A stretch of DNA of 64,000 nt, from assembly GCF_041435355.1 (NCBI RefSeq), contig NZ_CP108442.1, forward strand, positions 6,756,501 to 6,820,500, given 5' to 3'. This document shows positions 1 to 64,000 of this stretch, piece after piece. The position numbers and the translations under genes were made by a program. The notes under the pieces were generated by a model. That model had not been told where the DNA came from. It did not search any database and saw only the letters and a program-made list of their open reading frames with translations. Source of the stretch: Streptomyces sp. NBC_01276. Lineage in GTDB: Bacteria > Actinomycetota > Actinomycetes > Streptomycetales > Streptomycetaceae. Position 1 is the stretch's first letter, and the number at the start of each line of letters is the position of its first letter.

Positions 1-374
1 CCGCCCGCCGTTGCCGCCAGCCGGTCCAGGGTGGCGATGAGCGTGAACGTGACCCAGTCGTGGATGAAGACGAACGCGGCCATCGTCGCGGTCTGCATCG
101 CGAGGGACGCCAGCCAGACCGTGCGCGGCCCGTACCGGTCGGCCAGGTTCCCGGCCGGGACTCCGGCCAGCAGCCCGACCAGCCCGGCGATCGTGAGGCC
201 GACACCGACCCGTGCGGCGGGCAGGTGCACCACCAGCGTGAAGTAGAGCACCGAGGCGGTGTTGAACAGCCCGTTGCCCACCCGGCTGACGAAGCTCGCG
301 AGGATCAGGGCGCGTTGCGGACCGCTGGGCGACAGCAAGCCGGAAATCCGCTGACCGAAACTCCTCATGATCAT
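1..374 (-). CDS. MFS transporter, N-terminal part (runs off the window)
   Basis: The visible 5' part encodes about 124 residues of a major facilitator superfamily membrane transporter. Translation from the ATG at 374 (or the in-frame ATG at 368) gives a short cytosolic N-terminus, then hydrophobic helices with the MFS signature between helices 2 and 3, read as AGNLADRYGPR. The residues around RVGNGLF are usual in helix 1 of actinobacterial MFS exporters. The substrate cannot be told from this piece. The gene lies 49 nt downstream of the broken nudK-like gene on the same strand. The remaining helices are outside the window, so whether the gene is intact is unknown. Confidence 0.85.
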   Translation of the reverse strand, partial: MIMRSFGQRISGLLSPSGPQRALILASFVSRVGNGLFNTASVLYFTLVVHLPAARVGVGLTIAGLVGLLAGVPAGNLADRYGPRTVWLASLAMQTATMAAFVFIHDWVTFTLIATLDRLAATAG

Positions 375-423
375 GCCAGTCAGGCTAACAGCACCCCGGC
401 AGACACCCTCCGCGCGCATGACC

Positions 424-1144
424 TCATTCGGGATGCGTGGGCCACCAGCCGCCCGCACGGCCCGCGGCGGTGGGGGTGAAGGGGCCGTCCAGGGCTGCCC
501 ATTGCAGGAGCAGGATGGTCTTGCCGTCGGCGATGCGGCCGTCACGGGTCATGGCGAGGGCCTGCGCGAAGGGCAGTTCGAGGACCTCGATGTCTTCGCC
601 GTCCTCCTCGAGTCCGCCGCCGGTCCCGGTCCGGTCGGCCGGGGTGTAGGGGGCGGCGAAGAAGTGCAGGCGTTCGGTGACGGATCCGGGGCTCATGCAG
701 GCGTCGAGGACATGGGTGAGCGGGCCGAGCACGACGCCGAGTTCCTCGGCGCTCTCGCGCCGGATGGCGGTCGGCGGGTCGTCCGCGTCGAGCAGGCCCG
801 CGGCCGCTTCGACGAGCATGCCGTCGGGGTGGTCGTTGACGTGGGCCGGGTAGCGGAACTGGCGGGTGAGCAGGACGCGGCCGCGTCCGGTGTCGTAGGG
901 CGGGACGACGGCGCCGTTGCCGCGGTCGTAGGTCTCGCGCTGCTGTGTCTCCCAGCGTCCGTCGCGACGGCGGTGGTCGAAGGTGGTGGTCGAAGGTGGT
1001 GCGGCGCAGGACGTGCCAGCCCTGAGAGGTGAGCTCGACGTCGCGGACCACCACGTCGGCGTTACGGGCCAGGCCGCGTCCGGCCCGGTCGAGGCCGGTG
1101 CGGCCGCGGTGGTCGGGGGTGTCGATGCCGGGGCGGCTTGTCAC
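424..1144 (-). pseudogene. NudK-type Nudix hydrolase (GDP-mannose pyrophosphatase family), frameshifted
   Basis: From the GTG at 1144 the frame reads a typical NudK N-terminus ending in WHVLRRTTFDH. A direct 13-bp duplication at 975-1000 then shifts the frame. After the second copy another frame continues the family sequence without loss: RRDGRWETQQRETYDRGNG, then RVLLTRQFRYP, then the Nudix box AGLLDADDPPTAIRRESAEE, then the NudK-specific C-terminus with EDIEVLELPF and DGKTILLL. Removing one copy would restore an open frame of about 235 residues. NudK enzymes hydrolyse GDP-mannose and related nucleotide sugars. As written the gene cannot make a full protein; only the 132-codon 3' frame with the Nudix box (424-819) is open. 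The upstream gene overlaps it by a GTGA junction, so the two were co-translated. A sequencing or assembly error is the alternative. Confidence 0.85.
975..1000. repeat. 13-bp direct tandem duplication inside nudK-like gene
   Basis: Two exact adjacent copies of GGTCGAAGGTGGT (975-987 and 988-1000). The 13-nt length is not a multiple of three and causes the frameshift in the Nudix gene. Confidence 0.95.
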
Positions 1145-1452
1145 GCGGTCTCCTGCGGGGTGCGGCGGGGGATCTCGGCCACGTCGTGGTGGACGGGCAG
1201 GCCGCGGCGGCGGGCGGTGGCGACGTCCTGGTCGGCTCCGGAGGAGTCGCCGGGCAGGCGCAGCACGGCGTCGCGGTGGGTGAGGAGGCGGTCGGCGGTC
1301 GGGTAGAGCACCTGGTCGGCGAGGGGGCCGGTGGGGCCCGCGCCGGCCGAGTGCAGGACGGGCAGGGCGATCCATTCCCCGATCACCGGGAGGTGGCCGG
1401 CGGCGAAGACGGGCCAGGCGGCGGCTTCGAGGCGGGCGAGGTTGACGGCCAT
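1141..1452 (-). CDS. DUF4406-like (nucleotide 2-deoxyribosyltransferase-like) protein, 5' end probably lost
   Basis: A 103-residue frame from the ATG at 1452. It contains VLRLPGDSSGADQDVATARR followed by RGLPV, the pattern of the C-terminal half of DUF4406 / deoxyribosyltransferase-fold proteins in which a Ser-Gly-Ala loop binds a nucleotide. The stop overlaps the GTG of the broken Nudix gene (GTGA), so the two form one unit. In-frame sequence upstream of the ATG (about 1453-1482) still reads RSGTDGDPQA, which looks like the family's N-terminal loop. No ATG, GTG or TTG precedes it before a stop at about 1553. The 5' end therefore seems eroded, and the product may be non-functional. Confidence 0.5.
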   Translation of the reverse strand: MAVNLARLEAAAWPVFAAGHLPVIGEWIALPVLHSAGAGPTGPLADQVLYPTADRLLTHRDAVLRLPGDSSGADQDVATARRRGLPVHHDVAEIPRRTPQETA

Positions 1453-1888
1453 GGCCTGCGGGTCGCCGTCGGTGCCGGAGCGGGACGTCCGGGGGACCGA
1501 CCCACCAGCGCGCTTCAGCCGTCCACCGGAATCGACGATCGCTCCGTCGGCTCATGCGGCCGGGGCCTGGCCGCCGACGGGCGGCCGGACCGACCCCCTG
1601 GGTGCGCCCCAGCTCGCGGCCGACGGTGCGGCTGAGGGGCGAGGCCCCGGGCGGGCTGACCTCCAGCGCCGGTGCCGACGGTGTCCGGGCCGCTGTTCTG
1701 CTGCGCCGGACCGGGATCGGGCCCCTCGGGACGGTTCCGGTCCGGGTCCGCCTCCGGGCCGCGGACCTCCGGGCCGTCCCGCACGGGGCCGGGCGCCGTC
1801 GCCCCGCCGGGTCGGGCGGGGTCGGGCGGGGGAGCCCCGGCCCGTCGCCACGGCAGTGGGCGCGCGGCGGTCCACGGGGGAGGAGTGG
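1453..1888. other. 436-nt interval without a convincing gene
   Basis: Very GC-rich spacer between the ROK regulator stop and the eroded DUF4406-like gene. The only open frame of any length is Pro/Arg/Gly-rich low-complexity sequence with no ribosome binding site or domain. It probably includes remnants of the 5' end of the DUF4406-like gene (about 1453-1560). I see no RNA gene or clear terminator. Confidence 0.6.
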
Positions 1889-3043
1889 TCACCGGCGGGC
1901 GGTGACCGTCTTCTCCACCGCGAAGAGCTCTTCCTCCACGTGGTCCAGCGCCAGCCGCAACGCCCCCGTCGCCACCGCCGCTTCGCCGAGCAGCGACAGC
2001 GCCACCCGCGGGGGCCGCAGGCAGTACCGCTCCAGTTCTCGACGGAGCGGTTCCAGCACCCCGTCCAGGCCGGCCGCCCAGCCGCCGACCACCACCAGCT
2101 CCGGATCCATCGCCAGCACCAGCGCCGCCACGTCGTGCACCAGGCGCTGGATGAACCGCTCCACCGCGGCCACCGCCCGCTCGTCACCCCGCTTGGCCAT
2201 GGCGAACACCTCCGCGACCGCCGGCTCGTCCAGTGGGTGCAGGGGTTCGCCCGTGGTGGACAGCAGCCGCTCCGGGGTGACCTCGCGGCCCAGCAGGTGC
2301 AGCGCACCGATCTCGCCCGCCGCACCGCCGAACCCGCGGTGCAGCCTGCCGCCGATCAGCGAGCCCGCACCGGGGCTCAGTCCGGCCATCACGAACACGA
2401 TGTCGTCCGTGTCCCGCGCCGCGCCCTTCCAATGCTCGGCGACCGCCGCCGCGTTGGCGTCGTTCTCCACCTGGACCGGGCAGCGGAACGAGCGCCGCAG
2501 CCGGTCCCCGAGCGGCAGTCCCGTCCAGCCGGGCAGTGCCGTACCGAGGCGGACGGTGCCGTCCGCCTCCACGATCCCGGGGCTGCCCACGCCGACCGCC
2601 CGCAGGGAGTCCCGCGGCACGCCGGCCCGGCGCAGCAGGTCGGCCACCGCAGCCCTGACCCGCTCCAGGCGCTCGTCGGCCGAAGCGGTCTCGGCGACCT
2701 CCTTCGTCCCGGCGCCGATCACCCGGCCGTCCAGTCCGGACAGCAGCACCGCGACCCGGTGCGAGCCGATCTCTATGCCCAGCAGATGCCCGGCCTCGGC
2801 ACGGAAGCGGAACCTTCTCGCGGGCCGTCCCTGGCGGCGTGCGCCTTCCTCGGCCTCGGCCTCGACGACGAGCCCGGTGCCCATCAGCCCCTCCACGACC
2901 CCCTCGACGGTCGGCCGGGAGAGCCCGGTGACCCGGGTGAGGTCGGTGAGGGTCGGCGATCGGGCCGCACGCAGTGCCCGGAGCACCACGGCCGAATTGA
3001 TCCGCCGGAGCAGAGAGGGATCCCCGCCGGTCAGCTGCCCCAA
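1889..3043 (-). CDS. ROK-family transcriptional regulator
   Basis: A 384-residue protein with an N-terminal MarR/ROK winged helix-turn-helix (about residues 15-70, TLTDLTRVTGLSRPTVEGVV) and a ROK sugar-kinase-like domain. ENDANAAAVAEHW followed by the Gly-rich loop GLSPGAGSLIGG marks the ROK core. The zinc-binding cysteine cluster of classical ROK glucokinases is absent (the equivalent stretch reads EIGALHLLGREV), so it is more likely a sugar-responsive repressor than a kinase. The start is a TTG at 3041-3043 preceded by a strong GGGAGGA Shine-Dalgarno; no ATG or GTG fits this frame nearby. It stands alone between the two-component system and the gene-poor interval. The regulated sugar genes are not in the window. 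Confidence 0.85.
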   Translation of the reverse strand: MGQLTGGDPSLLRRINSAVVLRALRAARSPTLTDLTRVTGLSRPTVEGVVEGLMGTGLVVEAEAEEGARRQGRPARRFRFRAEAGHLLGIEIGSHRVAVLLSGLDGRVIGAGTKEVAETASADERLERVRAAVADLLRRAGVPRDSLRAVGVGSPGIVEADGTVRLGTALPGWTGLPLGDRLRRSFRCPVQVENDANAAAVAEHWKGAARDTDDIVFVMAGLSPGAGSLIGGRLHRGFGGAAGEIGALHLLGREVTPERLLSTTGEPLHPLDEPAVAEVFAMAKRGDERAVAAVERFIQRLVHDVAALVLAMDPELVVVGGWAAGLDGVLEPLRRELERYCLRPPRVALSLLGEAAVATGALRLALDHVEEELFAVEKTVTARR

Positions 3044-3143
3044 CGTGTGTCCTCCCAGCTAGCGGCCCTGTCAGCCGGATCGTACTGCGCCCCCGGCGCC
3101 GCTGCGAGGACCAGTCCCCCCATCAGCCGGATCACCCCTCTCC

Positions 3144-3794
3144 TCAGGCCGGGGAGACGAACCCCGACTCGTACGCGGTGATCACCGCCTGGGTGCGGTC
3201 ACGCGCCCCCAGCTTCCCCAGAATCGCGCTGACGTGTGACTTCACCGTCTCCGTGCCGACGATCAGTTCCCCCGCGATCTCCACATTGGTCAGGCCGCGC
3301 GCCATCAGCCGCAGCACCGCCTCCTCACGGTCGGTGAGCGCGGCCCGCTTGAGCACCGCGCGCGCCTGCTGATTGCCGTACTCGGCGGCCAGGGCACGGA
3401 CGGCCGAGGGGAAGAGCAGCGTCTCGCCCTCCGCCACCAGCCGCACCGCGTGGACGATCTCCGAGGGCCGGGCCCGCTTGAGCAGGAAACCGTCCGCTCC
3501 GGCGCGCAGCGCCTGGTACACGTACTCGTCGTTCTCGAAGGTGGTGACCACGAGGATCTTCGGCGGCGAGTCCACCGAGCGCAGGACCGCCCGGGTGGCT
3601 TCGATCCCGTCGAGCAGGGGCATCCGCACGTCCATCGCCACCACGTCCGGCCGCAGTTGACGGACCAGGGGGATGACGGACGCACCGTCGGCGGCCTCGC
3701 CCACCACCTCGATGTCGGGCTGGGCCTCCAGGACGGCGCGCAGACCCGCGCGCACCAGGGGTTCGTCGTCGACGAGCAGTACGGTAACCGGCAT
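3144..3794 (-). CDS. NarL/FixJ-type response regulator
   Basis: A 216-residue response regulator. The receiver domain (residues 1-120) starts LLVDDEPLVRAGLR; the phosphoacceptor is Asp55 in AMDVRMP and the conserved Lys is in FLLKRARPSE. The C-terminal LuxR-type helix-turn-helix (about 150-210) contains LTDREEAVLRLMARGLTNVE and GTETVKSHVSAILGKLG. Its ATG lies 4 nt after the kinase stop, so the pair is co-transcribed with the kinase first. It probably controls the divergent ABC exporter through the palindrome at 5001-5034. Confidence 0.92.
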   Translation of the reverse strand: MPVTVLLVDDEPLVRAGLRAVLEAQPDIEVVGEAADGASVIPLVRQLRPDVVAMDVRMPLLDGIEATRAVLRSVDSPPKILVVTTFENDEYVYQALRAGADGFLLKRARPSEIVHAVRLVAEGETLLFPSAVRALAAEYGNQQARAVLKRAALTDREEAVLRLMARGLTNVEIAGELIVGTETVKSHVSAILGKLGARDRTQAVITAYESGFVSPA

Positions 3795-3798
3795 CCGG

Positions 3799-4974
3799 TC
3801 AGCGTATTCGCTCCAGCGGAAGCCGGGCGCGCACTCTCCAACCGCCCCCGTGGGGGCCGGTTTCGGTCTCTCCGCCGAGCAGCGCGGCCCGCTCGCGCAT
3901 GCCGCGCAGCCCGCTCCCGCTCCCGGGCATGACCGTCGGGCGTTCCGGCAGCGGGTTGGTGACCTCCAGTTCCAGCCGGTCCGCGGCCATCTCCACCCGG
4001 ACCCGGACGGGAACGGGACCGCAGTGCCGGAGCACGTTGGTGAGCGCTTCCTGCAGGATCCGGTAGCCCTCACGGGTGACCGGTCCGGGCAACTTCTCCA
4101 GCGGGCCGCTCAACCGGGCGTCCACCGCCGCTCCCGAGGCCCGCGCGGACTCCAGCAGCCGGTCCGCCTCCGCCAGCGTCGGCCGCTGCGAGGGCGGCCG
4201 TCCCGACTCGCGCAGGACCGTCAGTACCCGCTCCAGGTCCTCCAGAGCGGCCCGGCCCGTCTCCTCGATCGCGCTGAGGGCGCGGTCGGTGAACTCCGGG
4301 TCGCCGGCCGCGCGTGCCGCGCCCGCCTGGACCACCGCCACCGTCAGTGCGTGCCCGATGGAGTCGTGCAGCTCGCGCGCGATGCGGGTCCGCTCCAGCA
4401 GTTGTTCCGTGCGTGCTTCCAGTGCCGTCAGCCGCTCGGCCGCGGACGGCCCCAGCAGCCGCTTCGCGATCACGGTGATCAGCTCGCCGAGGACGACGAC
4501 CACCACGATCAGTACGACCAGCGGAAGCGGTGCGAGGAGGGCCGCGGCCCAGGGCGCCGGGGTGAACGGCACGGCCGGGTCGTCGCCGAGAGGGTGCCCG
4601 AGAGCGGTCGCGACGAGTTGGACGGTCATGACCGGCAGCCATACGGTGGCGAACATGGCCGCGCCGGAGACGATCAGCCGTATCTCCAGCCAGAGCACGG
4701 TCCGCCAGCGGTCCGCCCAGCGGACGGCGGGGGCCGTGCTGATGCCGCTCTCCTCGGTCTCGCGCTCCTGCGGGGTCAGCAGGAAGCGCGCCTGGAGACC
4801 CTCCGCCAGCCGTACCCACGGAACGAACCCGAACGGTATGACGATCAGCAGGGGCATCCACGGGCACCGCGGGTTGATGAACATCCACAGGGCGAGGAGC
4901 AGGAGCGGTACGCACAGGTGCAGCCAGCGCGTGTACGTCACTGACCTGAAGAGGGAGCGGACGAGTCGGGACAT
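3799..4974 (-). CDS. Sensor histidine kinase (HisKA_3 type)
   Basis: A 391-residue membrane kinase. Four or five hydrophobic stretches (about residues 18-34, 38-53, 100-130, 145-175) are followed by a short coiled coil and the HisKA_3 dimerisation motif RTRIARELHDSIGHAL, with phosphoacceptor His203. A HATPase_c domain follows (EALTNVLRHCG; the Gly-rich PGSGSGLRGMRERAALLGG). No large extracytoplasmic domain is visible, which fits the intramembrane-sensing kinases that watch cell-envelope stress or a transporter. The ATG at 4974 was chosen because the membrane helices start just after it; longer in-frame extensions run through the intergenic palindrome. It is divergent from the ABC transporter at 5083. 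Confidence 0.92.
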   Translation of the reverse strand: MSRLVRSLFRSVTYTRWLHLCVPLLLLALWMFINPRCPWMPLLIVIPFGFVPWVRLAEGLQARFLLTPQERETEESGISTAPAVRWADRWRTVLWLEIRLIVSGAAMFATVWLPVMTVQLVATALGHPLGDDPAVPFTPAPWAAALLAPLPLVVLIVVVVVLGELITVIAKRLLGPSAAERLTALEARTEQLLERTRIARELHDSIGHALTVAVVQAGAARAAGDPEFTDRALSAIEETGRAALEDLERVLTVLRESGRPPSQRPTLAEADRLLESARASGAAVDARLSGPLEKLPGPVTREGYRILQEALTNVLRHCGPVPVRVRVEMAADRLELEVTNPLPERPTVMPGSGSGLRGMRERAALLGGETETGPHGGGWRVRARLPLERIR

Positions 4975-5000
4975 GCGTTCATCCTGGCAGGGGGTGCGGC

Positions 5001-5034
5001 GGTGGCGTCTCCCCCACGTGGGGGAGACGCCACC
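5001..5034. promoter_or_regulatory. 34-bp perfect palindrome in kinase/ABC-transporter divergent promoter
   Basis: The left arm GGTGGCGTCTCCCCCAC is followed directly by its exact reverse complement, with an E-box-like CACGTG centre and no spacer. It starts 27 nt upstream of the kinase start and ends 48 nt upstream of the ABC ATPase start. Because it lies between divergent promoters it is better read as a regulator binding site, most simply for the response regulator at 3144-3794, than as a terminator. Confidence 0.65.
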
Positions 5035-5082
5035 CTCGCATGGGGGAGGGAAGGGGGGAGGCCCGACGGCGACGCTTGAGCC

Positions 5083-5997
5083 ATGAACCGCATCGAGATC
5101 CGCGAACTCACCAAGGACCACGGCAGCCGACGGGTCGTGGACCACCTGACCTTCGACGTCCTGCCCGGCAGGGTCACCGGCTTCCTGGGGCCCAACGGCG
5201 CCGGCAAGTCCACCACCCTGCGGCTGTTGTTGGGCCTGGACCGGCCGACCTCCGGCTCCGCCACCATCGGCGGGAGCCGGTTCACCGACCTCGACCGCCC
5301 CCTGCACCGGGTGGGAGCCCTCCTCGACCCCCAGGCGGCCCACTCGGGCCGCCGGGCCCGCGACCACCTCCTCGCGCTCGCCGTCAGCAACGGCATCCCA
5401 CCCGCCCGCGTCGACAGGGTCCTGGAGCAGGCCGGTATCGCTTCCGTCGCCCGCCGCCGCATCGGAACCTTCTCACTGGGCATGCGCCAGCGCCTGGGCA
5501 TAGCCGCCGCCCTGCTGGGCGACCCCGGAGTGCTGCTGCTGGACGAGCCGACCAACGGCCTCGACCCGGAGGGCATCATCTGGATCCGCGAGCTGATGCG
5601 CGGCCTCGCAGCCGAAGGGCGCACCGTCTTCGTCTCCAGCCATCTGATGGCCGAGTCGGCGGCGTTCGTCGACCACCTCGTGGTGCTGGGGCGGGGCAGG
5701 GTCCTCGCCGACACCTCGATGGAGGAGTTCATCAGCGCCCGCAGCACCCGGAGGGTGCGGTTGCGAACCTCGGAGCCGGAGCGGTTGGGGGCGGCCCTGG
5801 CCCGGGACGGCTTCGCGCTGGTCGCCGCCGAGGAGGGGTCCTGGACCGTCGACGGCATACGGGCCGACCGGATCGGCGCCCTCGCCGCCCGTGCGGGCAT
5901 CCCCGTCCTGGAGCTGGCCGACGAGCGGGCCTCCCTGGAGCAGGCCTATCTCGATCTCACCGCCGACCGTGCGCAGTTCTCCGCCACCACCACCTGA
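5083..5997 (+). CDS. ABC transporter ATP-binding protein (bacitracin/lantibiotic-export type)
   Basis: A 304-residue ATPase with Walker A GPNGAGKST (about residues 38-46), signature FSLGMRQRLGIA, Walker B VLLLDEPTNGLDPEG and the switch His in VSSHLMAES. A C-terminal extension of about 90 residues is typical of ATPases paired with ABC-2 permeases for drug or peptide export. The permease follows immediately. A NarL-type sensor/regulator pair is transcribed divergently, the usual arrangement of transporter-plus-two-component detoxification modules. The substrate cannot be deduced. Confidence 0.92.
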   Translation: MNRIEIRELTKDHGSRRVVDHLTFDVLPGRVTGFLGPNGAGKSTTLRLLLGLDRPTSGSATIGGSRFTDLDRPLHRVGALLDPQAAHSGRRARDHLLALAVSNGIPPARVDRVLEQAGIASVARRRIGTFSLGMRQRLGIAAALLGDPGVLLLDEPTNGLDPEGIIWIRELMRGLAAEGRTVFVSSHLMAESAAFVDHLVVLGRGRVLADTSMEEFISARSTRRVRLRTSEPERLGAALARDGFALVAAEEGSWTVDGIRADRIGALAARAGIPVLELADERASLEQAYLDLTADRAQFSATTT

Positions 5998-6018
5998 ATC
6001 CCGATGGGAGCCACCGTC

Positions 6019-6771
6019 ATGACCTCTGCAGCCCTGCCCACCGTCTCCGTCCTGCACTCGGAGTGGATCAAGATACGTTCCATCCGTTCGACCCTCGGAT
6101 CGCTCCTGGCCGTCTTCGCGGCCACCGCCGGCATCACCGTCCTCACCGCCGCCGCCATCGGCACCTCGGAACCGGGAGCACTGGGGGAGGACCGCCTGTT
6201 CGGAGCTTTCTTCGGCATCAACTTCGGGCAGATAGCGGCCGTCGCCTTCGGCGCCACGGCCTTCGCCGGTGAATTCCGCGACGGAGCGCTGCGGGTGTCG
6301 CTCACCGCCGTGCCCAACCGGACCCGGCTGTACCTGTCGAAGGCCGCCACGGTGGCCGGACTCGCCTTCGTGGTCGGTCAGATCACCGGCCTCGTCACCT
6401 TCGTCGCCGGCCAGGCCCTGATGGGGGAGTACGCCCTCTCCCTGGGGGACCCGGGCACTTTGCGGGCCGTGTTCGGCAGCGGTGCCTACCTCACGCTGAT
6501 CGCCCTGCTGTCGGCCGGTCTGACGGCCCTGGTGCGCAGTGGCACGCTGGTGATGAGCCTGCTCATACCCTTCCTGCTGATCGTGCCCTTCGTGGTCGGT
6601 CAGGTCGCCGACGGTGCGGGACAGTTCATGCCCGACCGGGCCGGCCAGGTGGTGATGCGGCTGGAGGCGCAGGGGACGCTCGGTCCGTGGAGCGGGCTGG
6701 CGGTGACGGCGATGTGGGCCCTCGTGTCCCTGGCGGCGGGGTGGCTGGCCGTGCGGCGGCGCGACGCGTGA
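6019..6771 (+). CDS. ABC-2 type permease subunit
   Basis: A 250-residue integral membrane protein that begins LHSEWIKIRSIRST, the amphipathic entry helix of ABC-2 permeases. Six hydrophobic segments follow (about 30-52, 70-90, 115-140, 160-182, 188-208, 225-245). The ATG at 6019 is preferred over the in-frame ATG at 6004 because a GGGAG Shine-Dalgarno sits at 6006-6010, 8 nt upstream. It is the second gene of the exporter operon, starting 21 nt after the ATPase stop. With the ATPase it should form a homodimeric-permease exporter. Confidence 0.9.
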   Translation: MTSAALPTVSVLHSEWIKIRSIRSTLGSLLAVFAATAGITVLTAAAIGTSEPGALGEDRLFGAFFGINFGQIAAVAFGATAFAGEFRDGALRVSLTAVPNRTRLYLSKAATVAGLAFVVGQITGLVTFVAGQALMGEYALSLGDPGTLRAVFGSGAYLTLIALLSAGLTALVRSGTLVMSLLIPFLLIVPFVVGQVADGAGQFMPDRAGQVVMRLEAQGTLGPWSGLAVTAMWALVSLAAGWLAVRRRDA

Positions 6772-6782
6772 CGCCGGACCAA

Positions 6783-6805
6783 TTGTCAGTGGCCCCCGGA
6801 ATACT
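6783..6805 (+). promoter_or_regulatory. RecA-NDp / PafBC-type DNA-damage promoter, leaderless
   Basis: TTGTCAGTGGC at 6783-6793 is an exact match to the -35-side element of the RecA-independent DNA-damage (RecA-NDp, PafBC) promoters of actinobacteria. It is followed by 6 nt and AATACT (6800-6805) in the -10 position. The ATG of the next gene is at 6812, so the transcript would begin at or next to the start codon. GTCAGT and ACTGAC at its ends also form a small inverted repeat. Confidence 0.65.
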
Positions 6806-6811
6806 GACGGT

Positions 6812-7249
6812 ATGACCACGGCACAGCACCTCGACCTGATCGATCGGCTGCGGGCCCAGAGCTTCGTGGACGTGCCGGTGCGCCTCGGTCGGCACAGCAG
6901 CGGCCCCGGCTACCACCTCGTCCGTCTGGAGGAGACCGGGGACTTCTGGGAGGACGACGGTTCGGGACGCCGGGAGGCCGCCGACCAGATCAGCGCCGAG
7001 TACGCGGCCCTCACCCAGGCCCTGACGGAGCGCTGGGGGACGCCTCTGGTCTTCACGCTGTGCTCGCCGGCCGCCCTGGACACCGCGCCGGAGGAGCTCG
7101 CTCAACCCTGGGAGGAACTGACGCACAGCACCGACCACGTGCACCTCTGGCGGGCGGAGGACCGTTGGCTGGTGGCCTGTGTGACGCAGTGGAGTGAGGA
7201 GGACCCCTACACGCTGATGGCGGGGATCACCGTGACGGACCCGCCGTAG
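6812..7249 (+). CDS. Conserved hypothetical protein under DNA-damage-type promoter
   Basis: A 145-residue soluble, acidic protein that I cannot assign to a named family. It has no signal peptide or membrane segment. The middle is helical (EAADQISAEYAALTQALTERWG) and the C-terminal half is Trp/His-rich (STDHVHLWRAEDRWLVACVTQWSEEDPYTLMAGI), giving the look of a small alpha/beta domain. The ATG at 6812 has no Shine-Dalgarno and falls at the predicted transcription start of the RecA-NDp-type promoter, so it is probably leaderless. This is the only functional clue: the protein may be made during DNA damage. The next gene follows after 51 nt with its own promoter. Confidence 0.75.
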   Translation: MTTAQHLDLIDRLRAQSFVDVPVRLGRHSSGPGYHLVRLEETGDFWEDDGSGRREAADQISAEYAALTQALTERWGTPLVFTLCSPAALDTAPEELAQPWEELTHSTDHVHLWRAEDRWLVACVTQWSEEDPYTLMAGITVTDPP

Positions 7250-7263
7250 GACCGCGAAATCCG

Positions 7264-7294
7264 TTGTCGCCCGCCGGAGCGGTGGCCCTACTGT
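7264..7294 (+). promoter_or_regulatory. Candidate promoter for the kinase at 7301, leaderless
   Basis: TTGTCG (7264-7269) and TACTGT (7289-7294) are 19 nt apart and place the transcription start at about the GTG codon at 7301. No Shine-Dalgarno is visible before that GTG. Confidence 0.4.
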
Positions 7295-7300
7295 GGCGCG

Positions 7301-7834
7301 GTGCAGACTCAAGTGATCGTTCTCAATGGCGGATCCAGCTCCGGCAAGTCGGGGATCGCCCGGTGCCTGCAGGCCGTCCTGCCGGATCCGTGGCTGGTCT
7401 TCGGGACGGACACCCTGGTCGACGCGATGCCGGCGTCGATGCGGGCGATGGACGGGGGCATCGAGTTCGCTCCGGACGGCGAGGTCGTCGTCGGTCCCGC
7501 GTTCCGGGCACTGGAGGCGGCCTGGATCGAGGGGATCGCCGCGATGGCGCGGGGCGGGGCCCGGATCGTCGTCGACGAGGTGTTCCTCGGCGGGGCGGCC
7601 TCCCAGAAGCGCTGGCAGCAGGCCCTGGGCGGGCTGCGGGTGCTGTGGGTGGGTGTCAGGTGTGAGGGCGCCGTGGCCGCGGGCCGGGAGATCGCGCGGG
7701 GCGACCGGACCGTGGGGATGGCCGTCTCACAGGCGGAGCTCGTCCACCGAGGCGTGGTCTACGACCTGGAGATCGACACCACCCACGCCGAGTCGATGGA
7801 GTGCGCACGGGCCATCGCGGGCCGCGCCGGGTGA
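7301..7834 (+). CDS. Chloramphenicol 3-O-phosphotransferase-like (CPT) kinase
   Basis: A 177-residue P-loop kinase closely resembling the CPT of chloramphenicol producer S. venezuelae. Walker A is GGSSSGKSG (about residues 10-18), then the active-site Asp in [12 protein letters not shown], then [21 protein letters not shown], the Arg-rich lid REIARGDR and the end [16 protein letters not shown] phosphorylates the primary hydroxyl of chloramphenicol. No chloramphenicol biosynthesis genes are near, so this copy is either a resistance gene or a family member with another small-molecule substrate. The GTG start at 7301 has no Shine-Dalgarno and is probably leaderless. It is convergent with mug. 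Confidence 0.85.
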
Positions 7835-7893
7835 TCGACGGCAGGGCCGGCGCGCGTGGACGACCCCGAGGGGGCGGGGCGGTCCGGCGCACT

Positions 7894-7922
7894 CGGGCGA
7901 GGGGCACCCCGGAGCTCGCCCG
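7894..7922. terminator. Bidirectional stem-loop terminator between CPT-like gene and mug
   Basis: Arms CGGGCGAG (7894-7901) and CTCGCCCG (7915-7922) pair perfectly around a 13-nt loop that can itself pair GGGG with CCCC. It lies between two convergent genes. There is no T run, as is usual for Streptomyces hairpin terminators. Confidence 0.55.
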
Positions 7923-7929
7923 GCGCCGG

Positions 7930-8478
7930 TCAGGGGGTGGGCGGGGCCTCCGCCGCCTCGCGGAGGCGGGCGTACTCCTGGGCCATGGACTCCGCGGTCC
8001 AGTGGGCGTTGAGGCCGCTGGGGTTGGGCAGTGCCCAGATGTGGGTGGTGCCGATGGTCCGCTCCTGAGGGCCGATCCGGGCCCGGCGGTCGCCGAAGGC
8101 GGTGCGGTAGGCGGTGACGCCGACCACGGCGAGCCAGTCGGGCCGCAACCGCTCGACCTTCGCCGTCAGGATCCGGCCGCCCTCACGGAACTCCTCCGCG
8201 GTCAGCTCGTCGGCGCGGGCGGTCGCCCGGGCCACGACGTTCGTGATGCCGAGGCGGTAGGTGAGCAGTTCCTCCTGCTCCTCCGGTGCCAGCCTGCGGG
8301 GCGTGAAGCCGGACAGGTGGAGGACCGGCCAGAAACGGTTGCCCGGCCGGGCGAAGTGGTGGCCCGTCGCGGCGGACAGGAGCCCCGGGTTGATTCCGCA
8401 GAAGAGCACGCGCAGACCGCCCGCGACCACGTCCGGCAGGACGCGGTCGCGGGCGGCTTCGAGCTCGTCGGGGGTCAG
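7930..8478 (-). CDS. mug: G/U mismatch-specific DNA glycosylase (Mug)
   Basis: Uracil-DNA-glycosylase superfamily member that removes uracil or thymine from G:U/G:T mispairs. Motif 1 is GINPG (about residues 28-32), followed by the FARPGNRFW loop; motif 2 is LPNPSGLNAHW near the C-terminus. The clear GTG at 8430 would omit conserved sequence. Reading back to a CTG at 8476-8478 adds LTPDELEAARDRVLPD, which is the usual Mug N-terminus, and makes a 182-residue protein whose CTGA start overlaps the purB stop. No in-frame ATG, GTG or TTG lies between. The product is co-transcribed after purB. I am sure of the family and less sure of the CTG start. Confidence 0.88.
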   Translation of the reverse strand: MTPDELEAARDRVLPDVVAGGLRVLFCGINPGLLSAATGHHFARPGNRFWPVLHLSGFTPRRLAPEEQEELLTYRLGITNVVARATARADELTAEEFREGGRILTAKVERLRPDWLAVVGVTAYRTAFGDRRARIGPQERTIGTTHIWALPNPSGLNAHWTAESMAQEYARLREAAEAPPTP

Positions 8479-9908
8479 AGGATCGATCCCGGCGCGTACC
8501 CGGCGGCCTCCGGGTGCTGCTTGGCGATGGCCTCGATCCGGGAGACCACGGTCGCGACCTGGTCGCCCGCGGCGCCGGTGAACGACAGCTTGTCGGCCAT
8601 CAGGGCGTCCAGCTGCGCGCGGTCCAGCGGCATCCGCTCGTCGGCGGCCAGCTTGTCCAGCAGCTCGTTGCGCTCGGCACCCTGCTCGCGCATGGCGAGC
8701 GCGGAGGCCACCGCGTGCTCCTTGATGACCTCGTGGGCGGCCTCACGGCCCACACCGGCCCGCACCGCGCCCATCAGCACCTTGGTGGTGGCGAGGAAGG
8801 GCAGGTAGCGGTCCAGCTCGCGGGCCACGACGGCCGGGAAGGCGCCGAACTCGTCGAGGACGGTCAGGAAGGTCTCCAGCAGGCCGTCGAAGGCGAAGAA
8901 CGCGTCGGGCAGGGCCACGCGGCGGACCACGGAGCAGGAGACGTCGCCCTCGTTCCACTGGTCGCCGGCCAGCTCGCCGGTCATCGAGGCGTAGCCGCGC
9001 AGGATGACCATCAGGCCGTTCACACGCTCGCAGGAGCGGGTGTTCATCTTGTGCGGCATCGCGGAGGAGCCGACCTGGCCGGGCTTGAAGCCCTCGGTGA
9101 CCAGCTCGTGGCCCGCCATCAGGCGGATGGTCTTCGCGATCGAGGACGGGGCGGCGGCCAGCTGCACCAGAGCGGTGACCACGTCGTAGTCCAGCGAGCG
9201 CGGGTAGACCTGGCCGACGGAGGTGAAGGCCTGGGAGAAGCCGAGGTGGGCGGCGATGCGCTGCTCCAGGTCGGCCAGCTTGGCGGCGTCGCCGCCCAGC
9301 AGGTCGAGCATGTCCTGGGCGGTGCCGACCGGGCCCTTGATCCCGCGCAGCGGGTAGCGGTCGAGGAGGTTCTCCAGGCGGTCGTAGGCGACCAGGAGCT
9401 CGTCGGCGGCGGTCGCGAAACGCTTGCCCAGGGTCGTCGCCTGCGCGGCGACGTTGTGGGAGCGGCCGGCCATGACCAGCTCGGCGTGCTCGCCGGCCAG
9501 CTTGCCGAGGCGGGCCAGGACGGCGACCGTGCGGTCCCGGGCCAGCTCCAGCGAGAGCCGGATCTGCAGCTGCTCGACGTTCTCGGTCAGGTCGCGGGAG
9601 GTCATGCCCTTGTGCACGTGCTCGTGGCCGGCGAGGGCGTTGAACTCCTCGATCCGGGCCTTCACGTCGTGCCGGGTGACCTTCTCGCGCTCGGCGATGG
9701 AGGCGAGGTCGACGGTCTCCAGGACGCGCTCGTAGTCGGCGAGGGCGGCGTCCGGGACGTCGATGCCGAGGTCCTTCTGGGCGCGCAGCACGGCGAGCCA
9801 CAGCCGCCGCTCCAGCGTCACCTTGTACTCGGGGGACCACAGGACGGCGAGCTCCGCGGAGGCGTAGCGGCCGGCCAGGACATTGGGGATGCGGGGCTTG
9901 GCTGTCAC
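8475..9908 (-). CDS. purB: Adenylosuccinate lyase
   Basis: A 477-residue enzyme of the fumarase/aspartase superfamily. It cleaves adenylosuccinate to AMP plus fumarate and SAICAR to AICAR plus fumarate in purine synthesis. The superfamily signature SSAMPHKMN sits in the middle of the protein with the flexible catalytic Ser; the catalytic His is in GRSHNVAAQATTLG, and GHEHVHKGMTSRDLTEN is the N-terminal substrate-binding region. The GTG at 9908 is the first start in frame (MTAKPRIPNVLAGRYAS). Length is usual for actinobacterial PurB. It overlaps the mug start by 4 nt. Confidence 0.97.
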   Translation of the reverse strand: MTAKPRIPNVLAGRYASAELAVLWSPEYKVTLERRLWLAVLRAQKDLGIDVPDAALADYERVLETVDLASIAEREKVTRHDVKARIEEFNALAGHEHVHKGMTSRDLTENVEQLQIRLSLELARDRTVAVLARLGKLAGEHAELVMAGRSHNVAAQATTLGKRFATAADELLVAYDRLENLLDRYPLRGIKGPVGTAQDMLDLLGGDAAKLADLEQRIAAHLGFSQAFTSVGQVYPRSLDYDVVTALVQLAAAPSSIAKTIRLMAGHELVTEGFKPGQVGSSAMPHKMNTRSCERVNGLMVILRGYASMTGELAGDQWNEGDVSCSVVRRVALPDAFFAFDGLLETFLTVLDEFGAFPAVVARELDRYLPFLATTKVLMGAVRAGVGREAAHEVIKEHAVASALAMREQGAERNELLDKLAADERMPLDRAQLDALMADKLSFTGAAGDQVATVVSRIEAIAKQHPEAAGYAPGSIL

Positions 9909-9979
9909 GTGTAGGGATTCTACTTGGGCCGCGGCTGTGCGTTCACGCAGGTGGGGGCGCCACCTGCGATTGTGTGTTG

Positions 9980-10762
9980 CTACGAGGGCGGCGAGGCCGC
10001 GTACGGCAGCAGTTCGGGCCTCTTGGAGGGGCGGCCGTCACCCGAGGAGCGGCCCGTCAGGCGGCGGCCGATCCAGGGGAGCAGGTGCTGCCGGGCGAAG
10101 CGCAGGTCCTCGGTCCTGCGCACCTGCCAGCCGGGGGCCGCGGCGGGCGGCAGGGCGGCCCGCCAGTCCTCCTGCGCGGGCAGGCCCAGGCTCTGCCAGA
10201 CCGCCTCCGCCACCCGCCGGTGGCCCTCGGCGGTCAGGTGCAGCCGGTCGACGTCCCACATGCGCGGATCGGCGAGCACCGGGGCCCCGTACAGGTCCAC
10301 CAGCAGCGCCCCGTGTCGGGCGGTGAGCTCTTCGAGGATGCCGAACAGCTCCTCCATGCGGGGCCGGAAGCGTTCCATGACCGGACCGTTGCGGCCTGGG
10401 GAGCGCATCAGCACCAGCCGCCCGCAGGACGGGGCCAGCAGGGCCACGGCCTCTTCCAGGTGGCTGCGGACCCTGCCCATGTCGACCTTCGGCCGCAGGG
10501 CGTCGTTGAGCCCGCCCACCAGCGTCACCACGTCGGCGCCCATCGCGGCGGCGGCCGGCGCCTGGTCCTCGGCGATCTGCCCGATCAGCTTTCCGCGCAC
10601 CGCGAGGTTCGCGTAGCGGAAGCCCGGCTCGCGCGCCGCGAGCCGGGCGGCCAGCAGATCGGCCCAGCCCCGGTAGGAGCCGTCCGGCAGCAGGTCCGAC
10701 ATGCCCTCGGTGAAGGAGTCGCCGATCGCGACGAAACTGGTGTAAGGCGCATTCATCTCCAT
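9980..10762 (-). CDS. SGNH/GDSL-family hydrolase
   Basis: A 260-residue protein with SGNH esterase blocks: block I AIGDSFTEG with the nucleophilic Ser (about residue 16), block II Gly in YANLAVRGK, block III GGLNDALRP with Asn, and block V DVDRLHLTAEGH with the Asp-His pair. There is no signal peptide, so it is probably a cytosolic esterase or lipase/thioesterase of unknown substrate. The start could be the ATG at 10762 or the next ATG at 10756. It precedes purB by 71 nt on the same strand. Confidence 0.88.
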   Translation of the reverse strand: MEMNAPYTSFVAIGDSFTEGMSDLLPDGSYRGWADLLAARLAAREPGFRYANLAVRGKLIGQIAEDQAPAAAAMGADVVTLVGGLNDALRPKVDMGRVRSHLEEAVALLAPSCGRLVLMRSPGRNGPVMERFRPRMEELFGILEELTARHGALLVDLYGAPVLADPRMWDVDRLHLTAEGHRRVAEAVWQSLGLPAQEDWRAALPPAAAPGWQVRRTEDLRFARQHLLPWIGRRLTGRSSGDGRPSKRPELLPYAASPPS

Positions 10763-10821
10763 GGCGGAGCGATGCTACCGCGCGGTACCCCGACCCCGCA
10801 GGGCCGGGGACCGCGCGGCCG

Positions 10822-11841
10822 TCAGGTGGACGCGGGCCGGCCGAACAGCTCGCGCAGCACGTCCTCCATCGTCACCAGGCCCGTCATGGCCCCGTCCGCC
10901 CCGAGGACGGCCGCCAGGTGCGTGCGGCTGCGCCGCATGGCGGTGAGCACGTCGTCCAGCGGGGTCTCCGCCCGCACCTGGGCGATCGAGCGCAGCTCGG
11001 ACTCGGGGAACGGATCGTCCCGCTCCACCACGTCGAGGGCGTCCTTGACGTGCAGGTAGCCCAGGATGCGGCGCTGCTCGTCGACCACGGGGAAACGCGA
11101 GTACCCCGACTCGGCCGACAGCAGCTCCAGCCCGTCCGCGGTGATGCCCAGCCGCGCCGTGACCACCCGGTCCACCGGCAGCACCACATCGGTGACCGGG
11201 CGTCGACCCAGCTCCAGGGCGTCGTACAGCCGCTCGCTCGCCCGGTCGTCGATGAGCCCCGCGGCGCTGGAGTCCTTGACGATCCGGGCCAGCTCGTCGT
11301 CCGAGAACGTCGCCGCGACCTCGTCCTTCACCTCCACCCGCAGCAGCCGCAGCAGCGCGTTGGCGAAGGTGTTGATCGCGAAGATCACCGGCTTCAGCGC
11401 ACGGGTCACGGTCACCAGGGGCGGGCCCAGCACCAGCGCGGTGCGCACCGGCTCGGACAGCGCCACGTTCTTCGGGAGCATTTCCCCGAACAGCATGTGC
11501 AGGTACGTCGCCAGCGTCAGCGCGATCACGAAGGAGATCACGTGCGTCAGCCCCGAGGGCACTCCGACGAGGTCGAAGAGCGGGGTCAGCAGGTGTGCGA
11601 TGGCGGGCTCGGCCACCACGCCCAGCACCAGGGTGCACAGGGTGATGCCCAGCTGGGCCGCCGCCATCACCGCCGACACGTGTTCCAGGCCCCACAGCAC
11701 GGCGCGGGCGCGTCGGTCGCCCTGTTCGGCGTACGGCTCGATCTGGCTGCGCCGGACCGAGATCAGCGCGAACTCCGCGCCGACGAAGACGGCGTTGACG
11801 ACCAGGGTCGCCAGGCCGATCAGCAGCTGGACGACGGTCAT
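10822..11841 (-). CDS. CNNM/CBS-domain membrane protein (HlyC/CorC family), second of pair
   Basis: A 339-residue protein with a DUF21/CNNM transmembrane domain (about residues 1-170; four hydrophobic helices, with GEMLPKNVALSEP near the last) and a CBS pair (about 195-335; VVLPVDRVVTARLG, LLSAESGYSRFPVV, GLVTMEDVLRELFG). It lacks the C-terminal CorC/HlyC domain that its partner has. Relatives are linked to Mg/Co efflux or homeostasis. Its ATG overlaps the stop of the upstream paralogue by 4 nt, so the two are translationally coupled and may form a heteromer. Confidence 0.88.
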   Translation of the reverse strand: MTVVQLLIGLATLVVNAVFVGAEFALISVRRSQIEPYAEQGDRRARAVLWGLEHVSAVMAAAQLGITLCTLVLGVVAEPAIAHLLTPLFDLVGVPSGLTHVISFVIALTLATYLHMLFGEMLPKNVALSEPVRTALVLGPPLVTVTRALKPVIFAINTFANALLRLLRVEVKDEVAATFSDDELARIVKDSSAAGLIDDRASERLYDALELGRRPVTDVVLPVDRVVTARLGITADGLELLSAESGYSRFPVVDEQRRILGYLHVKDALDVVERDDPFPESELRSIAQVRAETPLDDVLTAMRRSRTHLAAVLGADGAMTGLVTMEDVLRELFGRPAST

Positions 11842-13178
11842 CGGGCGCCCTCCGTAGGCTCGTCACCGGCGGCTTCGGCCGGTGCGTGCAGCAGTACGCG
11901 GGCGGCTCGGCGCCCGCCGGCGTCCACCACGTCCAGGCGCCAGCCGTCCAGTTCCAGGCTGTCGCCTACGGCCGGGATCCGGCCGAGTGCGGTGGCTATC
12001 AGCCCGGCCAGGGTTTCGTACGGGCCGTCCGGGACGCGCAGGCCGATCAGCCGGAGCTGGTCGGTGCGTGCGGCGCCGTCGGCGGAGTACAGGGCCCGGC
12101 CGGACTCGTCCGTACCGGCCGGGGCCAGGTCGGAGGTCTCGTGCGGGTCGTGCTCGTCGCGTACCTCGCCGACGACCTCCTCGACGATGTCCTCCAGCGT
12201 GGCCACCCCGGCCGTGCCCCCGTATTCGTCGATCACGACGGCCATGGTCTGCTTGCCGGAGAGCCGGTCCAGCAGCCGGTCCACCGTCAGGGACTCCGGT
12301 ACGAGCAGGGGCGCGCGCAGCAGCTGCGAGACGGGATGGCGGTGCCGCTCCGCGGCGGGCAGCGCGAGCACGTCCTTGATGTGGACGGTGCCGACGACGC
12401 TGTCGAGGCTGCCCCGGTAGACGGGGAAGCGCGACAGCCCGGTGGCCATGGTCGCGTTGGCCACGTCCTCGGCGGTGGTCTGGACGTCGAGGGCGGTCAC
12501 CTGCACGCGCGGGGTCATCACGTTCTCCGCGGTGAGGTCGGCCAGGTTCAGGGTCCGCACGAACAGCTCGGCGGTGTCCTTCTCCAGCGCGCCCGCCTTC
12601 GCGGAGTGCCGGGCCAGGGCCACCAGTTCCTGGGGGCTGCGCGCGGAGGCCAGCTCCTCGGTGGGTTCCATGCCGAACCGTCGGACCATGTGGTTGGCGG
12701 TGGTGTTGAGGTGGCTGATCAGGGGCCTGAAGGCGCGGCTGAAGACCCGCTGCGCGGTGGCGACGCGCTTGGCGATGGCCAGCGGGGAGGAGATGGCCCA
12801 GTTCTTGGGCACCAGCTCACCGACGACCATCAGCACCACGGTCGACAGGGCGGTGCCCAGCACCAGGGCCGTGGAGGAGGCGGCGGTGGCCGAGAGCCCC
12901 ATGGCCTCGAAGGGCCCCTGGAGCAGGGCGGCGATCGAGGGCTTGGAGATCATGCCGATGACCAGGCCGGTCACCGTGATGCCGAGCTGGGCGCCGGAGA
13001 GCTGGAAGGTCAGGCTGCGGACGGCGGCCAGGGCGCTGTCGGCGCCCCGCTCCCCACGCTCGACGGCGCGTTCGAGCTCGCTGCGCTCGACCGTGGTCAG
13101 CGAGAACTCGGCCGCGACGAAGACTCCGCAGGCAAGGCAGAGCAGCAGGGCCACGATGAGCAGGAGCACTTCGGTCAT
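11838..13178 (-). CDS. CNNM/CBS/CorC-type membrane protein (hemolysin family), first of pair
   Basis: A 446-residue paralogue of its downstream neighbour: N-terminal DUF21/CNNM helices (about 1-190; FVAAEFSLTTVERSEL at the start, GELVPKNWAISSP), a CBS pair (about 215-340; VMTPRVQVTALDV, GGTAGVATLEDIVEE) and a C-terminal CorC_HlyC domain (about 350-435; DGAARTDQLRLIGLRVPDG). It is predicted to act in divalent cation (Mg/Co) homeostasis at the membrane. The ATG at 13178 has an excellent Shine-Dalgarno, GGAGGTGA, 6 nt upstream. Tandem paralogues of this kind are common in Streptomyces. Confidence 0.9.
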   Translation of the reverse strand: MTEVLLLIVALLLCLACGVFVAAEFSLTTVERSELERAVERGERGADSALAAVRSLTFQLSGAQLGITVTGLVIGMISKPSIAALLQGPFEAMGLSATAASSTALVLGTALSTVVLMVVGELVPKNWAISSPLAIAKRVATAQRVFSRAFRPLISHLNTTANHMVRRFGMEPTEELASARSPQELVALARHSAKAGALEKDTAELFVRTLNLADLTAENVMTPRVQVTALDVQTTAEDVANATMATGLSRFPVYRGSLDSVVGTVHIKDVLALPAAERHRHPVSQLLRAPLLVPESLTVDRLLDRLSGKQTMAVVIDEYGGTAGVATLEDIVEEVVGEVRDEHDPHETSDLAPAGTDESGRALYSADGAARTDQLRLIGLRVPDGPYETLAGLIATALGRIPAVGDSLELDGWRLDVVDAGGRRAARVLLHAPAEAAGDEPTEGAR

Positions 13179-13455
13179 CGGTCGTTCACCTCCGTCCCAT
13201 GATCAGCCAGGCGGAGGGGGGCCGCGCGATGTCGCGTACGGGCATGTCGGGGACTGGGAGGCTCGCCCATGGGCGGACGCTCACACCTTTCGTCTTCGTC
13301 GAACCAGGACCGTTTCCCACATGGTAAAGGAAGGGCAAAGGTGATGCGTCGCTCTTTTGGCCGAGCGGGGGCGGGTGGCCGTCCGTTCCCGGCCCGCGTC
13401 TCGCGGGGTGGAAGTCGGTGGCGGGGCGCCGGTCGGGCGTGCTTGGCTCCCGCGC

Positions 13456-13884
13456 ATGACCGGACTTCAGATACGGACCGCCGCCGCGGCCGATGCCGAG
13501 AACGTGCTCGCCTTCTGGAAGGAGGCAGCCGAGGGCACCTCGATCACGGACGACGTGGACGGCGTGACCCGGCTCGTCACCCGTGACCCGCAGGCCCTGA
13601 TCCTCGCGGAGTCCGACGGGGTCCTCGTCGGCTCCGTGATCGCCGGCTGGGACGGATGGCGGGCCTCCCTCTACCGGCTCGCCGTACTGCCCGCCCACCG
13701 CCGCCAGGGGATCGCTTCGGCGCTGCTGGAGGCGGCCGAGCTGCGCTTCGTCGCGGTCGGCGGCCGGCGCGGTGACGCGATGGTCCTGGAGGCGAACGAG
13801 CGGGCGCACCGGATGTGGGCGGCGGCCGGCTACGAGCGCGAGGACCGCTGGCGCAGGTGGGTGAAGCCGTTCGCGCGGGCGTGA
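13456..13884 (+). CDS. GNAT-family N-acetyltransferase
   Basis: A 142-residue single GNAT domain. The acetyl-CoA binding motif A reads LYRLAVLPAHRRQGIASALLEAAE (about residues 75-98, given in parts: LAVLPAHRRQGIASAL), preceded by the beta-4 strand GVLVGSVIAGWDGW and followed by motif B VLEANERAHRMWAAAGYE. The substrate is unknown. The ATG at 13456 was chosen because the domain begins directly after it (TGLQIRTAAAADAENVL). It is monocistronic. Confidence 0.88.
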   Translation: MTGLQIRTAAAADAENVLAFWKEAAEGTSITDDVDGVTRLVTRDPQALILAESDGVLVGSVIAGWDGWRASLYRLAVLPAHRRQGIASALLEAAELRFVAVGGRRGDAMVLEANERAHRMWAAAGYEREDRWRRWVKPFARA

Positions 13885-13947
13885 GGAGGGGCTCCCGCGC
13901 CGGCCCGGCCCCGGGTGCGGGCCCGGTCCCGGCGGGGAGTCGGAAGG

Positions 13948-13989
13948 CCGGCGGCCGGGTGAACCGGGACCGGGACCCGGATCCGCCGG
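13948..13989. terminator. Stem-loop downstream of GNAT gene
   Basis: CCGGCGG followed by CCGGGT (13948-13960) pairs with ACCCGG (13975-13980) and CCGCCGG (13983-13989), with a 2-nt bulge and 14-nt loop. It sits 64 nt after the GNAT stop. The rest of 13885-14134 is GC-rich with no gene. Confidence 0.45.
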
Positions 13990-14134
13990 GCGGGTGAACG
14001 CGCGCGCACCGGGGCCGTACGCCGGGTCCGGCGCGTCCCGCCGGGCACGGCGGTCACCGCGGGCCGACGTCGCCGGAGGTGGCGGGCCGCCCTCCCCGCG
14101 CCCCGGTCTTCGCCGTTCGGGGCGTGCGGGTGGG

Positions 14135-15187
14135 TCAGGAGGGGCGGGGGATGTAGGCCAGGCCGTGCGCGCCGGGTTCGGCGAGTTTGGCGATGTCCAG
14201 CCGGGCCAGGGTCCCCAGCGTCTCCAGGTCGACGATGTCGACGGTGGACGAGATCACGCAGGCCACGTACGCGATCCGGCCGTCCGGCGAGGAGGTGATG
14301 GTCAGCGGGAAGCGCCCGACCTCCACCTCGCCGAGCCGCTCGCGGGTTTCGGCGGAGAAGACCGTGAGACGGCCGGGGGCGTGGCTGCCGAGCCGGGAGT
14401 TCGGGTCGGGGGTCATGCACAGCTCGCCCGCGAGCAGTTTCCCCGTCGACGTCAGGTGCACCGGGAGGACCACGTCGCGCGTGGGCAGGGTGTCGACGAC
14501 GGACGCCGTCCGGGCGTCGACCACCCGGATGCCCGGGGTCGGCCGCTCCTCGGCGGTGGAGAAGGAACCGGCGTAGGGCGCGGCCACGAAGGCGTGCGTG
14601 CCGTCGGCGGAGACGGCCAGGCCCTCGCTGCCCGGCACTTCGGCCTTGCCGGTGAGGACGCCCCGCTCGAGGTCGACGATCGACACGAACGGCGCCTCCT
14701 TGTTGGTGGCGTAACCCGTCCTGCCTGCCGGGTCGATGGCGAACCAGTGCGGACCGGGCGCGTCGGTGTCGATCCTGCCCACCGGCCGACGGGTCCGGGT
14801 GTCGACGACCACGACGCCGCCGGGCCGGTCCGCCGAGCCCTCGACGCTGACGTAGAGGAGCCGGCGGGCCGGGTCCAGTGCCAGGCCGTGCGGACCGTGT
14901 TCCGGGGCGAGGTCGACGACCTCGACGATCCGGCGGGTGTCGGGGTCGATGACGGTCAGTTCGGTGCGCCGGCCGCCGTTCGCGTGGTAGTAGCCCGAAC
15001 GGTACGCCGTGGTGCACCACAGCAGGCGCTCCGTGGGGTCGAAGCACAACTCGTGGGGCTCGGCGAGGACTTCCACCGAGCCGAGGTGCCGGTCGGAGGC
15101 GGCGTCGAAGAACGAGACCGTCGGTCCGCTCTGGCTGACCACGGCGAGGACGTCGCCGGCACGGCCGGCGCGCGAGAACTGCTGCAT
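14135..15187 (-). CDS. YncE-like beta-propeller protein
   Basis: A 350-residue repeat protein with about seven blades of the YVTN/NHL kind. Recurrent units are visible, for example LTVIDPDTRRIVEVVDL, VVVVDTRTRRPVGRIDT, VSIVDLERGVLTGKAEV, IRVVDARTASVVDTLPT and VDIVDLETLGTLARLDI, each followed by a segment like PHGLALDPARRLLYV. There is no signal peptide at the chosen ATG (15187, MQQFSRAG), so it seems cytosolic, unlike many secreted relatives. A longer in-frame start at 15316 would overlap the divergent LysR promoter and adds no propeller sequence. The ligand is unknown. Divergence from a LysR gene suggests LysR control. Confidence 0.82.
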   Translation of the reverse strand: MQQFSRAGRAGDVLAVVSQSGPTVSFFDAASDRHLGSVEVLAEPHELCFDPTERLLWCTTAYRSGYYHANGGRRTELTVIDPDTRRIVEVVDLAPEHGPHGLALDPARRLLYVSVEGSADRPGGVVVVDTRTRRPVGRIDTDAPGPHWFAIDPAGRTGYATNKEAPFVSIVDLERGVLTGKAEVPGSEGLAVSADGTHAFVAAPYAGSFSTAEERPTPGIRVVDARTASVVDTLPTRDVVLPVHLTSTGKLLAGELCMTPDPNSRLGSHAPGRLTVFSAETRERLGEVEVGRFPLTITSSPDGRIAYVACVISSTVDIVDLETLGTLARLDIAKLAEPGAHGLAYIPRPS

Positions 15188-15278
15188 GGAGGATCCCTGA
15201 GGGAGGAGGAGGAGGCAACGCCGCGTGTTCCCGCGGCCCCTCCCACTCTGGGCACCGAACGCCTCCACAGCCATGCAA

Positions 15279-15302
15279 GGATCGACATCCGATAGTTGAT
15301 CC
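15279..15302. promoter_or_regulatory. LysR-type operator candidate
   Basis: GGATCGAC (15279-15286) and GTTGATCC (15295-15302) form an inverted repeat with 7 of 8 positions paired and an 8-nt spacer. It lies 30 nt upstream of the LysR start in the divergent promoter shared with the propeller gene, where LysR regulators normally bind. Confidence 0.5.
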
Positions 15303-15331
15303 AGGCGTAAAAACACAGCTCAGGAGTGTTC

Positions 15332-16264
15332 ATGGATCTCAATTTGCTGCGGGCGCTGGACGCCTTGCTGCAGGAGAACAGCGTGACCCGCGCCGCGGAG
15401 CGGCTGGGCACCTCCCCCGCCGCGGTCAGCCGCACCCTGGCCCGGCTCCGCCGCACCGTGGGCGATCCCCTGCTGGTCCGGGCGGGCCAGGGGCTGGTCC
15501 CGACCCCGCGCGCCCTGGAACTCCGCGAGGAGGTAAGGGCGTTGCTGCGCGGATGCGACAACGTCCTGCGCCCCGGGGCCGGTTTCGACCCCGCGCACCT
15601 CCACCGCACCTTCACCGTGCAGGCCACCGACCTGCTCCTGGTGGGGCTGGCGGGGGCGCTGACCGAGCGCATCCACGCGGAGGCCCCGAACGTGGACGTG
15701 GTCTTCCTCCCGGAGTCGGTGGAAGGCGGCCCGGCGCTGCGGCAGGGCCGGGTGGACGTCGAACTCGGTGTCCTCGGGCACCTGGACCCCGAGATCCTGA
15801 CCCGGCCCCTCACCCGGATGCGGCTGGTCGGGGTCGCCCGCAGCGGTCACCCCCTCTTCGGCCGGCGGATCGACGCCCGCAGCTTCGCCGCTGCCGACCA
15901 CATCGGCATCTCCCGGCTCGGCAAGCGCGTGGGACCCATCGACGGCGCGCTCGCGGAACTCGGGCTGCGACGCCGGACCGCGGTGATCGTGCCCAGCCAC
16001 ACGAGCGCGATGCTGCTCGCCCGCGACAGCGACCTCGTCGCGCTCACGCCGGCGGACTGGCTCACCGACACGATCTCCGCACTGGGCCTGCGGACCTTCC
16101 CCATCCCCCTCGACCTGGCCCCGCTCGACATCGGGATGGCCTGGCACCCCCGCAACGCCGCCGACCCGGGACACCGCTGGCTCCGCGACCTGCTGAAGGC
16201 CGGGTTCGCGGACCCGCCGGGGGAGGGAGCGGTCAGTCGCGGGAGCGACGGGCCGTGCCGATGA
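15332..16264 (+). CDS. LysR-family transcriptional regulator
   Basis: A 310-residue LTTR. The winged helix-turn-helix (about residues 1-60) reads LNLLRALDALLQENSVTRAA then LGTSPAAVSRTLARLR; the effector-binding domain (about 90-300) shows the NodD/PnbR-like TVQATDLLLVGL and VELGVLGHLDPE. The ATG at 15332 is preferred to the GTG at 15326 because AGGAG lies 5 nt upstream. The likely target is the divergent propeller gene. Its 3' end overlaps the convergent methyltransferase gene by 32 nt. Confidence 0.92.
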   Translation: MDLNLLRALDALLQENSVTRAAERLGTSPAAVSRTLARLRRTVGDPLLVRAGQGLVPTPRALELREEVRALLRGCDNVLRPGAGFDPAHLHRTFTVQATDLLLVGLAGALTERIHAEAPNVDVVFLPESVEGGPALRQGRVDVELGVLGHLDPEILTRPLTRMRLVGVARSGHPLFGRRIDARSFAAADHIGISRLGKRVGPIDGALAELGLRRRTAVIVPSHTSAMLLARDSDLVALTPADWLTDTISALGLRTFPIPLDLAPLDIGMAWHPRNAADPGHRWLRDLLKAGFADPPGEGAVSRGSDGPCR

Positions 16265-16895
16265 CGCAGTAGGAGGTGGGCAGGGCAGGGCCGCGCTCGG
16301 GCAGGCGGAAGGAGCGGTGCGAGACGATCCGGAAGCCGGCCGCCTCGATCGCGGCGAGCGGGTCGCGGGCGGTGTGGCAACCGCCGAACAGGCGGGGCCA
16401 CACGGTCCGGTCGAGCGTCCGCTGGACGGTGGCCATACCGGGACCGGGGGCGAGTCCGTGTTCCAGGAACCGCAGCTCCGCTTCGGGCCGCAGCACCCGG
16501 TGGAGCTCGGCGAGGGCGCGGGGGAGGTTGCGTACGGTGCACAGCACCAGGGAGGCCACGGCGGCGTCGAAGGCCTCGCTCTTCACCGGAAGGGCCTCCG
16601 CGACCCCCGGTACGAGGTCCACCGGCACCTCGGCGCGCAGCGCCGCCGCGGCCGCGAGGCGGCGCAGGGTGCGCTCCGGTTCGACCGCGACGACCTCGGA
16701 GACGGCACGCGGGTAGTGCGCGAAGTTCAGGCCGTTGCCCGCGCCGATCTCGATGACGCGGCCGGAGACCCCGTGCAGGAGCTCCCGGCGCAGGACGCCC
16801 ATGCCGATGCGGGTCTCGGCGGCGGTGCTGGCGCGGGCGTAGAACCGGGCGAAGTGCGGGTGGTGGACCGGATCGGGGGGAGGTGCGGGCGGCAC
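16233..16895 (-). CDS. Class I SAM-dependent methyltransferase
   Basis: A 220-residue methyltransferase with motif I VIEIGAGNGLNF (about residues 46-57), the acidic residue after strand 2 in VAVEPERTL, and post-motif sequences FDAAVASLVLCTV and LRPEAELRFLEHG. This resembles the UbiE/type-11 family often annotated as methyltransferases acting on lipids or small molecules; the substrate is unknown. The GTG start at 16895 has AGGAGG 6 nt upstream. An earlier ATG at 17024 gives an Arg-rich non-domain extension and is not favoured. It is convergent and overlapping with the LysR gene. Confidence 0.86.
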   Translation of the reverse strand: MPPAPPPDPVHHPHFARFYARASTAAETRIGMGVLRRELLHGVSGRVIEIGAGNGLNFAHYPRAVSEVVAVEPERTLRRLAAAAALRAEVPVDLVPGVAEALPVKSEAFDAAVASLVLCTVRNLPRALAELHRVLRPEAELRFLEHGLAPGPGMATVQRTLDRTVWPRLFGGCHTARDPLAAIEAAGFRIVSHRSFRLPERGPALPTSYCVIGTARRSRD

Positions 16896-17137
16896 GGCGG
16901 ACCTCCTGGCGCGGTTCGGGGGGCGGACACGGGTGCGCGTGCCCTGCCGGGCAGGATCCCCGTACCGGCGCGCGGTGAAACCGGAATGCCGGGAACCGCT
17001 GCCGGGAGTACGGGTCTGGGGCACGGTCCGGGAGCGCGGCCGCGAGCGCGGCCGCGAGTGCCCGCGGGGCGTGAGGTGATAATCGGCAGTCCGGGCAGCG
17101 CATTTGGGGACGGCGCCCGCGAGGAAGGGGAGACCAC

Positions 17138-17701
17138 GTGAGATCCCGCACCACCCGTGTCCCGCTCACGGCCGCCGGGTTGCTGGCCGCCGTCGCGCTG
17201 CTGCTGACCGGCTGCGAGGCGGCTCCGGCGGAGCGCCCGAAGGCGGCGGCCCCGCCCGGCCCGGAGGTGTTCTTCGCCGAGGTGGCGGCGCGCTGCGCCG
17301 GGGCCGGGTCGGGTGCCCCCGCCTCGTCCCCCGCGGAGCGGGAGCTTCCGGCGGACCCGGAGGCGCGCAAGTACGCGGAGAACCACGGCTACCGGCAACA
17401 GGCCGGGCTGTCCCCCGAGGGCACGTGTCGGGGAGACGCCCATGCGGCGCGGATCAGGTCGGCGCTCGCCGGGAAGCCGCCGGGTACCGCCGCCGACCTG
17501 ACCGGGCTGCTCCGGGGCCTCGGGTACCCGGTCGGCCCCGGTGACGTGGTCGACGGGGCCGGCGGAACGGGCCCCGGCTTCGCCCTCTGGATCCCCGGGA
17601 GCGGGCCGTGCGTGGAGGGGACGTCGGGCACCCCGGCCCGGGTCGAGGCCCACGGGCCGTACGCGGAGGGCGGCTGCCGCGAACCGAAGGGCGGCCACTG
17701 A
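17138..17701 (+). CDS. Putative lipoprotein of unknown function
   Basis: A 187-residue protein with a bacterial lipoprotein signal: basic start MRSRTTR, a hydrophobic core and the lipobox LLTGC, with Cys at about residue 26. The mature part is Pro/Gly/Ala-rich with four further cysteines (in AARCAGAG, EGTCRGD, GPCVEGT and GGCREPK) that could form two disulfides outside the membrane. I recognise no domain. The GTG at 17138 has GGGGAG upstream (about 17128). It is convergent with the bio operon. Confidence 0.75.
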   Translation: MRSRTTRVPLTAAGLLAAVALLLTGCEAAPAERPKAAAPPGPEVFFAEVAARCAGAGSGAPASSPAERELPADPEARKYAENHGYRQQAGLSPEGTCRGDAHAARIRSALAGKPPGTAADLTGLLRGLGYPVGPGDVVDGAGGTGPGFALWIPGSGPCVEGTSGTPARVEAHGPYAEGGCREPKGGH

Positions 17702-17720
17702 CGACCGCCCGACGCCGACC

Positions 17721-17820
17721 GGGAACGGGTTGGCCCCCTGCCCTGCCCGATGACCGGATGGGGGGACGGGTTGGCCCCCCGACCGGCCCGATGACCGGAT
17801 CGGGGGACGGGAACCGGCCC
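17721..17820. repeat. Imperfect 40-bp tandem repeat between lipoprotein and bioD
   Basis: Unit 1 (17721-17760) and unit 2 (17761-17801) share the elements GACGGGTTGGCCCCC (first unit GAACGGG) and CCCGATGACCGGAT. A truncated third unit begins GGGGGACGGG at about 17802. The repeat lies in the non-coding gap between two convergent genes. Confidence 0.8.
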
Positions 17821-17919
17821 GCCCGCAGGGCCCGCACCCGCCGACGCGACGACCCCGTCCACCGCGCTCCGCGCGCACGGGTTCCCCGCCCGCGCGTGAC
17901 CGGCCGCGCCGGCGGGGAG

Positions 17920-18639
17920 TCAGGCCGGCCACTCCGCCAGGAAGGACTCCGCCGACCAGGTGCCGTGCAGGCGGGGGGCCAGCCAGCCGGGGGCGGCCGT
18001 ACGGAACGCGGCGGGCTCCAGCGCCCCGGACCCCTCCGGGACGGCCCCCAGCAGCGGGATCCCCGACACGTCGGGCAGGTCGGCGAGGTTGCAGCGGGCC
18101 GCCAGGTCGGGCGCGGCGGGCCAGCTGCCGACCACCACCCCGAACGGGCTCAGGTCCCGGGCGCGCAGGGCCTCCGCCGTCAGGGCGGTGGAGTTCAGCG
18201 TCCCGAGTCCCGCCGGGGCGACGACCAGCACCGGGGCCGCCAGCAGCCGCGCCGCGTCGGCCAGGGTGTGGCCCTTTTCGTCGAAGCGCACGAGCAGCCC
18301 GCCCGCGCCCTCCACGAGGACGAGGTCGTGGTCGGCGGCGAGCCGCGAGGCCGCCTCCGCGATGGCGGCGGGGGCGAGCGTCGCCAGCCCGGAGCGCCGC
18401 GCGGCGGTGTCCGGCGCCAGGGGCTCGGGGTAGCGGACCAGCTCCAGCGTGGTGACGGCCGGGCCGGCCAGGCGGACGGCCTCGGCGGCGTCCCCCGGCT
18501 CCCCGGGGCCGACGCCGGTCTGTGCCGGCTTGAGGACCGCGACCGAACGCCCGGCGGCCACGGCGGCCGCCGCGATCGCCGAGGTGACCACGGTCTTGCC
18601 GATTTCGGTGCCCGTTCCGGACACGACGAGTACGGGCAT
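17920..18639 (-). CDS. bioD: Dethiobiotin synthetase
   Basis: A 239-residue P-loop enzyme that closes the ureido ring of dethiobiotin from 7,8-diaminopelargonate, CO2 and ATP. The P-loop variant is [16 protein letters not shown] (residues 5-20); KPAQTG carries the CO2/substrate lysine and [12 protein letters not shown] the Walker-B-like segment. The ATG at 18639 is 1 nt after the bioA stop. It is the third gene of bioB-bioA-bioD. Confidence 0.95.
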
Positions 18640-18640
18640 G

Positions 18641-19975
18641 TCAGCCTTCCCTGGCGGCCGCGAGGACGGCGCGGCAGATCCGTGCGAGATCGGCGTCGCC
18701 GGTGACGTAGGGCGGCATCACGTAGATCAGGTCGCGGAACGGCCGCACCCAGACGCCCTCCCGGACCGCAGCCCGGGTGGCGGCCCACACGTCGACGGGG
18801 TGGTCGAGCTGGACCGCTCCGAGTGCGCCCAGCACCCGTACGTCCCGGACCCCGGGAAGCGCGCGGGCCCCTTCGAGCCCCTCGCGCAGTCCCGCCTCGA
18901 TCCGCTTGACCTCGCCCGCCCAGTCCTGCCCGAGCAGCAGGTCGATCGAGGCGAGCGCCACCGCCGTGGCGAGGGGGTTGCCCATGAAGGTCGGGCCGTG
19001 CGCGAGCACCGGCACCTCTCCCCGGGAGATCCCGTCGGCGACCCGCCGGGTGCAGAGGGTGGCCGCGAGGGTGAGGTAGCCGCCGGTCAGCGACTTGCCG
19101 AGGCACATCACGTCCGGGGTGATCCCCGCGTGGTCGGCGGCGAAGAGCGCGCCGGTGCGGCCGAAGCCCGTCGCGATCTCGTCCAGGATCAGCAGGACCC
19201 CGTACTCGTCGCACAGCTCGCGCAGCACCCGCAGGTAGCCCGGGTTGTGGAAGCGCATGCCGCCCGCGCCCTGGACCACCGGCTCGACGATCACCGCGGC
19301 CAGCTCGTCCGCGTGGGCGGCGATCAGGGTGCGCAGGTGGTCGGCGTACGCCGGGTCCACGGGGGTCTCGAAGCCCCCGGGCGGGGCGTCGGCGAACACC
19401 TGCCGGGGCAGGTGGCCCTGCCACAGCTCGTGCATGCCGCCGTCGGGATCGCACACGGCCATCGGCTGCCAGGTGTCGCCGTGGTAGCCGCCGCGCCAGG
19501 TCAGCAGCCGGGTCTTGCCGGTGCGGCCGAGCGAACGCCAGTACTGCAGGCACATCTTGACGGCGACCTCGACGGACACCGAGCCCGAGTCGGCCAGGAA
19601 GACGTGCTCCAGTCCGGCCGGGGTGATCTCGACGAGCTTCTCGGCCAGCCGGACGGCGGGCTCGTGGGTGAGCCCGCCGAACATCACGTGCGACATCCGG
19701 CCGAGCTGGGCCGTCGCCGCCTCGTTCAGCACCGGGTGGTTGTAGCCGTGGATCGCCGACCACCAGGAGGACATGCCGTCGACCAGCTCCTCCTGCCCCT
19801 GCGCGGGGGCGGCGAGCCGCAGCCGGACGCCCGAGGCGGAGGAGACGACCAGGTTCTCCTGCCGCCCGGGCATCGGGCCGTACGGGTGCCAGACGTGCTG
19901 CCGGTCCAGGTCGATCAGCTGCGCGGTGCCGGACATCCGGTCGAGCGGGTCGTGCAGGGGGAACGGGTCACGCAT
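18641..19975 (-). CDS. bioA: Adenosylmethionine-8-amino-7-oxononanoate aminotransferase
   Basis: A 444-residue class III aminotransferase that converts KAPA to DAPA with SAM as amino donor. N-terminal [10 protein letters not shown] is the BioA signature. [13 protein letters not shown] binds substrate, [14 protein letters not shown] holds the PLP-ring Asp, and the PLP Lys294 is in CLGKSLTGG. The ATG at 19975 ([10 protein letters not shown]) overlaps the bioB stop by 8 nt; an in-frame ATG at 19999 would overlap more and adds a basic stretch that is not part of the family. Confidence 0.95.
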
Positions 19976-21209
19976 TGGGCGCGAGCTCCGTTCCCGCACC
20001 GCGGCGGCGCACCGCGACGAGGTCGGGGCGGACCTCGCCCGCCTCCGCCTGGGCGGGGGCCTGGGCGGGCGCCTCGTCGGCGTGCCCGGAGCAGCCGCCG
20101 CACGCCGAACCGCAGCCGCCCTCGGCCGCGTCGGCCGGGCCGCCCGAACCGCAGACCGGGGCGCCGCCCGCGTGAGAGCCGCAGCCCCCGCCGGCGGTGA
20201 CGTCGGAGCGGTGCGCGGGCAGGGTCGACGTACCGGCGCCCTCCACCTCGAATCCGGCGTCCGCGATCATGTCGAGGTCGGCCTGGCCGGCCTGGCCCTC
20301 GCTGGTGAGGTAGTCGCCGAGGAAGATCGAGTTGACCAGGTGCAGGGCCAGCGGCTGCATCGAGCGCAGGTGCACCTCGCGACCGCCGGCGAGGCGGACC
20401 TCGACGTCGGGGCAGACGAAGCGGACCATCGCCAGGATCCGCAGGGCGCGCTGCGGGGTGAGGTTCCACTCCTTGGCGAGCGGGGTGCCCTCGAAGGGGA
20501 TCAGGAAGTTGACCGGCACCGAGTCGGGGTCCAGCTCGCGCAGCGAGTAGACGACGTCGACCAGGTCCTCGTCGCTCTCGCCCATGCCGGCGATCAGGCC
20601 GGAGCAGGCCGACAGGCCGGCCGCGTGCGCCTTCTGCACCGTGTCGACACGGTCCGCGTAGGTGTGCGTCTTGGTGATCGCGCCGTACGTGGCCTCGGAC
20701 GTGTTGAGGTTGTGGTTGTAGGCATCCGCACCCGCGTCGCGCAGCTTCTCGGCCTGACCGTCGGAGAGCAGACCCAGGCAGGCGCACACCTCGACGCCCT
20801 CGTTCTGCTCCTTGATGGCCGCGATGGTCTTGCCGACGCGGTCCACGTCGCGGTCGGTCGGGCCGCGTCCGCTGGCCACCAGGCAGACCCGCTTGGCGCC
20901 GCCGGCGACGCCCGCGGCGGCGGCCTGGGAGGCCTCCTCGGGCTTCAGCCACGTGTACTTGAGGATCTCGGCCTTCGAGCCGAGCCGCTGCGAGCAGTAC
21001 GAGCAGTCCTCGGGGCAGAGCCCCGACTTCAGGTTGACCAGGTAGTTCAGCTTGACGCGGCGCCCGAACCACTGGCGGCGCACCTTGCCGGCAGCGGCCA
21101 CCACGTCGAGCAGTTCGTCGTCGGAGGTCGCCAGTACGGCGAGCGCCTCTTCACGGGTCGGCAGCTCGCGCCGCAGTCCCTTTTCCACCAGGGTGTTCAG
21201 CAGGTCCAT
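19968..21209 (-). CDS. bioB: Biotin synthase (radical SAM) with Cys-rich C-terminal tail
   Basis: A 413-residue enzyme that inserts sulfur into dethiobiotin. The radical-SAM cluster motif is CPEDCSYC (Cys65, Cys69, Cys72), followed by [29 protein letters not shown] and the [2Fe-2S]-ligand Arg region EVRLAGGRE. The catalytic core ends near residue 325 ([12 protein letters not shown]). A further tail of about 85 residues holds [15 protein letters not shown] and [11 protein letters not shown]: six Cys and several His, then a Pro/Ala linker. E. coli BioB has no such tail. The ATG at 21209 ([12 protein letters not shown]) is preferred to an upstream in-frame start. It is first in the bioB-A-D operon and divergent from bioF. 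Confidence 0.95.
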
Positions 21210-21278
21210 GGGCCCGATCCTGGACCACGCGACCACTCCCGGCCAAGGAGAGATCGGACAACATGGCCTGAAGGGAGT

Positions 21279-21294
21279 GTGTGGATCGCCACAC
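21279..21294. promoter_or_regulatory. Inverted repeat in bioB/bioF divergent promoter
   Basis: GTGTGG and CCACAC flank ATCG, a perfect 6-4-6 inverted repeat located where the bioF -35 box would be. A TAGGGT -10 element follows at 21317-21322 for bioF. It is a candidate operator for the biotin regulator; the identity of the regulator is not shown by the sequence. Confidence 0.45.
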
Positions 21295-21364
21295 CAGTCC
21301 CTCGGGTCGCGGCGGCTAGGGTCGAGCAGATCTGTCGACTGCCGACAAAACACGAGGACCGCCG

Positions 21365-22537
21365 ATGACGCAGCACACCCCGCAACCCGAGGACGTCTTC
21401 GCCTGGATCGACGGCGCGGAGCGGGCCCGAGAGCAGGCGGGGCTGGTGCGGACGCTGCGCCCGAGGCCCGCCTCCTCGCCCCTGCTGGACCTGGCGAGCA
21501 ACGACTACCTGGGTCTGTCCCGGCATCCCGAGACCGTGCGCGGGGCGTGCGAGGCGGCCGAACGCTGGGGTGCCGGAGCCACCGGCTCCCGCCTGGTCAC
21601 GGGTACCACGGAGCTGCACACCGAACTCGAACGGGAACTCGCCGATTTCGCCGGTTTCGAAGCGGCTCTGGTGCTTTCCTCCGGATATGCCGCGAACCTC
21701 GCCGCCGTGACGGCGCTGAGCGAGCGCGGCACGCTGGTGGTCTCCGACGCCGGGAACCACGCCTCGATCGTCGACGGTTGCCGGCTCTCGCGCGCCGAGG
21801 TCGCGGTCACCCCGCACAGCGATCCGGAACCCGTCCGCAAGACCCTCGCCGCCCACGGCGGGCGCGCCCTGCTCGTCACCGACTCGGTCTTCTCGGTGGA
21901 CGGGGACGCCGCCCCGCTCGCCGCGTACGCCGCGGCCTGCCGGGCCGAGGGCGCCGCCCTGGTGGTGGACGACGCGCACGGTCTGGGGGTGCTCGGCGAG
22001 GGGGGCCGGGGCGCCCTGCACGCCGCGGGGCTGGCGGGCGCGCCCGGCGTGGTCGCGACGATGACCCTCTCGAAGTCGCTGGGCAGCCAGGGCGGGGCGG
22101 TACTGGGCCCGGCCAAGGTCATCCGGCACCTGGTCAACACCGCGCGCGCCTTCATCTTCGACACCGGGCTGGCCCCGGCCGCCGCCGGCGCCGCACTGGC
22201 GAGCCTGCGTCTGCTCCGGCGCGAACCGGAGCGTGCGGCCCGGGTCCGGGAGGTGGCCGCCGAACTGTACGAGCGGCTCACCGCGTCCGGCCTGACCGCG
22301 GCCCGGCCGGACGCGGCCGTGGTGTCGGTGCGGGCCCCGTCGGCTTCGGCGGCACTGCGCTGGGCCGCCGACTGCCGCGAGGCAGGTCTGTCCGTGGGGT
22401 GCTTCCGTCCGCCGTCGGTGCCGGACGGCATTTCCCGGCTGCGGCTAACCGCTCGGGCCGATCTCACGGGGGACGAGATCGGCCGGGCCGTCGGGACGGT
22501 CCTGCGGACCGCTCCGGCCGGAGCCACGGACCGGTAG
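21365..22537 (+). CDS. bioF: 8-amino-7-oxononanoate synthase
   Basis: A 390-residue alpha-oxoamine synthase that condenses pimeloyl-thioester with L-alanine to [19 protein letters not shown] is the N-terminal signature, [12 protein letters not shown] the glycine loop, [12 protein letters not shown] the PLP-ring Asp/His and [11 protein letters not shown] contains the PLP Lys237. The ATG at 21365 is preceded by GAGGA. It is transcribed divergently from bioB-A-D and ends 3 nt before the convergent DUF397 gene stop. Confidence 0.95.
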
Positions 22538-22540
22538 GCG

Positions 22541-22780
22541 TCAGCGGCCCGGTGCGACCGGGTCGTGCAGGTCCGCCCGGACCGAGGCGAGGAAGCCGTC
22601 CCAGGCCGGCCCGGTGAAGAGCACGGCCGGGCCGTCCGTCCGCTTGGAGTCGCGGACGGCCAGCAGACCGCCGGTGAGGGCGGCCGCTTCCACGCAGTTG
22701 TTCATTCCGGTGCTGCGGCTGCTCCGCCGCCACCGCGCGCTGTTCAGAAGTCCGCTGGTGGATAAGGGGGTTGCGGACAC
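22541..22780 (-). CDS. DUF397 small protein, partner of the XRE regulator
   Basis: A 79-residue protein. ARWRRSSRSTGMNNCVEAA followed by LAVRDSKRTDGPAVLF is the DUF397 pattern (W-x-K-S-S-Y-S... N-x-C-V-E ... VRDSK). These small proteins pair with WhiJ/BldB-locus XRE regulators in Streptomyces and are proposed to relieve their DNA binding. The GTG start at 22780 has AAGGAGG 8 nt upstream and begins 13 nt after the XRE stop, so the two are one operon. Confidence 0.9.
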   Translation of the reverse strand: MSATPLSTSGLLNSARWRRSSRSTGMNNCVEAAALTGGLLAVRDSKRTDGPAVLFTGPAWDGFLASVRADLHDPVAPGR

Positions 22781-22793
22781 GGGGGGTGCCTCC

Positions 22794-23678
22794 TTACGTG
22801 TCGTCAGCGAGTGAGCTGATGAGATCCGACGAGTCACGGGGCGGGAGGGCGTGTGCCTGGATGGTGCGGAATGCGGCGCCGTAGGCTTCCAGGTCTTCCT
22901 TCCGCTCCAGATAGAGGCTACTCGTCAAATGGTCGAGTACCACCACATCCAGATCGGCGATGTTCGGAAATGAGAAAATGACGAAGGGGCCCGTCAGGCC
23001 GAGATGCCCCCCCACGGTGAACGGGAGTACCTGCAAGCGCACTTGGGGCAGCCGGGCCACCTCGACCAGATGCCTCAGCTGCTCGCGCATCACCCCCGGC
23101 CCGCCGATCTGCCGCCGCAGCACCGCCTCGTCCAGGACGGCGCTCAGCTCCAGGGGCGGATCCGACCGCAGCACGGCCTGCCGGGCCAGTCGTACGTCGA
23201 CCAGCGCGTCCACCTTCGGTTCCGGCAGCCCGCCCAGCGCGGCCCGGGTCACGGCCCGCGCGTACTCCGGGGTCTGCAACAGGCCGGGCACGACGGAGAG
23301 TTCCACCGTCCGGGCCGCGCGGGCCCCCGCCTCCAGACTGATGAAGTCGCGGTACTCCTGCGGGAGCAGGCCCCGGTAGTCGTGCCACCACTGCCGTCCG
23401 CGCGCGGCGTCCCCGTGTGCCGAGGGGCCGGCCGCCGAGGCGCCCAGGGCCTCCAGCAGGGCGCGCTGCTGCGGACCCACCACCTCCCCGTAGGCGTCGA
23501 GCAGGAGCCGGATGTCCGCCGACTTCACGCCGCTGCGGCCCGTTTCGATGCGACTGATTTTCGACTGGTGCCATCCGACGATCCGGGCCACCTCGCCACT
23601 GGTGAGTCCGGAGCGGTCACGGAGGGCGCGCAACTCCTCGCCGAGCTTGCGCCGACGCACCGCGGGACCGTGCTGCAT
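22794..23678 (-). CDS. WhiJ-like XRE-family regulator (HTH + DUF5753)
   Basis: A 294-residue DNA-binding protein. The XRE helix-turn-helix is at about residues 14-70 (LRDRSGLTSGEVARIVGW, HQSKISRIETGR). The DUF5753 domain (about 95-280) follows, with YRDFISLEAGARAARTVEL, VVPGLLQTPEYARA and LQVLPFTVGGHLGLTGPFVI. This architecture, with a DUF397 partner downstream and a divergent RsbW-like ATPase, is that of the whiJ and abaA loci that affect sporulation and antibiotic production in Streptomyces. ATG at 23678 with GGAGAG upstream. Confidence 0.92.
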   Translation of the reverse strand: MQHGPAVRRRKLGEELRALRDRSGLTSGEVARIVGWHQSKISRIETGRSGVKSADIRLLLDAYGEVVGPQQRALLEALGASAAGPSAHGDAARGRQWWHDYRGLLPQEYRDFISLEAGARAARTVELSVVPGLLQTPEYARAVTRAALGGLPEPKVDALVDVRLARQAVLRSDPPLELSAVLDEAVLRRQIGGPGVMREQLRHLVEVARLPQVRLQVLPFTVGGHLGLTGPFVIFSFPNIADLDVVVLDHLTSSLYLERKEDLEAYGAAFRTIQAHALPPRDSSDLISSLADDT

Positions 23679-23768
23679 ACCCGCTCTCCTTCCACCGGCA
23701 CGGCTCGTGCCGGTCTGCCGTCCAAATACGCTCTTCCGTAGCAGAGTTCACCGCATTGAGCGACAGAT

Positions 23769-23778
23769 ATATGCATAT
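23769..23778. promoter_or_regulatory. AT-rich palindrome in XRE/ATPase divergent promoter
   Basis: ATATGCATAT is a perfect 10-bp palindrome inside the 16-nt near-palindrome AGATATATGCATATCT, which stands out in DNA of over 70% GC. It lies about 90 nt upstream of the XRE start and 98 nt upstream of the ATPase start. It is a candidate XRE operator or a -10 region. Confidence 0.45.
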
Positions 23779-23875
23779 CTTGGGGGATCGGCGGAAACGG
23801 CGGCACGATGGGTGGCACTCTGGCGCTCAGCGTAGATCCGGGGCGGTTCCGTCCCGGTGGGAAAGGGACGTCGCC

Positions 23876-24325
23876 ATGGCAGATCAGCTGGAAGCATCCG
23901 TCACTCTGCCGAGCGATCCGGTCTCGGTCGCCGCCGCCCGCCGGTACGTCGCGCAGGTGCTCGGCGAATGGGGGCTTCCGGAGGACGCGGAGACCGCCGA
24001 CACCGTCCGGCTGATCGTCTCGGAGCTCGCGACCAACTCGGTCCAGCACACCTTCGGCCAGTCCCCGACCTTCACCGTCGACGTCCGCCTGGAGCGCGAG
24101 GAGTGGCTGCGCGTCGGCGTCACCGACAGCCACCCGCGCTGGCCCAGGCGGCTGCCCGCCGCCGTCCAGCAGGACAACGGCCGCGGGATGGTCATCATCC
24201 GCTGGCTGGCGGCGGAGGCGGGCGGCCGGCTCTCGGTCAGCCCGACCGCGGACGGGGGCAAGACGGTGTGGATCGCCCTCCCCTGGCCGGCCGGAGCCCC
24301 CGCGCGGACGGCCCGCGGCTGCTGA
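23876..24325 (+). CDS. RsbW/SpoIIAB-like ATP-binding protein (HATPase_c_2)
   Basis: A 149-residue single GHKL ATPase domain: N box DTVRLIVSELATNSVQH (about residues 42-58), G1-like VTDSHPRWP, and G2 DNGRGMVIIRWLA. Family members act as anti-sigma factors/kinases. In abaA- and whiJ-type loci they sit beside XRE and DUF397 genes, as here. The ATG at 23876 was chosen because the upstream in-frame sequence crosses the AT-rich promoter palindrome. The stop falls at the end of the first copy of a 14-bp tandem repeat. Confidence 0.9.
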   Translation: MADQLEASVTLPSDPVSVAAARRYVAQVLGEWGLPEDAETADTVRLIVSELATNSVQHTFGQSPTFTVDVRLEREEWLRVGVTDSHPRWPRRLPAAVQQDNGRGMVIIRWLAAEAGGRLSVSPTADGGKTVWIALPWPAGAPARTARGC

Positions 24326-24345
24326 CCCGCGGCTGCTGACCCGCG
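24312..24345. repeat. 14-bp tandem repeat at the 3' end of the ATPase gene
   Basis: CCCGCGGCTGCTGA occurs at 24312-24325 and 24326-24339, with a 6-nt third start. The first copy carries the TGA stop codon of the RsbW-like gene, so the duplication does not change the protein. Confidence 0.85.
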
Positions 24346-24651
24346 CCCCTTCCCGGCCCGCCGTCGTATACGGCGGCCGCGCCGCCGCGGGCCCGGACAG
24401 GTGAACCGCGCGCCTTCCCGAAACGTGGGTTAACTCGGCGGAAAAATGCGGGCCCTAACGTGAGGGACCGGGCTCCTCCGCCAACGAACAGCCATGGGCC
24501 GGTAAAAGGCCGGTGATCGGGACGGAAAGCCTCTCTCTGCGTTGGGCAAGACATGCTTGGCATGGATATGCACAGGTCAACAGAGTGTTGAAGGCCGGTA
24601 CGGTCGCTGCGGCGCGATGTTGATCATGTCCCGGAAGCTTGGTGATATCAG
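24326..24651. other. 326-nt urease upstream region
   Basis: No gene is visible. It holds the second copy of the 14-bp repeat, a GlnR-like box at 24430-24445 with a weaker half-site at 24455-24470 (CTAAC-N6-GACCG), and moderately AT-rich sequence up to the ureA start. A long untranslated leader or a distant promoter for ureA is implied. Confidence 0.55.
24430..24445 (+). promoter_or_regulatory. GlnR-like box upstream of ureA
   Basis: TTAAC-N6-GAAAA matches the actinobacterial GlnR consensus gTnAC-n6-GaAAc at all strongly conserved positions. Urease genes are established GlnR targets in S. coelicolor. The site ends about 206 nt before the ureA start codon. Confidence 0.5.
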
Positions 24652-24954
24652 GTGCAATTGACACCGCACGAACAAGAAAGACTCATGATCCACGTTGCGG
24701 CCGACGTGGCCGAGAAGCGCAGGTCGCGCGGGGTCCTCCTGAACCACCCCGAGGCCGTCGCGCTCATCACCTCGCACATCCTCGAAGGCGCCCGTGACGG
24801 GCGGACCGTGGCCGAGCTGATGGCCTCCGGCCGCACCGTGCTCACCCGCGCCCAGGTCATGGAGGGCATCCCCGAGATGATCCACGACGTCCAGGTCGAG
24901 GCCACGTTCCCGGACGGCACCAAGCTCGTCACCGTCCACGATCCCATCGTCTGA
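24652..24954 (+). CDS. ureA: Urease gamma subunit
   Basis: A 100-residue UreA of full length ([61 protein letters not shown]). It is the small structural subunit of the nickel enzyme that hydrolyses urea to ammonia and carbamate. The GTG at 24652 is the only sensible start and has only a weak Shine-Dalgarno. It is the first gene of ureABCFGD, with ureB starting 14 nt after its stop. Confidence 0.97.
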
Positions 24955-24968
24955 ACGGGAGCGACCAG

Positions 24969-25280
24969 ATGATCCCCGGCGAAATCGCCTTCGGGGACGG
25001 TCCGGTGTGCCTGAACGAGGGCCGCCCCGTCACCCGCCTCACCGTGCTCAACTCCGCCGACCGGCCCGTCCAGGTCGGCTCCCACTACCACTTCGCCGAG
25101 GCCAACCCCGGCCTCGACTTCGACCGCCGGGCGGCCCACGGGCTGCGCCTGAACATCGCCGCCGGCACCGCCGTCCGCTTCGAGCCCGGCATCCCCGTCG
25201 CCGTGGAGCTCGTACCGCTGGGCGGGCTGCGCACGGTACCGGGACTGCGTGGAGAGACCGGAGGGCCGCTCGATGGCTGA
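24969..25280 (+). CDS. ureB: Urease beta subunit
   Basis: A 103-residue UreB ([51 protein letters not shown]). It is separate from ureA, the usual three-subunit bacterial arrangement. GGGAGCGA precedes the ATG. The stop overlaps the ureC start by 8 nt. Confidence 0.97.
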
Positions 25281-26994
25281 GATCTCGCGTCGGCAGTACG
25301 CCGACCTCTTCGGGCCGACGAAGGGCGACCGGATCCGGCTCGCCGACACCGACCTCTTCGTCGAGATCGAGCAGGACCTCAGCGGCGGACCCGGCAACTC
25401 CGGTGACGAGGCCGTCTTCGGTGGCGGCAAGGTCATCCGCGAGTCCATGGGACAGGCCCGCACGACCCGCGCCGAGGGCGCCCCCGACACGGTGATCACC
25501 GGCGTCGTGATCCTCGACCACTGGGGCATCGTCAAGGCCGACGTCGGCATCCGCGACGGCCGGATCTGCGGCATCGGCAAGGCGGGCAACCCCGACACCA
25601 TGGACGGGGTGGAGCCCGCGCTCGTCATCGGGCCCGAGACCGAGATCATCGCCGGCAACGGGAAGATCCTCACCGCGGGCGCCATCGACACCCACATCCA
25701 CTTCATCTCGCCGACCGTGATCGACGAGGCCCTCGCCTCCGGCATCACCACCCTCGTCGGCGGCGGCACCGGCCCCGCCGAGGGCTCCAAGGCCACCACC
25801 GTCACCCCCGGCCCCTGGCACCTGGCCCGCATGTTCGCGGCGCTGGAGGCCTACCCGGTCAACATCGGCCTGCTCGGCAAGGGCAACACCATGTCCCGCG
25901 AGGGCATGCACTCCCAGCTGCGCGGCGGCGCCCTCGGCTTCAAGATCCACGAGGACTGGGGGGCCACCCCGGCCGTCATCGACGCCTGCCTGAGCGTCGC
26001 CGACGAGACCGGCGCGCAGGTCGCCATCCACACCGACACCCTCAACGAGGCCGGGTTCGTGGGCGACACCCTCGCGGCCATCGCCGGGCGGACGATCCAC
26101 TCGTACCACACCGAGGGCGCGGGCGGCGGGCACGCGCCCGACATCATCACCGTGGTCTCCGAGCCGAACATCCTGCCCAGCTCCACCAATCCCACCCGGC
26201 CGCACACCGTCAACACCGTCGAGGAACACCTCGACATGCTGATGGTCTGCCACCACCTCAACCCGGCCGTCCCCGAGGACCTCGCCTTCGCCGAGTCCCG
26301 GATCCGGCCCTCCACCATCGCCGCCGAGGACGTGCTGCACGACCTCGGGGCCATCTCCATCATCTCCTCCGACTCCCAGGCCATGGGCCGGGTCGGCGAG
26401 GTCGTGCTGCGGACCTGGCAGACCGCGCACGTGATGAAGAAGCGACGCGGCTTCCTGCCCGGTGACGGCCCCGCCGACAACCACCGGGCCCGTCGCTACG
26501 TCGCCAAGTACACGATCAACCCCGCCGTGGCGCAGGGCCTCTCCCGCGAGGTCGGATCGGTCGAGGTGGGCAAGCTCGCCGACCTGGTGCTGTGGACGCC
26601 GGCCTTCTTCGGGGTCAAGCCCGAGGTGGTCGTCAAGGGCGGTCAGATCGCCTACGCCCAGATGGGCGACGCCAACGCGTCCATCCCCACCCCGCAGCCG
26701 ATCCTGCCCCGCCCCATGTTCGGCAGCATCGGAAGCGCACCCGGACTGAACTCGATCAACTTCACCGCGCAGGCCGCGCTCGACGACGAGCTGCCCGAAC
26801 GGCTCGGTCTCGGCAAGCAGTTCACGGCCATCGAGAACACGCGCAAGGTGGGCAAGGCGGACATGCGCAACAACGACGCCATGCCCCGGGTCGAGGTCGA
26901 CGCCGACACCTTCACCGTCACCATCGACGGGGAGGCCGTGGAGCCGGCGCCCGCGACGGAACTGCCCATGGCACAGAGATACTTCCTCTTCTGA
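25273..26994 (+). CDS. ureC: Urease alpha (catalytic) subunit
   Basis: A 573-residue UreC with all active-site residues in place when offset by +7 from the Klebsiella numbering: nickel ligands His141 and His143 ([11 protein letters not shown]), the carbamylated Lys224 ([10 protein letters not shown]), the catalytic His in VCHHLN (His327/328) and the Asp367 ligand (SSDSQAMGR). The ATG at 25273 ([16 protein letters not shown]) is the family start. It overlaps ureB by 8 nt. The protein ends in the canonical RYFLF. Confidence 0.98.
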
Positions 26995-27037
26995 TGCGGC
27001 ACACCCTGACGGAGCGTTCCCCGAGGGAGCCCGGCCG

Positions 27038-27712
27038 ATGAGCCTCGCCGCGCTGCTCGTGCTCGCGGACGGCCGCTTCCCCGCCGGAGGCCACGCGCAC
27101 TCCGGCGGGGCGGAGGCCGCCTGCAAGGCGGGCCGGATCCACGACGCCGCGACCCTGGCCGACTTCTGCCGGGGCCGCCTCCACACCGCCGGGCTCACCG
27201 CCGCCTCCCTCGCGGCGGCCGCCGCCCTCGGCCTCGACCCGGTGGAGCTCGACGCCGCCGCCGACGCCCGTACACCCTCGCCCGCGCTGCGCGCCGCCGC
27301 GCGCCGCCTGGGCCGACAGCTCATGCGGGCCGCCCGAGCCACCTGGCCCGACCCCGGGCTCGACGCGCTGGCCGCGGCCTTCCCGCGCGGGGCGCACCAG
27401 CCCGTGGTGCTCGGGACGGCCGCCCGCGCGGCCGGGCTCGGGGCGCTCGACGCCGCCCACGTGGCGGCGTACGAGAGCGTCAGCGGTCCGGCGACCGCGA
27501 CGGTCCGGCTGCTCGGCCTGGACCCCTTCGAGGCCAGCGCGGTACTGGCCCGGCTGGCACCCGAACTCGACGCCGTGGCCGCCCGGGCTGCCGAGGCCGC
27601 CCTGCTCGCCCGTACCGGGGGCACGGACGCGCTGCCCGCCCCCTCCTCGCCCCTGCTGGAGATCGCGGCGCAGGTCCACGCCGACTGGCCGGTCCGCCTC
27701 TTCGCCTCCTGA
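27038..27712 (+). CDS. ureF: Urease accessory protein UreF
   Basis: A 224-residue all-helical accessory protein that joins UreD and UreG to load nickel into apo-urease. Family sequence: LLVLADGRFPAGGHAHSGG (N-terminus), KAGRIHDAATLADFC, and a C-terminal AAQVHADWPVRLFAS. It starts 43 nt after ureC at an ATG with GGGAGCC upstream. Confidence 0.93.
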   Translation: MSLAALLVLADGRFPAGGHAHSGGAEAACKAGRIHDAATLADFCRGRLHTAGLTAASLAAAAALGLDPVELDAAADARTPSPALRAAARRLGRQLMRAARATWPDPGLDALAAAFPRGAHQPVVLGTAARAAGLGALDAAHVAAYESVSGPATATVRLLGLDPFEASAVLARLAPELDAVAARAAEAALLARTGGTDALPAPSSPLLEIAAQVHADWPVRLFAS

Positions 27713-27760
27713 GCGGACCGCGCCCCGGCCGGCCACCCCCACCACTTCCTAGGAGACCCC

Positions 27761-28447
27761 GTGCACCTCGACCACGACGTGGCCTACCCCCAGCGCCACA
27801 CCCACAGCGCGGACCCGCACCGCGCCGACGGCACCCGCCGCGCCCTGCGCATCGGACTCGGCGGGCCCGTCGGCTCCGGCAAGACGGCGACCGTCGCCGC
27901 GCTCTGCCGGGCCCTGCGGGCCGAGCTGTCCATGGCCGTCGTCACCAATGACATCTACACCCGTGAGGACGCCGAGTTCCTGCTCCGCGAGGCGGTCCTG
28001 CCGCCCGAGCGGATCAGCGCCGTCGAGACCGGTGCCTGCCCGCACACCGCCATCCGCGACGACATCTCCGCGAACCTGGAGGCCGTCGAGGAGCTGGAGG
28101 ACAGCGTGGGACCGCTGGACCTGATCCTCGTCGAGTCCGGCGGTGACAACCTCACCGCCACCTTCTCCCGCGGCCTGGTCGACGCCCAGATCTTCGTCAT
28201 CGACGTGGCCGGCGGCGACGACATCCCCCGCAAGGGCGGCCCCGGCGTCACCACCGCCGACCTGCTGGTCGTCAACAAGACCGACCTCGCCCCGCACGTC
28301 GGCTCCGACCTGGAGCGGATGGCCCGTGACGCGGCCGCCCAGCGCGGGGAGCTGCCCGTCGCCTTCCAGTCCCTGCGCGGCACCGAGGGAGTGGCCCCGG
28401 TCGCCGCGTGGGTGCGCGAGCGGATCGCCGCCTGGGTCGTACGGTGA
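27761..28447 (+). CDS. ureG: Urease accessory GTPase UreG with His-rich N-terminus
   Basis: A 228-residue SIMIBI GTPase. The P-loop is GGPVGSGKT (about residues 36-44), the CPH metal-binding motif is in [14 protein letters not shown], switch segment [14 protein letters not shown] and base motif VNKTDL. The first 26 residues are His-rich ([20 protein letters not shown]), which suggests nickel binding and could replace the missing UreE. GTG at 27761 with AGGAGA upstream. It overlaps ureD by a GTGA junction. Confidence 0.96.
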
Positions 28448-29235
28448 CCGCCGCGGCCCCCGCCACCACCGCGCCGCCCCCGGCCGGACTGCGGGCCACC
28501 GCCCGGATCGGCGCCGTCCGCGACGGGCGCGGCGGCACCGCCCTGCCCCTGCTGGCCGGGGAGGGGCCGCTGGCCCTGCGCCGCACCCGGGACGAGGGCG
28601 CCGAGGCCGGGGTGATGCTGGTCGGCGCGATGAGCGCCCCCCTCGGCGGCGACCACCTCGCGGTGGAGGCCGACGCCGGGCCGGGCGCCCGGCTCGCACT
28701 GCGCTCGGCGGCCGCCACCCTGGCCCTGCCCGGCCGGGGCGGCGAGCCCGCGCGGTACGACGTACGGCTCTCGCTCGCCGAGGACGCGGAGGTGCGCTGG
28801 CTCCCGGAGCAGCTGGTCTCCGTGCGCGGCAGCGACCTGCGCGTCCGCACCCGGGCCGAACTGGCGCCCGGCGCCCGGCTGATGCTCCGCGAGGAACAGG
28901 TGCTGGGGCGTACCGGGGAGGACCCCGGTACGCTGCGTGCCCGGCTCACGGTCACCCGGGGCGGCCGGCCCCTGCTGGACCAGGAACTGTCCTGCGGACC
29001 CGGTTCCCCCGGGGGCTGGGACGGCCCGGCGGGCATCGCGGGCCACCGGGCGCTCGGCCAGTTGCTGGTGGTGGACCCGCGGTTCGAATCCGACCCGCCC
29101 GGGGCGCGGGTGCTCGGGGAGTTCGCGGCGGCCACCCCGCTGGCGGGTCCCGCGGTGCTCGTGACGGCCCTGGCCCCGGACGCGCTGCGGCTGCGCGAGC
29201 TGCTGGACGAGGCGGCCCGCGCGTACGGGTGGTGA
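28444..29235 (+). CDS. ureD: Urease accessory protein UreD
   Basis: A 263-residue UreD/UreH scaffold protein ([52 protein letters not shown]). It is divergent in sequence, as usual for this family, but position and motifs fit. The GTG at 28444 overlaps the ureG stop; a longer in-frame GTG at 28408 lies wholly in ureG and is less likely. It is the last gene of the operon. No ureE is present. Confidence 0.9.
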
Positions 29236-29428
29236 CGGCGGGTCACACTCGGGGCGAATGGGACACCGCTCAGCGGTACACCCGTTTCCGGTTATCGGGT
29301 TGGCAAAGAACTCGACCTTGCTCTGTTGTTGGGTATCGGTCAGGCGAAAGGATCCCCCTGCACGCCGACGACCGAACTCGACCGAATCCGGCCGCCCACG
29401 GCGGCACATGAGCAGGGGGAACAACCAC

Positions 29429-31093
29429 GTGATACGCACTGCGGCGCTGGGGAGCGCTGCCACTCTGATCACCGGCGCACTGGCGGCGGGCCTGCTGCTC
29501 GCGCCGTCCGCCTCGGCGGCTTCGGCCGGCCGGGACAACGGGGCCGCGGAAGCGGTCGGCGCCCAGATCGCCGCCGCCCGCGCCGCGCGCGCCGGCATCG
29601 ACTGGAAGGACTGTCCTGCCGACTGGGGCTTCGCGAAGCCGGTCCAGTGCGGCTGGGTGAAGGTCCCGCTCGACTACACCAAGCCCTTCGGCAAGACCAT
29701 CGACCTCGCGGTCGACCGCGCCGTGAGCACCGGTACCAAGGAGGAGCGCCAGGGCGCGCTCGTCTACAACCCGGGTGGCCCGGGCGGCTCCGGCATGCGC
29801 TTCCCGCTCCGGATCACCAACAAGAGCCCGCTGTGGGTCAACACCTCGAAGGCCTACGACTTCGTGGGCTTCGACCCCCGCGGCGTCGGCCACTCCGCGC
29901 CGATCTCCTGCATCGACCCGCAGGAGTTCGTCAAGGCCCCCAAGGCCGACCCGGTCCCGTCCAACGAGGCCGACAAGCGCGCCCAGCGCAAGCTCGCCGC
30001 CGAGTACGCGGACGGCTGCAAGGAGCGCAGCGGCGAGATGCTGCCGCACATGACCACCCCCAACACCGCGCGCGACCTGGACGTGATCCGGGCCGCCCTC
30101 GGTGAGCAGAAGCTGAACTACCTCGGCGTCTCCTACGGCACCTACCTGGGCGGGGTCTACGCGACCCTCTTCCCGTCCCACGTGCGCCGCATGATCGTCG
30201 ACAGCGTGGTCAACCCCAAGCAGGACAACATCTGGTACCAGGCCAACCTGGAGCAGGACGTCGCCTTCCAGATGCGCTGGAACGACTGGGAGGACTGGGT
30301 CGCCAAGAACGACGCCTCCTTCCACCTCGGTGACACCCGCGCCAAGGTCGAGGCCAAGTGGCTGGAGCTGCGCGGCAAGGCCAAGGCCAACCCGCTCGGC
30401 GGCGTGGCCGGTCCGAACGAGCTGCTCGGCTTCTTCCAGAAGGCGCCGTACTACGACTCCTCCTGGGTGCCGGTCGCGCAGGCGTTCAGCGCCTGGGCCG
30501 CCGGTGACGAGAAGCCGCTGATCGACGCCGTCGCCCCCGACATGTCCGACACCGCGGGCAACATCGCCTCGGAGAACGGCAACGCCGTCTACACCGCGGT
30601 CGAGTGCGCCGACGCCAAGTGGCCGACCAGCTGGGCCAAGTGGGACCGCGACAACACCGCGCTCCACAAGAAGTACCCCTTCCTGACCTGGTCGAACGCC
30701 TGGATGAACCTGCCCTGCGCGACCTGGAAGTCCAAGCAGAGCACCCCGATCGAGGTCGGTGCCAAGCGCGGTATCGCGCCGGTCCTGATCGTCCAGTCCG
30801 AGCGTGACGCGGCCACCCCGTACGAGGGTGGTGTCGAGCTGCACCGCCGTCTGGCCGGTTCGCGTCTGATCACCGAGCAGAACGCCGGCTCGCACGGTGT
30901 GACCAGCCTGGTCAACCCCTGCATCAACACCCGCGTGGACGCCTACCTGCTGACCGGCAAGGTCGACGCGCAGGACGTCAAGTGCGGTCCGCACGCCACC
31001 CCGGTGGCGCCGGCCCCGGCCGCCGCCAAGTCGCTCGCCCAGGCCCCGGCCGACGGGCTCGCGGTGCGTGAGGAGCTCCCGGCCGTCCGTTAA
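29429..31093 (+). CDS. Secreted tripeptidyl-aminopeptidase-like alpha/beta hydrolase
   Basis: A 554-residue exported serine hydrolase of the TAP/SlpD family that releases tripeptides from protein N-termini. The signal peptide ends near LLLAPSASAASA. The oxyanion loop is YNPGGPGGSGM, nucleophile Ser235 in GVSYGTYLGG, Asp460 in SERDAATP and His489 in GSHGV; the C-terminal TAP-like domain follows the family. The GTG at 29429 is preferred because AGGGGGA lies 8-10 nt upstream, whereas the in-frame ATG at 29408 has no Shine-Dalgarno. In S. coelicolor a tap gene is next to urease, as here. Confidence 0.9.
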   Translation: MIRTAALGSAATLITGALAAGLLLAPSASAASAGRDNGAAEAVGAQIAAARAARAGIDWKDCPADWGFAKPVQCGWVKVPLDYTKPFGKTIDLAVDRAVSTGTKEERQGALVYNPGGPGGSGMRFPLRITNKSPLWVNTSKAYDFVGFDPRGVGHSAPISCIDPQEFVKAPKADPVPSNEADKRAQRKLAAEYADGCKERSGEMLPHMTTPNTARDLDVIRAALGEQKLNYLGVSYGTYLGGVYATLFPSHVRRMIVDSVVNPKQDNIWYQANLEQDVAFQMRWNDWEDWVAKNDASFHLGDTRAKVEAKWLELRGKAKANPLGGVAGPNELLGFFQKAPYYDSSWVPVAQAFSAWAAGDEKPLIDAVAPDMSDTAGNIASENGNAVYTAVECADAKWPTSWAKWDRDNTALHKKYPFLTWSNAWMNLPCATWKSKQSTPIEVGAKRGIAPVLIVQSERDAATPYEGGVELHRRLAGSRLITEQNAGSHGVTSLVNPCINTRVDAYLLTGKVDAQDVKCGPHATPVAPAPAAAKSLAQAPADGLAVREELPAVR

Positions 31094-31122
31094 GGATCCG
31101 GAGAAGTGACGAGGGAGAAGGC

Positions 31123-31833
31123 TCAGCGCGGTCCGCGCCGGGCCTTCTTCCGCTTCTCCTCCTCCTCGGCCTTGACCTCGGTGGCGTACCGGTCCACGTA
31201 CTCTTGGCCCGAGAGGCCGAGGATCGCGTACATGATCTCGTCCGTGACGGCGCGCAGGACGGCCCGCTCCCGCTCCATGCCCGCGTAGCGGGAGAACTCC
31301 ATCGGTGCGCCGAATCGGATCGTCACCCGCCGGATCTTCGGGATCCTCCGGCCCGGCGGCTGGATCTCGAAGGTGCCGACCATCGCGCACGGCACCACCG
31401 GCACCCCGGCGCCGAGTGCCATCGCCGCCACCCCGACCTTGCCCTTGTAGAGCCGCCCGTCGTGCGAGCGCGTGCCCTCCGGGTAGATCCCGAGCAGCTC
31501 GCCCCGGGCGAGCACCCCGAGCCCCTCGCGCAGGGCCGCCTGACCGGCGTCCTTGCCGGAGCGGTCCACCGGGATCTGGCCGGCGCTGCGGAAGAACGCG
31601 GCGGTCAGCCGGCCCTTGAGGCCCGGTCCGGTGAAGTACTCGGCCTTCGCCAGGAAGGTGATCCTGCGCTTCAGGATCGCGGGCATCAGGAAGTGGTCGG
31701 AGAAGGACAGGTGGTTGCCCGCGACGATCGCCGCCCCCTCCGCGGGGATGTTCTCCAGCCCCTCGATCCGCGGCCGGAACAGCATCCGCAGCAGCGGTCC
31801 GAGCAGCACGTGCTTGAGCAAGTGGTAGAACAC
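31123..31833 (-). CDS. 1-acyl-sn-glycerol-3-phosphate acyltransferase (PlsC-like)
   Basis: A 236-residue membrane-associated acyltransferase with the catalytic HX4D box NHLSFSDHF (about residues 40-48), the Arg motif in FRSAGQIPVDRSG, the phosphate-binding YPEGTRS and the VPVVPCAMVGT motif. It should acylate lysophosphatidate in phospholipid synthesis. The GTG at 31833 with AAGGGAAG upstream starts the domain properly. The C-terminus is a charged, helical extension (KAEEEEKRKKARRG). It is convergent with the tap-like gene, 29 nt apart. Confidence 0.9.
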   Translation of the reverse strand: MFYHLLKHVLLGPLLRMLFRPRIEGLENIPAEGAAIVAGNHLSFSDHFLMPAILKRRITFLAKAEYFTGPGLKGRLTAAFFRSAGQIPVDRSGKDAGQAALREGLGVLARGELLGIYPEGTRSHDGRLYKGKVGVAAMALGAGVPVVPCAMVGTFEIQPPGRRIPKIRRVTIRFGAPMEFSRYAGMERERAVLRAVTDEIMYAILGLSGQEYVDRYATEVKAEEEEKRKKARRGPR

Positions 31834-31898
31834 CCGGTGCTTCCCTTCGCCCGACGGTCGCTCCGCGTCCGACCGGGAGCGAGGCGTACGCGGCCCGC

Positions 31899-32057
31899 TC
31901 AGGCGCTGCCGGCGGCGGCCATCCCCAGGGTCAGCAGGCCCAGCACCACCCAGCCGAACCACAGCCAGCCGTTGCTGCCGAGCGCCACGGAGTACGCGGA
32001 GACGGCCACCAGGGCGGCGAAGGTCGTCACCGCCATCGCCTTAACGGATCCGGTCAT
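31899..32057 (-). CDS. Small membrane protein, 52 residues
   Basis: A short frame that encodes a basic N-terminus (MTGSVKAMAV) and two hydrophobic helices (about residues 8-25 and 31-48, the second with GWLWFGWVVLGLL). It lies between ctaG-like and the acyltransferase gene, all on the same strand, 32 nt after ctaG-like. Codon use is G/C at third positions, as in real genes. The function is unknown. Confidence 0.6.
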   Translation of the reverse strand: MTGSVKAMAVTTFAALVAVSAYSVALGSNGWLWFGWVVLGLLTLGMAAAGSA

Positions 32058-32089
32058 GCCCCATGGTGGCGCCTGGGACGGCCCGAGCG

Positions 32090-33058
32090 CTACTGGCCGC
32101 GCCCTTGGAGCGAGGCGAGGTACGCGTTGTACGCCTCCAGCTCCTGGTCGCCGTTGCGCTCCTCGGCCCGGTCCGAGCGCTTCGCCGCGCGCTGCTCCGA
32201 GTGGTACCACTGGTAGACCAGCGCGATCAGCACCAGTACCGAGGGGATCTCGCTGAACGCCCAGGCGATGCCGCCGCCCCACTGCTGGTCGAGCAGCGGA
32301 TCGATGCCGAGGGAGGCCGGCGGGTTCTGATAGGTCTTGATCATCGGCTCGCTCGCCATCATCAGGGCGATGCCGAAGAAGGCGTGGAAGGGCATGCCCG
32401 CGAAGAGCTCCAGCATCCGCATCACGTAGCCGGGGCGGTGCGGGCCCGGGTCCACGCCCATGATCGGCCAGAAGAAGATCAGGCCGACCGCGAGGAAGTG
32501 GACCATCATCGCGATGTGGCCGGTCCTCGACTCCATCAGGAAGTCGAAGAGCGGGGTGAAGTACAGGCCGTAGAGGCTGGCGATGAACATCGGGATGGTG
32601 AAGGCCGGGTGCGTGACGATCCGCATGTACCGGCTGTGCAGCAGCATCAGGAGCAGCTCGCGGGGGCCCTTGGTGCCGCGGGCGGCGGGCGGCAGCGCGC
32701 GCAGCGCCAGCGTGACCGGCGCGCCCAGCAGCAGCAGGATCGGGCTGATCATGCTGATCACCATGTGCTGGACCATGTGGACGCTGAACATGACCATGCC
32801 GTAGTCGTTCAGCTTGGTGCACATCATCAGCGCCACGCTCAGCACGCCCGCCACGAAGGCGACCGTCCGGCCCACCGGCCAGGCGTCCCCGCGCCGGCGC
32901 AGGCGCAGCACGCCCCACCCGTACAGGGTCAGCCCCAGCAGGGAGCCGAACAGGAAGAAGGCGTCGAAGGAGAACTCCAGCCCGCGCCCGAGGGTGAACG
33001 GCGGCAGGTCCATGTTCATGTCCATGTTCATGTCCATGCCGTGACCGCTGTGATCCAT
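32090..33058 (-). CDS. CtaG/Caa3-type cytochrome c oxidase assembly protein
   Basis: A 322-residue polytopic membrane protein of the caa3_CtaG family, which helps assemble the copper centre of cytochrome oxidase or transports copper. About eight hydrophobic helices are visible, with FSVHMVQHMVISMISP and FFGIALMMASEP carrying conserved His/Met. The start MDHSGHGMDMNMDMNMD holds alternating Met/Asp with two His, likely exposed copper ligands. The ATG at 33058 begins this region. The C-terminus is cytosolic and charged. It follows pfkA beyond a palindromic terminator, so it has its own transcript. Confidence 0.88.
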   Translation of the reverse strand: MDHSGHGMDMNMDMNMDLPPFTLGRGLEFSFDAFFLFGSLLGLTLYGWGVLRLRRRGDAWPVGRTVAFVAGVLSVALMMCTKLNDYGMVMFSVHMVQHMVISMISPILLLLGAPVTLALRALPPAARGTKGPRELLLMLLHSRYMRIVTHPAFTIPMFIASLYGLYFTPLFDFLMESRTGHIAMMVHFLAVGLIFFWPIMGVDPGPHRPGYVMRMLELFAGMPFHAFFGIALMMASEPMIKTYQNPPASLGIDPLLDQQWGGGIAWAFSEIPSVLVLIALVYQWYHSEQRAAKRSDRAEERNGDQELEAYNAYLASLQGRGQ

Positions 33059-33095
33059 CTGTTCACTCCCTTGACTGTGGCGCTCCACCACAGTA

Positions 33096-33133
33096 GTGCC
33101 GCCCCCGGACGCGATCGCGTCCGGGGGCGGCAC
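33096..33133. terminator. 38-bp perfect palindrome downstream of pfkA
   Basis: The arm GTGCCGCCCCCGGACGCGA is followed at once by its exact reverse complement. It lies 18 nt beyond the pfkA stop and 38 nt before the ctaG-like start, both on the minus strand. It is most simply a hairpin terminator for pfkA without a T run. An operator role cannot be excluded. Confidence 0.7.
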
Positions 33134-33150
33134 TCAGCAGGGGGGAAACA

Positions 33151-34179
33151 TCACAGGACGTTCTGTGCCTCTTCGTACCGGTCCGCCGGAACGGTCTTCA
33201 GGGTCGACGTGGCCTCGGCCAGCGGCACCATCACGATGTCGGTGCCGCGCAGGGCCGTCAGCATCCCGAACTCGCCCCGGTGCGCCGCCTCCACCGCGTG
33301 CCAGCCGAAGCGGGTCGCGAGGACGCGGTCGTAGGCGGTGGGGGTGCCGCCGCGCTGGACGTGGCCGAGGATGACCGGACGGGCCTCCTTGCCGAGCCGC
33401 GCCTCCAGCTCGACGGCGAGCCGGTTGCCGATGCCGGCGAACCGCTCGTGCCCGTACATGTCCGTACCGCCCTCCTCGACGGCCATCGAGGAGCCCGGAG
33501 CGGGCTTGGCGCCCTCGGCGACCACGACGATCGCGAACCGCTTGCCCGCCGAGAAGCGCTCGCCGACGATCGCCGTTAGCTCCTCGATGTCGAAGGGGCG
33601 CTCCGGCACGACGATCGCGTGCGCGCCCGCCGCCATGCCCGAGTGCAGGGCGATCCAGCCGGTGTGGCGGCCCATGACCTCCACGACCATCACGCGCTGG
33701 TGGGACTCGGCGGTGGTCTTCAGCCGGTCCAGGGCCTCGGTGGCCACGCCCACGGCCGTGTCGAAACCGAAGGTGACGTCCGTCGAGGCGATGTCGTTGT
33801 CGATGGTCTTCGGCACGCCGACGATCGGCAGTCCGCCCTGCGCGAGCAGGTTGGCGGCCTTCAGGGTGCCCTCGCCGCCGATCGGGATGATCGCGTCCAG
33901 GCCGAGGTCGGCGACGTGCCCCCGGGCCCGCTCCACGCCGTCGCGCAGGTGCGCGGGCTGGACGCGGGAGGAGCCGAGGATGGTGCCGCCGCGGGCCAGG
34001 ATGCCGCCCACGGCGTCGAGGTCGAGCTTGCGGTAGTCGCACTCCAGCAGGCCGCGCCAGCCGTCGTGGAAGCCGATGACCTCGTCGCCGTGGTCGACCA
34101 CGGCGCGGTGCACGACGGAACGGATGACGGCATTGAGGCCGGGGCAGTCGCCGCCGGAAGTGAGCACACCAATGCGCAT
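33151..34179 (-). CDS. pfkA: 6-phosphofructokinase
   Basis: A 342-residue group-III PFK that phosphorylates fructose 6-phosphate. Motifs: GVLTSGGDCPGLN (nucleotide loop), IPIGGEGTLKAA (equivalent of E. coli GGDGS; the Gly104 position kept, Asp103 as Glu), PKTIDNDIASTDVTFGF (catalytic Asp; Lys at the position of E. coli Gly124), EVMGRHTGWIAL and GHVQRGGTPTAYDR. Gly104 favours ATP as donor. The ATG at 34179 is the family start. By position it matches the third PFK gene of S. coelicolor. Confidence 0.94.
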   Translation of the reverse strand: MRIGVLTSGGDCPGLNAVIRSVVHRAVVDHGDEVIGFHDGWRGLLECDYRKLDLDAVGGILARGGTILGSSRVQPAHLRDGVERARGHVADLGLDAIIPIGGEGTLKAANLLAQGGLPIVGVPKTIDNDIASTDVTFGFDTAVGVATEALDRLKTTAESHQRVMVVEVMGRHTGWIALHSGMAAGAHAIVVPERPFDIEELTAIVGERFSAGKRFAIVVVAEGAKPAPGSSMAVEEGGTDMYGHERFAGIGNRLAVELEARLGKEARPVILGHVQRGGTPTAYDRVLATRFGWHAVEAAHRGEFGMLTALRGTDIVMVPLAEATSTLKTVPADRYEEAQNVL

Positions 34180-34316
34180 GGCAGGAAGAACCTTTGCAAC
34201 GTGGGCCGACGACCGGACCACGTCGTCCGGTTGGAACTACCTGCCAGCCTACAAGCGGATTCCCGGTGGACTGAACCATCCTCCACATGCTGGTCAGAAC
34301 AATTGTGCGAACGGAC

Positions 34317-34350
34317 GTCGGCCCGGACCCCCTGGGGGATCCGGGCCGAC
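34317..34350. terminator. Terminator hairpin after gatD
   Basis: GTCGGCCCGG (34317-34326) pairs with CCGGGCCGAC (34341-34350), and the inner CCCCC with GGGGG. It lies 26 nt beyond the gatD stop on the minus strand and separates murT-gatD from pfkA. Confidence 0.75.
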
Positions 34351-34376
34351 GGACGGTACGGCAGGTGCCGGGCGGG

Positions 34377-35105
34377 CTACGCGGGCTGCGTGGCCGCCGC
34401 GATGCGCTCGTTGCGCAGGGCCTCGTACCAGCGGTCGTCCAGGGGCGGCAGCGCGTTCACGTCGAGGGCCAGCTTCAGCAGCAGGTCGGCGATCAGCGGG
34501 TTGCGGGCCATCACGGGGCCGTGCATGTACGTGCCGAAGACGGTGTCGCTGTACGCGCCCTCGGTGCCGTCGCCGGTGCCGTTGCCGCGGCCCAGCCGGG
34601 TCCGGGCGAAGGGCTTGGCGGTCGGACCCAGGTGCGTGACGCCCTGGTGGTTCTCGAAGCCCGTCAGCGGCGGCAGGTTCAGGCGCGGGTCGATGTCCGC
34701 CAGCACGTCGCCGACGCACCGCTCGCCCTCGCCGCGCACGGTCACGACGTCCAGCAGGCCCAGCCCCTCCTGGCGCTGGCCCATGTCGTTGACGAACTCC
34801 TTGCCGAGGATCTGGTACCCGGCGCACACCGAGAAGACGATCGCCCCGTTCGAGACGGCGCGCTCCAGGCCGCCGTCGCGCAGCAGCCGCTCCGCGGCCA
34901 GCCGCTGCGGCCGGTCCTCGCCGCCGCCGATCAGGTAGATGTCGCCCGAGGTGGGGATGGGCTGGTCGCTGCGCACGTCCACGCGCTGCACGTCCAGGCC
35001 GCGCTGGCGCGCCCGGCGCTCCACCACGAGGGCGTTGCCCTGGTCTCCGTACGTGCTGAGCAGGTCCGGGTAGACCCACACCAGACGCAGGCTGTTGTCG
35101 CTCAT
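34377..35105 (-). CDS. gatD: Lipid II isoglutaminyl synthase, glutaminase subunit GatD
   Basis: A 242-residue class I glutamine amidotransferase of the CobB/CobQ type. The nucleophile Cys is in FSVCAGYQ and the His in YMHGPV; the start LVWVYPDLLSTYGDQGN is typical for GatD. With MurT it amidates the alpha-carboxyl of D-Glu in lipid II. It follows murT by 30 nt. Length and gene pairing are as in other actinobacteria. Confidence 0.94.
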   Translation of the reverse strand: MSDNSLRLVWVYPDLLSTYGDQGNALVVERRARQRGLDVQRVDVRSDQPIPTSGDIYLIGGGEDRPQRLAAERLLRDGGLERAVSNGAIVFSVCAGYQILGKEFVNDMGQRQEGLGLLDVVTVRGEGERCVGDVLADIDPRLNLPPLTGFENHQGVTHLGPTAKPFARTRLGRGNGTGDGTEGAYSDTVFGTYMHGPVMARNPLIADLLLKLALDVNALPPLDDRWYEALRNERIAAATQPA

Positions 35106-35135
35106 GCTCTTGTCCTCTGCGGTTCTGACGGGGTG

Positions 35136-36374
35136 CTAGTTGCCGACGCGGCGGCGCACGTCCTGGAAGGCGGTGTAGTTGGCGATCAGCTCGATCTGAC
35201 CGGGCGGCGCCAGCTGCACGGCCTCGTCGATGGTCTCGCAGACCCGGAAGTCCAGACCGGCCACTTCCAGGCGGACCGCGAGGTCCAGCTTGCGGTCGCC
35301 GATCACGAAGATCGGGTGGCCGGCGAGGCGCGGGTAGTCCACGTCCCACAGCCAGGACGTGTCCGTGCCGTCGGCGCCGCGCGCGTTCACCGAAAGGATC
35401 ACCGGCGTGGGCGGCGGGTCGATCAGCGAAAACGTTTCGAGCCAGCCCGCCGGGTTCTTCGCGAGCAGCAGCCGCAGCTCACGGCCCATGAAGTTCACCA
35501 CGTCGTAGCGGCCGGCCACGGCCTGGACCTGGTACATGCGCTCCAGCGCGACCTGCGGGGGCACGCCGAACACGGCGGCCACGGCGGCCGAGGTGGCGGC
35601 GTTGGCCTTGTTCGCGCGGCCCGGCAGCTGGAGGTGGATCGGCCATGCGCTGCCGTGCGGGTCGAGCACGTGGTCGCCGGAGAGCACCCAGCTCGGGGTG
35701 GGGCGGCGGAAGCCGCACTCCCCGCAGAACCAGTCGTCGCCCGGTCGCTGCATGACGCCGCCGCAGGAGGGGCACGACCAGGCGTCGTCCTTCCACTCCT
35801 GGCCGGCCGCCACCCACACCACGTTCTGCGAGGACGACGCCGACCACACGATCAGCGGGTCGTCGCAGTTCGCCACGATCACGGCCTTGGAGCCCTGGAG
35901 GCCCTCGCGCCACTTCTCGGCGAGCATGCGGGTCTCGGCCGCGCGGTCCAGCTGGTCGCGGGAGAGGTTCAGCAGGGCGATCACCTTGGGGGTGACGTCC
36001 CGGGCCACCCCGGCCAGGTACTTCTCGTCGACCTCGATGACGCCGTACTTGGCGTCCGAGCCGCCGGCCAGGGCGGAGGTGATGCCCGCCGGCATGTTGG
36101 CGCCCAGCGCGTTCGAGACGACCGGACCGCTGGCCCGCAGGGCCTCCGCGATCAGGCGGGTCGTCGTGGTCTTGCCGTTCGTCGCGGAGACGAGGACGAC
36201 ATCGAGATGCTGCGCCAGCGCGCCGAGAAGATCGGGGTCCAGCCTGAGTGCGACCTTGCCACCGATCACCGATCCGCTTCCGCGTCCCGCGGCCCGCGAC
36301 ACCGCCGCCGCGGCCTTGCCCGCCGTCACGGCCAGCTTGGCCCGCGGCGAAAGCGGCTCCGTGTTGCCTGCCAT
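35136..36374 (-). CDS. murT: Lipid II isoglutaminyl synthase, MurT subunit
   Basis: A 412-residue Mur-ligase-like protein. The ATP loop is VSATNGKTTTTRL (about residues 61-73), the central domain has VIEVDEKYL and NLSRDQLDR, and an inserted zinc ribbon has four Cys (CPSCGG and CGECG, about residues 200-220). The C-terminal DUF1727 domain carries GADGTDTSWLWDV with the Asp of the amidation triad. It activates D-Glu and receives ammonia from GatD. The ATG at 36374 fits the family. It is divergent from def. Confidence 0.94.
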   Translation of the reverse strand: MAGNTEPLSPRAKLAVTAGKAAAAVSRAAGRGSGSVIGGKVALRLDPDLLGALAQHLDVVLVSATNGKTTTTRLIAEALRASGPVVSNALGANMPAGITSALAGGSDAKYGVIEVDEKYLAGVARDVTPKVIALLNLSRDQLDRAAETRMLAEKWREGLQGSKAVIVANCDDPLIVWSASSSQNVVWVAAGQEWKDDAWSCPSCGGVMQRPGDDWFCGECGFRRPTPSWVLSGDHVLDPHGSAWPIHLQLPGRANKANAATSAAVAAVFGVPPQVALERMYQVQAVAGRYDVVNFMGRELRLLLAKNPAGWLETFSLIDPPPTPVILSVNARGADGTDTSWLWDVDYPRLAGHPIFVIGDRKLDLAVRLEVAGLDFRVCETIDEAVQLAPPGQIELIANYTAFQDVRRRVGN

Positions 36375-36484
36375 CGTCCCTTGTCCTCCTTGCGTCGGTC
36401 GGCCCCAGCCTATCCAGTACCGGCCGGGGCCTTGACCGCGGCGCCCCAGGGACGCCGCGGATCTCCTCATATATTCGCCCGTCG

Positions 36485-36490
36485 TACCCT
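36485..36490 (+). promoter_or_regulatory. -10 element of def
   Basis: TACCCT lies 7 nt before the def ATG (36498), with no clear Shine-Dalgarno between, so the message may be leaderless. Confidence 0.35.
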
Positions 36491-36497
36491 TACGGCC

Positions 36498-37061
36498 ATG
36501 CGACAGCGCCCCATCCCCGGTACCACCGGACTCGTCCGCACCATGAGCCTGCTGGGTGATCCGGTGCTCCATTCCGCCTGCGCGGAGGTCACCGCCTTCG
36601 GCCCCGAACTCGACCGTCTCATCGAGGACATGTTCGCCACGATGTACGCCGCCGAGGGCGTCGGCCTCGCCGCGAACCAGGTCGGCGTCGGGCAGCGGGT
36701 CTTCGTCTACGACTGCCCCGACGACGATGACGTCCGCCACGTCGGCCACGTCGTCAATCCGCGTCTGGTCCTCGCCGACGGGGACGAGTTCCGCGGCCCG
36801 GAGGGCTGCCTGTCCCTCCCGGGCCTGGAGGCGGGCACCGTCCGCTTCGACCGGGCGGTCGTCGAGGGGGTGACCTCGGACGGTTCCCCGGTGCGGATCG
36901 AGGGCACCGGCTTCTTCGCCCGGTGCCTCCAGCACGAGTGCGACCACCTCGACGGCACCGTGTACGCGGACCGGGTGACCGGGCTGCGCGCCCGCCGGCT
37001 GCGCCGGGCCGTCCGCAAGGCGCCGTGGGGTCCCGCCCGCGACGACAGGGGCCGAAGCTAG
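36498..37061 (+). CDS. def: Peptide deformylase
   Basis: A 187-residue metalloprotease that removes the formyl group from nascent proteins. The three canonical motifs are present: GVGLAANQ (motif 1), EGCLSLPG (motif 2, Cys ligand) and QHECDHLDG (motif 3, HExxH). The ATG at 36498 is the family start. It is convergent with tetR, and the stop codons overlap by 4 nt. Confidence 0.96.
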   Translation: MRQRPIPGTTGLVRTMSLLGDPVLHSACAEVTAFGPELDRLIEDMFATMYAAEGVGLAANQVGVGQRVFVYDCPDDDDVRHVGHVVNPRLVLADGDEFRGPEGCLSLPGLEAGTVRFDRAVVEGVTSDGSPVRIEGTGFFARCLQHECDHLDGTVYADRVTGLRARRLRRAVRKAPWGPARDDRGRS

Positions 37062-37702
37062 AACCCGGGGCCGTCCAGGCGGTTGCCCGCGGTGGCGAGC
37101 CGGCCCCAGAGCAGGTCCGTGAGGCCGGCCACCAGCTCGGCCCGGCCGCAGGGGCGTTCGCCGAGCCACCAGTCCCCGGCCGCGTGCATCATGCCGACGA
37201 TGCCGTGGCCCCAGATCCGGGCCGTGCGTTCGCCGCCCGGTCCGAGGTCGACGCGTTCGCCGATGACCTGCGCCAGCTCCTCGCCGAGCCGGCGCAGCAG
37301 CGGGGCCGAGTGCAGGCCCACGTCGAAGCCGCGCTCGGTGCTCTGCGAGTCCTCGGCCGGGTGCATCAGGAACCGGTACACCTGGGGCCGGGCCTCGATG
37401 GCGGCGAGATAGGTGTCGAGGGTGGCCTCCACCCGGCGGCGCCGCTCGGCGGGCGCGTCGAGGGCGGCCCGCAGCGAGTCCAGCAGGGCGTCGGTGTGCC
37501 GGACCGCGAGGGCCTGGTAGAGCCCCGCCTTGTCGCCGAAGTGCCGGTAGAGGATGGGCTTCGTGATGCCCGCCTCGGCGGCGATGGCGTTCATCGAGGC
37601 CTTGGGGCCGTCCCGCAGCACGACGCGGTCCGCCGCCTCCAGAAGCTCCCGCCGACGGCGTTCGGCCGCTCCCGGCTCACCGGCCTGCGCAGTGGTGTGC
37701 AT
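37058..37702 (-). CDS. TetR-family regulator
   Basis: A 214-residue TetR protein. The N-terminal HTH (about residues 14-60) reads RRRELLEAADRVVLRDG then AIAAEAGITKPILYRHFGDK. The ligand domain (65-210) is like those of fatty-acid-related regulators (RPQVYRFLMHPAED; GMMHAAGDWWLGERP). It is divergent from an acyl-CoA dehydrogenase gene, with two palindromes in between, so it probably represses itself and that gene and responds to an acyl-CoA. The ATG at 37702 begins the compact N-terminus. Confidence 0.92.
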   Translation of the reverse strand: MHTTAQAGEPGAAERRRRELLEAADRVVLRDGPKASMNAIAAEAGITKPILYRHFGDKAGLYQALAVRHTDALLDSLRAALDAPAERRRRVEATLDTYLAAIEARPQVYRFLMHPAEDSQSTERGFDVGLHSAPLLRRLGEELAQVIGERVDLGPGGERTARIWGHGIVGMMHAAGDWWLGERPCGRAELVAGLTDLLWGRLATAGNRLDGPGF

Positions 37703-37790
37703 GACGTGTTTCTCTCCCCGCCCTTGCGATGGTGCGTGACGCCCACGCAACGTAACACCCCGCACACCCTCGCGATCGAATCGGCGTCGC

Positions 37791-37820
37791 TTGACAGTGC
37801 TTACCGGCCGGTAACAGACT
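37791..37820 (+). promoter_or_regulatory. Promoter with embedded 14-bp operator palindrome (acyl-CoA dehydrogenase)
   Basis: TTGACA (37791-37796) is a consensus -35. CAGACT (37815-37820) is a possible -10, 18 nt away. Between them lies TTACCGGCCGGTAA (37801-37814), a perfect palindrome and a good TetR operator that would block RNA polymerase. Confidence 0.6.
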
Positions 37821-37835
37821 GTGGCCATTGTTCAG

Positions 37836-37850
37836 GTTACCCGCAGTAAC
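37836..37850. promoter_or_regulatory. Second TetR operator-like inverted repeat
   Basis: GTTAC-N5-GTAAC, 21 nt downstream of the first palindrome and sharing its TTAC/GTAA ends. It lies in the leader of the acyl-CoA dehydrogenase gene. Confidence 0.5.
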
Positions 37851-37898
37851 TCGCGGACGTGGGTCTGCCGGTGGCGGTGTGAGACAGCTGGAGGGGAC

Positions 37899-39128
37899 AT
37901 GGCGGAGTTCACCATGGAGCTCAACGAGGACCAGAAGCAGGTCCGCGACTGGATCCACGGTTTCGCCGCGGACGTGATCAGGCCCGCGGCCGCGGAATGG
38001 GACGAGCGCGAAGAGACCCCGTGGCCCGTCATCCAGGAGGCCGCCAAGGTCGGCATCTACTCCCTGGACTTCTACGCCCAGCAGTTCTTCGACCCCACCG
38101 GCCTCGGCGTCCCGATGGCCATGGAGGAGCTCTTCTGGGGCGACGCGGGCATCGCCCTGTCGATCGTGGGCACCGGACTCGCGGCCATCGGCGTCGTCGC
38201 CAACGGCACCGAGGAGCAGATCGGCACCTGGATCCCGCAGATGTACGGCACCCCGGACGACGTGAAGGTCGCCGCCTTCTGCTCCTCCGAGCCGGACGCC
38301 GGATCCGACGTCGGCGCGATGCGCACCCGGGCCGTGTACGACCAGGCCAAGGACGAGTGGGTGCTCAACGGCACCAAGACCTGGGCGACCAACGGCGGCA
38401 TAGCCAACGTCCACATCGTCGTCGCCGTGGTCGACCCCGAGCTCGGTACCAAGGGGCACGCCTCCTTCATCGTGCCGCCGGGCACGCCCGGCCTCTCGCA
38501 GGGCCAGAAGTTCAAGAAGCACGGCATCCGCGCCTCGCACACCGCGGAAGTGGTCCTGGAGGACGTACGGGTGCCCGGGTCCTGCCTGCTCGGTGGCAAG
38601 GAGAAGCTCGACGAGCGCCTGGCGCGGGCCCGTGAGCGGGCGGCGGCCGGCGGCGGCGAGCGGGTGAAGAACGCCGCGATGGCCACCTTCGAGGCCTCCC
38701 GGCCCGCGGTCGGGGCGATGGCGGTCGGCACGGCCCGCGCCGCGTACGAGGTCGCCCTCGACTACGCGAAGACCCGCACCCAGTTCGGCCGCCCGATCAT
38801 CGACAACCAGGGCGTGGCCTTCCAGCTCGCGGACATGCGCACGCAGATCGACGCGGCCCGGCTGCTGGTGTGGCGCGCTTCGTGGATGGCGGTCGCCGGC
38901 AGGCCCTTCACCGCGGCGGAGGGCTCGATGTCGAAGCTGTACGCGAGCGAGGTGGCCAAGAAGGTCACCGAGCAGGCGGTGCAGATCCTCGGCGGCAACG
39001 GATTCACCCGGGAGTACCCGGTGGAGCGGATGCACCGCGACGCGGCCATCTACACGATCTTCGAAGGGACGAGCGAGATCCAGCGCCTGGTGATCGCGCG
39101 GACGCTCTCCGGCATGCCGATCCGCTAG
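37899..39128 (+). CDS. Acyl-CoA dehydrogenase
   Basis: A 409-residue FAD enzyme that oxidises acyl-CoA in beta-oxidation or branched-chain catabolism. Features: N-terminal helical domain (residues 1-125), FAD-binding AAFCSSEPDAGSDVGAM (about 125-141), ATNGGIANV, the C-terminal FAD motif QILGGNGFTREYPVERMHRDA and the catalytic Glu in IFEGTSEIQRLVIAR. A short Arg/Ala-rich insertion (about residues 240-262) precedes the C-terminal domain. The ATG at 37899 with GAGGGG upstream is preferred over the earlier in-frame ATG inside the promoter region. Control by the divergent TetR is likely. Confidence 0.95.
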   Translation: MAEFTMELNEDQKQVRDWIHGFAADVIRPAAAEWDEREETPWPVIQEAAKVGIYSLDFYAQQFFDPTGLGVPMAMEELFWGDAGIALSIVGTGLAAIGVVANGTEEQIGTWIPQMYGTPDDVKVAAFCSSEPDAGSDVGAMRTRAVYDQAKDEWVLNGTKTWATNGGIANVHIVVAVVDPELGTKGHASFIVPPGTPGLSQGQKFKKHGIRASHTAEVVLEDVRVPGSCLLGGKEKLDERLARARERAAAGGGERVKNAAMATFEASRPAVGAMAVGTARAAYEVALDYAKTRTQFGRPIIDNQGVAFQLADMRTQIDAARLLVWRASWMAVAGRPFTAAEGSMSKLYASEVAKKVTEQAVQILGGNGFTREYPVERMHRDAAIYTIFEGTSEIQRLVIARTLSGMPIR

Positions 39129-39223
39129 CCGCGGCGGTACGGGGGCGGGGCCGGTGGCCCCGGGCCCTGCGCCGCCGTGGGGCCGCCCGGGGCCGCAGGG
39201 CGGCACCCGTGCGCCCGCGCCGC

Positions 39224-39347
39224 GATGGCGTACGGGCCCCCGTGGGCGCCCCCGCCGCGGGGTGGCGTGCGGGCCGTGGGGCCACCCCGCCGCGGCGGGG
39301 TGGCGTGCGGGCTGTGGAACCGGGCCGGTCGTCGGGTGGCGTGCGGA
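39224..39347. repeat. Four degenerate direct repeats between convergent genes
   Basis: Copies of GGTGGCGTGCGGG (first one GATGGCGTACGGG) start at 39224, 39261, 39299 and 39335, a regular spacing of 36-38 nt. They lie in the non-coding interval between the dehydrogenase and the SRPBCC gene. Confidence 0.8.
39281..39304. terminator. 24-bp perfect palindrome between convergent genes
   Basis: GCCACCCCGCCG is followed directly by its reverse complement. It lies within the repeat array, downstream of the dehydrogenase (plus) and the SRPBCC gene (minus), and is a likely bidirectional terminator. Confidence 0.55.
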
Positions 39348-39385
39348 CCCTGGGCCCCCGGGGCCGTCGCGCCCCGGGCGGGGGC

Positions 39386-39808
39386 TCAGCCGCGCAGGAG
39401 GCGGGTGAGGGCGCGGGCGAACAGGGCGTGGCCGACGCGGGCCGTCAGGGGGTCCAGGAGCCGGGGCAGGCCCCGTACCCGGACCTCCTCCCGCCAGAGG
39501 ACCTCGGAGCCCCCGCCGGGGCCCGGACGGACCTCGATCTCGGCCCAGCCCGTCACCGCCCGGCCGCGCTTTTCGAGCCGGACCAGCCGGGGCGGCTCCC
39601 AGCGCACGACCTCCATCGGGTCGTCGAAGGTGATTCCGGCCACTCCGGTACGGGCCGTGAAGCGGGTTCCGGCACGCGTCGGCGGCGGGGTCACGATGAT
39701 CGTGCGGGTCAGCGGGACCTGCGCGCCGTGGCGTTCCCAGTCCGTCACCCGCCTCCAGGCGTCGGCCGGCGCGAGCGGGCTGCGGCGAATGATCCGGATG
39801 ACGGGCAT
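39386..39808 (-). CDS. SRPBCC-family (START-like) protein
   Basis: A 140-residue polyketide-cyclase/START-fold protein. The beginning PVIRIIRRSPLAPADAWRRVTDWERHG is the usual first strand and helix of SRPBCC domains; alternating strands follow (FTARTGVAGITFDDPMEVV, RLVRLEKRGRAVTG), and the long C-terminal helix is HALFARALTRLLRG. It probably binds a hydrophobic ligand; the substrate is unknown. ATG at 39808; the upstream in-frame sequence runs into the next promoter. Confidence 0.82.
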   Translation of the reverse strand: MPVIRIIRRSPLAPADAWRRVTDWERHGAQVPLTRTIIVTPPPTRAGTRFTARTGVAGITFDDPMEVVRWEPPRLVRLEKRGRAVTGWAEIEVRPGPGGGSEVLWREEVRVRGLPRLLDPLTARVGHALFARALTRLLRG

Positions 39809-39963
39809 GAGCGCATGGTAAGCGGGCATACACACCCTGAACTGGACCTCGAATATGGGTTCCGTCCGGGGGCGGCGATCAGTAATACTCACCGCCACCG
39901 TGGATCGCGGATTCGACCGGGTGACCACCGGCCCTCCCGCCCCACACTGCGAGGAGGTGCGCC

Positions 39964-40149
39964 ATGTGCTCCCACCAGCCCCCCTGCCCGCCCGCCGACA
40001 GCGCCGACCACGAGGCCGCGCGCGTCGTGGCCTCCCATCCCGAACAGGGCTGGAGCCTGCTCTGCAACGGCGTGGTGGTGTTCGACGACACCGGTGAACT
40101 GCTCCCCGAAGGCCGGACGGTGGAACCCCGTCGGCCGGCCCTGGTCTGA
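39964..40149 (+). CDS. DUF5999 family protein
   Basis: A 61-residue protein that begins MCSHQPPCPPADSADHEAA and continues HPEQGWSLLCNGVVVFDDTG and ELLPEGR, the pattern of the DUF5999 family found widely in Streptomyces. Three Cys and two His (CSHQPPC, then LLCNG) may bind metal. The ATG at 39964 has GAGGAGG upstream (39951-39957). A 30-codon microORF with its own Shine-Dalgarno follows after 13 nt. Confidence 0.88.
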   Translation: MCSHQPPCPPADSADHEAARVVASHPEQGWSLLCNGVVVFDDTGELLPEGRTVEPRRPALV

Positions 40150-40162
40150 GCGAGGAGGCAGC

Positions 40163-40255
40163 ATGCGCCAGCAGCTGATCCGCAAGCCCGTCCCCAAGCC
40201 CGCCCCCCGAGACCTGGACCTGCGCACACCGTCGGGCAGACCCCTCCCGTACTGA
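40163..40255 (+). CDS. MicroORF, 30 residues, downstream of DUF5999
   Basis: Encodes the basic Pro-rich peptide starting MRQQLIRKPVPKPAPRDLDL and ending in PSGRPLPY. A strong GAGGAGG Shine-Dalgarno ends 5 nt before the ATG at 40163. The stop is 18 nt before a perfect terminator stem. Third-position G/C is high, as in real genes. The function is unknown; it could be a leader or a small protein working with the DUF5999 product. Confidence 0.5.
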   Translation: MRQQLIRKPVPKPAPRDLDLRTPSGRPLPY

Positions 40256-40273
40256 CGGGAGCCCCGGCATTAC

Positions 40274-40308
40274 GGCGTCCACCGGAAGGCGATCAGCCGG
40301 TGGACGCC
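40274..40308. terminator. Bidirectional terminator, 12-bp perfect stem
   Basis: GGCGTCCACCGG (40274-40285) and CCGGTGGACGCC (40297-40308) pair perfectly with an 11-nt loop. The stem overlaps the last codons and stop of the regulator gene at 40293, so it serves both convergent transcripts. Confidence 0.7.
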
Positions 40309-42389
40309 TCAGTACCGCCCAGGAACGCGGTCTCGTACGCCGCGTCGCCGATCGCCGCCCTCGCCTGCCGTTCGCCCTGGTCCCGCAGGGCGGTCAACGA
40401 GGGCGAGCCCATCTGCGGCCGGCCGACCGTGCGCCACCAGGCGTGCCCGGTGCCGAGCAGCCGCGCGGCCAGCTCCCCGTCGCCCAGGGCCGCCACCGCG
40501 GCCGCGAGCACGTCCAGGCCCAGCGCGATGCCGAAGCGGTCGCCCAGCAGCCGCTTCCCCGAAAGCATCGCCCGCACGTGGCGGGCCGCCTCCCCGTGCT
40601 GGCCGAGCCCCAGCGCCGCGACGGCCAGGATGTAGTCCGCGTACGCCCGCAGCCAGCGCTCTCCCAGCTCCGCACAGGACTCCCGCAGCCCCCGGGCCTC
40701 CTCGGAGGCCTCCTCGTAGCGCCCGAGGTCGCACAGGGCGTATCCGGTGGCCAGCCGGCACAGCAGCCAGCCCGTGCCGCTGGTGCGGCCGCCGTGGCCC
40801 GCCCTCGCCCGGGGTCCGGCCAGCGCGATCGCCGTCGTCGGGTCGCCCGGCATCAGGACCGAAACGGCCCGCAGGTAGGCGGCGCGCAGCTCCGGCTCGG
40901 GGTCGCCGAGCGGGGCGGCGGCGCGGGCACACCGCAGGCCGGTCTCCAGGGCCGGGTCCATGTCGCCCTGGAGCAGCATCGTCAGGCCGAGGGCCCACAG
41001 CCCCTGGGCCCGGGCGGCGCCCCCGGGCGGGGCCTCGTCCAGGGCCCGTTCCAGGAAGCGGCGGCCCTCGTGGACGTGCCCGCAGGCGAACCAGAAGAAC
41101 CACAGGGCGCCGGCCATCTCCAGGGCCGCGGCCGGGTCGGCGGCGAGCAGGTGCTCCAGGGCGGTGCGCAGCTGCGCGTGCTCGGCGGTCATCCTGCGGT
41201 ACCAGTCCACCTGGCCGGGCCCCATCCAGCCCTCGTCGGCGGCCTGCGACAGCGCGGCGTACCAGTGGGCGTGCCGGTCGGCGACGGACCGTACCTCGCC
41301 CAGCTCCGCCAGCCAGTCGCGGCCGAACTCGCGGATGGTGTCCAGCATCAGGTAGCGGGCGCCCGCCCCCCTCTCCTGGGAGCGGCGTACGACGGACTTG
41401 GAGACCAGCCCCTCCAGCACCCGTTCCACCCGGCTCGGGGCCAGCGGCCCGCCGGAGCACACGGCCCGGGCGGCGGCCACGTCGAAGTCGCCGGTGAACA
41501 CCGACAGCCGGGACCACAGCAGCCGCTCCACGGGCTCGCACAGCTCGTGGCTCCACCCGATGGCGGTGCGCATGGTCTGGTGCCGGGGCAGGTGCGCGGC
41601 CCGGGTGTCGGCGAGCACCTCGAAGCGGGCGCCCAGGCGCTGCGCCATCTGCTCCAGCGTCCACAACCGCAGCCGGGCGCACGCCAGTTCCAGGGCGAGC
41701 GGGATGCCGTCCAGGCGGCGGCAGACCTCGGCGGCGGTGCGGGTGCGGTCCGGGTCCGCGAAGACGGCGGCGGCGGCCTCCGGGGCGGCGGCCAGGGCGC
41801 GGGCCCGGAAGAGGGTCAGGGCGTCGCTGTCGGGGCCCTCGGAGGGCAGCGGGCGGACCTCGACCACCCGCTCGCCGGGGGAGCCCAGCCGCTCCCGGGA
41901 GGTGGTCAGCACCGTCAGGCCCGGGGCGGACTGCAGGAGTTCGCCCGCCAGGTGCCGCACCTCGGAGACGAGGTGTTCGCAGGTGTCGAGGACGAGGAGG
42001 ATCTCCTTGTCGGCCATCCACGCGCACAGTTCCTCGTCGAGGGGCTGTGCGGAGTGGTCGGCGAGACCGACGGCGTGGGCCACGGTGGTGGTGAGCAGTC
42101 TGGGGTCGCGCAGCGGCGAGAGCTGTACCCACCAGATCCCGTCGCGCCGGGCCGCGGCCCGGCCGACGGCGCGTCGGGCGAGGCGGGACTTGCCCACGCC
42201 GCCGACCCCGGTCAGGGTGACCAGTCTTCGTTCGCCCAACAGGCGCCCGAGCAGGGTGAGTTCACCCTCCCGGCCGACGAAGCTCGCCACGTCCGGCGGC
42301 AGATTTCCCGGCACGGCGCCAGAGTCTGGCGCAGGGCCGACACCCGCGGAGTCTGCCTGATTGTCGTTGACCGAGTACTCACCGAACAC
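40293..42389 (-). CDS. AfsR/LuxR-related STAND ATPase without a visible DNA-binding domain
   Basis: A 698-residue NB-ARC-type protein. NLPPDVASFVGREGEL precedes the NTPase domain; Walker A is LTGVGGVGKSRLARRA (about residues 59-74), Walker B ILLVLDTCEHL, then VLTTSRERLG and the winged helix CRRLDGIPLALELACARL. The C-terminal half (about 350-690) is TPR-like helical repeats. Related regulators carry an N-terminal SARP or a C-terminal LuxR helix-turn-helix; none is visible here at either end, so DNA binding must come from elsewhere or the protein has another output. It lies downstream of the FN3 lipoprotein gene on the same strand. Confidence 0.85.
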   Translation of the reverse strand: MFGEYSVNDNQADSAGVGPAPDSGAVPGNLPPDVASFVGREGELTLLGRLLGERRLVTLTGVGGVGKSRLARRAVGRAAARRDGIWWVQLSPLRDPRLLTTTVAHAVGLADHSAQPLDEELCAWMADKEILLVLDTCEHLVSEVRHLAGELLQSAPGLTVLTTSRERLGSPGERVVEVRPLPSEGPDSDALTLFRARALAAAPEAAAAVFADPDRTRTAAEVCRRLDGIPLALELACARLRLWTLEQMAQRLGARFEVLADTRAAHLPRHQTMRTAIGWSHELCEPVERLLWSRLSVFTGDFDVAAARAVCSGGPLAPSRVERVLEGLVSKSVVRRSQERGAGARYLMLDTIREFGRDWLAELGEVRSVADRHAHWYAALSQAADEGWMGPGQVDWYRRMTAEHAQLRTALEHLLAADPAAALEMAGALWFFWFACGHVHEGRRFLERALDEAPPGGAARAQGLWALGLTMLLQGDMDPALETGLRCARAAAPLGDPEPELRAAYLRAVSVLMPGDPTTAIALAGPRARAGHGGRTSGTGWLLCRLATGYALCDLGRYEEASEEARGLRESCAELGERWLRAYADYILAVAALGLGQHGEAARHVRAMLSGKRLLGDRFGIALGLDVLAAAVAALGDGELAARLLGTGHAWWRTVGRPQMGSPSLTALRDQGERQARAAIGDAAYETAFLGGTEASTG

Positions 42390-42486
42390 GGATGTATTGT
42401 GCGCGATCTTCTTTCACGGCACGGCCGTTCGCTTCGGATCGCCGTGCGCCGTGCGGGTGACGGCGGGCCGGCCGGCGTCGTCCGCC

Positions 42487-43452
42487 TCAGCCGGCGAGGG
42501 TGATCCGGCGCTGCTCGCAGAAGGCTCCCCAGTTGCCGTCGGGCAGGCGGGCGCGGAGTTTCAGGGTCCAGGCGGTCCCGGCCGGTTCCGCGGTGGTGAG
42601 CCGGTAGGAGGCCCGGCCGGCCGGCACGGCTCCGGCCCCGAACTGGATGACGGTGACGGGCCGGTCGTTGACGTAGAGCTGGTACTCGCCCGTGGGGCGC
42701 CCCGTGTCCGGCGGGTTCCAGCTCAGGTCGACCGCGCCGGGGGAGGCGGTCGCGGCGAAGGCGCCGGGTGCGGTGTCCGGGGCCCGGGCGGGGTCGGCCG
42801 GGGTGGTCACGGCGACGGCGGGGCCGTCGGGTGAGGAGTTGTCGGCCCCGTCCCGGGCGCGGACGGTGAAGGAGTAGGCGGTGCCCGGCTGCAGGCCGGT
42901 CAGCGAGGTGCCCCGCTCGGCGGGGCCGGCCGTGTGGATACGGGTGCCGCCCTGGTAGACGTCGTAGGCGGTCACGCCCGTGTCGTCCGTGGCCGGGCTC
43001 CAGTCGAGCCGGACCGTCCGGGGGCCCTCGGCGCGGCCGTCGGTGGCGGGCGGGGCGGTGGGGGCCGCGTGGTCCTCGGCCCTCGCCGCCGGGGTGGTGG
43101 CCCGTACGGGCGCGCTGGGGGCGGAGCGGTTCCCGGCGGCGTCGCGGGCGCGGACGGTGAACTCGTAGGCCGTCCGGGGCGCGAGACCGGTCACGTCCAC
43201 CATCGTCCGGTCGGCCGGCAGCTCCCGGACCAGTTGTCCGGCCCGGAAGACCTGGTAGGCGGTGACCCGGTCGGCGGGCGCGGCCGACTCCCACATCACG
43301 TGGACCGAAGTGGCGCTGCCCGCCTGGGCGGTGAGCCCTGCGGGTGCGTGCGGGGGGCGGGTGTCGCCGGAGCCGCACCCGGCCAGCGCGCCGGCCGCCA
43401 GGCAGAGCGCGAGGGCCAGGGGGAGGGGGTGCGGGGGAGCGGTGCGTCGCAC
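42487..43452 (-). CDS. Lipoprotein with three fibronectin type III domains
   Basis: A 321-residue surface lipoprotein. The signal ends in the lipobox LAGC (Cys about residue 26). Two clear FN3 domains follow (about 35-120 with VTAYQVFRAGQLV and TAYEFTVRARDAAGNRSAPS; about 130-220 with VTAYDVYQGGTRI and TAYSFTVRARDGADNSSPDG) and a more divergent third (about 225-318). FN3 domains in Streptomyces are mostly found in secreted polysaccharide hydrolases, where they act as linkers, but no catalytic domain is attached here. A DasR-like site lies in its promoter. Confidence 0.9.
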   Translation of the reverse strand: MRRTAPPHPLPLALALCLAAGALAGCGSGDTRPPHAPAGLTAQAGSATSVHVMWESAAPADRVTAYQVFRAGQLVRELPADRTMVDVTGLAPRTAYEFTVRARDAAGNRSAPSAPVRATTPAARAEDHAAPTAPPATDGRAEGPRTVRLDWSPATDDTGVTAYDVYQGGTRIHTAGPAERGTSLTGLQPGTAYSFTVRARDGADNSSPDGPAVAVTTPADPARAPDTAPGAFAATASPGAVDLSWNPPDTGRPTGEYQLYVNDRPVTVIQFGAGAVPAGRASYRLTTAEPAGTAWTLKLRARLPDGNWGAFCEQRRITLAG

Positions 43453-43494
43453 GGGGGGCCTTCCTGCGCTTCCTTGCCACGGTGACCTCGTAAA

Positions 43495-43503
43495 GGTCTA
43501 GAC
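43495..43503 (-). promoter_or_regulatory. DasR (dre)-like core in FN3 lipoprotein promoter
   Basis: GGTCTAGAC matches 9 of 10 core positions of the DasR responsive element (GGTCTAGACC); the outer flanks match poorly. It sits 43 nt upstream of the FN3 lipoprotein start, next to AT-rich CATATATG, which could supply the -10. Confidence 0.4.
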
Positions 43504-43631
43504 ATATATGGCACGCGCGGCGCCGACCGGGCAAGACCCGTGCCGCCGGCGGCCGGCGGCACGGGCCGGCAGGGGGTCCCGAGAGGGGCGGTGTGGCCGG
43601 ATTCGTCTTCTTCTGAACCCGTCTGACATTA

Positions 43632-43648
43632 TTGCGATCTCTTTGCAA
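43632..43648 (+). promoter_or_regulatory. Nur box (nickel-responsive) upstream of ABC importer
   Basis: TTGCGA-TCTCT-TTGCAA fits the S. coelicolor Nur box tTGCaa-N5-ttGCAA with one mismatch at a weakly conserved position. An additional TA on each side extends the inverted repeat. It overlaps the likely -10 (CAATAA, 43646-43651), as expected for a repressor that acts when nickel is plentiful. Confidence 0.75.
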
Positions 43649-43681
43649 TAACAGATGACCGTAAACAGGGATGTGCACAGC

Positions 43682-45271
43682 ATGACGGCCCGGACAGTAC
43701 GGGGAGCGGCCGGAGCCGCGCTCGCCACCGCACTCATCACGGGCGTGACGGCCTGCGCGAACCCCTCGGGGCCGGCCCGGCCGGCCGATTCCGCCGTGGT
43801 CGGCATCGCGACCGAGCCGGAGAGCCTCAGCCCGCTGCTGGGCTACGGCAAGGACGGCAACTCCAAGATCTTCGACGGGCTGCTCACCCACGACGCGGAC
43901 ATGAAGCTCCGGCCCGCCCTGGCCGAGGCCCTGCCCGAGGTCTCCGCCGACGGCCGCACGTACACGTACCGGCTGCGCCAGGGAGTGAAGTTCAGCGACG
44001 GGGAGCCCTTCACGGCCGCCGACGTCGAGTTCACCTACCGCACCATCCTGGACCCGGCGACGAACAACGCCTCCAGGACCGAACTCGACGCGGTCGAAAG
44101 CGTCACCGCACAGGGCCCGGACCGGGTCGTCTTCACCCTGAAGTACCCCTACGCCCCCTTCGCCGAACGCACCGTCCTGCCCATCGCCCCGGAGCACGTC
44201 GCCGGGAAGCAGGACGTCAACAGCGGCGATTTCACCACCCGGCCCGTCGGCACCGGACCGTACGTGCTCACCGGCTGGTCCAAGGGTGAGAAGATCTCCT
44301 TCAGGGCCAACCCGTCCTACTGGGGCGGCGAGCCCGCCGTGAAGAAGTTCACGATGGCCGTGATCAAGGACGACGACGTGCGCGCCACCCGGCTGCGCTC
44401 CGGCGAGCTGGACGCCGCGATCCTGCCCCCGAACCTGGCCGCCGGCTTCGCCGGGGACCGCACGCGCAGGACGTTCGCCGCGAAGACCTTCGACTACCGC
44501 GACGTCACCCTCCCCACGCACCACCCGGTCACCGGCGACCCGGCCGTCCGGCAGGCCCTGGACATCGCCGTCGACCGCGCGACCATGGTCGACAAGCTCC
44601 TGGACGGCGCCGGCAAGGCCGCCCACGGCCCGGTGCCCACGGACAGCCCCTGGTTCACGCCCGGCACGGAACGCGCGTACGACCCCGACCGGGCGAAGAG
44701 GATCCTCGACGACGCCGGCTGGAAGCCCGCCGCGGACGGCGTCCGCGTCAAGGACGGGGTCCGCGCCTCCTTCCCGCTCTGGTACACCACCGGCGACAAG
44801 ATCCGCCAGGACCACGCCCTGGCCTTCGCCTCCGACGCCCGCAAGGCGGGCGTCGAGGTCACGACCGAGGCCGGGACCTGGGAGGTCATCGAACCCCGGA
44901 TGAAGACCGACGCCGTCCTCGCCGGCGGCGGCTCCCCGGCCGACCCCGACTTCGACCAGTACCCGCTGCTGACCTCCTCCCTCGCGGGCGACGGCTTCAA
45001 CAACATGGCCCGGTACGACAACCCGGTCGTCGACCGGGCGCTGGCCGACGCCCGCAGGAGCGGCGACCCGGCCGTCCGCAAGACCGCGTACGACACCGTG
45101 CAGCGCGAGCTCGTCAAGAACCCCGGCTACGTCTTCCTCACCCACATCGACCACCTCTACGTCGTGAACGACCGCTGGGACGGCCCCAGCACGCAGGTCG
45201 AACCCCACGACCACGGCCTCGGCTCCGGCCCCTGGTGGAACGTCGAGCACTGGAAGCCGAAGCAGCCGTGA
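43682..45271 (+). CDS. nikA: Nickel/peptide-type ABC transporter substrate-binding lipoprotein
   Basis: A 529-residue SBP_bac_5 protein. The signal ends at the lipobox VTAC (Cys about residue 25). The mature protein shows IATEPESLSPLLGYGKDGN, the SBP_bac_5 signature in YTYRLRQGVKFSDGEPFTA, and RPVGTGPYVLTGW. The fold serves peptides, nickel complexes and other ligands; nickel is inferred from the Nur box, the five-gene nikABCDE-like order and the presence of urease. The ATG at 43682 is preferred because the in-frame ATG at 43655 would lie at or upstream of the transcription start set by the -10 at 43646-43651. Confidence 0.82.
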   Translation: MTARTVRGAAGAALATALITGVTACANPSGPARPADSAVVGIATEPESLSPLLGYGKDGNSKIFDGLLTHDADMKLRPALAEALPEVSADGRTYTYRLRQGVKFSDGEPFTAADVEFTYRTILDPATNNASRTELDAVESVTAQGPDRVVFTLKYPYAPFAERTVLPIAPEHVAGKQDVNSGDFTTRPVGTGPYVLTGWSKGEKISFRANPSYWGGEPAVKKFTMAVIKDDDVRATRLRSGELDAAILPPNLAAGFAGDRTRRTFAAKTFDYRDVTLPTHHPVTGDPAVRQALDIAVDRATMVDKLLDGAGKAAHGPVPTDSPWFTPGTERAYDPDRAKRILDDAGWKPAADGVRVKDGVRASFPLWYTTGDKIRQDHALAFASDARKAGVEVTTEAGTWEVIEPRMKTDAVLAGGGSPADPDFDQYPLLTSSLAGDGFNNMARYDNPVVDRALADARRSGDPAVRKTAYDTVQRELVKNPGYVFLTHIDHLYVVNDRWDGPSTQVEPHDHGLGSGPWWNVEHWKPKQP

Positions 45272-46260
45272 ACCGCGGCCTCCCCTGGGGGCCGATGGCG
45301 CGCATGGCGGGGCGGCGGACCCTGTTCGCCGCCCCCGTCCTGCTCCTCGTCACCTTCGGCGTCTTCGCCGCCGCCGCCCTGTCCCCCTTCGACCCCGTCA
45401 AGGCCTACGCCGGCACCGCGGGCCTGACCGCCTCGCAGGCCGAACTCGACCAGCTGCGCGCCAACCTCGGCGTGGACCGGCCGTTCACCGCGCGCTGGTG
45501 GGACTGGCTCACCTCGGCGCTCACCGGAGACCTCGGCACCTCCGCCGTCCTGCGCCAGCCCGTCGCCGACGTCATCACCGGACGCCTGGGCTGGTCGGCG
45601 CTGCTCGCCTGCTGCGCCTTCGCCGTGGCCCTGCTGCCGGCCACGGCCCTCGGCGTACTCGCCGCCCGCCGCCGGGGCGGCCCCCTCGACCGGGTCGCCA
45701 CCGCCCTCGCCTACGTCCTGGAGGCGGCCCCCGCCTTCTGGCTCGGGCTGCTGGCCGTCTGGCTGTTCGCGGTCCGCCTCGGCGTGCTGCCGTCCGGCGG
45801 ACTCACCGACGCCGCCGCCGACACCGTCACCGCCGGGCAGGTCGCCTCGCACCTGGTGCTGCCCGCGCTGGTCCTCGGCCTCTCCCAAATGCCCTGGTTC
45901 TACCTCTACGTGCGCCAAGGCGTGGCCGACGCGCTGGAGGAGGACCCCGTTCGCGGGGCCCGGGCGCGGGGCCTGTCCGAGCGGCGGGTCCTGCTCGGCC
46001 ACGGGCTGCGCTCCGGGATGCTCCCCGTGCTGACGCTCATCGGCTCCCGCGTGCCGGAGCTGATCACCGGGGCCCTGCTGGTGGAGACCGTGTTCAGCTG
46101 GCCCGGCATCGCGGCCGCCACCGTCCAGGCCGCCACCTCGGTGGACTTTCCGCTGCTGGCCGCCCTGACCGTCCTGGCCACCGCCGCGGTGCTGGCCGGG
46201 AACCTGCTGTCCGACCTGCTGTACGGGCTGGCGGACCCGAGGGTGGGCTTCGATGGCTGA
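45268..46260 (+). CDS. nikB: ABC transporter permease, DppB/NikB type
   Basis: A 330-residue permease with about six transmembrane helices and the EAA-like loop DALEEDPVRGARARGLSERRV (in parts: EEDPVRGARARGLSE). The first helix is FAAPVLLLVTFGVFAAAAL, followed by the periplasmic segment LGVDRPFTARWWDWL typical of the DppB group, and it ends LLYGLADPRVGF. The GTG at 45268 overlaps the nikA stop (GTGA). Confidence 0.88.
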   Translation: MNRGLPWGPMARMAGRRTLFAAPVLLLVTFGVFAAAALSPFDPVKAYAGTAGLTASQAELDQLRANLGVDRPFTARWWDWLTSALTGDLGTSAVLRQPVADVITGRLGWSALLACCAFAVALLPATALGVLAARRRGGPLDRVATALAYVLEAAPAFWLGLLAVWLFAVRLGVLPSGGLTDAAADTVTAGQVASHLVLPALVLGLSQMPWFYLYVRQGVADALEEDPVRGARARGLSERRVLLGHGLRSGMLPVLTLIGSRVPELITGALLVETVFSWPGIAAATVQAATSVDFPLLAALTVLATAAVLAGNLLSDLLYGLADPRVGFDG

Positions 46261-47176
46261 CCTCCCCGGCGCGACCGGAGTCCCCGCGGGCACGGCCCCC
46301 GGCGCCCCCGCGGACCCCGTGAAGTGGCGCCGCCACGGGCCGGACCGCCGCTCCACCCGCACCCTGCGCCTGCGCGCCTCGGCGGCCGTGCTGGCCCTGC
46401 TCGCCCTGGCCGTCCTGTTGGTGCCCCCGCTGGCACAACTCGACCAGCAGGCCGTCGACCTCTCCGCGAAGCTGCTGCCACCGTCCCCGCACCACCCCTT
46501 CGGCACCGACGGCATGGGCCGCGACCTGCTGCTGCGCTGCGTCTACGGGCTGCGCGTCTCCCTGCTGGTCGGCCTGGTGGCGGCGCTCGCCGCGACCGTG
46601 CTCGGTACGGCGGTGGGCGCGGCGGCCGGGGCGCTGGGCGGCTGGACCGACCGGCTCGTCATGCGCGGCGTCGACGCCCTCTCCTCGGTCCCGCACCTGC
46701 TGCTCGGCATCTTCGTCGTGGCCCTGTTCCGGCCCGGCGTCTGGCCCGTGGTGGTGTCCGTGGCGCTGACCCACTGGCTGTCCACCGCCCGGATCGTGCG
46801 TGCCGAGGTGCTCTCCCTGCGCGGGCGCCCGTTCGTGGACGCGGCCGTCTCCGGCGGCGCCTCGCGGTGGCGGGTCGCCGTACGCCACCTGGTGCCCGGG
46901 GTGCTGCCCCGGGCCGGGCTGGCCGCGGTGCTGATGATCCCGCACGCCATGTGGCACGAGTCCGCCCTGTCCTTCCTCGGCCTCGGCCTGCCCGCCCGTC
47001 AGGCCAGCCTCGGCACCCTCGTGCAGGACGCGCGCGGCCCGCTCCTGGCCGGCGACTGGTGGCCCACCCTCTTCCCCGGGCTGCTGCTCATCGTCCCCAC
47101 CCTGGCCCTCGCCGGGCTCGCCGGTGCCTGGCACGACCGGCTCGACCCCCGGCGCCGTTCGGAGCTGACCCTGTGA
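46253..47176 (+). CDS. nikC: ABC transporter permease, DppC/NikC type
   Basis: A 307-residue permease. HHPFGTDGMGRDLLLRCVYG is the DppC N-terminal signature, the EAA loop is RGRPFVDAAVSGGASRW, and LSFLGLGLPARQASLG and DPRRR close the protein. Six helices. The ATG at 46253 overlaps the nikB stop by 8 nt. It should form the heterodimeric channel with NikB. Confidence 0.88.
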   Translation: MADLPGATGVPAGTAPGAPADPVKWRRHGPDRRSTRTLRLRASAAVLALLALAVLLVPPLAQLDQQAVDLSAKLLPPSPHHPFGTDGMGRDLLLRCVYGLRVSLLVGLVAALAATVLGTAVGAAAGALGGWTDRLVMRGVDALSSVPHLLLGIFVVALFRPGVWPVVVSVALTHWLSTARIVRAEVLSLRGRPFVDAAVSGGASRWRVAVRHLVPGVLPRAGLAAVLMIPHAMWHESALSFLGLGLPARQASLGTLVQDARGPLLAGDWWPTLFPGLLLIVPTLALAGLAGAWHDRLDPRRRSELTL

Positions 47177-48150
47177 GCCCCCACCCCGCACCCCCGCCCG
47201 CCGGGCGTCCGGTCCCCGTCCTGCGCGTGGAGGGGCTCAGTGTCCGCTTCCGCACGCGGGGCGGACGCCACGTCGAGGCCGTCACCGACGCCGCCTTCGA
47301 GCTGGCCCCCGGCAGCTGCCTCGTCCTCGTCGGCGAGAGCGGCTGCGGCAAGTCCGTCCTCGCCTCCGCGCTCCTCGGCCTGCTCCCCGGCAACGCCGAG
47401 ACCGCCGGGTCGGCCCGGCTCGCCGACGGCCTCGACCTGCTCGCCGCCGACGAGCGGACCCTGGCCCGCACCGTCCGCGGCCGACGCGTCGGCCTGGTCC
47501 CGCAGAGCCCCGCCGCGCACCTCACCCCGGTCCGCACCGTCCGCTCCCAGCTCCAGGAGACCGTCCGGGAACTGCTCGCCCCGCAGGGCGGGAAGGCGCG
47601 GCTGCGGGCGGCCGCCGAGACCGCCGCCGCACGGGCCGCCTTCCCCGCCGACCACCTCGACCACCACCCCCACGAACTCTCCGGAGGCCTCGCCCAGCGC
47701 GCCGCCACCGCCCTCGCGCTCGTCGGGGACGCCCCCCTGCTCCTCGCCGACGAGCCGACCACCGGTCTCGACCGGGATCTCGTCGACCGCACCGTCGACG
47801 AACTGCGCGCCCACACCCGGGACGCCGGCCGGGCCCTGCTGATGATCACCCACGACCTCGCCGCGGCCCGGCGCGTCGCCGACACCGTCGCCGTCATGTA
47901 CGCGGGCCGGATCGTGGAACTCGCCCCCGCCGACGCCTTCTTCGGCGCACCCGGCCCCCGCCACCCCTACGCCCGCGGCCTGCTCGACGCCCTCCCCGAG
48001 CGCGCCTTCACCCCGATCCCCGGAGCCCCGCCCGAACTCGGCGACCTGCCGCCCGGCTGTGCCTTCGCCCCCCGCTGCGCCCTGGCCGACGCCACCTGCC
48101 GGGCCGTGCGGCCCCAGCTGACCGAAGGGGTGGCCTGCCACCGTGCTTGA
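47173..48150 (+). CDS. nikD: ABC transporter ATP-binding protein, DppD/NikD type
   Basis: A 325-residue ATPase: Walker A GESGCGKS (about residues 54-61), Q-loop GLVPQSPAAHLTP, signature ELSGGLAQRAA, Walker B LLLADEPTTGLD and H-loop MITHDLA. It ends with the oligopeptide/nickel C-terminal segment CAFAPRCALADATC. The GTG at 47173 overlaps the nikC stop (GTGA). Confidence 0.88.
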   Translation: MSPHPAPPPAGRPVPVLRVEGLSVRFRTRGGRHVEAVTDAAFELAPGSCLVLVGESGCGKSVLASALLGLLPGNAETAGSARLADGLDLLAADERTLARTVRGRRVGLVPQSPAAHLTPVRTVRSQLQETVRELLAPQGGKARLRAAAETAAARAAFPADHLDHHPHELSGGLAQRAATALALVGDAPLLLADEPTTGLDRDLVDRTVDELRAHTRDAGRALLMITHDLAAARRVADTVAVMYAGRIVELAPADAFFGAPGPRHPYARGLLDALPERAFTPIPGAPPELGDLPPGCAFAPRCALADATCRAVRPQLTEGVACHRA

Positions 48151-48802
48151 GCTCCGGGGCATCACCGCCGGCTACGACCGCCGCCGGCCCGTCGTCCGCG
48201 ACGCACACCTCGCGCTGCGACCCGGCGAGGCCCTCGGGCTGCTCGGGCCCAGCGGCTGCGGCAAGTCCACCCTGGCCCGGGTCGCCGCCCTGCTGCACCG
48301 GCCCGACCGGGGGACGGTGGTCCTCGGCGGCCGCACCGTGACCGGCTTCCGGCACCGGGCCCCGCGCTCCCTGCGCACCGAGGTCGGCGTCGTCTTCCAG
48401 CAGCCCAGGCTCGCCGCGGACCCCCGCCTCAGACTGCGCGACCTCGTCGCGGAGCCGCTGCGGGCCACGGGCCGCGCGGGCGGGGCGCGGGCGACCGTCG
48501 CCGAACTGGCCGAGCGGGTCGGCCTCGGCCCGGAGCTCCTCGCCCGGCGCCCCCACGAGGTCAGCGACGGCCAGCTGCAACGCGCCTGCGTGGCCCGCGC
48601 CCTGGTGCTGCGGCCGCGCTGGCTGGTCTGCGACGAGATGACCGCGATGCTCGACGCCTCCACCACGGCGGCCCTGGTCGCGGTGGTGGAGGAGTACCGG
48701 AGGGAGACCGGAGCGGGACTGCTCGCGGTGGGCCACGATCCGGTGCTGCTCGGCCGGTGGTGCGACCGTACGGCCCGCTGGAGCGACATCGCGGACGGAT
48801 GA
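48143..48802 (+). CDS. nikE: ABC transporter ATP-binding protein, NikE type
   Basis: A 219-residue ATPase, short because it lacks the oligopeptide C-terminal domain, as NikE-type subunits can. Walker A GPSGCGKST, Q-loop VVFQQPRLAADPR, H-loop VGHDPV. Two catalytic motifs deviate: the signature is VSDGQLQRAC instead of LSGGQ, and Walker B reads WLVCDEMTAMLD, with Asp-Glu kept but Pro-Thr replaced. GTG at 48143, overlapping nikD by 8 nt. It is the last gene of the operon. Confidence 0.85.
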   Translation: MLELRGITAGYDRRRPVVRDAHLALRPGEALGLLGPSGCGKSTLARVAALLHRPDRGTVVLGGRTVTGFRHRAPRSLRTEVGVVFQQPRLAADPRLRLRDLVAEPLRATGRAGGARATVAELAERVGLGPELLARRPHEVSDGQLQRACVARALVLRPRWLVCDEMTAMLDASTTAALVAVVEEYRRETGAGLLAVGHDPVLLGRWCDRTARWSDIADG

Positions 48803-48931
48803 CCGACTGTTGCGCCCACGTGAATCATCCGGACCATCCATGGACTCCTCGGACAGCGCGCTCTAGCGTCGGGCGGCGGCGCGATGTCAGACGCAATGTC
48901 AACAACACCATGGAACAAGGAGGACGACCGG

Positions 48932-50500
48932 ATGTTCCGAAGAGCGCTGAACTGCGCCGTGGCCCCCGCCGTCGCCGCCCTGACGGTGATCGGCGGGATC
49001 TCCCCGGCCCATGCCGAGGAGATCCCCCAGGCCCCCGGCCACCGCCTGGTCGGCCACTACGAGGGGAGCCCCGCCGCCGCGGCGCCGCTGCCCGGCGAAG
49101 CCCCGCCGCAGCACCCCTTCCTCGCGCCCAACGGCCGCAGCGGCATGCACTCCGACGCGGCCGGCAGCGCCACCTCCCCCTGGTCCGGCCCGCTCGGCAG
49201 GAACCCGCGGGTCACCAGCGAGAAGATCGCCGCCCTCGGCGGTGAGTGCGCCACCGCCACCTTCGACGCGGGCGGCCGGCTCGTCACCGTCTGCGGCACC
49301 TTCTCCGGCTTCAAGGTCAAGCTCCTGGAGCCCCGCACGCTCGCCACGCTCGCGGAGTACCAGCTACCGCAGCGCTCTTCGACGGTCGAGGCGATCACCT
49401 CCCTCGACTTCGCGAAGATCTTCAAGGACACCTCCGGCGGCGCCTACTTCTACCTGGACGACCAGGACCGGGCCGTGCTGGCCGACTCCCGCCAGCACGT
49501 CCTGCGCCTCGCCCACCGCCAGGACCCCGACGGCAGCTGGAAGTTCACCGTCGAGAACGACTGGGACCTCACCGGCCGGGTGCCCCACGACTGCGTCGGC
49601 TGGACCAACCTGTGGCCCAGCGGCACCTGCGACCCGGTCACCTCCGTCATGCCCGACTGGAACGGCCGCATCTGGTGGGTCACCCGGCAGGGCCGCGTCG
49701 GCACCGTCGACCCGGGCACGGGCGCGATCCGCTCGATCCACCTGGAGGGCGAGGAGATCCAGAACTCCTTCTCGGTCGCCGAGGACGGGGTCTCCATCGT
49801 CACCGACCACGCGCTCTACGGCTTCCGCGCCACCGCCGACGGCACCCCCGAGGCGCAGTGGCGCCAGACGTACGACCGCGGGACCGGCACCAAGCCCGGC
49901 TCCGTGAACCAGGGTTCGGGCACCACACCGGACCTCTTCGGCGACGGCTACGTCGCCATCACCGACAACGCCGACGACCGGATGAACGTCCTCGTCTACA
50001 GGCGGGGCGCGGACGTCCCCGCCGACCGGCGGCTCGTCTGCAAGGTGCCCGTCTTCGGATCCGGCGCCTCGACCACCGACAACTCCCTGATCACCTGGGG
50101 CAACAGCATCGTCGTCGAGAACAACTACGGCTACGAGAACCCCACCTCGCTGCTCCTCGGCAAGTCGGTCACCGGCGGCGTCAGCCGCATCGACGTCCGT
50201 GCCGACGGCAGCGGCTGCGACACGGTGTGGCAGAGCGCGATCCGCTCGCCCTCCGTCGTCCCCAAGCTCTCCACCGGCAACGGGCTGCTCTATTTCTACG
50301 AGAAGGAGCCCAATTCCTGGGGCATCGACGCCTGGTACCTCACCGCGGTGGACTTCCGCACCGGTGAGCGCCGCTGGCGGCAGCTGACCGGAACCGGGCC
50401 GCTGTACGACAACAACTGGGCTCCGATCACCCTCGGTCCCGACGGCACCGCCTACGTCGGCGTGTTCAACGGCATCGTCGCCGTCCGCGACAGCGGCTGA
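48932..50500 (+). CDS. Secreted beta-propeller (PQQ-like) protein of unknown function
   Basis: A 522-residue exported protein with a Sec signal ending SPAHA-EE (about residue 28). Repeated blades with Trp and Asp-Gly turns are visible, for example NGRIWWVTRQGRVGTVDPGTG, LYGFRATADGTPEAQW, GDGYVAITDNADDRM and WYLTAVDFRTGERRW, which suggest an eight-bladed propeller of the quinoprotein type. No PQQ-binding set is evident. The ATG at 48932 has AAGGAGGA 8 nt upstream. It is not obviously linked to neighbours. Confidence 0.78.
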   Translation: MFRRALNCAVAPAVAALTVIGGISPAHAEEIPQAPGHRLVGHYEGSPAAAAPLPGEAPPQHPFLAPNGRSGMHSDAAGSATSPWSGPLGRNPRVTSEKIAALGGECATATFDAGGRLVTVCGTFSGFKVKLLEPRTLATLAEYQLPQRSSTVEAITSLDFAKIFKDTSGGAYFYLDDQDRAVLADSRQHVLRLAHRQDPDGSWKFTVENDWDLTGRVPHDCVGWTNLWPSGTCDPVTSVMPDWNGRIWWVTRQGRVGTVDPGTGAIRSIHLEGEEIQNSFSVAEDGVSIVTDHALYGFRATADGTPEAQWRQTYDRGTGTKPGSVNQGSGTTPDLFGDGYVAITDNADDRMNVLVYRRGADVPADRRLVCKVPVFGSGASTTDNSLITWGNSIVVENNYGYENPTSLLLGKSVTGGVSRIDVRADGSGCDTVWQSAIRSPSVVPKLSTGNGLLYFYEKEPNSWGIDAWYLTAVDFRTGERRWRQLTGTGPLYDNNWAPITLGPDGTAYVGVFNGIVAVRDSG

Positions 50501-50516
50501 CCCGGCCGGCGGGGGC

Positions 50517-51200
50517 TCAGTCCCCGGGCCGCCACAGCGGATGCGCGGTGTCGGCCCACCACCGCCCGACGAAACCGGTGCGCATCCCGCGCCGGGCCTC
50601 CGGATCGCCCAGGGCCTTGCCGATGTGCCCGGCCAGTACGACGCCCAGCGCCAGGGCCAGCCAGTCGTGGACGAAGGTGGCGCCGGTCCGCCACAGCAGC
50701 GGCGCGAGCCGGGTGAACCACATCAGCAGCCCGGTGCCCAGCATCACCAGCACCGCCCCGGCGAGCCAGGCCGCCCAGAGCTTCTGGCCGGCGTTGAACT
50801 TCCCGGCCGGGCGCGGTCCCCGGCGGCGCAGCGCGGAGCGCAGCCAGACCCGGTCGTGCGGGCCGAAGCGGTTCAGCACCCGCAGGTCGGTCCGGAAGGC
50901 GCGCGAGGCGAGCCCCAGCAGTACGGGCACGGGCAGTGCCAGACCGGCCCACTCGTGGACCTTGACCACCAGGTGCCGACGCCCGACCAGCTCGGCGAGC
51001 GGCGGCAGGTACAGGCAGCCGGCGGTGACCACGCAGATCCCCATGAGGGCGGCCGTGGCCCGGTGCACCCAGCGCTCGGCCCGGGTGAACCGCCGCACCC
51101 GCTCGGCCGGGCCGGACGGCCGGGCTTCGGACGGCCCGGCCTCAGACGGTCGGGGCATCGTCGCGTCCGTTCGACCGGCCGACCCAGGCGTCCACGTCAT
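50517..51200 (-). CDS. Cytochrome b561/FDH-gamma-like membrane subunit
   Basis: A 227-residue membrane protein with four helices (about 45-65, 78-98, 142-162, 172-195) and haem-ligand His in FTRAERWVHRATAAL, VKVHEWAGLALPV, FVHDWLALALG and LAGHIGKAL, the pattern of dihaem cytochrome b subunits. It overlaps the molybdoenzyme gene upstream, so it is likely its quinone-linked electron partner. The ATG at 51200 has GGGAGGAG upstream (inside the previous gene) and overlaps it by 59 nt; an ATG at 51158 is the alternative. Confidence 0.8.
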   Translation of the reverse strand: MTWTPGSAGRTDATMPRPSEAGPSEARPSGPAERVRRFTRAERWVHRATAALMGICVVTAGCLYLPPLAELVGRRHLVVKVHEWAGLALPVPVLLGLASRAFRTDLRVLNRFGPHDRVWLRSALRRRGPRPAGKFNAGQKLWAAWLAGAVLVMLGTGLLMWFTRLAPLLWRTGATFVHDWLALALGVVLAGHIGKALGDPEARRGMRTGFVGRWWADTAHPLWRPGD

Positions 51201-51879
51201 AACCGAGCTCCTCCCAGTAGCCGGGTTCGGCCTCGCGGGTCACGGTGATGCCCGAGAGCCACTTCGCCGACTTGTAGAAGTACATGGGCGCCACGTACAG
51301 CCGGGCCGGGCCGCCGTGGCTGTGCTCCAGCGGCCGGTCCTGCATGCTCAGGGCCACCATGACGTCGTCGCGCCGCGCCTGCGGGAGGGTGAGGCTCTCG
51401 GTGTACGTCCCGTCGAAGCAGGTGAACCGGATGGCCCGGCCCTCGGGCCGCACCCCCGCCGCGTCGAGCAGGCGCATCACCGGGACGCCCTCGAAGGAGG
51501 TGCCGGGGACCCGCCAGCCGGTCACGCACTGCACGTCGCGGACCACCCGGGTCTGCGGCAGCCGGCGCAGCGCGGCCAGGTCGTACGTCATCGGCCGCTC
51601 CACCAGGCCGTCGACGCGCAGTCGGTAGTCGGCGGCTCCGCGCTCCGGCACGGACGCGGCGACCGAGTAGTACCGGAACCCGCCGCCGTTCGGCAGCAGC
51701 CCGGTCAGACCGGTCGGGTCCCGGTCGGCGGCCGCCCCCAGCCCGGCCTCCACGCCCCGGCGCAGGGCGGGCGCGGCGACCAGTGCGGCGGCGCCGGCCG
51801 CGACGGTGCCGAGGAGCAGCCGCCGCCCGACGGGGGCACCGTGCCCGTCGGGGTCCTGCCTACGCGTATCCGTGCTCAC
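51142..51879 (-). CDS. Molybdopterin-dependent oxidoreductase (sulfite-oxidase/MsrP-like)
   Basis: A 245-residue SUOX-fold enzyme. An RR-containing hydrophobic start (GRRLLLGTVAAGAAALVAA) suggests Tat export. The molybdenum-ligand Cys is in VVRDVQCVTGWRV; GVPVMRLLDAAGV, HSHGGPARLYVAPMYFYKSAKWL and GYWEELGYD are typical of SUOX/YedY-like proteins. The GTG at 51879 gives the intact signal. It forms an operon with the cytochrome b gene that follows, reminiscent of MsrPQ, although the substrate is unknown. Confidence 0.88.
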   Translation of the reverse strand: MSTDTRRQDPDGHGAPVGRRLLLGTVAAGAAALVAAPALRRGVEAGLGAAADRDPTGLTGLLPNGGGFRYYSVAASVPERGAADYRLRVDGLVERPMTYDLAALRRLPQTRVVRDVQCVTGWRVPGTSFEGVPVMRLLDAAGVRPEGRAIRFTCFDGTYTESLTLPQARRDDVMVALSMQDRPLEHSHGGPARLYVAPMYFYKSAKWLSGITVTREAEPGYWEELGYDVDAWVGRSNGRDDAPTV

Positions 51880-52052
51880 CCGATGATTCGACCACCGGTA
51901 CGGGCCCGGACACCAGGCGCGGCGGCCGTCCGTCAGACTTCCGTCACATTCCGGCGGGCCCCGGCGGCGGGGCCGCGGCCGGACGGGCGGATCGGGGGCT
52001 CCACCCCGCCCGGTCCGACGTCGACGTGCCGGCACCCGCCCCGGGCGGCGGA

Positions 52053-52832
52053 TCACCCGCCCGTGATCGGGCCGAGGTAGGTGCCGCCGGAGACGTCGAT
52101 GGTCTGGCCGGTCACCCAGCGGCCCTGCGGACCCGCCAGGAATCCCACCACGTCCGCTACGTCCCCCGGCTCGCCGATCCGTCCGAGCGCGGTGATCGAT
52201 TCGAGTCCGGCCACCGCCTCGGGAGCGCCGGTCCACCCGGCGGTCATGTCGGTCAGTACCACCCCGGGTTCGACCGTGTTCACGGTGATCCCGCGCCGGC
52301 CCAGCTCGTTGGCGAGCGAGGGGCCGAGGGAAGCCAGGGCCGCCTTGGTGACGGTGTAGCCGATCTGGAGGGGGTTCGCGATCCGGGTGGCCGCCGAGCC
52401 CATGTTGACGATCCGCCCGCCGTCGCGCAGCAGCGGCAACGACCGCTGGATCACGAAGACCGGCGTGCGCACGTTGACCGCGAGCAGACGTTCGAACTCC
52501 TCCTCGGTGAGCTGCCCGATCGAACCGACCGAGTGGATGCCCGCGTTGTTGACCAGGATGTCCAGCCCCTCGGCGCCGTGGTCGGCCAGCCCGGCCGTGA
52601 GTTGCTCGAACAGCCGGTCCACCGCCCCGATCTCGCCGAACCTGGCCCGCACGGCGAACGCCAGGCCACCGGCCTCGGCGATCAGCGCCACGGTCTCCGC
52701 GGCGGCCTCTCGGCCGCCGCCGTAATGGACCGCGACCAGCACCCCCTCGGCGGCGAGCCGCAGGGCGACCGCGCGCCCGATCCCGCGCGAGCCGCCCGTC
52801 ACCAGTGCGGTCCTGCCGTCCCATTCCGCCAC
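52053..52832 (-). CDS. Short-chain dehydrogenase/reductase
   Basis: A 259-residue classical SDR. Cofactor loop TGGSRGIG (residues 12-19), NNAG structural motif (LDILVNNAGIHS), catalytic Ser in NMGSAATRI, and YTVTK as the YxxxK pair, followed by PGVVLTDMTAG and the C-terminal WVTGQTIDVSGG. The cofactor is probably NADP(H). The substrate is unknown. The GTG at 52832 is the family start. It stands alone between the ion channel gene and the molybdoenzyme gene. Confidence 0.93.
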   Translation of the reverse strand: MAEWDGRTALVTGGSRGIGRAVALRLAAEGVLVAVHYGGGREAAAETVALIAEAGGLAFAVRARFGEIGAVDRLFEQLTAGLADHGAEGLDILVNNAGIHSVGSIGQLTEEEFERLLAVNVRTPVFVIQRSLPLLRDGGRIVNMGSAATRIANPLQIGYTVTKAALASLGPSLANELGRRGITVNTVEPGVVLTDMTAGWTGAPEAVAGLESITALGRIGEPGDVADVVGFLAGPQGRWVTGQTIDVSGGTYLGPITGG

Positions 52833-52925
52833 GATCGTCTCCCCCTGTGCCGCCCCGGTCCCCTCGTGACCGCACTGTACGTGCGGACCGACGAAGAGAC
52901 CGGGGGAACGCGAGGGGCGGGTCCT

Positions 52926-53843
52926 CTATACGGCCGATTCGAGGCGGCGCTCCCGCTCGCGTTCCGGGAGCGGTTCCGGGGTGGCGCGGATCCGGGAGAG
53001 GCTCGCCTCCAGGTCGTCCAGGGCGAGGCGGGCCGCGACGATCCGGTCGCGGACCTCGTCGGCCGGATCCGTGTCGTTCGCCGCGCGCTCCCGGGCCCGG
53101 GCTTCGGCCTCCTCCATCTCGCGCGCCTCGTCGAGCGAGTTGAGCACCACGCCGATCAGGACGTTGACCAGCACGAAGGAGGCGAGCAGCGCGTAGGAGG
53201 CGTAGTAGACGATGCTGAACCGGGAGATCTCCAGACCGGCCCGGACGGCATCGGTCAGGCCGTCCAGGGTGGTCAGCAGGAACAGGGTGAGCATGGCCCG
53301 CCCGATCGACCCGTAGTGGCCCGGGTCGGACTGCGCGAAGCAGACCCAGCCGACCATCGCGTACACGTAGAGCACCAGCGCCCCGACGAACAGGAAGCTG
53401 GCCGTGCCCGGCAGGCTGCGCCCCACGGCCAGCAGCAGGATCCGCAGGTGGGGCAGGAACCGGGCGGTGCGCAGCACGCGGGCCAGCCGCAGCAGCCGCA
53501 GCACGGTGGTGTTCTCGCGCAGGAACGGCAGGAAGGCCGAGGCGACGATCAGCAGGTCGAAGATGTTCCAGGGATCCCGGAAGAATGCTTTCGGCCGGTC
53601 CGCGTACGCGCCCAGGCGCAGCAGCATCTCCAGGGTGAACAGGGTCAGGCAGCCGGTCTCCGCCAGCTGCAGGACCCGGCGGTGCGCGTCGGCCAGCCCG
53701 CTGTAGGTCTCGGCGCCCATCAGTCCCGCGTTGAGCAGGATCACGACGAAGACGGCCATCCCGAAGGACGGGTCCTCGGCGATCCTCCGGCAGTGGGCCG
53801 CCAGTCTCCTGCGGCCGGGTCCGGCCTGCGTCGGCTGGTTCAT
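52926..53843 (-). CDS. Single-domain voltage-gated cation channel (NaChBac-like) with unusual filter
   Basis: A 305-residue six-helix ion channel subunit that should form a tetramer. S1 FGMAVFVVILLNAGL (28-42), S4 voltage sensor with Arg at 116, 119, 122, 125 and 128 (VLRLLRLARVLRTAR), S5 FLFVGALVLYVYAMVGWV (150-167), the pore loop MLTLFLLTTLDGLTDAV (184-200) and S6 FVLVNVLIGVVLNSL (223-237). A charged helix follows (EAREMEEAEARARERAA), like the C-terminal coiled coil of bacterial Nav channels. The filter reads TLDGLTD in place of NaChBac TLESWS. ATG at 53843 with GAGGAG upstream. Confidence 0.9.
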   Translation of the reverse strand: MNQPTQAGPGRRRLAAHCRRIAEDPSFGMAVFVVILLNAGLMGAETYSGLADAHRRVLQLAETGCLTLFTLEMLLRLGAYADRPKAFFRDPWNIFDLLIVASAFLPFLRENTTVLRLLRLARVLRTARFLPHLRILLLAVGRSLPGTASFLFVGALVLYVYAMVGWVCFAQSDPGHYGSIGRAMLTLFLLTTLDGLTDAVRAGLEISRFSIVYYASYALLASFVLVNVLIGVVLNSLDEAREMEEAEARARERAANDTDPADEVRDRIVAARLALDDLEASLSRIRATPEPLPERERERRLESAV

Positions 53844-53970
53844 CTCGCTCCTCGTACTCGTTCGTCGCACTCGTATGGACAAGGGCCCGACCGGCGCGGG
53901 GCTCGTGCGCCCGCGCCGCTCCGCCCTTCTAACGCCGCACGGCGGAACGGGTTTCAACCAAGCGGGACCC

Positions 53971-53994
53971 GCCCGGGGGCGTACGCCCCCGGGC
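53971..53994. promoter_or_regulatory. 24-bp perfect palindrome upstream of second two-component system
   Basis: GCCCGGGGGCGT is followed directly by its exact reverse complement. It lies 37 nt before the kinase ATG (54032) and 127 nt from the channel start on the other strand. Its position between divergent genes makes an operator likely. Confidence 0.5.
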
Positions 53995-54031
53995 CGATGC
54001 CCGGGCGGGAGGCCCCCGTTACTGTCGCGAC

Positions 54032-55228
54032 ATGGACAGAACAAGGCAGAGCGCTCCGCCGACGACGGGCGGGAGGTGGGGCCATGCCCTCCCCGACTGG
54101 GGCGGGGCGTTCCTCTACGGGCTCACGGCGCTGCTGCTCATCGGCGGGACCCCCGACGCCACCGGACTGCTGAGGGCCGGCGTCCTGACCCTGGGGCTCA
54201 GCCTGCTCGCGGGCCTGCTGCGGCGCCGTCCCCTCGCGGCCCTGGCCCTCACCCTGACGGCCGCCACGGTCGTGGCCTACGGGGTGCAGCGGGGCGACCT
54301 GACGACCGACCGCCACCTCCTCTACGTTCCCGTGGCCATCGTCTTCGGGATCGTCGTCGCCACCCGCACCCGCCGGGCCTCGGCCCTCGCGGGCGCCGCC
54401 GTGGTGCTGGTGGAACTGCCGGGCGTCGCCGGCCTGGCCCACGGCCCGTACGAGGTGACCGGCAGCCTGCTCGTCACCCTCCTGACGCTGGGCGCCTGCG
54501 GCATGGCCGGTCTGCTGCTGCGCGAGCGCCGCGAACACAGCGCAGAACTGCGCGAGTCCGCGGTGTCCGAGGCCCTCACCGCCGAACGTCTGCGCATAGC
54601 ACGGGAGTTGCACGACATGGTCGCCCACAGCATCGGCGTGATCGCCATCCAGGCGGGGGTCGGCAGCCGGGTCATCGAGACCCAGCCGGCCGAGGCCCGC
54701 AAGGCCCTCGACGCCATCGAGACCACCAGCCGCGAGACCCTGGCGGGCCTGCGCCGGACCCTGGTCGCCCTGCGCCGGGCCCAGCCCGACGCGGAGGGCG
54801 GCCACGCCCCGACGGGGCCGGCTCCCGGCCTGGCCGACCTCGACGCCCTCGCGGCCTCGCTGGCCGACTCCGGGGTACGGGTCGACGTACGCACCACGGG
54901 CGAGCGGCGCGACCTCCCGCCGGACATCGACCTGTCGGTGTACCGCATCGTGCAGGAGGCGCTGACGAACGTGGTCCGGCACGCGGGCGGCGGTGTCCGG
55001 GCCCGGGTGGGCCTCGACTTCTCGGCGGAGGAACTGCGCGTGGAGGTCCTCGACGACGGCCGGGGGGTGTCCGCGCGCGCCGGGAAGAGCGGCTTCGGCA
55101 TCACCGGCATGTACGAACGGGTCAGCCTGCTGCACGGCCGCTTCAGCGCCGGACCCCGCCCCGAGGGCGGCTTCCGCGTCGCGGCCGAGCTGCCGCTGCC
55201 CGCCGTGCGGACGGAGGCGGCCCGGTGA
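54032..55228 (+). CDS. Sensor histidine kinase (HisKA_3 type)
   Basis: A 398-residue membrane kinase with about five helices (25-40, 48-62, 66-82, 97-130, 145-165), then the HisKA_3 motif LRIARELHDMVAHSIG with phosphoacceptor His193, and the ATPase domain (VQEALTNVVRHAG; GRGVSARAGKSGFGITGM). It has no large external sensor domain, so it may sense within the membrane. It is divergent from the ion channel gene. The stop overlaps the GTG of the response regulator. Confidence 0.92.
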   Translation: MDRTRQSAPPTTGGRWGHALPDWGGAFLYGLTALLLIGGTPDATGLLRAGVLTLGLSLLAGLLRRRPLAALALTLTAATVVAYGVQRGDLTTDRHLLYVPVAIVFGIVVATRTRRASALAGAAVVLVELPGVAGLAHGPYEVTGSLLVTLLTLGACGMAGLLLRERREHSAELRESAVSEALTAERLRIARELHDMVAHSIGVIAIQAGVGSRVIETQPAEARKALDAIETTSRETLAGLRRTLVALRRAQPDAEGGHAPTGPAPGLADLDALAASLADSGVRVDVRTTGERRDLPPDIDLSVYRIVQEALTNVVRHAGGGVRARVGLDFSAEELRVEVLDDGRGVSARAGKSGFGITGMYERVSLLHGRFSAGPRPEGGFRVAAELPLPAVRTEAAR

Positions 55229-55914
55229 CCGGTCCCGTACGCGTGCTGCTCGTCGACGACCAGCCGCTGGTGCGCTCCGGGCTGCGCGTGCTCATCGCCG
55301 ACACCGCCGACCTGGAGGTGGTCGCCGAGGCCGGCACCGGTGCGGAGGCCGTGGCGCTCGCGGCCGAACACGTCCCCGACGTGGTGGTGATGGACATCAG
55401 GATGCCGGGAATGGACGGCATCGAGGCCACCCGGCGGATCACCGCGCGGCCGGGCGCGCCCAGGATCCTCGTCCTGACCACCTTCGACGAGGACGAACAC
55501 GTCTACGGGGCGCTGCGCGCGGGCGCGAGCGGGTTCGCGGTCAAGGACATGGCCCTGGACGACATCCTCGCCGCCATCCGGGTCGTGGCCGCCGGGGACT
55601 CCCTGATCGCCCCCGGGGTCACCCGCAGGCTGATCGCGGACTTCGTCCGCGGTCCGCAGGGCGGGACCGGAGCGGGAGCCCGGCCGCCGCGGACGCCGGA
55701 GCGCCCGCTCCCGGGGGTCACCGACCGGGAACGGGAGGTCCTCGTCCTGGTCGGGCGGGGTCTGTCGAACACCGAGATAGCCGAGGAGCTGTTCATCTCC
55801 GTGGCCACGGCCAAGGCCCACGTGGCGAGGCTGTTCGGCAAACTGGGCGCCCGGGACCGGGTCCAGCTGGTGATCACGGCCTACGAGGCGGGGCTGGTCG
55901 CACCGCCCGGCTGA
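55225..55914 (+). CDS. NarL/FixJ-type response regulator
   Basis: A 229-residue partner of the preceding kinase (GTGA overlap). Receiver: VLLVDDQPLVRSGLRVL, phosphoacceptor Asp57 in VVVMDIRMPGMDGIEATR, conserved Lys in GFAVKDMALDD. A Pro/Gly-rich linker (about 140-158) leads to the LuxR helix-turn-helix TDREREVLVLVGRGLSNTEI and ISVATAKAHVARLFGKLGA. It probably binds the palindrome at 53971-53994 and may control its own operon or the channel. Confidence 0.93.
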   Translation: MTGPVRVLLVDDQPLVRSGLRVLIADTADLEVVAEAGTGAEAVALAAEHVPDVVVMDIRMPGMDGIEATRRITARPGAPRILVLTTFDEDEHVYGALRAGASGFAVKDMALDDILAAIRVVAAGDSLIAPGVTRRLIADFVRGPQGGTGAGARPPRTPERPLPGVTDREREVLVLVGRGLSNTEIAEELFISVATAKAHVARLFGKLGARDRVQLVITAYEAGLVAPPG

Positions 55915-55950
55915 GCCGCCGCGCCCCGCGGGGTCCCGGGCGGGCCGTGC

Positions 55951-56550
55951 TCAGGGCGCCGAGCCATCGAGGCGGCCGGCCTCCCGGGCCGCGTGCTCGA
56001 CCCGGGCCCGGTGGGCCCGCCACCAGGCCGCGTCGCGCTCCGGCAGGCTCTCGCTCCCGGTCCGCAGGCCGGTGGTGCCGTCGATGAGCTCCCGCAGGAC
56101 GTCCGCGTGCCCGGCGTGCCGGTCAGTCTCGGCGATCATATGGACCAGGCTGTGGTGGAGGGTCACCTCGTCCCGGGCCCCCCAGGGCACCCTGCCCACG
56201 GCGTCGAGGCCGAGCGCCCCGATCGTCTCGTCCGCGTGCGCGCAGGCCGCGCGGTAGAGGCCGGTGATCCGCTCACGGGTCTCGTCGGCCGTGGCCCAGA
56301 GGTCCGCGTTGGGTTCGGCGTCGCCGGTGATCCACAACCCCGTCGCCTCGAAGGGCCGCCCGAAGGCGGCGCCGAAGTACAGGGCCTCGGCGCCGGCCGC
56401 GTGCTTGACCAGCCCCAGCAGATTGGTGCCGGTCGGGGTCACGGGCCGGCGGACGTCGTACTCGGAGAGTCCGTCGAGCTTCCACAGCAGGACCTCGCGG
56501 GCGTCCTGGAGGTAGATCTGCAGGTCCTTCTTGGCGTCCGATGTGATCAT
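55951..56550 (-). CDS. DinB/DUF664-family protein
   Basis: A 199-residue four-helix protein of the DinB superfamily. Possible metal ligands are the His in LLGLVKHAAGAEALYFG (about residue 50) and the pair in HMIAETDRHAGHADVLREL (about 139-150), matching the three-His site of DinB/YfiT-like enzymes. Relatives include thiol S-transferases, for example bacillithiol- or mycothiol-dependent ones; the actual reaction is unknown. ATG at 56550. DUF5997 lies upstream on the same strand. Confidence 0.88.
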   Translation of the reverse strand: MITSDAKKDLQIYLQDAREVLLWKLDGLSEYDVRRPVTPTGTNLLGLVKHAAGAEALYFGAAFGRPFEATGLWITGDAEPNADLWATADETRERITGLYRAACAHADETIGALGLDAVGRVPWGARDEVTLHHSLVHMIAETDRHAGHADVLRELIDGTTGLRTGSESLPERDAAWWRAHRARVEHAAREAGRLDGSAP

Positions 56551-56597
56551 CGGGCCAGTCTGGTGGCCGGGGGCTCCGTGGTCACCGGATTTTCTGC

Positions 56598-56614
56598 GGA
56601 CGCCGCAGGCGTCC
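56598..56614. terminator. Small stem-loop between DUF5997 and dinB-like genes
   Basis: GGACGCC (56598-56604) and GGCGTCC (56608-56614) with a GCA loop, 18 nt beyond the DUF5997 stop. It could end that transcript. Confidence 0.4.
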
Positions 56615-56631
56615 CGCGCCCCCGGGGCCCG

Positions 56632-57036
56632 CTACTGGGAGCCGCCCGCCTGCTTCTGCGCCTTCTGGGCGTTCTTCTCCTTGATGCGCACGGCTTCCTT
56701 GCGCACGTCGGCCTGAGTGGCGCGCTCCTTCTGGAGCCACTCCGGGTCGGCCTGCTTGATGGCCTCGATCTGCTCCGTGGTCAGGGCCTCGGTGACCCCG
56801 CCGCGCGCGAGACCGGCGATCGACACGCCGAGCTTCGCCGCGACGACGGGCCGCGGGTGCGGGCCGTTGCGGCGCAGCTCCACCAGCCACGCGGGCGGCT
56901 CGGACTGGAGTGCGTTCAGCTCGGAGCGCGAAACCACACCCTCCTGGAACTCTGCGGGGGTGGCTTCGAGGTACACACCCAGCTTCTTCGCCGCGGTCGC
57001 GGGCTTCATCGTCTGGGTGCTCTGGTGCGAGGTCAT
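56632..57036 (-). CDS. DUF5997 family protein
   Basis: A 134-residue basic, helical protein. KPATAAKKLGVYLEATPAEF then GVVSRSELNALQSEPPAWL and RRNGPHPRPVVAAKLGVSIAG are characteristic of the actinobacterial DUF5997 family. The repeated AAKLGV helices look like a compact DNA-binding-type fold, but this is only an impression. The C-terminus is Lys/Gln-rich. It is divergent from the LysR-effector-domain gene, 58 nt apart. Confidence 0.85.
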   Translation of the reverse strand: MTSHQSTQTMKPATAAKKLGVYLEATPAEFQEGVVSRSELNALQSEPPAWLVELRRNGPHPRPVVAAKLGVSIAGLARGGVTEALTTEQIEAIKQADPEWLQKERATQADVRKEAVRIKEKNAQKAQKQAGGSQ

Positions 57037-57082
57037 GGTGTCAAGGGTATCGAGCGTGTGCGCTACCTCCGACCACGACCGG

Positions 57083-57088
57083 TAACCT
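57083..57088 (+). promoter_or_regulatory. -10 element, leaderless gene at 57095
   Basis: TAACCT lies 6 nt before the GTG start, and no Shine-Dalgarno is visible, so the transcript probably starts at the codon. Confidence 0.4.
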
Positions 57089-57094
57089 GGCGGA

Positions 57095-57937
57095 GTGACA
57101 GGCTCGGATGTACCCCCTTCGTTCCGGCTCGCCTACGTCCCGGGAGTGACGCCCACGAAGTGGGTGCGGATCTGGAACGAGCGGCTGCCCGACGTCCCGC
57201 TGACCCTCGTGGGCGTGTCCGCCGCAGAGGCGTTCGACACGCTGCGCGGCAGCGGCGCCGACGCCGGATTCGTGCGGCTGCCCGTGGACCGGGCGGACCT
57301 CAGCGCGATCCCCCTCTACACCGAGACCACCGTGGTGGTGATCCCGAAGGACCACCTGGTGGCTGCCGTGGAGGAGGTGTCGACCGAGGACCTGGCCGAC
57401 GAGATCGTGCTGCACCCCCTCGACGACGTCCTCGGCTGGGAGACCCTCCCGGGCCGTCCCGCCTTCGAACGCCCGGCCACGACGGCGGACGCGATCGAGC
57501 TGGTGGCCGCGGGCATCGGCGTCCTCGTCGTTCCGCAGTCCCTCGCCCGCCTGCACCACCGCAAGGACCTCACCTACCGGACGGTCACCGACGCCCCCGA
57601 GTCGCGCATCGCGCTGTCCTGGCCCGAGGAGCGGACCACCGATCTGGTGGAGGAGTTCATCGGCATCGTCCGGGGACGGACCGTGAACAGCACCCGCGGC
57701 CGTCCGCAGACGCCGCCCCAGCCCAAGCAGCGCAAGGCCGGTGTGGCCAAGTCGGGCACGGCCAAGTCGGGCACGGCCAAGTCGGGCGCGGGCAAGTCGG
57801 GCGCGGGCCGGACCGGAGCGAAGCCGGGCGCCGGCACGGGCGGCAAGGCGACGGGGAAGACGTCCGGCAAGAACCCCCGCGGCGGTTCCGCCGCACCCAA
57901 GGCCGCCAAGCGCGGCAAGCCGCGCCGCCGTCCCTGA
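57095..57937 (+). CDS. LysR-type effector-binding domain protein lacking HTH, with basic repeat tail
   Basis: A 280-residue protein. Residues about 8-205 form a periplasmic-binding-fold domain as in LysR regulators (FRLAYVPGVTPTKWVRIWNE; GADAGFVRLPVD; VVVIPKDHLVA; VAAGIGVLVVPQSLARLHH), but no helix-turn-helix precedes it. The last 75 residues are Lys/Gly/Ala/Pro-rich with four AKSGT-like units and end KRGKPRRRP, like histone-H1 or Lsr2-like tails that bind nucleic acid nonspecifically. GTG at 57095, probably leaderless. It is paired divergently with DUF5997, perhaps one functional unit. Confidence 0.85.
   Translation: MTGSDVPPSFRLAYVPGVTPTKWVRIWNERLPDVPLTLVGVSAAEAFDTLRGSGADAGFVRLPVDRADLSAIPLYTETTVVVIPKDHLVAAVEEVSTEDLADEIVLHPLDDVLGWETLPGRPAFERPATTADAIELVAAGIGVLVVPQSLARLHHRKDLTYRTVTDAPESRIALSWPEERTTDLVEEFIGIVRGRTVNSTRGRPQTPPQPKQRKAGVAKSGTAKSGTAKSGAGKSGAGRTGAKPGAGTGGKATGKTSGKNPRGGSAAPKAAKRGKPRRRP
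57746..57805 (+). repeat. Four 15-bp tandem repeats encoding the AKSGT tail
   Basis: GCCAAGTCGGGCACG at 57746-57760 and 57761-57775, then two variants ending GCG at 57776-57790 and 57791-57805. They are in frame and encode AKSGT, AKSGT, AKSGA and GKSGA. Confidence 0.95.
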
Positions 57938-57979
57938 CGCCGGGCCGTCCGTCCGCCCGCCCCCCGTCCGGCCGTTTCC

Positions 57980-58570
57980 TCAGCGCTGCGCCGTCTCCTC
58001 CGGGGGTACGGCGTCGCTGACGTGCACCAGCCGGTAGGCGTGGCCGCGCCGGGGCCGGCGGTCGCTCCCGCGCAGGCCCCTCGCCTGCTGGACGGCTGCG
58101 TCGAGGAGCGCCGACACCTGCGGGTTGGCCCGGCGCAGCCGCAGCAGCTGGTCGGAACGCAGGCCGACGATCGCCGCGGCGGTCCCGGCGTGCACCCCCT
58201 TGGCCACGGACTGGAGCAGCAGGCGCAGGCCGAAACCGCCGACCTTGCCGGGCGCCCCGACCCGGTGCGCCTCGGCCAGGGCGGAAGCCGAGGCGAGCGC
58301 CGTGTCGAAGGCCGGGTCGTGGGCGCGCCAGCCGGCCAGCATCGGCTCCGGGATCCCGGCCGCGGCCGCGCATCCGGCGGGCCCCAGGCCCAGGGCCGCC
58401 GCGTGGACGGCGCGGGCCCTGCGGACGCTGTTCTCGGCGCTCAGGTCCGGGTGCGGGTCGAGCGCCGTGGTGAGCGCGCGGTCGATGTCCTCGGCCGTGC
58501 CCAGGCCCGCCAGCACCGCCGCCGCCCATTGCCTGCGGTCGCCCGGCGCGTCCTGTTCCTGCTCGTCCAC
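57980..58570 (-). CDS. Helix-turn-helix-like protein of unknown function
   Basis: A 196-residue protein with two segments that look like helix-turn-helix units: LGPAGCAAAAGIPEPMLAGW followed by RAHDPAFDTALA (about residues 62-95), and HAGTAAAIVGLRSDQLLRLR followed by RANPQVSALLDAA (about 125-160). This resembles the insertion of terminase-small-subunit or transposase-type HTH proteins, but no phage genes are near. The C-terminus is basic (RGSDRRPRRGHAYRL). The GTG at 58570 has GGGAGG upstream, somewhat far (12 nt). I do not recognise the family. It borders the diaminopropionate cluster and may be outside it. Confidence 0.6.
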   Translation of the reverse strand: MDEQEQDAPGDRRQWAAAVLAGLGTAEDIDRALTTALDPHPDLSAENSVRRARAVHAAALGLGPAGCAAAAGIPEPMLAGWRAHDPAFDTALASASALAEAHRVGAPGKVGGFGLRLLLQSVAKGVHAGTAAAIVGLRSDQLLRLRRANPQVSALLDAAVQQARGLRGSDRRPRRGHAYRLVHVSDAVPPEETAQR

Positions 58571-58603
58571 TGGGTACGTGCCTCCCGCCGTGTCCGTCCG
58601 GCC

Positions 58604-58651
58604 CGGTCCCCCTGCTCCCATTGTGCGACCGGGCGCGGTCCGGGGGGACCG
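58604..58651. terminator. Stem-loop downstream of MATE gene
   Basis: CGGTCCCCC (58604-58612) pairs with GGGGGACCG (58643-58651), 6 nt beyond the MATE stop on the minus strand. The 30-nt loop holds further G/C pairing. It is a possible end of the diaminopropionate operon. Confidence 0.45.
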
Positions 58652-58656
58652 CGGTC

Positions 58657-60072
58657 TCAGCAGGTGGCCGCTGACGGGTGGGCCAGGGCGTGGGCGGTGA
58701 GGGAGCGGGAGTAGCGGCGCAGCAGCAGGACGGCCGTGGTGGCGAGGCCGGTGAGCAGGCCGAGCCAGATGCCGAGGGTGTCCAGGTCCAGTGCGTACGC
58801 GAGGATCCACGACGCCGGCAGTCCTACGGCCCAGTAGCCGACGAGGGTGATGCGGAACCCGCTCCTGGTGTCGTCGAGGCCCCGCAGCAGCCCCACGCCG
58901 ATGTTCTGCGCACAGTCGAAGAACTGCAGGAACGCGGTGACGACGAGGAGCTGCGCGGCGATGGCCGGAGCCTGGCCGGTACCGGAACCGGAGTCCAGGA
59001 AGGGCGCCAGGACCAGCCGGGGAACCGTCAGGTAGACCAGTCCGACGACGGCCATGACGGCGGCGGCGCAGGCCAGCGCCGTGTTCTTGATGCGCCGGGC
59101 GTCGTCGTGGTGGCCGAGGGCGAGCTCGCGGCTGACGGTGAGGGAAGCCGCGTGGGAGAGCCCGACGGCGACCTGGAAGACGATGTAGACGAGCTGGTTG
59201 ACGGCGGTGTGCGCGGCCAGGGCGTCGGGTCCGAAGGAGCCGGCCATGAGCGCGGTGAGCGAGAAGAACCCGGCCTCGGAGCCGTAGGTGGCGGCGATGG
59301 GGACGCCGAGGCCGACCAGCTGCCTGACGGTGGCCGGGTCGGCCTTGGTGAGGTCCAGGGTCAGGAGCGGTGCCAGCCGCTCGTCCCGCTTCGCCGAGAC
59401 GAGGAGGGCGAGGAAGGACAGCAGGTACACGGTCGAGGTGGCGACGCCGATACCGGTGAGGCCGAGCCCGGGCAGGCCGAACGTACCGTGGATCAGGACC
59501 CAGTCGAGGCCCGCGTTGACCGCGACCGAGGCGATGGTGATCCGCAGCAGGGCCTGCGGGCGGCGCATGCCGACGGTGAACTGGCGTACGGCCTGGAACC
59601 ACAGGCAGGGCAGCAGCCCGGGGGCGAGGGCGAGGAGCATCGCCCGGGCGGGACCGACGACGTCCGCGTCCTGGCCCAGCGGGCCGAGGGCCCGGCCGAT
59701 GAGGACCATGAGGACGGCGCCGATGACGCCGGCGAGCGTGGCGACGGCCAGGCTCGCCCGGACGATGCCCCGCACCTCGTCGTCCGCGGGCTTTCCCCCC
59801 GCGACGTCGTCGCCCCCTCCGGCCGCCCGTTCGGCCCGCGCGGCCGCGGCGGCTATTCGGTTGCCGACGGAGGTGACGAGGCCGACGCCCATGGTGCGCA
59901 GCTGGTTGAAGATGACGATGGCCAGACCGCCGGCCGCGAGCTCCCGGGTGCCCAGGAGCCCCATCATCACGGTGTCGGTCGTGGTCAGTGCGACCTGGGC
60001 GAGCTGGGTGAGGATCAGGGGCACGGCGAGGGTGCCGAGGGCGCGGCCGTCGCGGAGGAGAGTGGTGGGCAT
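58657..60072 (-). CDS. MATE-family efflux transporter
   Basis: A 471-residue multidrug/small-molecule exporter with about twelve helices in two similar halves. N-terminal LILTQLAQVALTTTDTVMMG is the MATE helix-1 signature with the conserved Asp and Thr; the second-half equivalent includes SHAASLTVSRELALG. It starts 3 nt after the sbnA-like gene, so it is the last gene of that operon and probably exports its product. The ATG at 60072 is supported by this spacing. Confidence 0.93.
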   Translation of the reverse strand: MPTTLLRDGRALGTLAVPLILTQLAQVALTTTDTVMMGLLGTRELAAGGLAIVIFNQLRTMGVGLVTSVGNRIAAAAARAERAAGGGDDVAGGKPADDEVRGIVRASLAVATLAGVIGAVLMVLIGRALGPLGQDADVVGPARAMLLALAPGLLPCLWFQAVRQFTVGMRRPQALLRITIASVAVNAGLDWVLIHGTFGLPGLGLTGIGVATSTVYLLSFLALLVSAKRDERLAPLLTLDLTKADPATVRQLVGLGVPIAATYGSEAGFFSLTALMAGSFGPDALAAHTAVNQLVYIVFQVAVGLSHAASLTVSRELALGHHDDARRIKNTALACAAAVMAVVGLVYLTVPRLVLAPFLDSGSGTGQAPAIAAQLLVVTAFLQFFDCAQNIGVGLLRGLDDTRSGFRITLVGYWAVGLPASWILAYALDLDTLGIWLGLLTGLATTAVLLLRRYSRSLTAHALAHPSAATC

Positions 60073-60075
60073 GGT

Positions 60076-61104
60076 CTACCGGTTCCCGCGGAGTTTGGTG
60101 AGCAGTTCTTCGATCTCCCGTTCGACCTCGGGGTCGAGGAGGCCGCGGGCCCGCATCCAGTCGTCGTCGAAGACGGTGTCCATGTACTTCTCGCCGCCGT
60201 CGTTGACGAGGGCGACCACGGTCGTGCCCGGGGGCAGGGAGGGCAGCCGGGTGAGGGCCTCGTGGACGACGCCTCCGGCGGAGCCGCCGATGAGGAGCCC
60301 GGTACGGGCGACGGCGCGGCAGGTCGCGAAGGCCTCGACGTCGCCGACCTTGACCCCCTCGTCGATGAGGTCGAAGTCGACGAGGGCGCCTATCCCGGCT
60401 CCCTCGGGGGTGCCGGTACCGGACTGGTGGTAGTCGTGGGCCGGGCCGCCGAAGGCGATGGAGCCCTTGGGTTCGACGCCGATGACGGTGAAGCCGGACA
60501 TCAGCCTCCCCAGCTCCCGGCCCGTGCCGCAGAGGGCGCCGCCGGTGCCGACCGCGCCGATGAGCACGTCGATCCGGCCGCCGAGGGCCTCGTGCAGTTC
60601 GTGGGCCACGGCGAAGTAACCGACGCCGTTGGCGGGGTTGTTGTGCTGCTCGGTGAAGACCGTGTCGTCCCGCCCGCGGGCCATGTCCTCGGCGAGTTCC
60701 TCGCGGGCCGCGGTGGCGAGTTCCCCGCTGCCGTCGTCCACGACGTAGACGAGCTCGGTGCCCAGCGCCTTCATGCCCCGCAGTTTGTCGGGGCAGGCGT
60801 GGTGGTCGACGACGGCGGTGAAGGCGTAGCCGCGTTCCGCGGCGATGACCGCCAGACCCAGGCCGGTGTTGCCCGAGGTCGATTCGACGATCCGGCCGCC
60901 CGGCCGGAGTTCGCCCGCCGCCTCGGCGGCGTCGACCATGGCGCGGGCCATGCGGATCTTGGCCGTGCCGGTCGGGTTGAACATCTCCAGCTTCAACAGC
61001 AGACGGCTGCCGGTGGCGGTCCGGGCCAGTTCCAGCAGGGGGGTGTACCCGACGAGTTCGGATACGCGGGATACCAGGGCGGGGCGCTCAAGGGCTCCGG
61101 GCAT
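60076..61104 (-). CDS. SbnA-like N-(2-amino-2-carboxyethyl)-L-glutamate synthase
   Basis: A 342-residue PLP enzyme of the cysteine-synthase fold. The PLP Lys is in MFNPTGTAKIRMARAM (about residue 49, with TAK in place of the SVKDR of cysteine synthases, as in SbnA); phosphate-binding STSGNTGLG and GTGGALCGTG, and the C-terminal GGSAGGVVHEAL. SbnA condenses O-phospho-L-serine with L-glutamate to ACEGA, the first step to 2,3-diaminopropionate. Presence with an SbnB homologue supports this activity. It follows the decarboxylase gene by 30 nt. Confidence 0.88.
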   Translation of the reverse strand: MPGALERPALVSRVSELVGYTPLLELARTATGSRLLLKLEMFNPTGTAKIRMARAMVDAAEAAGELRPGGRIVESTSGNTGLGLAVIAAERGYAFTAVVDHHACPDKLRGMKALGTELVYVVDDGSGELATAAREELAEDMARGRDDTVFTEQHNNPANGVGYFAVAHELHEALGGRIDVLIGAVGTGGALCGTGRELGRLMSGFTVIGVEPKGSIAFGGPAHDYHQSGTGTPEGAGIGALVDFDLIDEGVKVGDVEAFATCRAVARTGLLIGGSAGGVVHEALTRLPSLPPGTTVVALVNDGGEKYMDTVFDDDWMRARGLLDPEVEREIEELLTKLRGNR

Positions 61105-61134
61105 CGGGGACTCCAGAGGGTCGGGGCGGGGACG

Positions 61135-62607
61135 TCAGGTGAAGTGGCGGTCCAGGCGCCAGCGCGGGCGCGCCCGGCCGGTCCGGTCGACGACGACCTT
61201 CGGGGGGAGGGCCAGGTCGTGGAAGGAGGACTCGTTGGAGTCCATCTGGTAGCCGGCCGTGTTGGGGTAGACGAGGAGGTCACCGGTGCGGGGGAGGGCC
61301 GGGAAGGGGATCTTGCGCCAGGTGAGCAGGTCCGACTCCAGGCAGGTGGCCGCACCGACGCTCGCCGGGAACGTCCCCCGCTCGGCCCCGGGGTCCCGGG
61401 ACAGGAGGACGGGATCGGGCAGGTACTCGCTGTTGAACCACTGTTCGGACAGGCTCAGACTGGTGCCGTCCACGGTCAGGATCCGGTAGCCGGCGCGTTC
61501 CTTGACGCCCTGGACGCGGAAGACCGTGGCTCCGGCCTGGTGGAGCAGGGACCGTCCGGGTTCCAGGAGCAGCAGTACGCCGGAGTCGCGGAGGAGCCGG
61601 GACAGCGGATGCCCGTGGCTCTCGGGGCGGGTGGCCAGGAGCGCGGCCAGGGCCTCGGGGCCGGCGACGGGGGAGTGGTAGGGGTAGAAGTCGCCGGTGT
61701 GGAAGGTCCTTCCGGCGTGGTAGTGGCCGCTGTGCTGCCCCTGGAGGAAGCCCCGCCAGCTCTCGGCGTCGGTGTAACTGACGGGCAGACCGCCGCCGAT
61801 GCTGATCCGGCTCGCCTCCAGACCCCGTACCCGCGCCGTGAGGCACAGGCCGACCAGCCGGGCCGCGAGGTCGGCCCGGGGCTGGAGGGCGTAGCCGGAG
61901 AGGTGGAAGGCGAACCCCTCCATGCGCAGGGCGTCCCCGGCCCGCACGCACCGGTCCAGTGCCGTGGCCAGTTCCGGCTCGGAGAGCCCGAAGCGGCTGT
62001 GGGGCCGGTCGGGCGGCAGGCAGCGCAGCAGGATCCGGGCCGGACGGATCCGCCCGGCGAGCCCCCCGCCGACGAGCGCGACGAGCGCGTCGAGTTCGTC
62101 CAGGGCGTCGACGGCGATCAGCGCTCCGTGCCGGACGGCCAGGTGCAGCAGAGCCGGATCCTTCGCGGGCCCGGTGACGACGAGGTGCTCGCCCCGTGTG
62201 CCGTGCCCCAGGGCCTCGCGCAGCTCGCCCACGGAGGCCACGTCCACGCCGGCCCCGCCGGCCGCGGCGCGTTCGACGAAGACGGCGGCCTTGTTGGCCT
62301 TCTTCGCGAAGTACACGAACCCCTCGACCCCGGCCGAGGCCAGGGCCTCCCGCATGCCCCGCAGGTTGGTGTCGAAGGCCTCGGGCAGCAGGAAGTGGAA
62401 CGGGCCGCCGAAGGCGTGGGCGAGTTCGGGCAGCAGTCCGCTCGCCAGTACCCGCTCGGTGGCTTCGTCGGGCAGGACCGGCACGGTGGGCAGGGCGGCA
62501 CGGGCCGCGGCGGGACCGGCGGCGGTGGCCGCGGTGGGACCGGTCCCCGGGGCGGAGCCGGTCCCCGCGGCCGAACCGCCCGGCGTCGTCGTGCCGTTCA
62601 CGCCCAC
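61135..62607 (-). CDS. Fold-type III PLP-dependent decarboxylase (LysA/SbnH-like)
   Basis: A 490-residue enzyme of the alanine-racemase-fold decarboxylases. PLP Lys in FVYFAKKANKAAVF (about residue 94), Gly-rich phosphate loop SISIGGGLPVSYTD, the Arg/Glu region LLLLEPGRSLLHQAG, Cys loop VGAATCLESDLL and C-terminal YPNTAGYQMDSNESSFH. The residues and context recall SbnH, which decarboxylates a citryl-diaminopropionate intermediate in staphyloferrin B. Diaminopimelate and carboxynorspermidine decarboxylases are related alternatives. A 45-residue Ala/Gly/Pro-rich N-terminus precedes the domain. GTG at 62607, overlapping the sbnB-like stop by 10 nt. Confidence 0.85.
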   Translation of the reverse strand: MGVNGTTTPGGSAAGTGSAPGTGPTAATAAGPAAARAALPTVPVLPDEATERVLASGLLPELAHAFGGPFHFLLPEAFDTNLRGMREALASAGVEGFVYFAKKANKAAVFVERAAAGGAGVDVASVGELREALGHGTRGEHLVVTGPAKDPALLHLAVRHGALIAVDALDELDALVALVGGGLAGRIRPARILLRCLPPDRPHSRFGLSEPELATALDRCVRAGDALRMEGFAFHLSGYALQPRADLAARLVGLCLTARVRGLEASRISIGGGLPVSYTDAESWRGFLQGQHSGHYHAGRTFHTGDFYPYHSPVAGPEALAALLATRPESHGHPLSRLLRDSGVLLLLEPGRSLLHQAGATVFRVQGVKERAGYRILTVDGTSLSLSEQWFNSEYLPDPVLLSRDPGAERGTFPASVGAATCLESDLLTWRKIPFPALPRTGDLLVYPNTAGYQMDSNESSFHDLALPPKVVVDRTGRARPRWRLDRHFT

Positions 62608-63665
62608 AGTGCGACCTCCGTGCCCAGGCCCTGGGCGAGGGCGAGCTGGGCGAAGCGGTGTCCGAGGGCGATGTCGGTGACGACGAGACCGCTGTTGTAG
62701 GCGAAGATCCGCTCGTCGGCGCCGGTCCGGCCCTTGCTCCGCCCGGCGAGAACGGCCGGGAACTCGCAGTCCACCGCCGGGAGTCCGCCATCGGCGTCGG
62801 CCATGTCCGTGCCGGTGACGTGCATCTGCGCCTCGCTCGTGGCGATCAGCCGGTCGGCCTCGTGCAGGGTGGACGGCGCCAGCCCGTGGCCGACGAGGAC
62901 CGCCAGCGCGCCGGCCCGCAGCCAGTCCGCCTCCACCGCGGCCGGGGTGTGGCCGCCCGCCGTGGCGACGATGACGTCGGCGTCGGCGGCGGCCGCCCGC
63001 AGGTCGGTGACCAGCTCCACGTCCCGGTCGGGGAAGTGGGCGCGCAGCCGTTCGCGGACGGCGGCGATGCCCGCGGGGTGCGTACCCGACAGCATCAGCC
63101 GGTCCAGGTCCGGGAGGGTGGTCAGCAGGAACGGCAGGGCCAGCCGGCCCTGGGTGCCGGTGCCGATGACCAGGGCGGTGCGGGCCGCCGGGGCGGCGAG
63201 TTCGCGGGCCAGCAGCGCCGAGACGGCGGGCGTGCGCAGGGAGCCGACGCGGGAGCAGTCCATCATCGCGACGGGCAGGCCGGTGACGTCGTCGTAGAGC
63301 GTCAGCGCGGTGTAGTAGTGCTGCTCCTCGCGGCCCCTGTCGAGGCCGTGCTTGTAGGACGTCTTGACGGCGACGACGTCGCGGGAGCCGTCGCGGCCGA
63401 GCATCGCGTAGGAGACGGAGTGCCCGTCGCGCGGTGTGACCGTGAGCTTGCGGGGGTTGTCGGACAGGCCGGCGTCGAGGGTGCGGTAGGCGCCCTCCAC
63501 CGTCTCCACCACGTCGGCCAGGGATATGTCGATCCCGGCGAGGTCGGTGGTGGACAGGACGCGCAGGTGCCGGTCGTCCGCCGGGGCCGGGGCCGGGGCC
63601 GGGGCGGGGGCGGGAGCGGCTGCGGCTGCGGAAGCGGAAGCGGTGCCGGCCGTGGTGTCGGTCAT
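62598..63665 (-). CDS. SbnB-like N-(2-amino-2-carboxyethyl)-L-glutamate dehydrogenase
   Basis: A 355-residue ornithine-cyclodeaminase/mu-crystallin family enzyme. NAD-binding ALVIGTGTQGRLALPFLL (about 166-183), substrate region KTSYKHGLDRGREEQHYYTAL and MMDCSRVGSLRTPAVSALLA, C-terminal FAYNSGLVVTDIALG. SbnB oxidatively cleaves ACEGA to L-2,3-diaminopropionate and 2-oxoglutarate. The first 30 residues are a low-complexity Ala-Pro tract (about 63577-63645), so the true start could lie further in. It overlaps the decarboxylase gene by 10 nt. Confidence 0.9.
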   Translation of the reverse strand: MTDTTAGTASASAAAAAPAPAPAPAPAPADDRHLRVLSTTDLAGIDISLADVVETVEGAYRTLDAGLSDNPRKLTVTPRDGHSVSYAMLGRDGSRDVVAVKTSYKHGLDRGREEQHYYTALTLYDDVTGLPVAMMDCSRVGSLRTPAVSALLARELAAPAARTALVIGTGTQGRLALPFLLTTLPDLDRLMLSGTHPAGIAAVRERLRAHFPDRDVELVTDLRAAAADADVIVATAGGHTPAAVEADWLRAGALAVLVGHGLAPSTLHEADRLIATSEAQMHVTGTDMADADGGLPAVDCEFPAVLAGRSKGRTGADERIFAYNSGLVVTDIALGHRFAQLALAQGLGTEVALWA

Positions 63666-63695
63666 GGGTCGGTCCTCCGGGTGCGGGGCGGGTGG

Positions 63696-64000
63696 TCAGC
63701 TCGCGTGCGCTTCGAGGGCGCTCTGGCCGTAGCCGTGCTCGCCGGCTTCGGCGTCGGGGCGGGTGCGGCGGCCGGGGACGCGTACCGAGGCGCGCTTGAG
63801 CCAGCGGTCGGTGCCGTCGTAGCGGGCCCGGAAGGGGACACGGCCGTGCACGACGAGGTCGTTGTCGACGACCAGGACCTCGCCGGGGCTCAGGCTGACG
63901 GCGATCGAGACCCGGGCCAGTTCGTCCGCGAGCCGGCCGTACGCGGACCGGTACGCCCCGTCGGCCTCCTCCAGCGGGGTGTACGCCGGGTCGAAGCGCA
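63696..64000 (-). CDS. Fe(II)/2-oxoglutarate oxygenase (TauD/clavaminate synthase-like), C-terminal part
   Basis: The last 100 residues of a gene that continues beyond the window. The end shows SLSPGEVLVVDNDLVVHGR followed by VPFRARYDGTDRWLKR: the distal metal-ligand His in HGR and the 2-oxoglutarate-binding Arg about eleven residues further, as in VioC/AsnO-type amino-acid beta-hydroxylases and clavaminate synthase. It precedes the sbnB-like gene by 30 nt on the same strand and is probably in its operon, where it could hydroxylate an amino-acid building block. Confidence 0.82.
   Translation of the reverse strand, partial: RFDPAYTPLEEADGAYRSAYGRLADELARVSIAVSLSPGEVLVVDNDLVVHGRVPFRARYDGTDRWLKRASVRVPGRRTRPDAEAGEHGYGQSALEAHAS

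Follow-up and report, generated by a model that had tools for sequence, protein, structure and literature searches.

A gene cluster for EDHA (ethylenediaminesuccinic acid hydroxyarginine) was reportedly described by Spohn et al. in 2018. A paper citing that work gives the EDHA cluster of Streptomyces scabiei as 11 kb long, extending from scab_5231 to scab_5311, and states that it was missed by antiSMASH in the work reported there (PMC8914351). In PMC10702961, Streptomyces sp. MA5143a is the EDHA reference, EDHA is an iron-responsive zwitterionic siderophore, and four genes are named, AesA to AesD, not nine. The family of MIBiG entry BGC0002567 comprises 1,450 windows in 24 genera, mostly Streptomyces, Nocardia and Corynebacterium, according to a preprint (PMC11888242).

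The DNA analyzed here (hereafter "the window") is a stretch of 64,000 nucleotides, positions 6756501-6820500 of contig C1, in a Streptomyces genome of 9.37 Mb and 5 contigs. Five minus-strand open reading frames occupy 58657-64000. Upstream of them, past the window edge in the same genome, lies a shared promoter region, followed by a divergent four-gene ABC importer of the peptide/nickel type (Dpp/Nik-like) on the plus strand. The features are listed below; percentages are identities to the S. scabiei 87.22 proteins.

58657..60072, minus strand: MATE-family exporter (Pfam MatE 1.9e-31; TIGR00797 176.2 bits, above the cut-off of 147.4; 71%), presumed to export the siderophore
60076..61104, minus strand: SbnA/cysteine-synthase-like PLP enzyme (Pfam PALP 1.2e-59; 76%)
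61135..62607, minus strand: LysA/SbnH-fold PLP decarboxylase (Pfam Orn_Arg_deC_N 8.8e-17; TIGR01048 101.4 bits, below the cut-off of 297.9; 62%)
62598..63665, minus strand: SbnB/ornithine-cyclodeaminase-like dehydrogenase (Pfam OCD_Mu_crystall 1e-28; 77%)
63696..64000, minus strand, continuing past the window: C-terminal part of a VioC/GntD-type Fe(II)/2-oxoglutarate oxygenase (TauD 1.7e-07 for the fragment; 67%)
65004-66560, plus strand: substrate-binding lipoprotein SBP_bac_5 (Pfam 8.7e-72; 74%)
66560-67564, plus strand: permease 1 (Pfam BPD_transp_1 8.5e-31)
67567-68433, plus strand: frame of permease 2, recognized through its conservation in relatives (the two permeases, 69% and 66%)
68433-69959, plus strand: double ABC ATPase (only 53%)

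The junctions between the five minus-strand genes, in transcription order, are a 30-nt gap (oxygenase/SbnB-like), a 10-nt overlap (SbnB-like/decarboxylase) that presupposes the GTG at 62607 as start codon of the decarboxylase, a second 30-nt gap and a 3-nt gap. Open reading frame spacing and Pfam families thus agree with the preliminary description of this DNA, which had placed the five tightly coupled genes in one operon, and its assignment of SbnA-, SbnB- and LysA-fold enzymes plus an oxygenase was confirmed by Pfam and NCBIfam.

All nine genes listed above were found by tblastn in identical order in S. scabiei 87.22 (NC_013929, 589747-600784, 11.0 kb), and nine genes, in the order seen in the present genome, were found in the same way in Streptomyces sp. 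MA5143a. Across these two reference loci the nine proteins are 53 to 78% identical to those described here. We equate the S. scabiei locus with scab_5231-5311 on the basis of its 11-kb length, its estimated position and the correspondence of nine genes to nine tags, which holds if the tags advance in steps of ten. The likeness to the EDHA cluster (S. scabiei 87-22, MA5143a, BGC0002567) encompasses the nine genes, their order and orientation, an extent of about 11 kb and an iron-box-like site in the promoter; the loci were not found to differ in gene content, and what separates them is ordinary sequence divergence. The conclusion that the operon is the biosynthesis and export half of an EDHA-type siderophore cluster, which the importer and the iron-box promoter would complete, is very probable from these sequence comparisons (we put it at roughly 0.93). 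Gene content, gene order, iron boxes and orthology come from this analysis, and the identification of the reference loci as EDHA loci comes from the papers cited above; that the divergent importer is a defining feature of the EDHA cluster is our reading of the 11-kb, nine-tag extent.

This match agrees with one suggestion of the preliminary description, that the operon serves a siderophore, and contradicts another, that no described Streptomyces cluster has this exact set of genes. The same description held that an already described cluster with the same gene set would speak against novelty, and such clusters were found in the EDHA loci of S. scabiei 87.22 and MA5143a, which match gene for gene.

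To survey related loci, a profile made from 14 oxygenases was compared with genome contigs; it identified 202 relatives, and the examination covered the best 80 of them. All five operon genes are present in 73 of these 80 named loci, and order and strand are identical in 73 of 73, indicating that the five-gene set is not a chance arrangement. The 7 remaining loci comprise six that are short or break off early (L063, L079, L086, L087, L103 and L109) and one true variant (L078). The divergent substrate-binding protein occurs in 78 of the best 80 of 202 loci, all four importer genes in 68 and all nine genes in 66, counts that include some partial matches (for example, the decarboxylase match in L059 covers 48%). 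The synthesis operon is present and the divergent importer absent in 2 of the best 80 of 202, L092 (S. buecherae AC541), which has a BTAD-type regulator as a neighbor and retains the iron box, and L114 (S. chattanoogensis). In an even draw of 121 genomes of the genus, the present one included, 16 carry the oxygenase at an identity of at least 56%, and the next matches are at 43%. The loci retrieved around those 16 oxygenases are short; the SbnB-like gene adjoins in 15 and the substrate-binding protein in 14, and one orthologue, that of G108 (56%), stands without either neighbor. The SbnB-like protein is less similar in L018, L108 and L111 (64, 66 and 66%) than in most relatives, a possible sign that the choice of oxo acid has changed there.

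Two iron-box-like palindromes lie between the divergent genes, beyond the window, at 64948-64966 (17/19) and 64856-64874 (15/19 to the consensus). The 19-mer consensus scored is, we assume, that of the DtxR/DmdR-type iron box. A strict 19-mer pattern matched a single site, once on each strand (2 matches), and had 0 matches in 200 shuffles; with a looser pattern there were 5 matches, distributed over 3 sites, against an expected mean of 0.47, and the third site, which falls within another gene, is taken as chance. The promoter region contains a match of at least 15/19 in 76 of the 80 named loci (best 80 of 202), compared to 0 of 80 control regions, which are coding DNA and hence unlike promoters in composition, and 0 of 400 mononucleotide shuffles. 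Those of the best 80 of 202 that fall below this threshold are L094, L098 and L108, each at 14, and the importerless L114, at 10, the promoter region of which has no iron box of at least 15/19. Both reference loci, S. scabiei 87.22 and MA5143a, have an iron-box-like site (15/19) in the divergent promoter. DmdR1 iron boxes mark siderophore loci in Streptomyces coelicolor, according to PMC12161575, and the predicted boxes lend sequence support to iron-responsive control of the operon.

The oxygenase gene, which the window edge cuts, has an open reading frame extending to a TTG at 64868, outside the window. The ATG at 64691 (Met60 of the long form) is a likely start codon, and a methionine occupies this place in most of the aligned homologues; the start may also lie upstream, because in five named loci (L036, L046, L051, L068 and L082) the match already begins with the first residue of the long form. 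The full-length protein scores 251.4 bits against NF041363 (cut-off 345) and 212.7 bits against the VioC equivalog TIGR03946 (cut-off 418.6), below both, and the TIGR03946 scores of the reference oxygenases are 224.4 bits for the S. scabiei copy and 213.4 bits for that of MA5143a. Its best solved relatives are L-arginine beta-hydroxylases, among them 4m23 (3.4e-51), which we take to be OrfP. The likeness to VioC/CmnC of viomycin and capreomycin biosynthesis, and to 4m23, consists of the oxygenase family and the catalytic residues; the differences are the score below the VioC cut-off and that no NRPS was found nearby. An arginine-beta-hydroxylase-like oxygenase fits EDHA, because the hydroxyarginine part needs one.

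Catalytic residues are in place in the SbnA-like enzyme, the decarboxylase and the oxygenase; the roles assigned to them are presumed from their families. Lys49 of the SbnA-like protein, within the motif TGTAKIR (residue 45), is aligned to the lysine of VKDR in cystathionine beta-synthase, and the decarboxylase motifs AKKAN (101), IGGG (270), EPGR (349) and CLESD (422) align with diaminopimelate decarboxylases. In the oxygenase, HTE 207-209, His341 and Arg355 do not vary among the 14 aligned sequences; the alignment represents 14 of 16 orthologous loci, the present one included, leaving out L007 (a stop in the span) and L021 (split), and is weakened by two rows, L018, which is partial, and L020, which has no surrounding cluster.

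The same genome encodes a second VioC-family oxygenase (C1:1869816-1870775) that is 34% identical to that of the operon, and about 36 kb from it, at C1:1906254-1906689, lies a sequence that matches the SbnA-like gene at the DNA level. The two may possibly belong to a second cluster with related enzymes.

The preliminary description had seen in this operon the edge of an undescribed diaminopropionate-based cluster, in which SbnA and SbnB make L-2,3-diaminopropionate (L-Dap), a Dap conjugate is the product, and the NIS synthetases or NRPS that assemble it must lie upstream. The set of SbnA-, SbnB- and SbnH-like folds speaks for this reading, and the staphyloferrin B sbn cluster (SbnA, SbnB, SbnH) does resemble the locus in these three enzyme folds and in iron scavenging. 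Among its solved relatives, the SbnB-like protein has 4m54 (1.4e-14), deposited as a putative ornithine cyclodeaminase and presumably SbnB itself. However, the NCBIfam scores led us to reject true SbnA and SbnB: the SbnA-like protein reaches 223.5 bits against TIGR03945 (cut-off 349.95) and the SbnB-like protein 95.2 bits against TIGR03944 (cut-off 326.9). The proteins of the S. scabiei and MA5143a EDHA clusters likewise miss the SbnA and SbnB cut-offs. Free L-Dap is therefore not the natural prediction, and a Dap conjugate is not supported as the product. As even reference proteins for EDHA, from two strains, score below these cut-offs, a check of this kind is called for before an SbnA/SbnB-like pair is assigned to L-Dap synthesis. 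The locus also differs from sbn in possessing the oxygenase. Extension past 64000, where the assembly enzymes had been expected, instead revealed the iron boxes and the importer: the operon stops at the divergent promoter, and no NIS synthetase (IucA/IucC), NRPS or ATP-grasp ligase family was found by Pfam and NCBIfam among the open reading frames scanned in the operon and beyond the edge. That scan covered part of the open reading frames in 32 kb, namely 8 of stretch L004 (the oxygenase included), the first permease and 8 of stretch L005 with Pfam, and 7 of L004 with NCBIfam; two of the 8 in L004 sit antisense to the permeases and have no family match. Given in addition that the gene set is already described, a diaminopropionate-based NIS or NRPS cluster is scarcely credible here.

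The importer's substrate-binding protein has a further match, of 72.3 bits, to the CntA opine-metallophore model, whose cut-off is 800. Past the ATPase are an aldehyde dehydrogenase, a TetR regulator and a peptidase-like protein, and then a [NiFe] hydrogenase locus (L005 800-13950, approximately 76800-89950 on the window scale) with large and small subunits, HypD and HypE-like and HypB-like proteins. This locus lies about 7 kb past the Nik-like importer, and near it is a second, ordinary decarboxylase of the ornithine/DAP type.

A cluster of the same kind might yield some other aminopolycarboxylate, with arginine or aspartate replaced by a different amino acid or oxo acid. The substrate choice of the PALP, OCD and decarboxylase enzymes is unreadable from sequence here, and none of the four enzymes reaches the cut-off of any NCBIfam model listed for it (of the 31 models for the SbnA-like protein, the best 25 were listed). 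Against this stand the identity of the four enzymes to those of the two EDHA reference loci, 61 to 78%, and the invariance of the oxygenase residues, so that a changed product is unlikely. The [S,S]-EDDS zincophore of Amycolatopsis japonica, product of an aes-type cluster, is related in its chemistry, an aminopolycarboxylate with ethylenediamine-bridged succinates. The EDDS aes cluster presumably has related SbnA/SbnB-like genes, and EDDS is not known to have a hydroxyarginine part. In the operon described here and in related loci, however, an arginine-hydroxylase-like oxygenase belongs to the gene set, and the promoter carries iron boxes, whereas EDDS is reported to be under Zur control (PMC6103462). 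On these two differences, hydroxylase and iron boxes, an EDDS-type cluster was rejected as very unlikely, the A. japonica cluster being compared by its description.

The EDHA-type assignment permits a tentative pathway. The name of the product holds succinate, ethylenediamine and hydroxyarginine, and a plausible task can therefore be proposed for each enzyme. The SbnA-like enzyme would use the nitrogen of an amino acid, aspartate being the simplest choice, to displace the phosphate or acetate of an activated serine (O-phosphoserine or O-acetylserine). The LysA-like enzyme would remove the serine-derived carboxyl, leaving an N-substituted ethylenediamine bridge, and the SbnB-like enzyme would, like an opine dehydrogenase, couple the free amine with a 2-oxo acid by reduction, or else perform an SbnB-type oxidative step. 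Beta-hydroxylation of the arginine part by the VioC-like oxygenase could take place before or after joining. The MATE protein would carry the chelator out and the ABC importer would bring the iron complex back in. We infer both the steps and their order; no EDHA enzymology was seen among the papers listed on aminopolycarboxylates and metallo-beta-lactamases and on EDDS genetics. Such a route needs no ATP-dependent synthetase, and this would account for the lack of one among the reading frames scanned. A broader proposal, in which the SbnB-like protein is the reductive joiner, the siderophore is made by four soluble enzymes without an ATP-dependent ligase, and relatives like that of S. torulosus form a sulfur-containing branch, is doubtful.

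The S. torulosus locus (L078, strain NRRL B-3889, 5850-10094) is EDHA-like, with a decarboxylase only 50% identical. A PALP-rhodanese fusion and a class V aminotransferase resembling SufS/cysteine desulfurase replace the SbnA-like and MATE genes, and a variant pathway with sulfur chemistry is possible there.

The cluster is thus already known, real but ordinary, and present in a good number of Streptomyces. The presumed border of a new cluster proves to belong to an iron-scavenging system that has already been described, which closes the question, and the rearranged S. torulosus relative may deserve attention.
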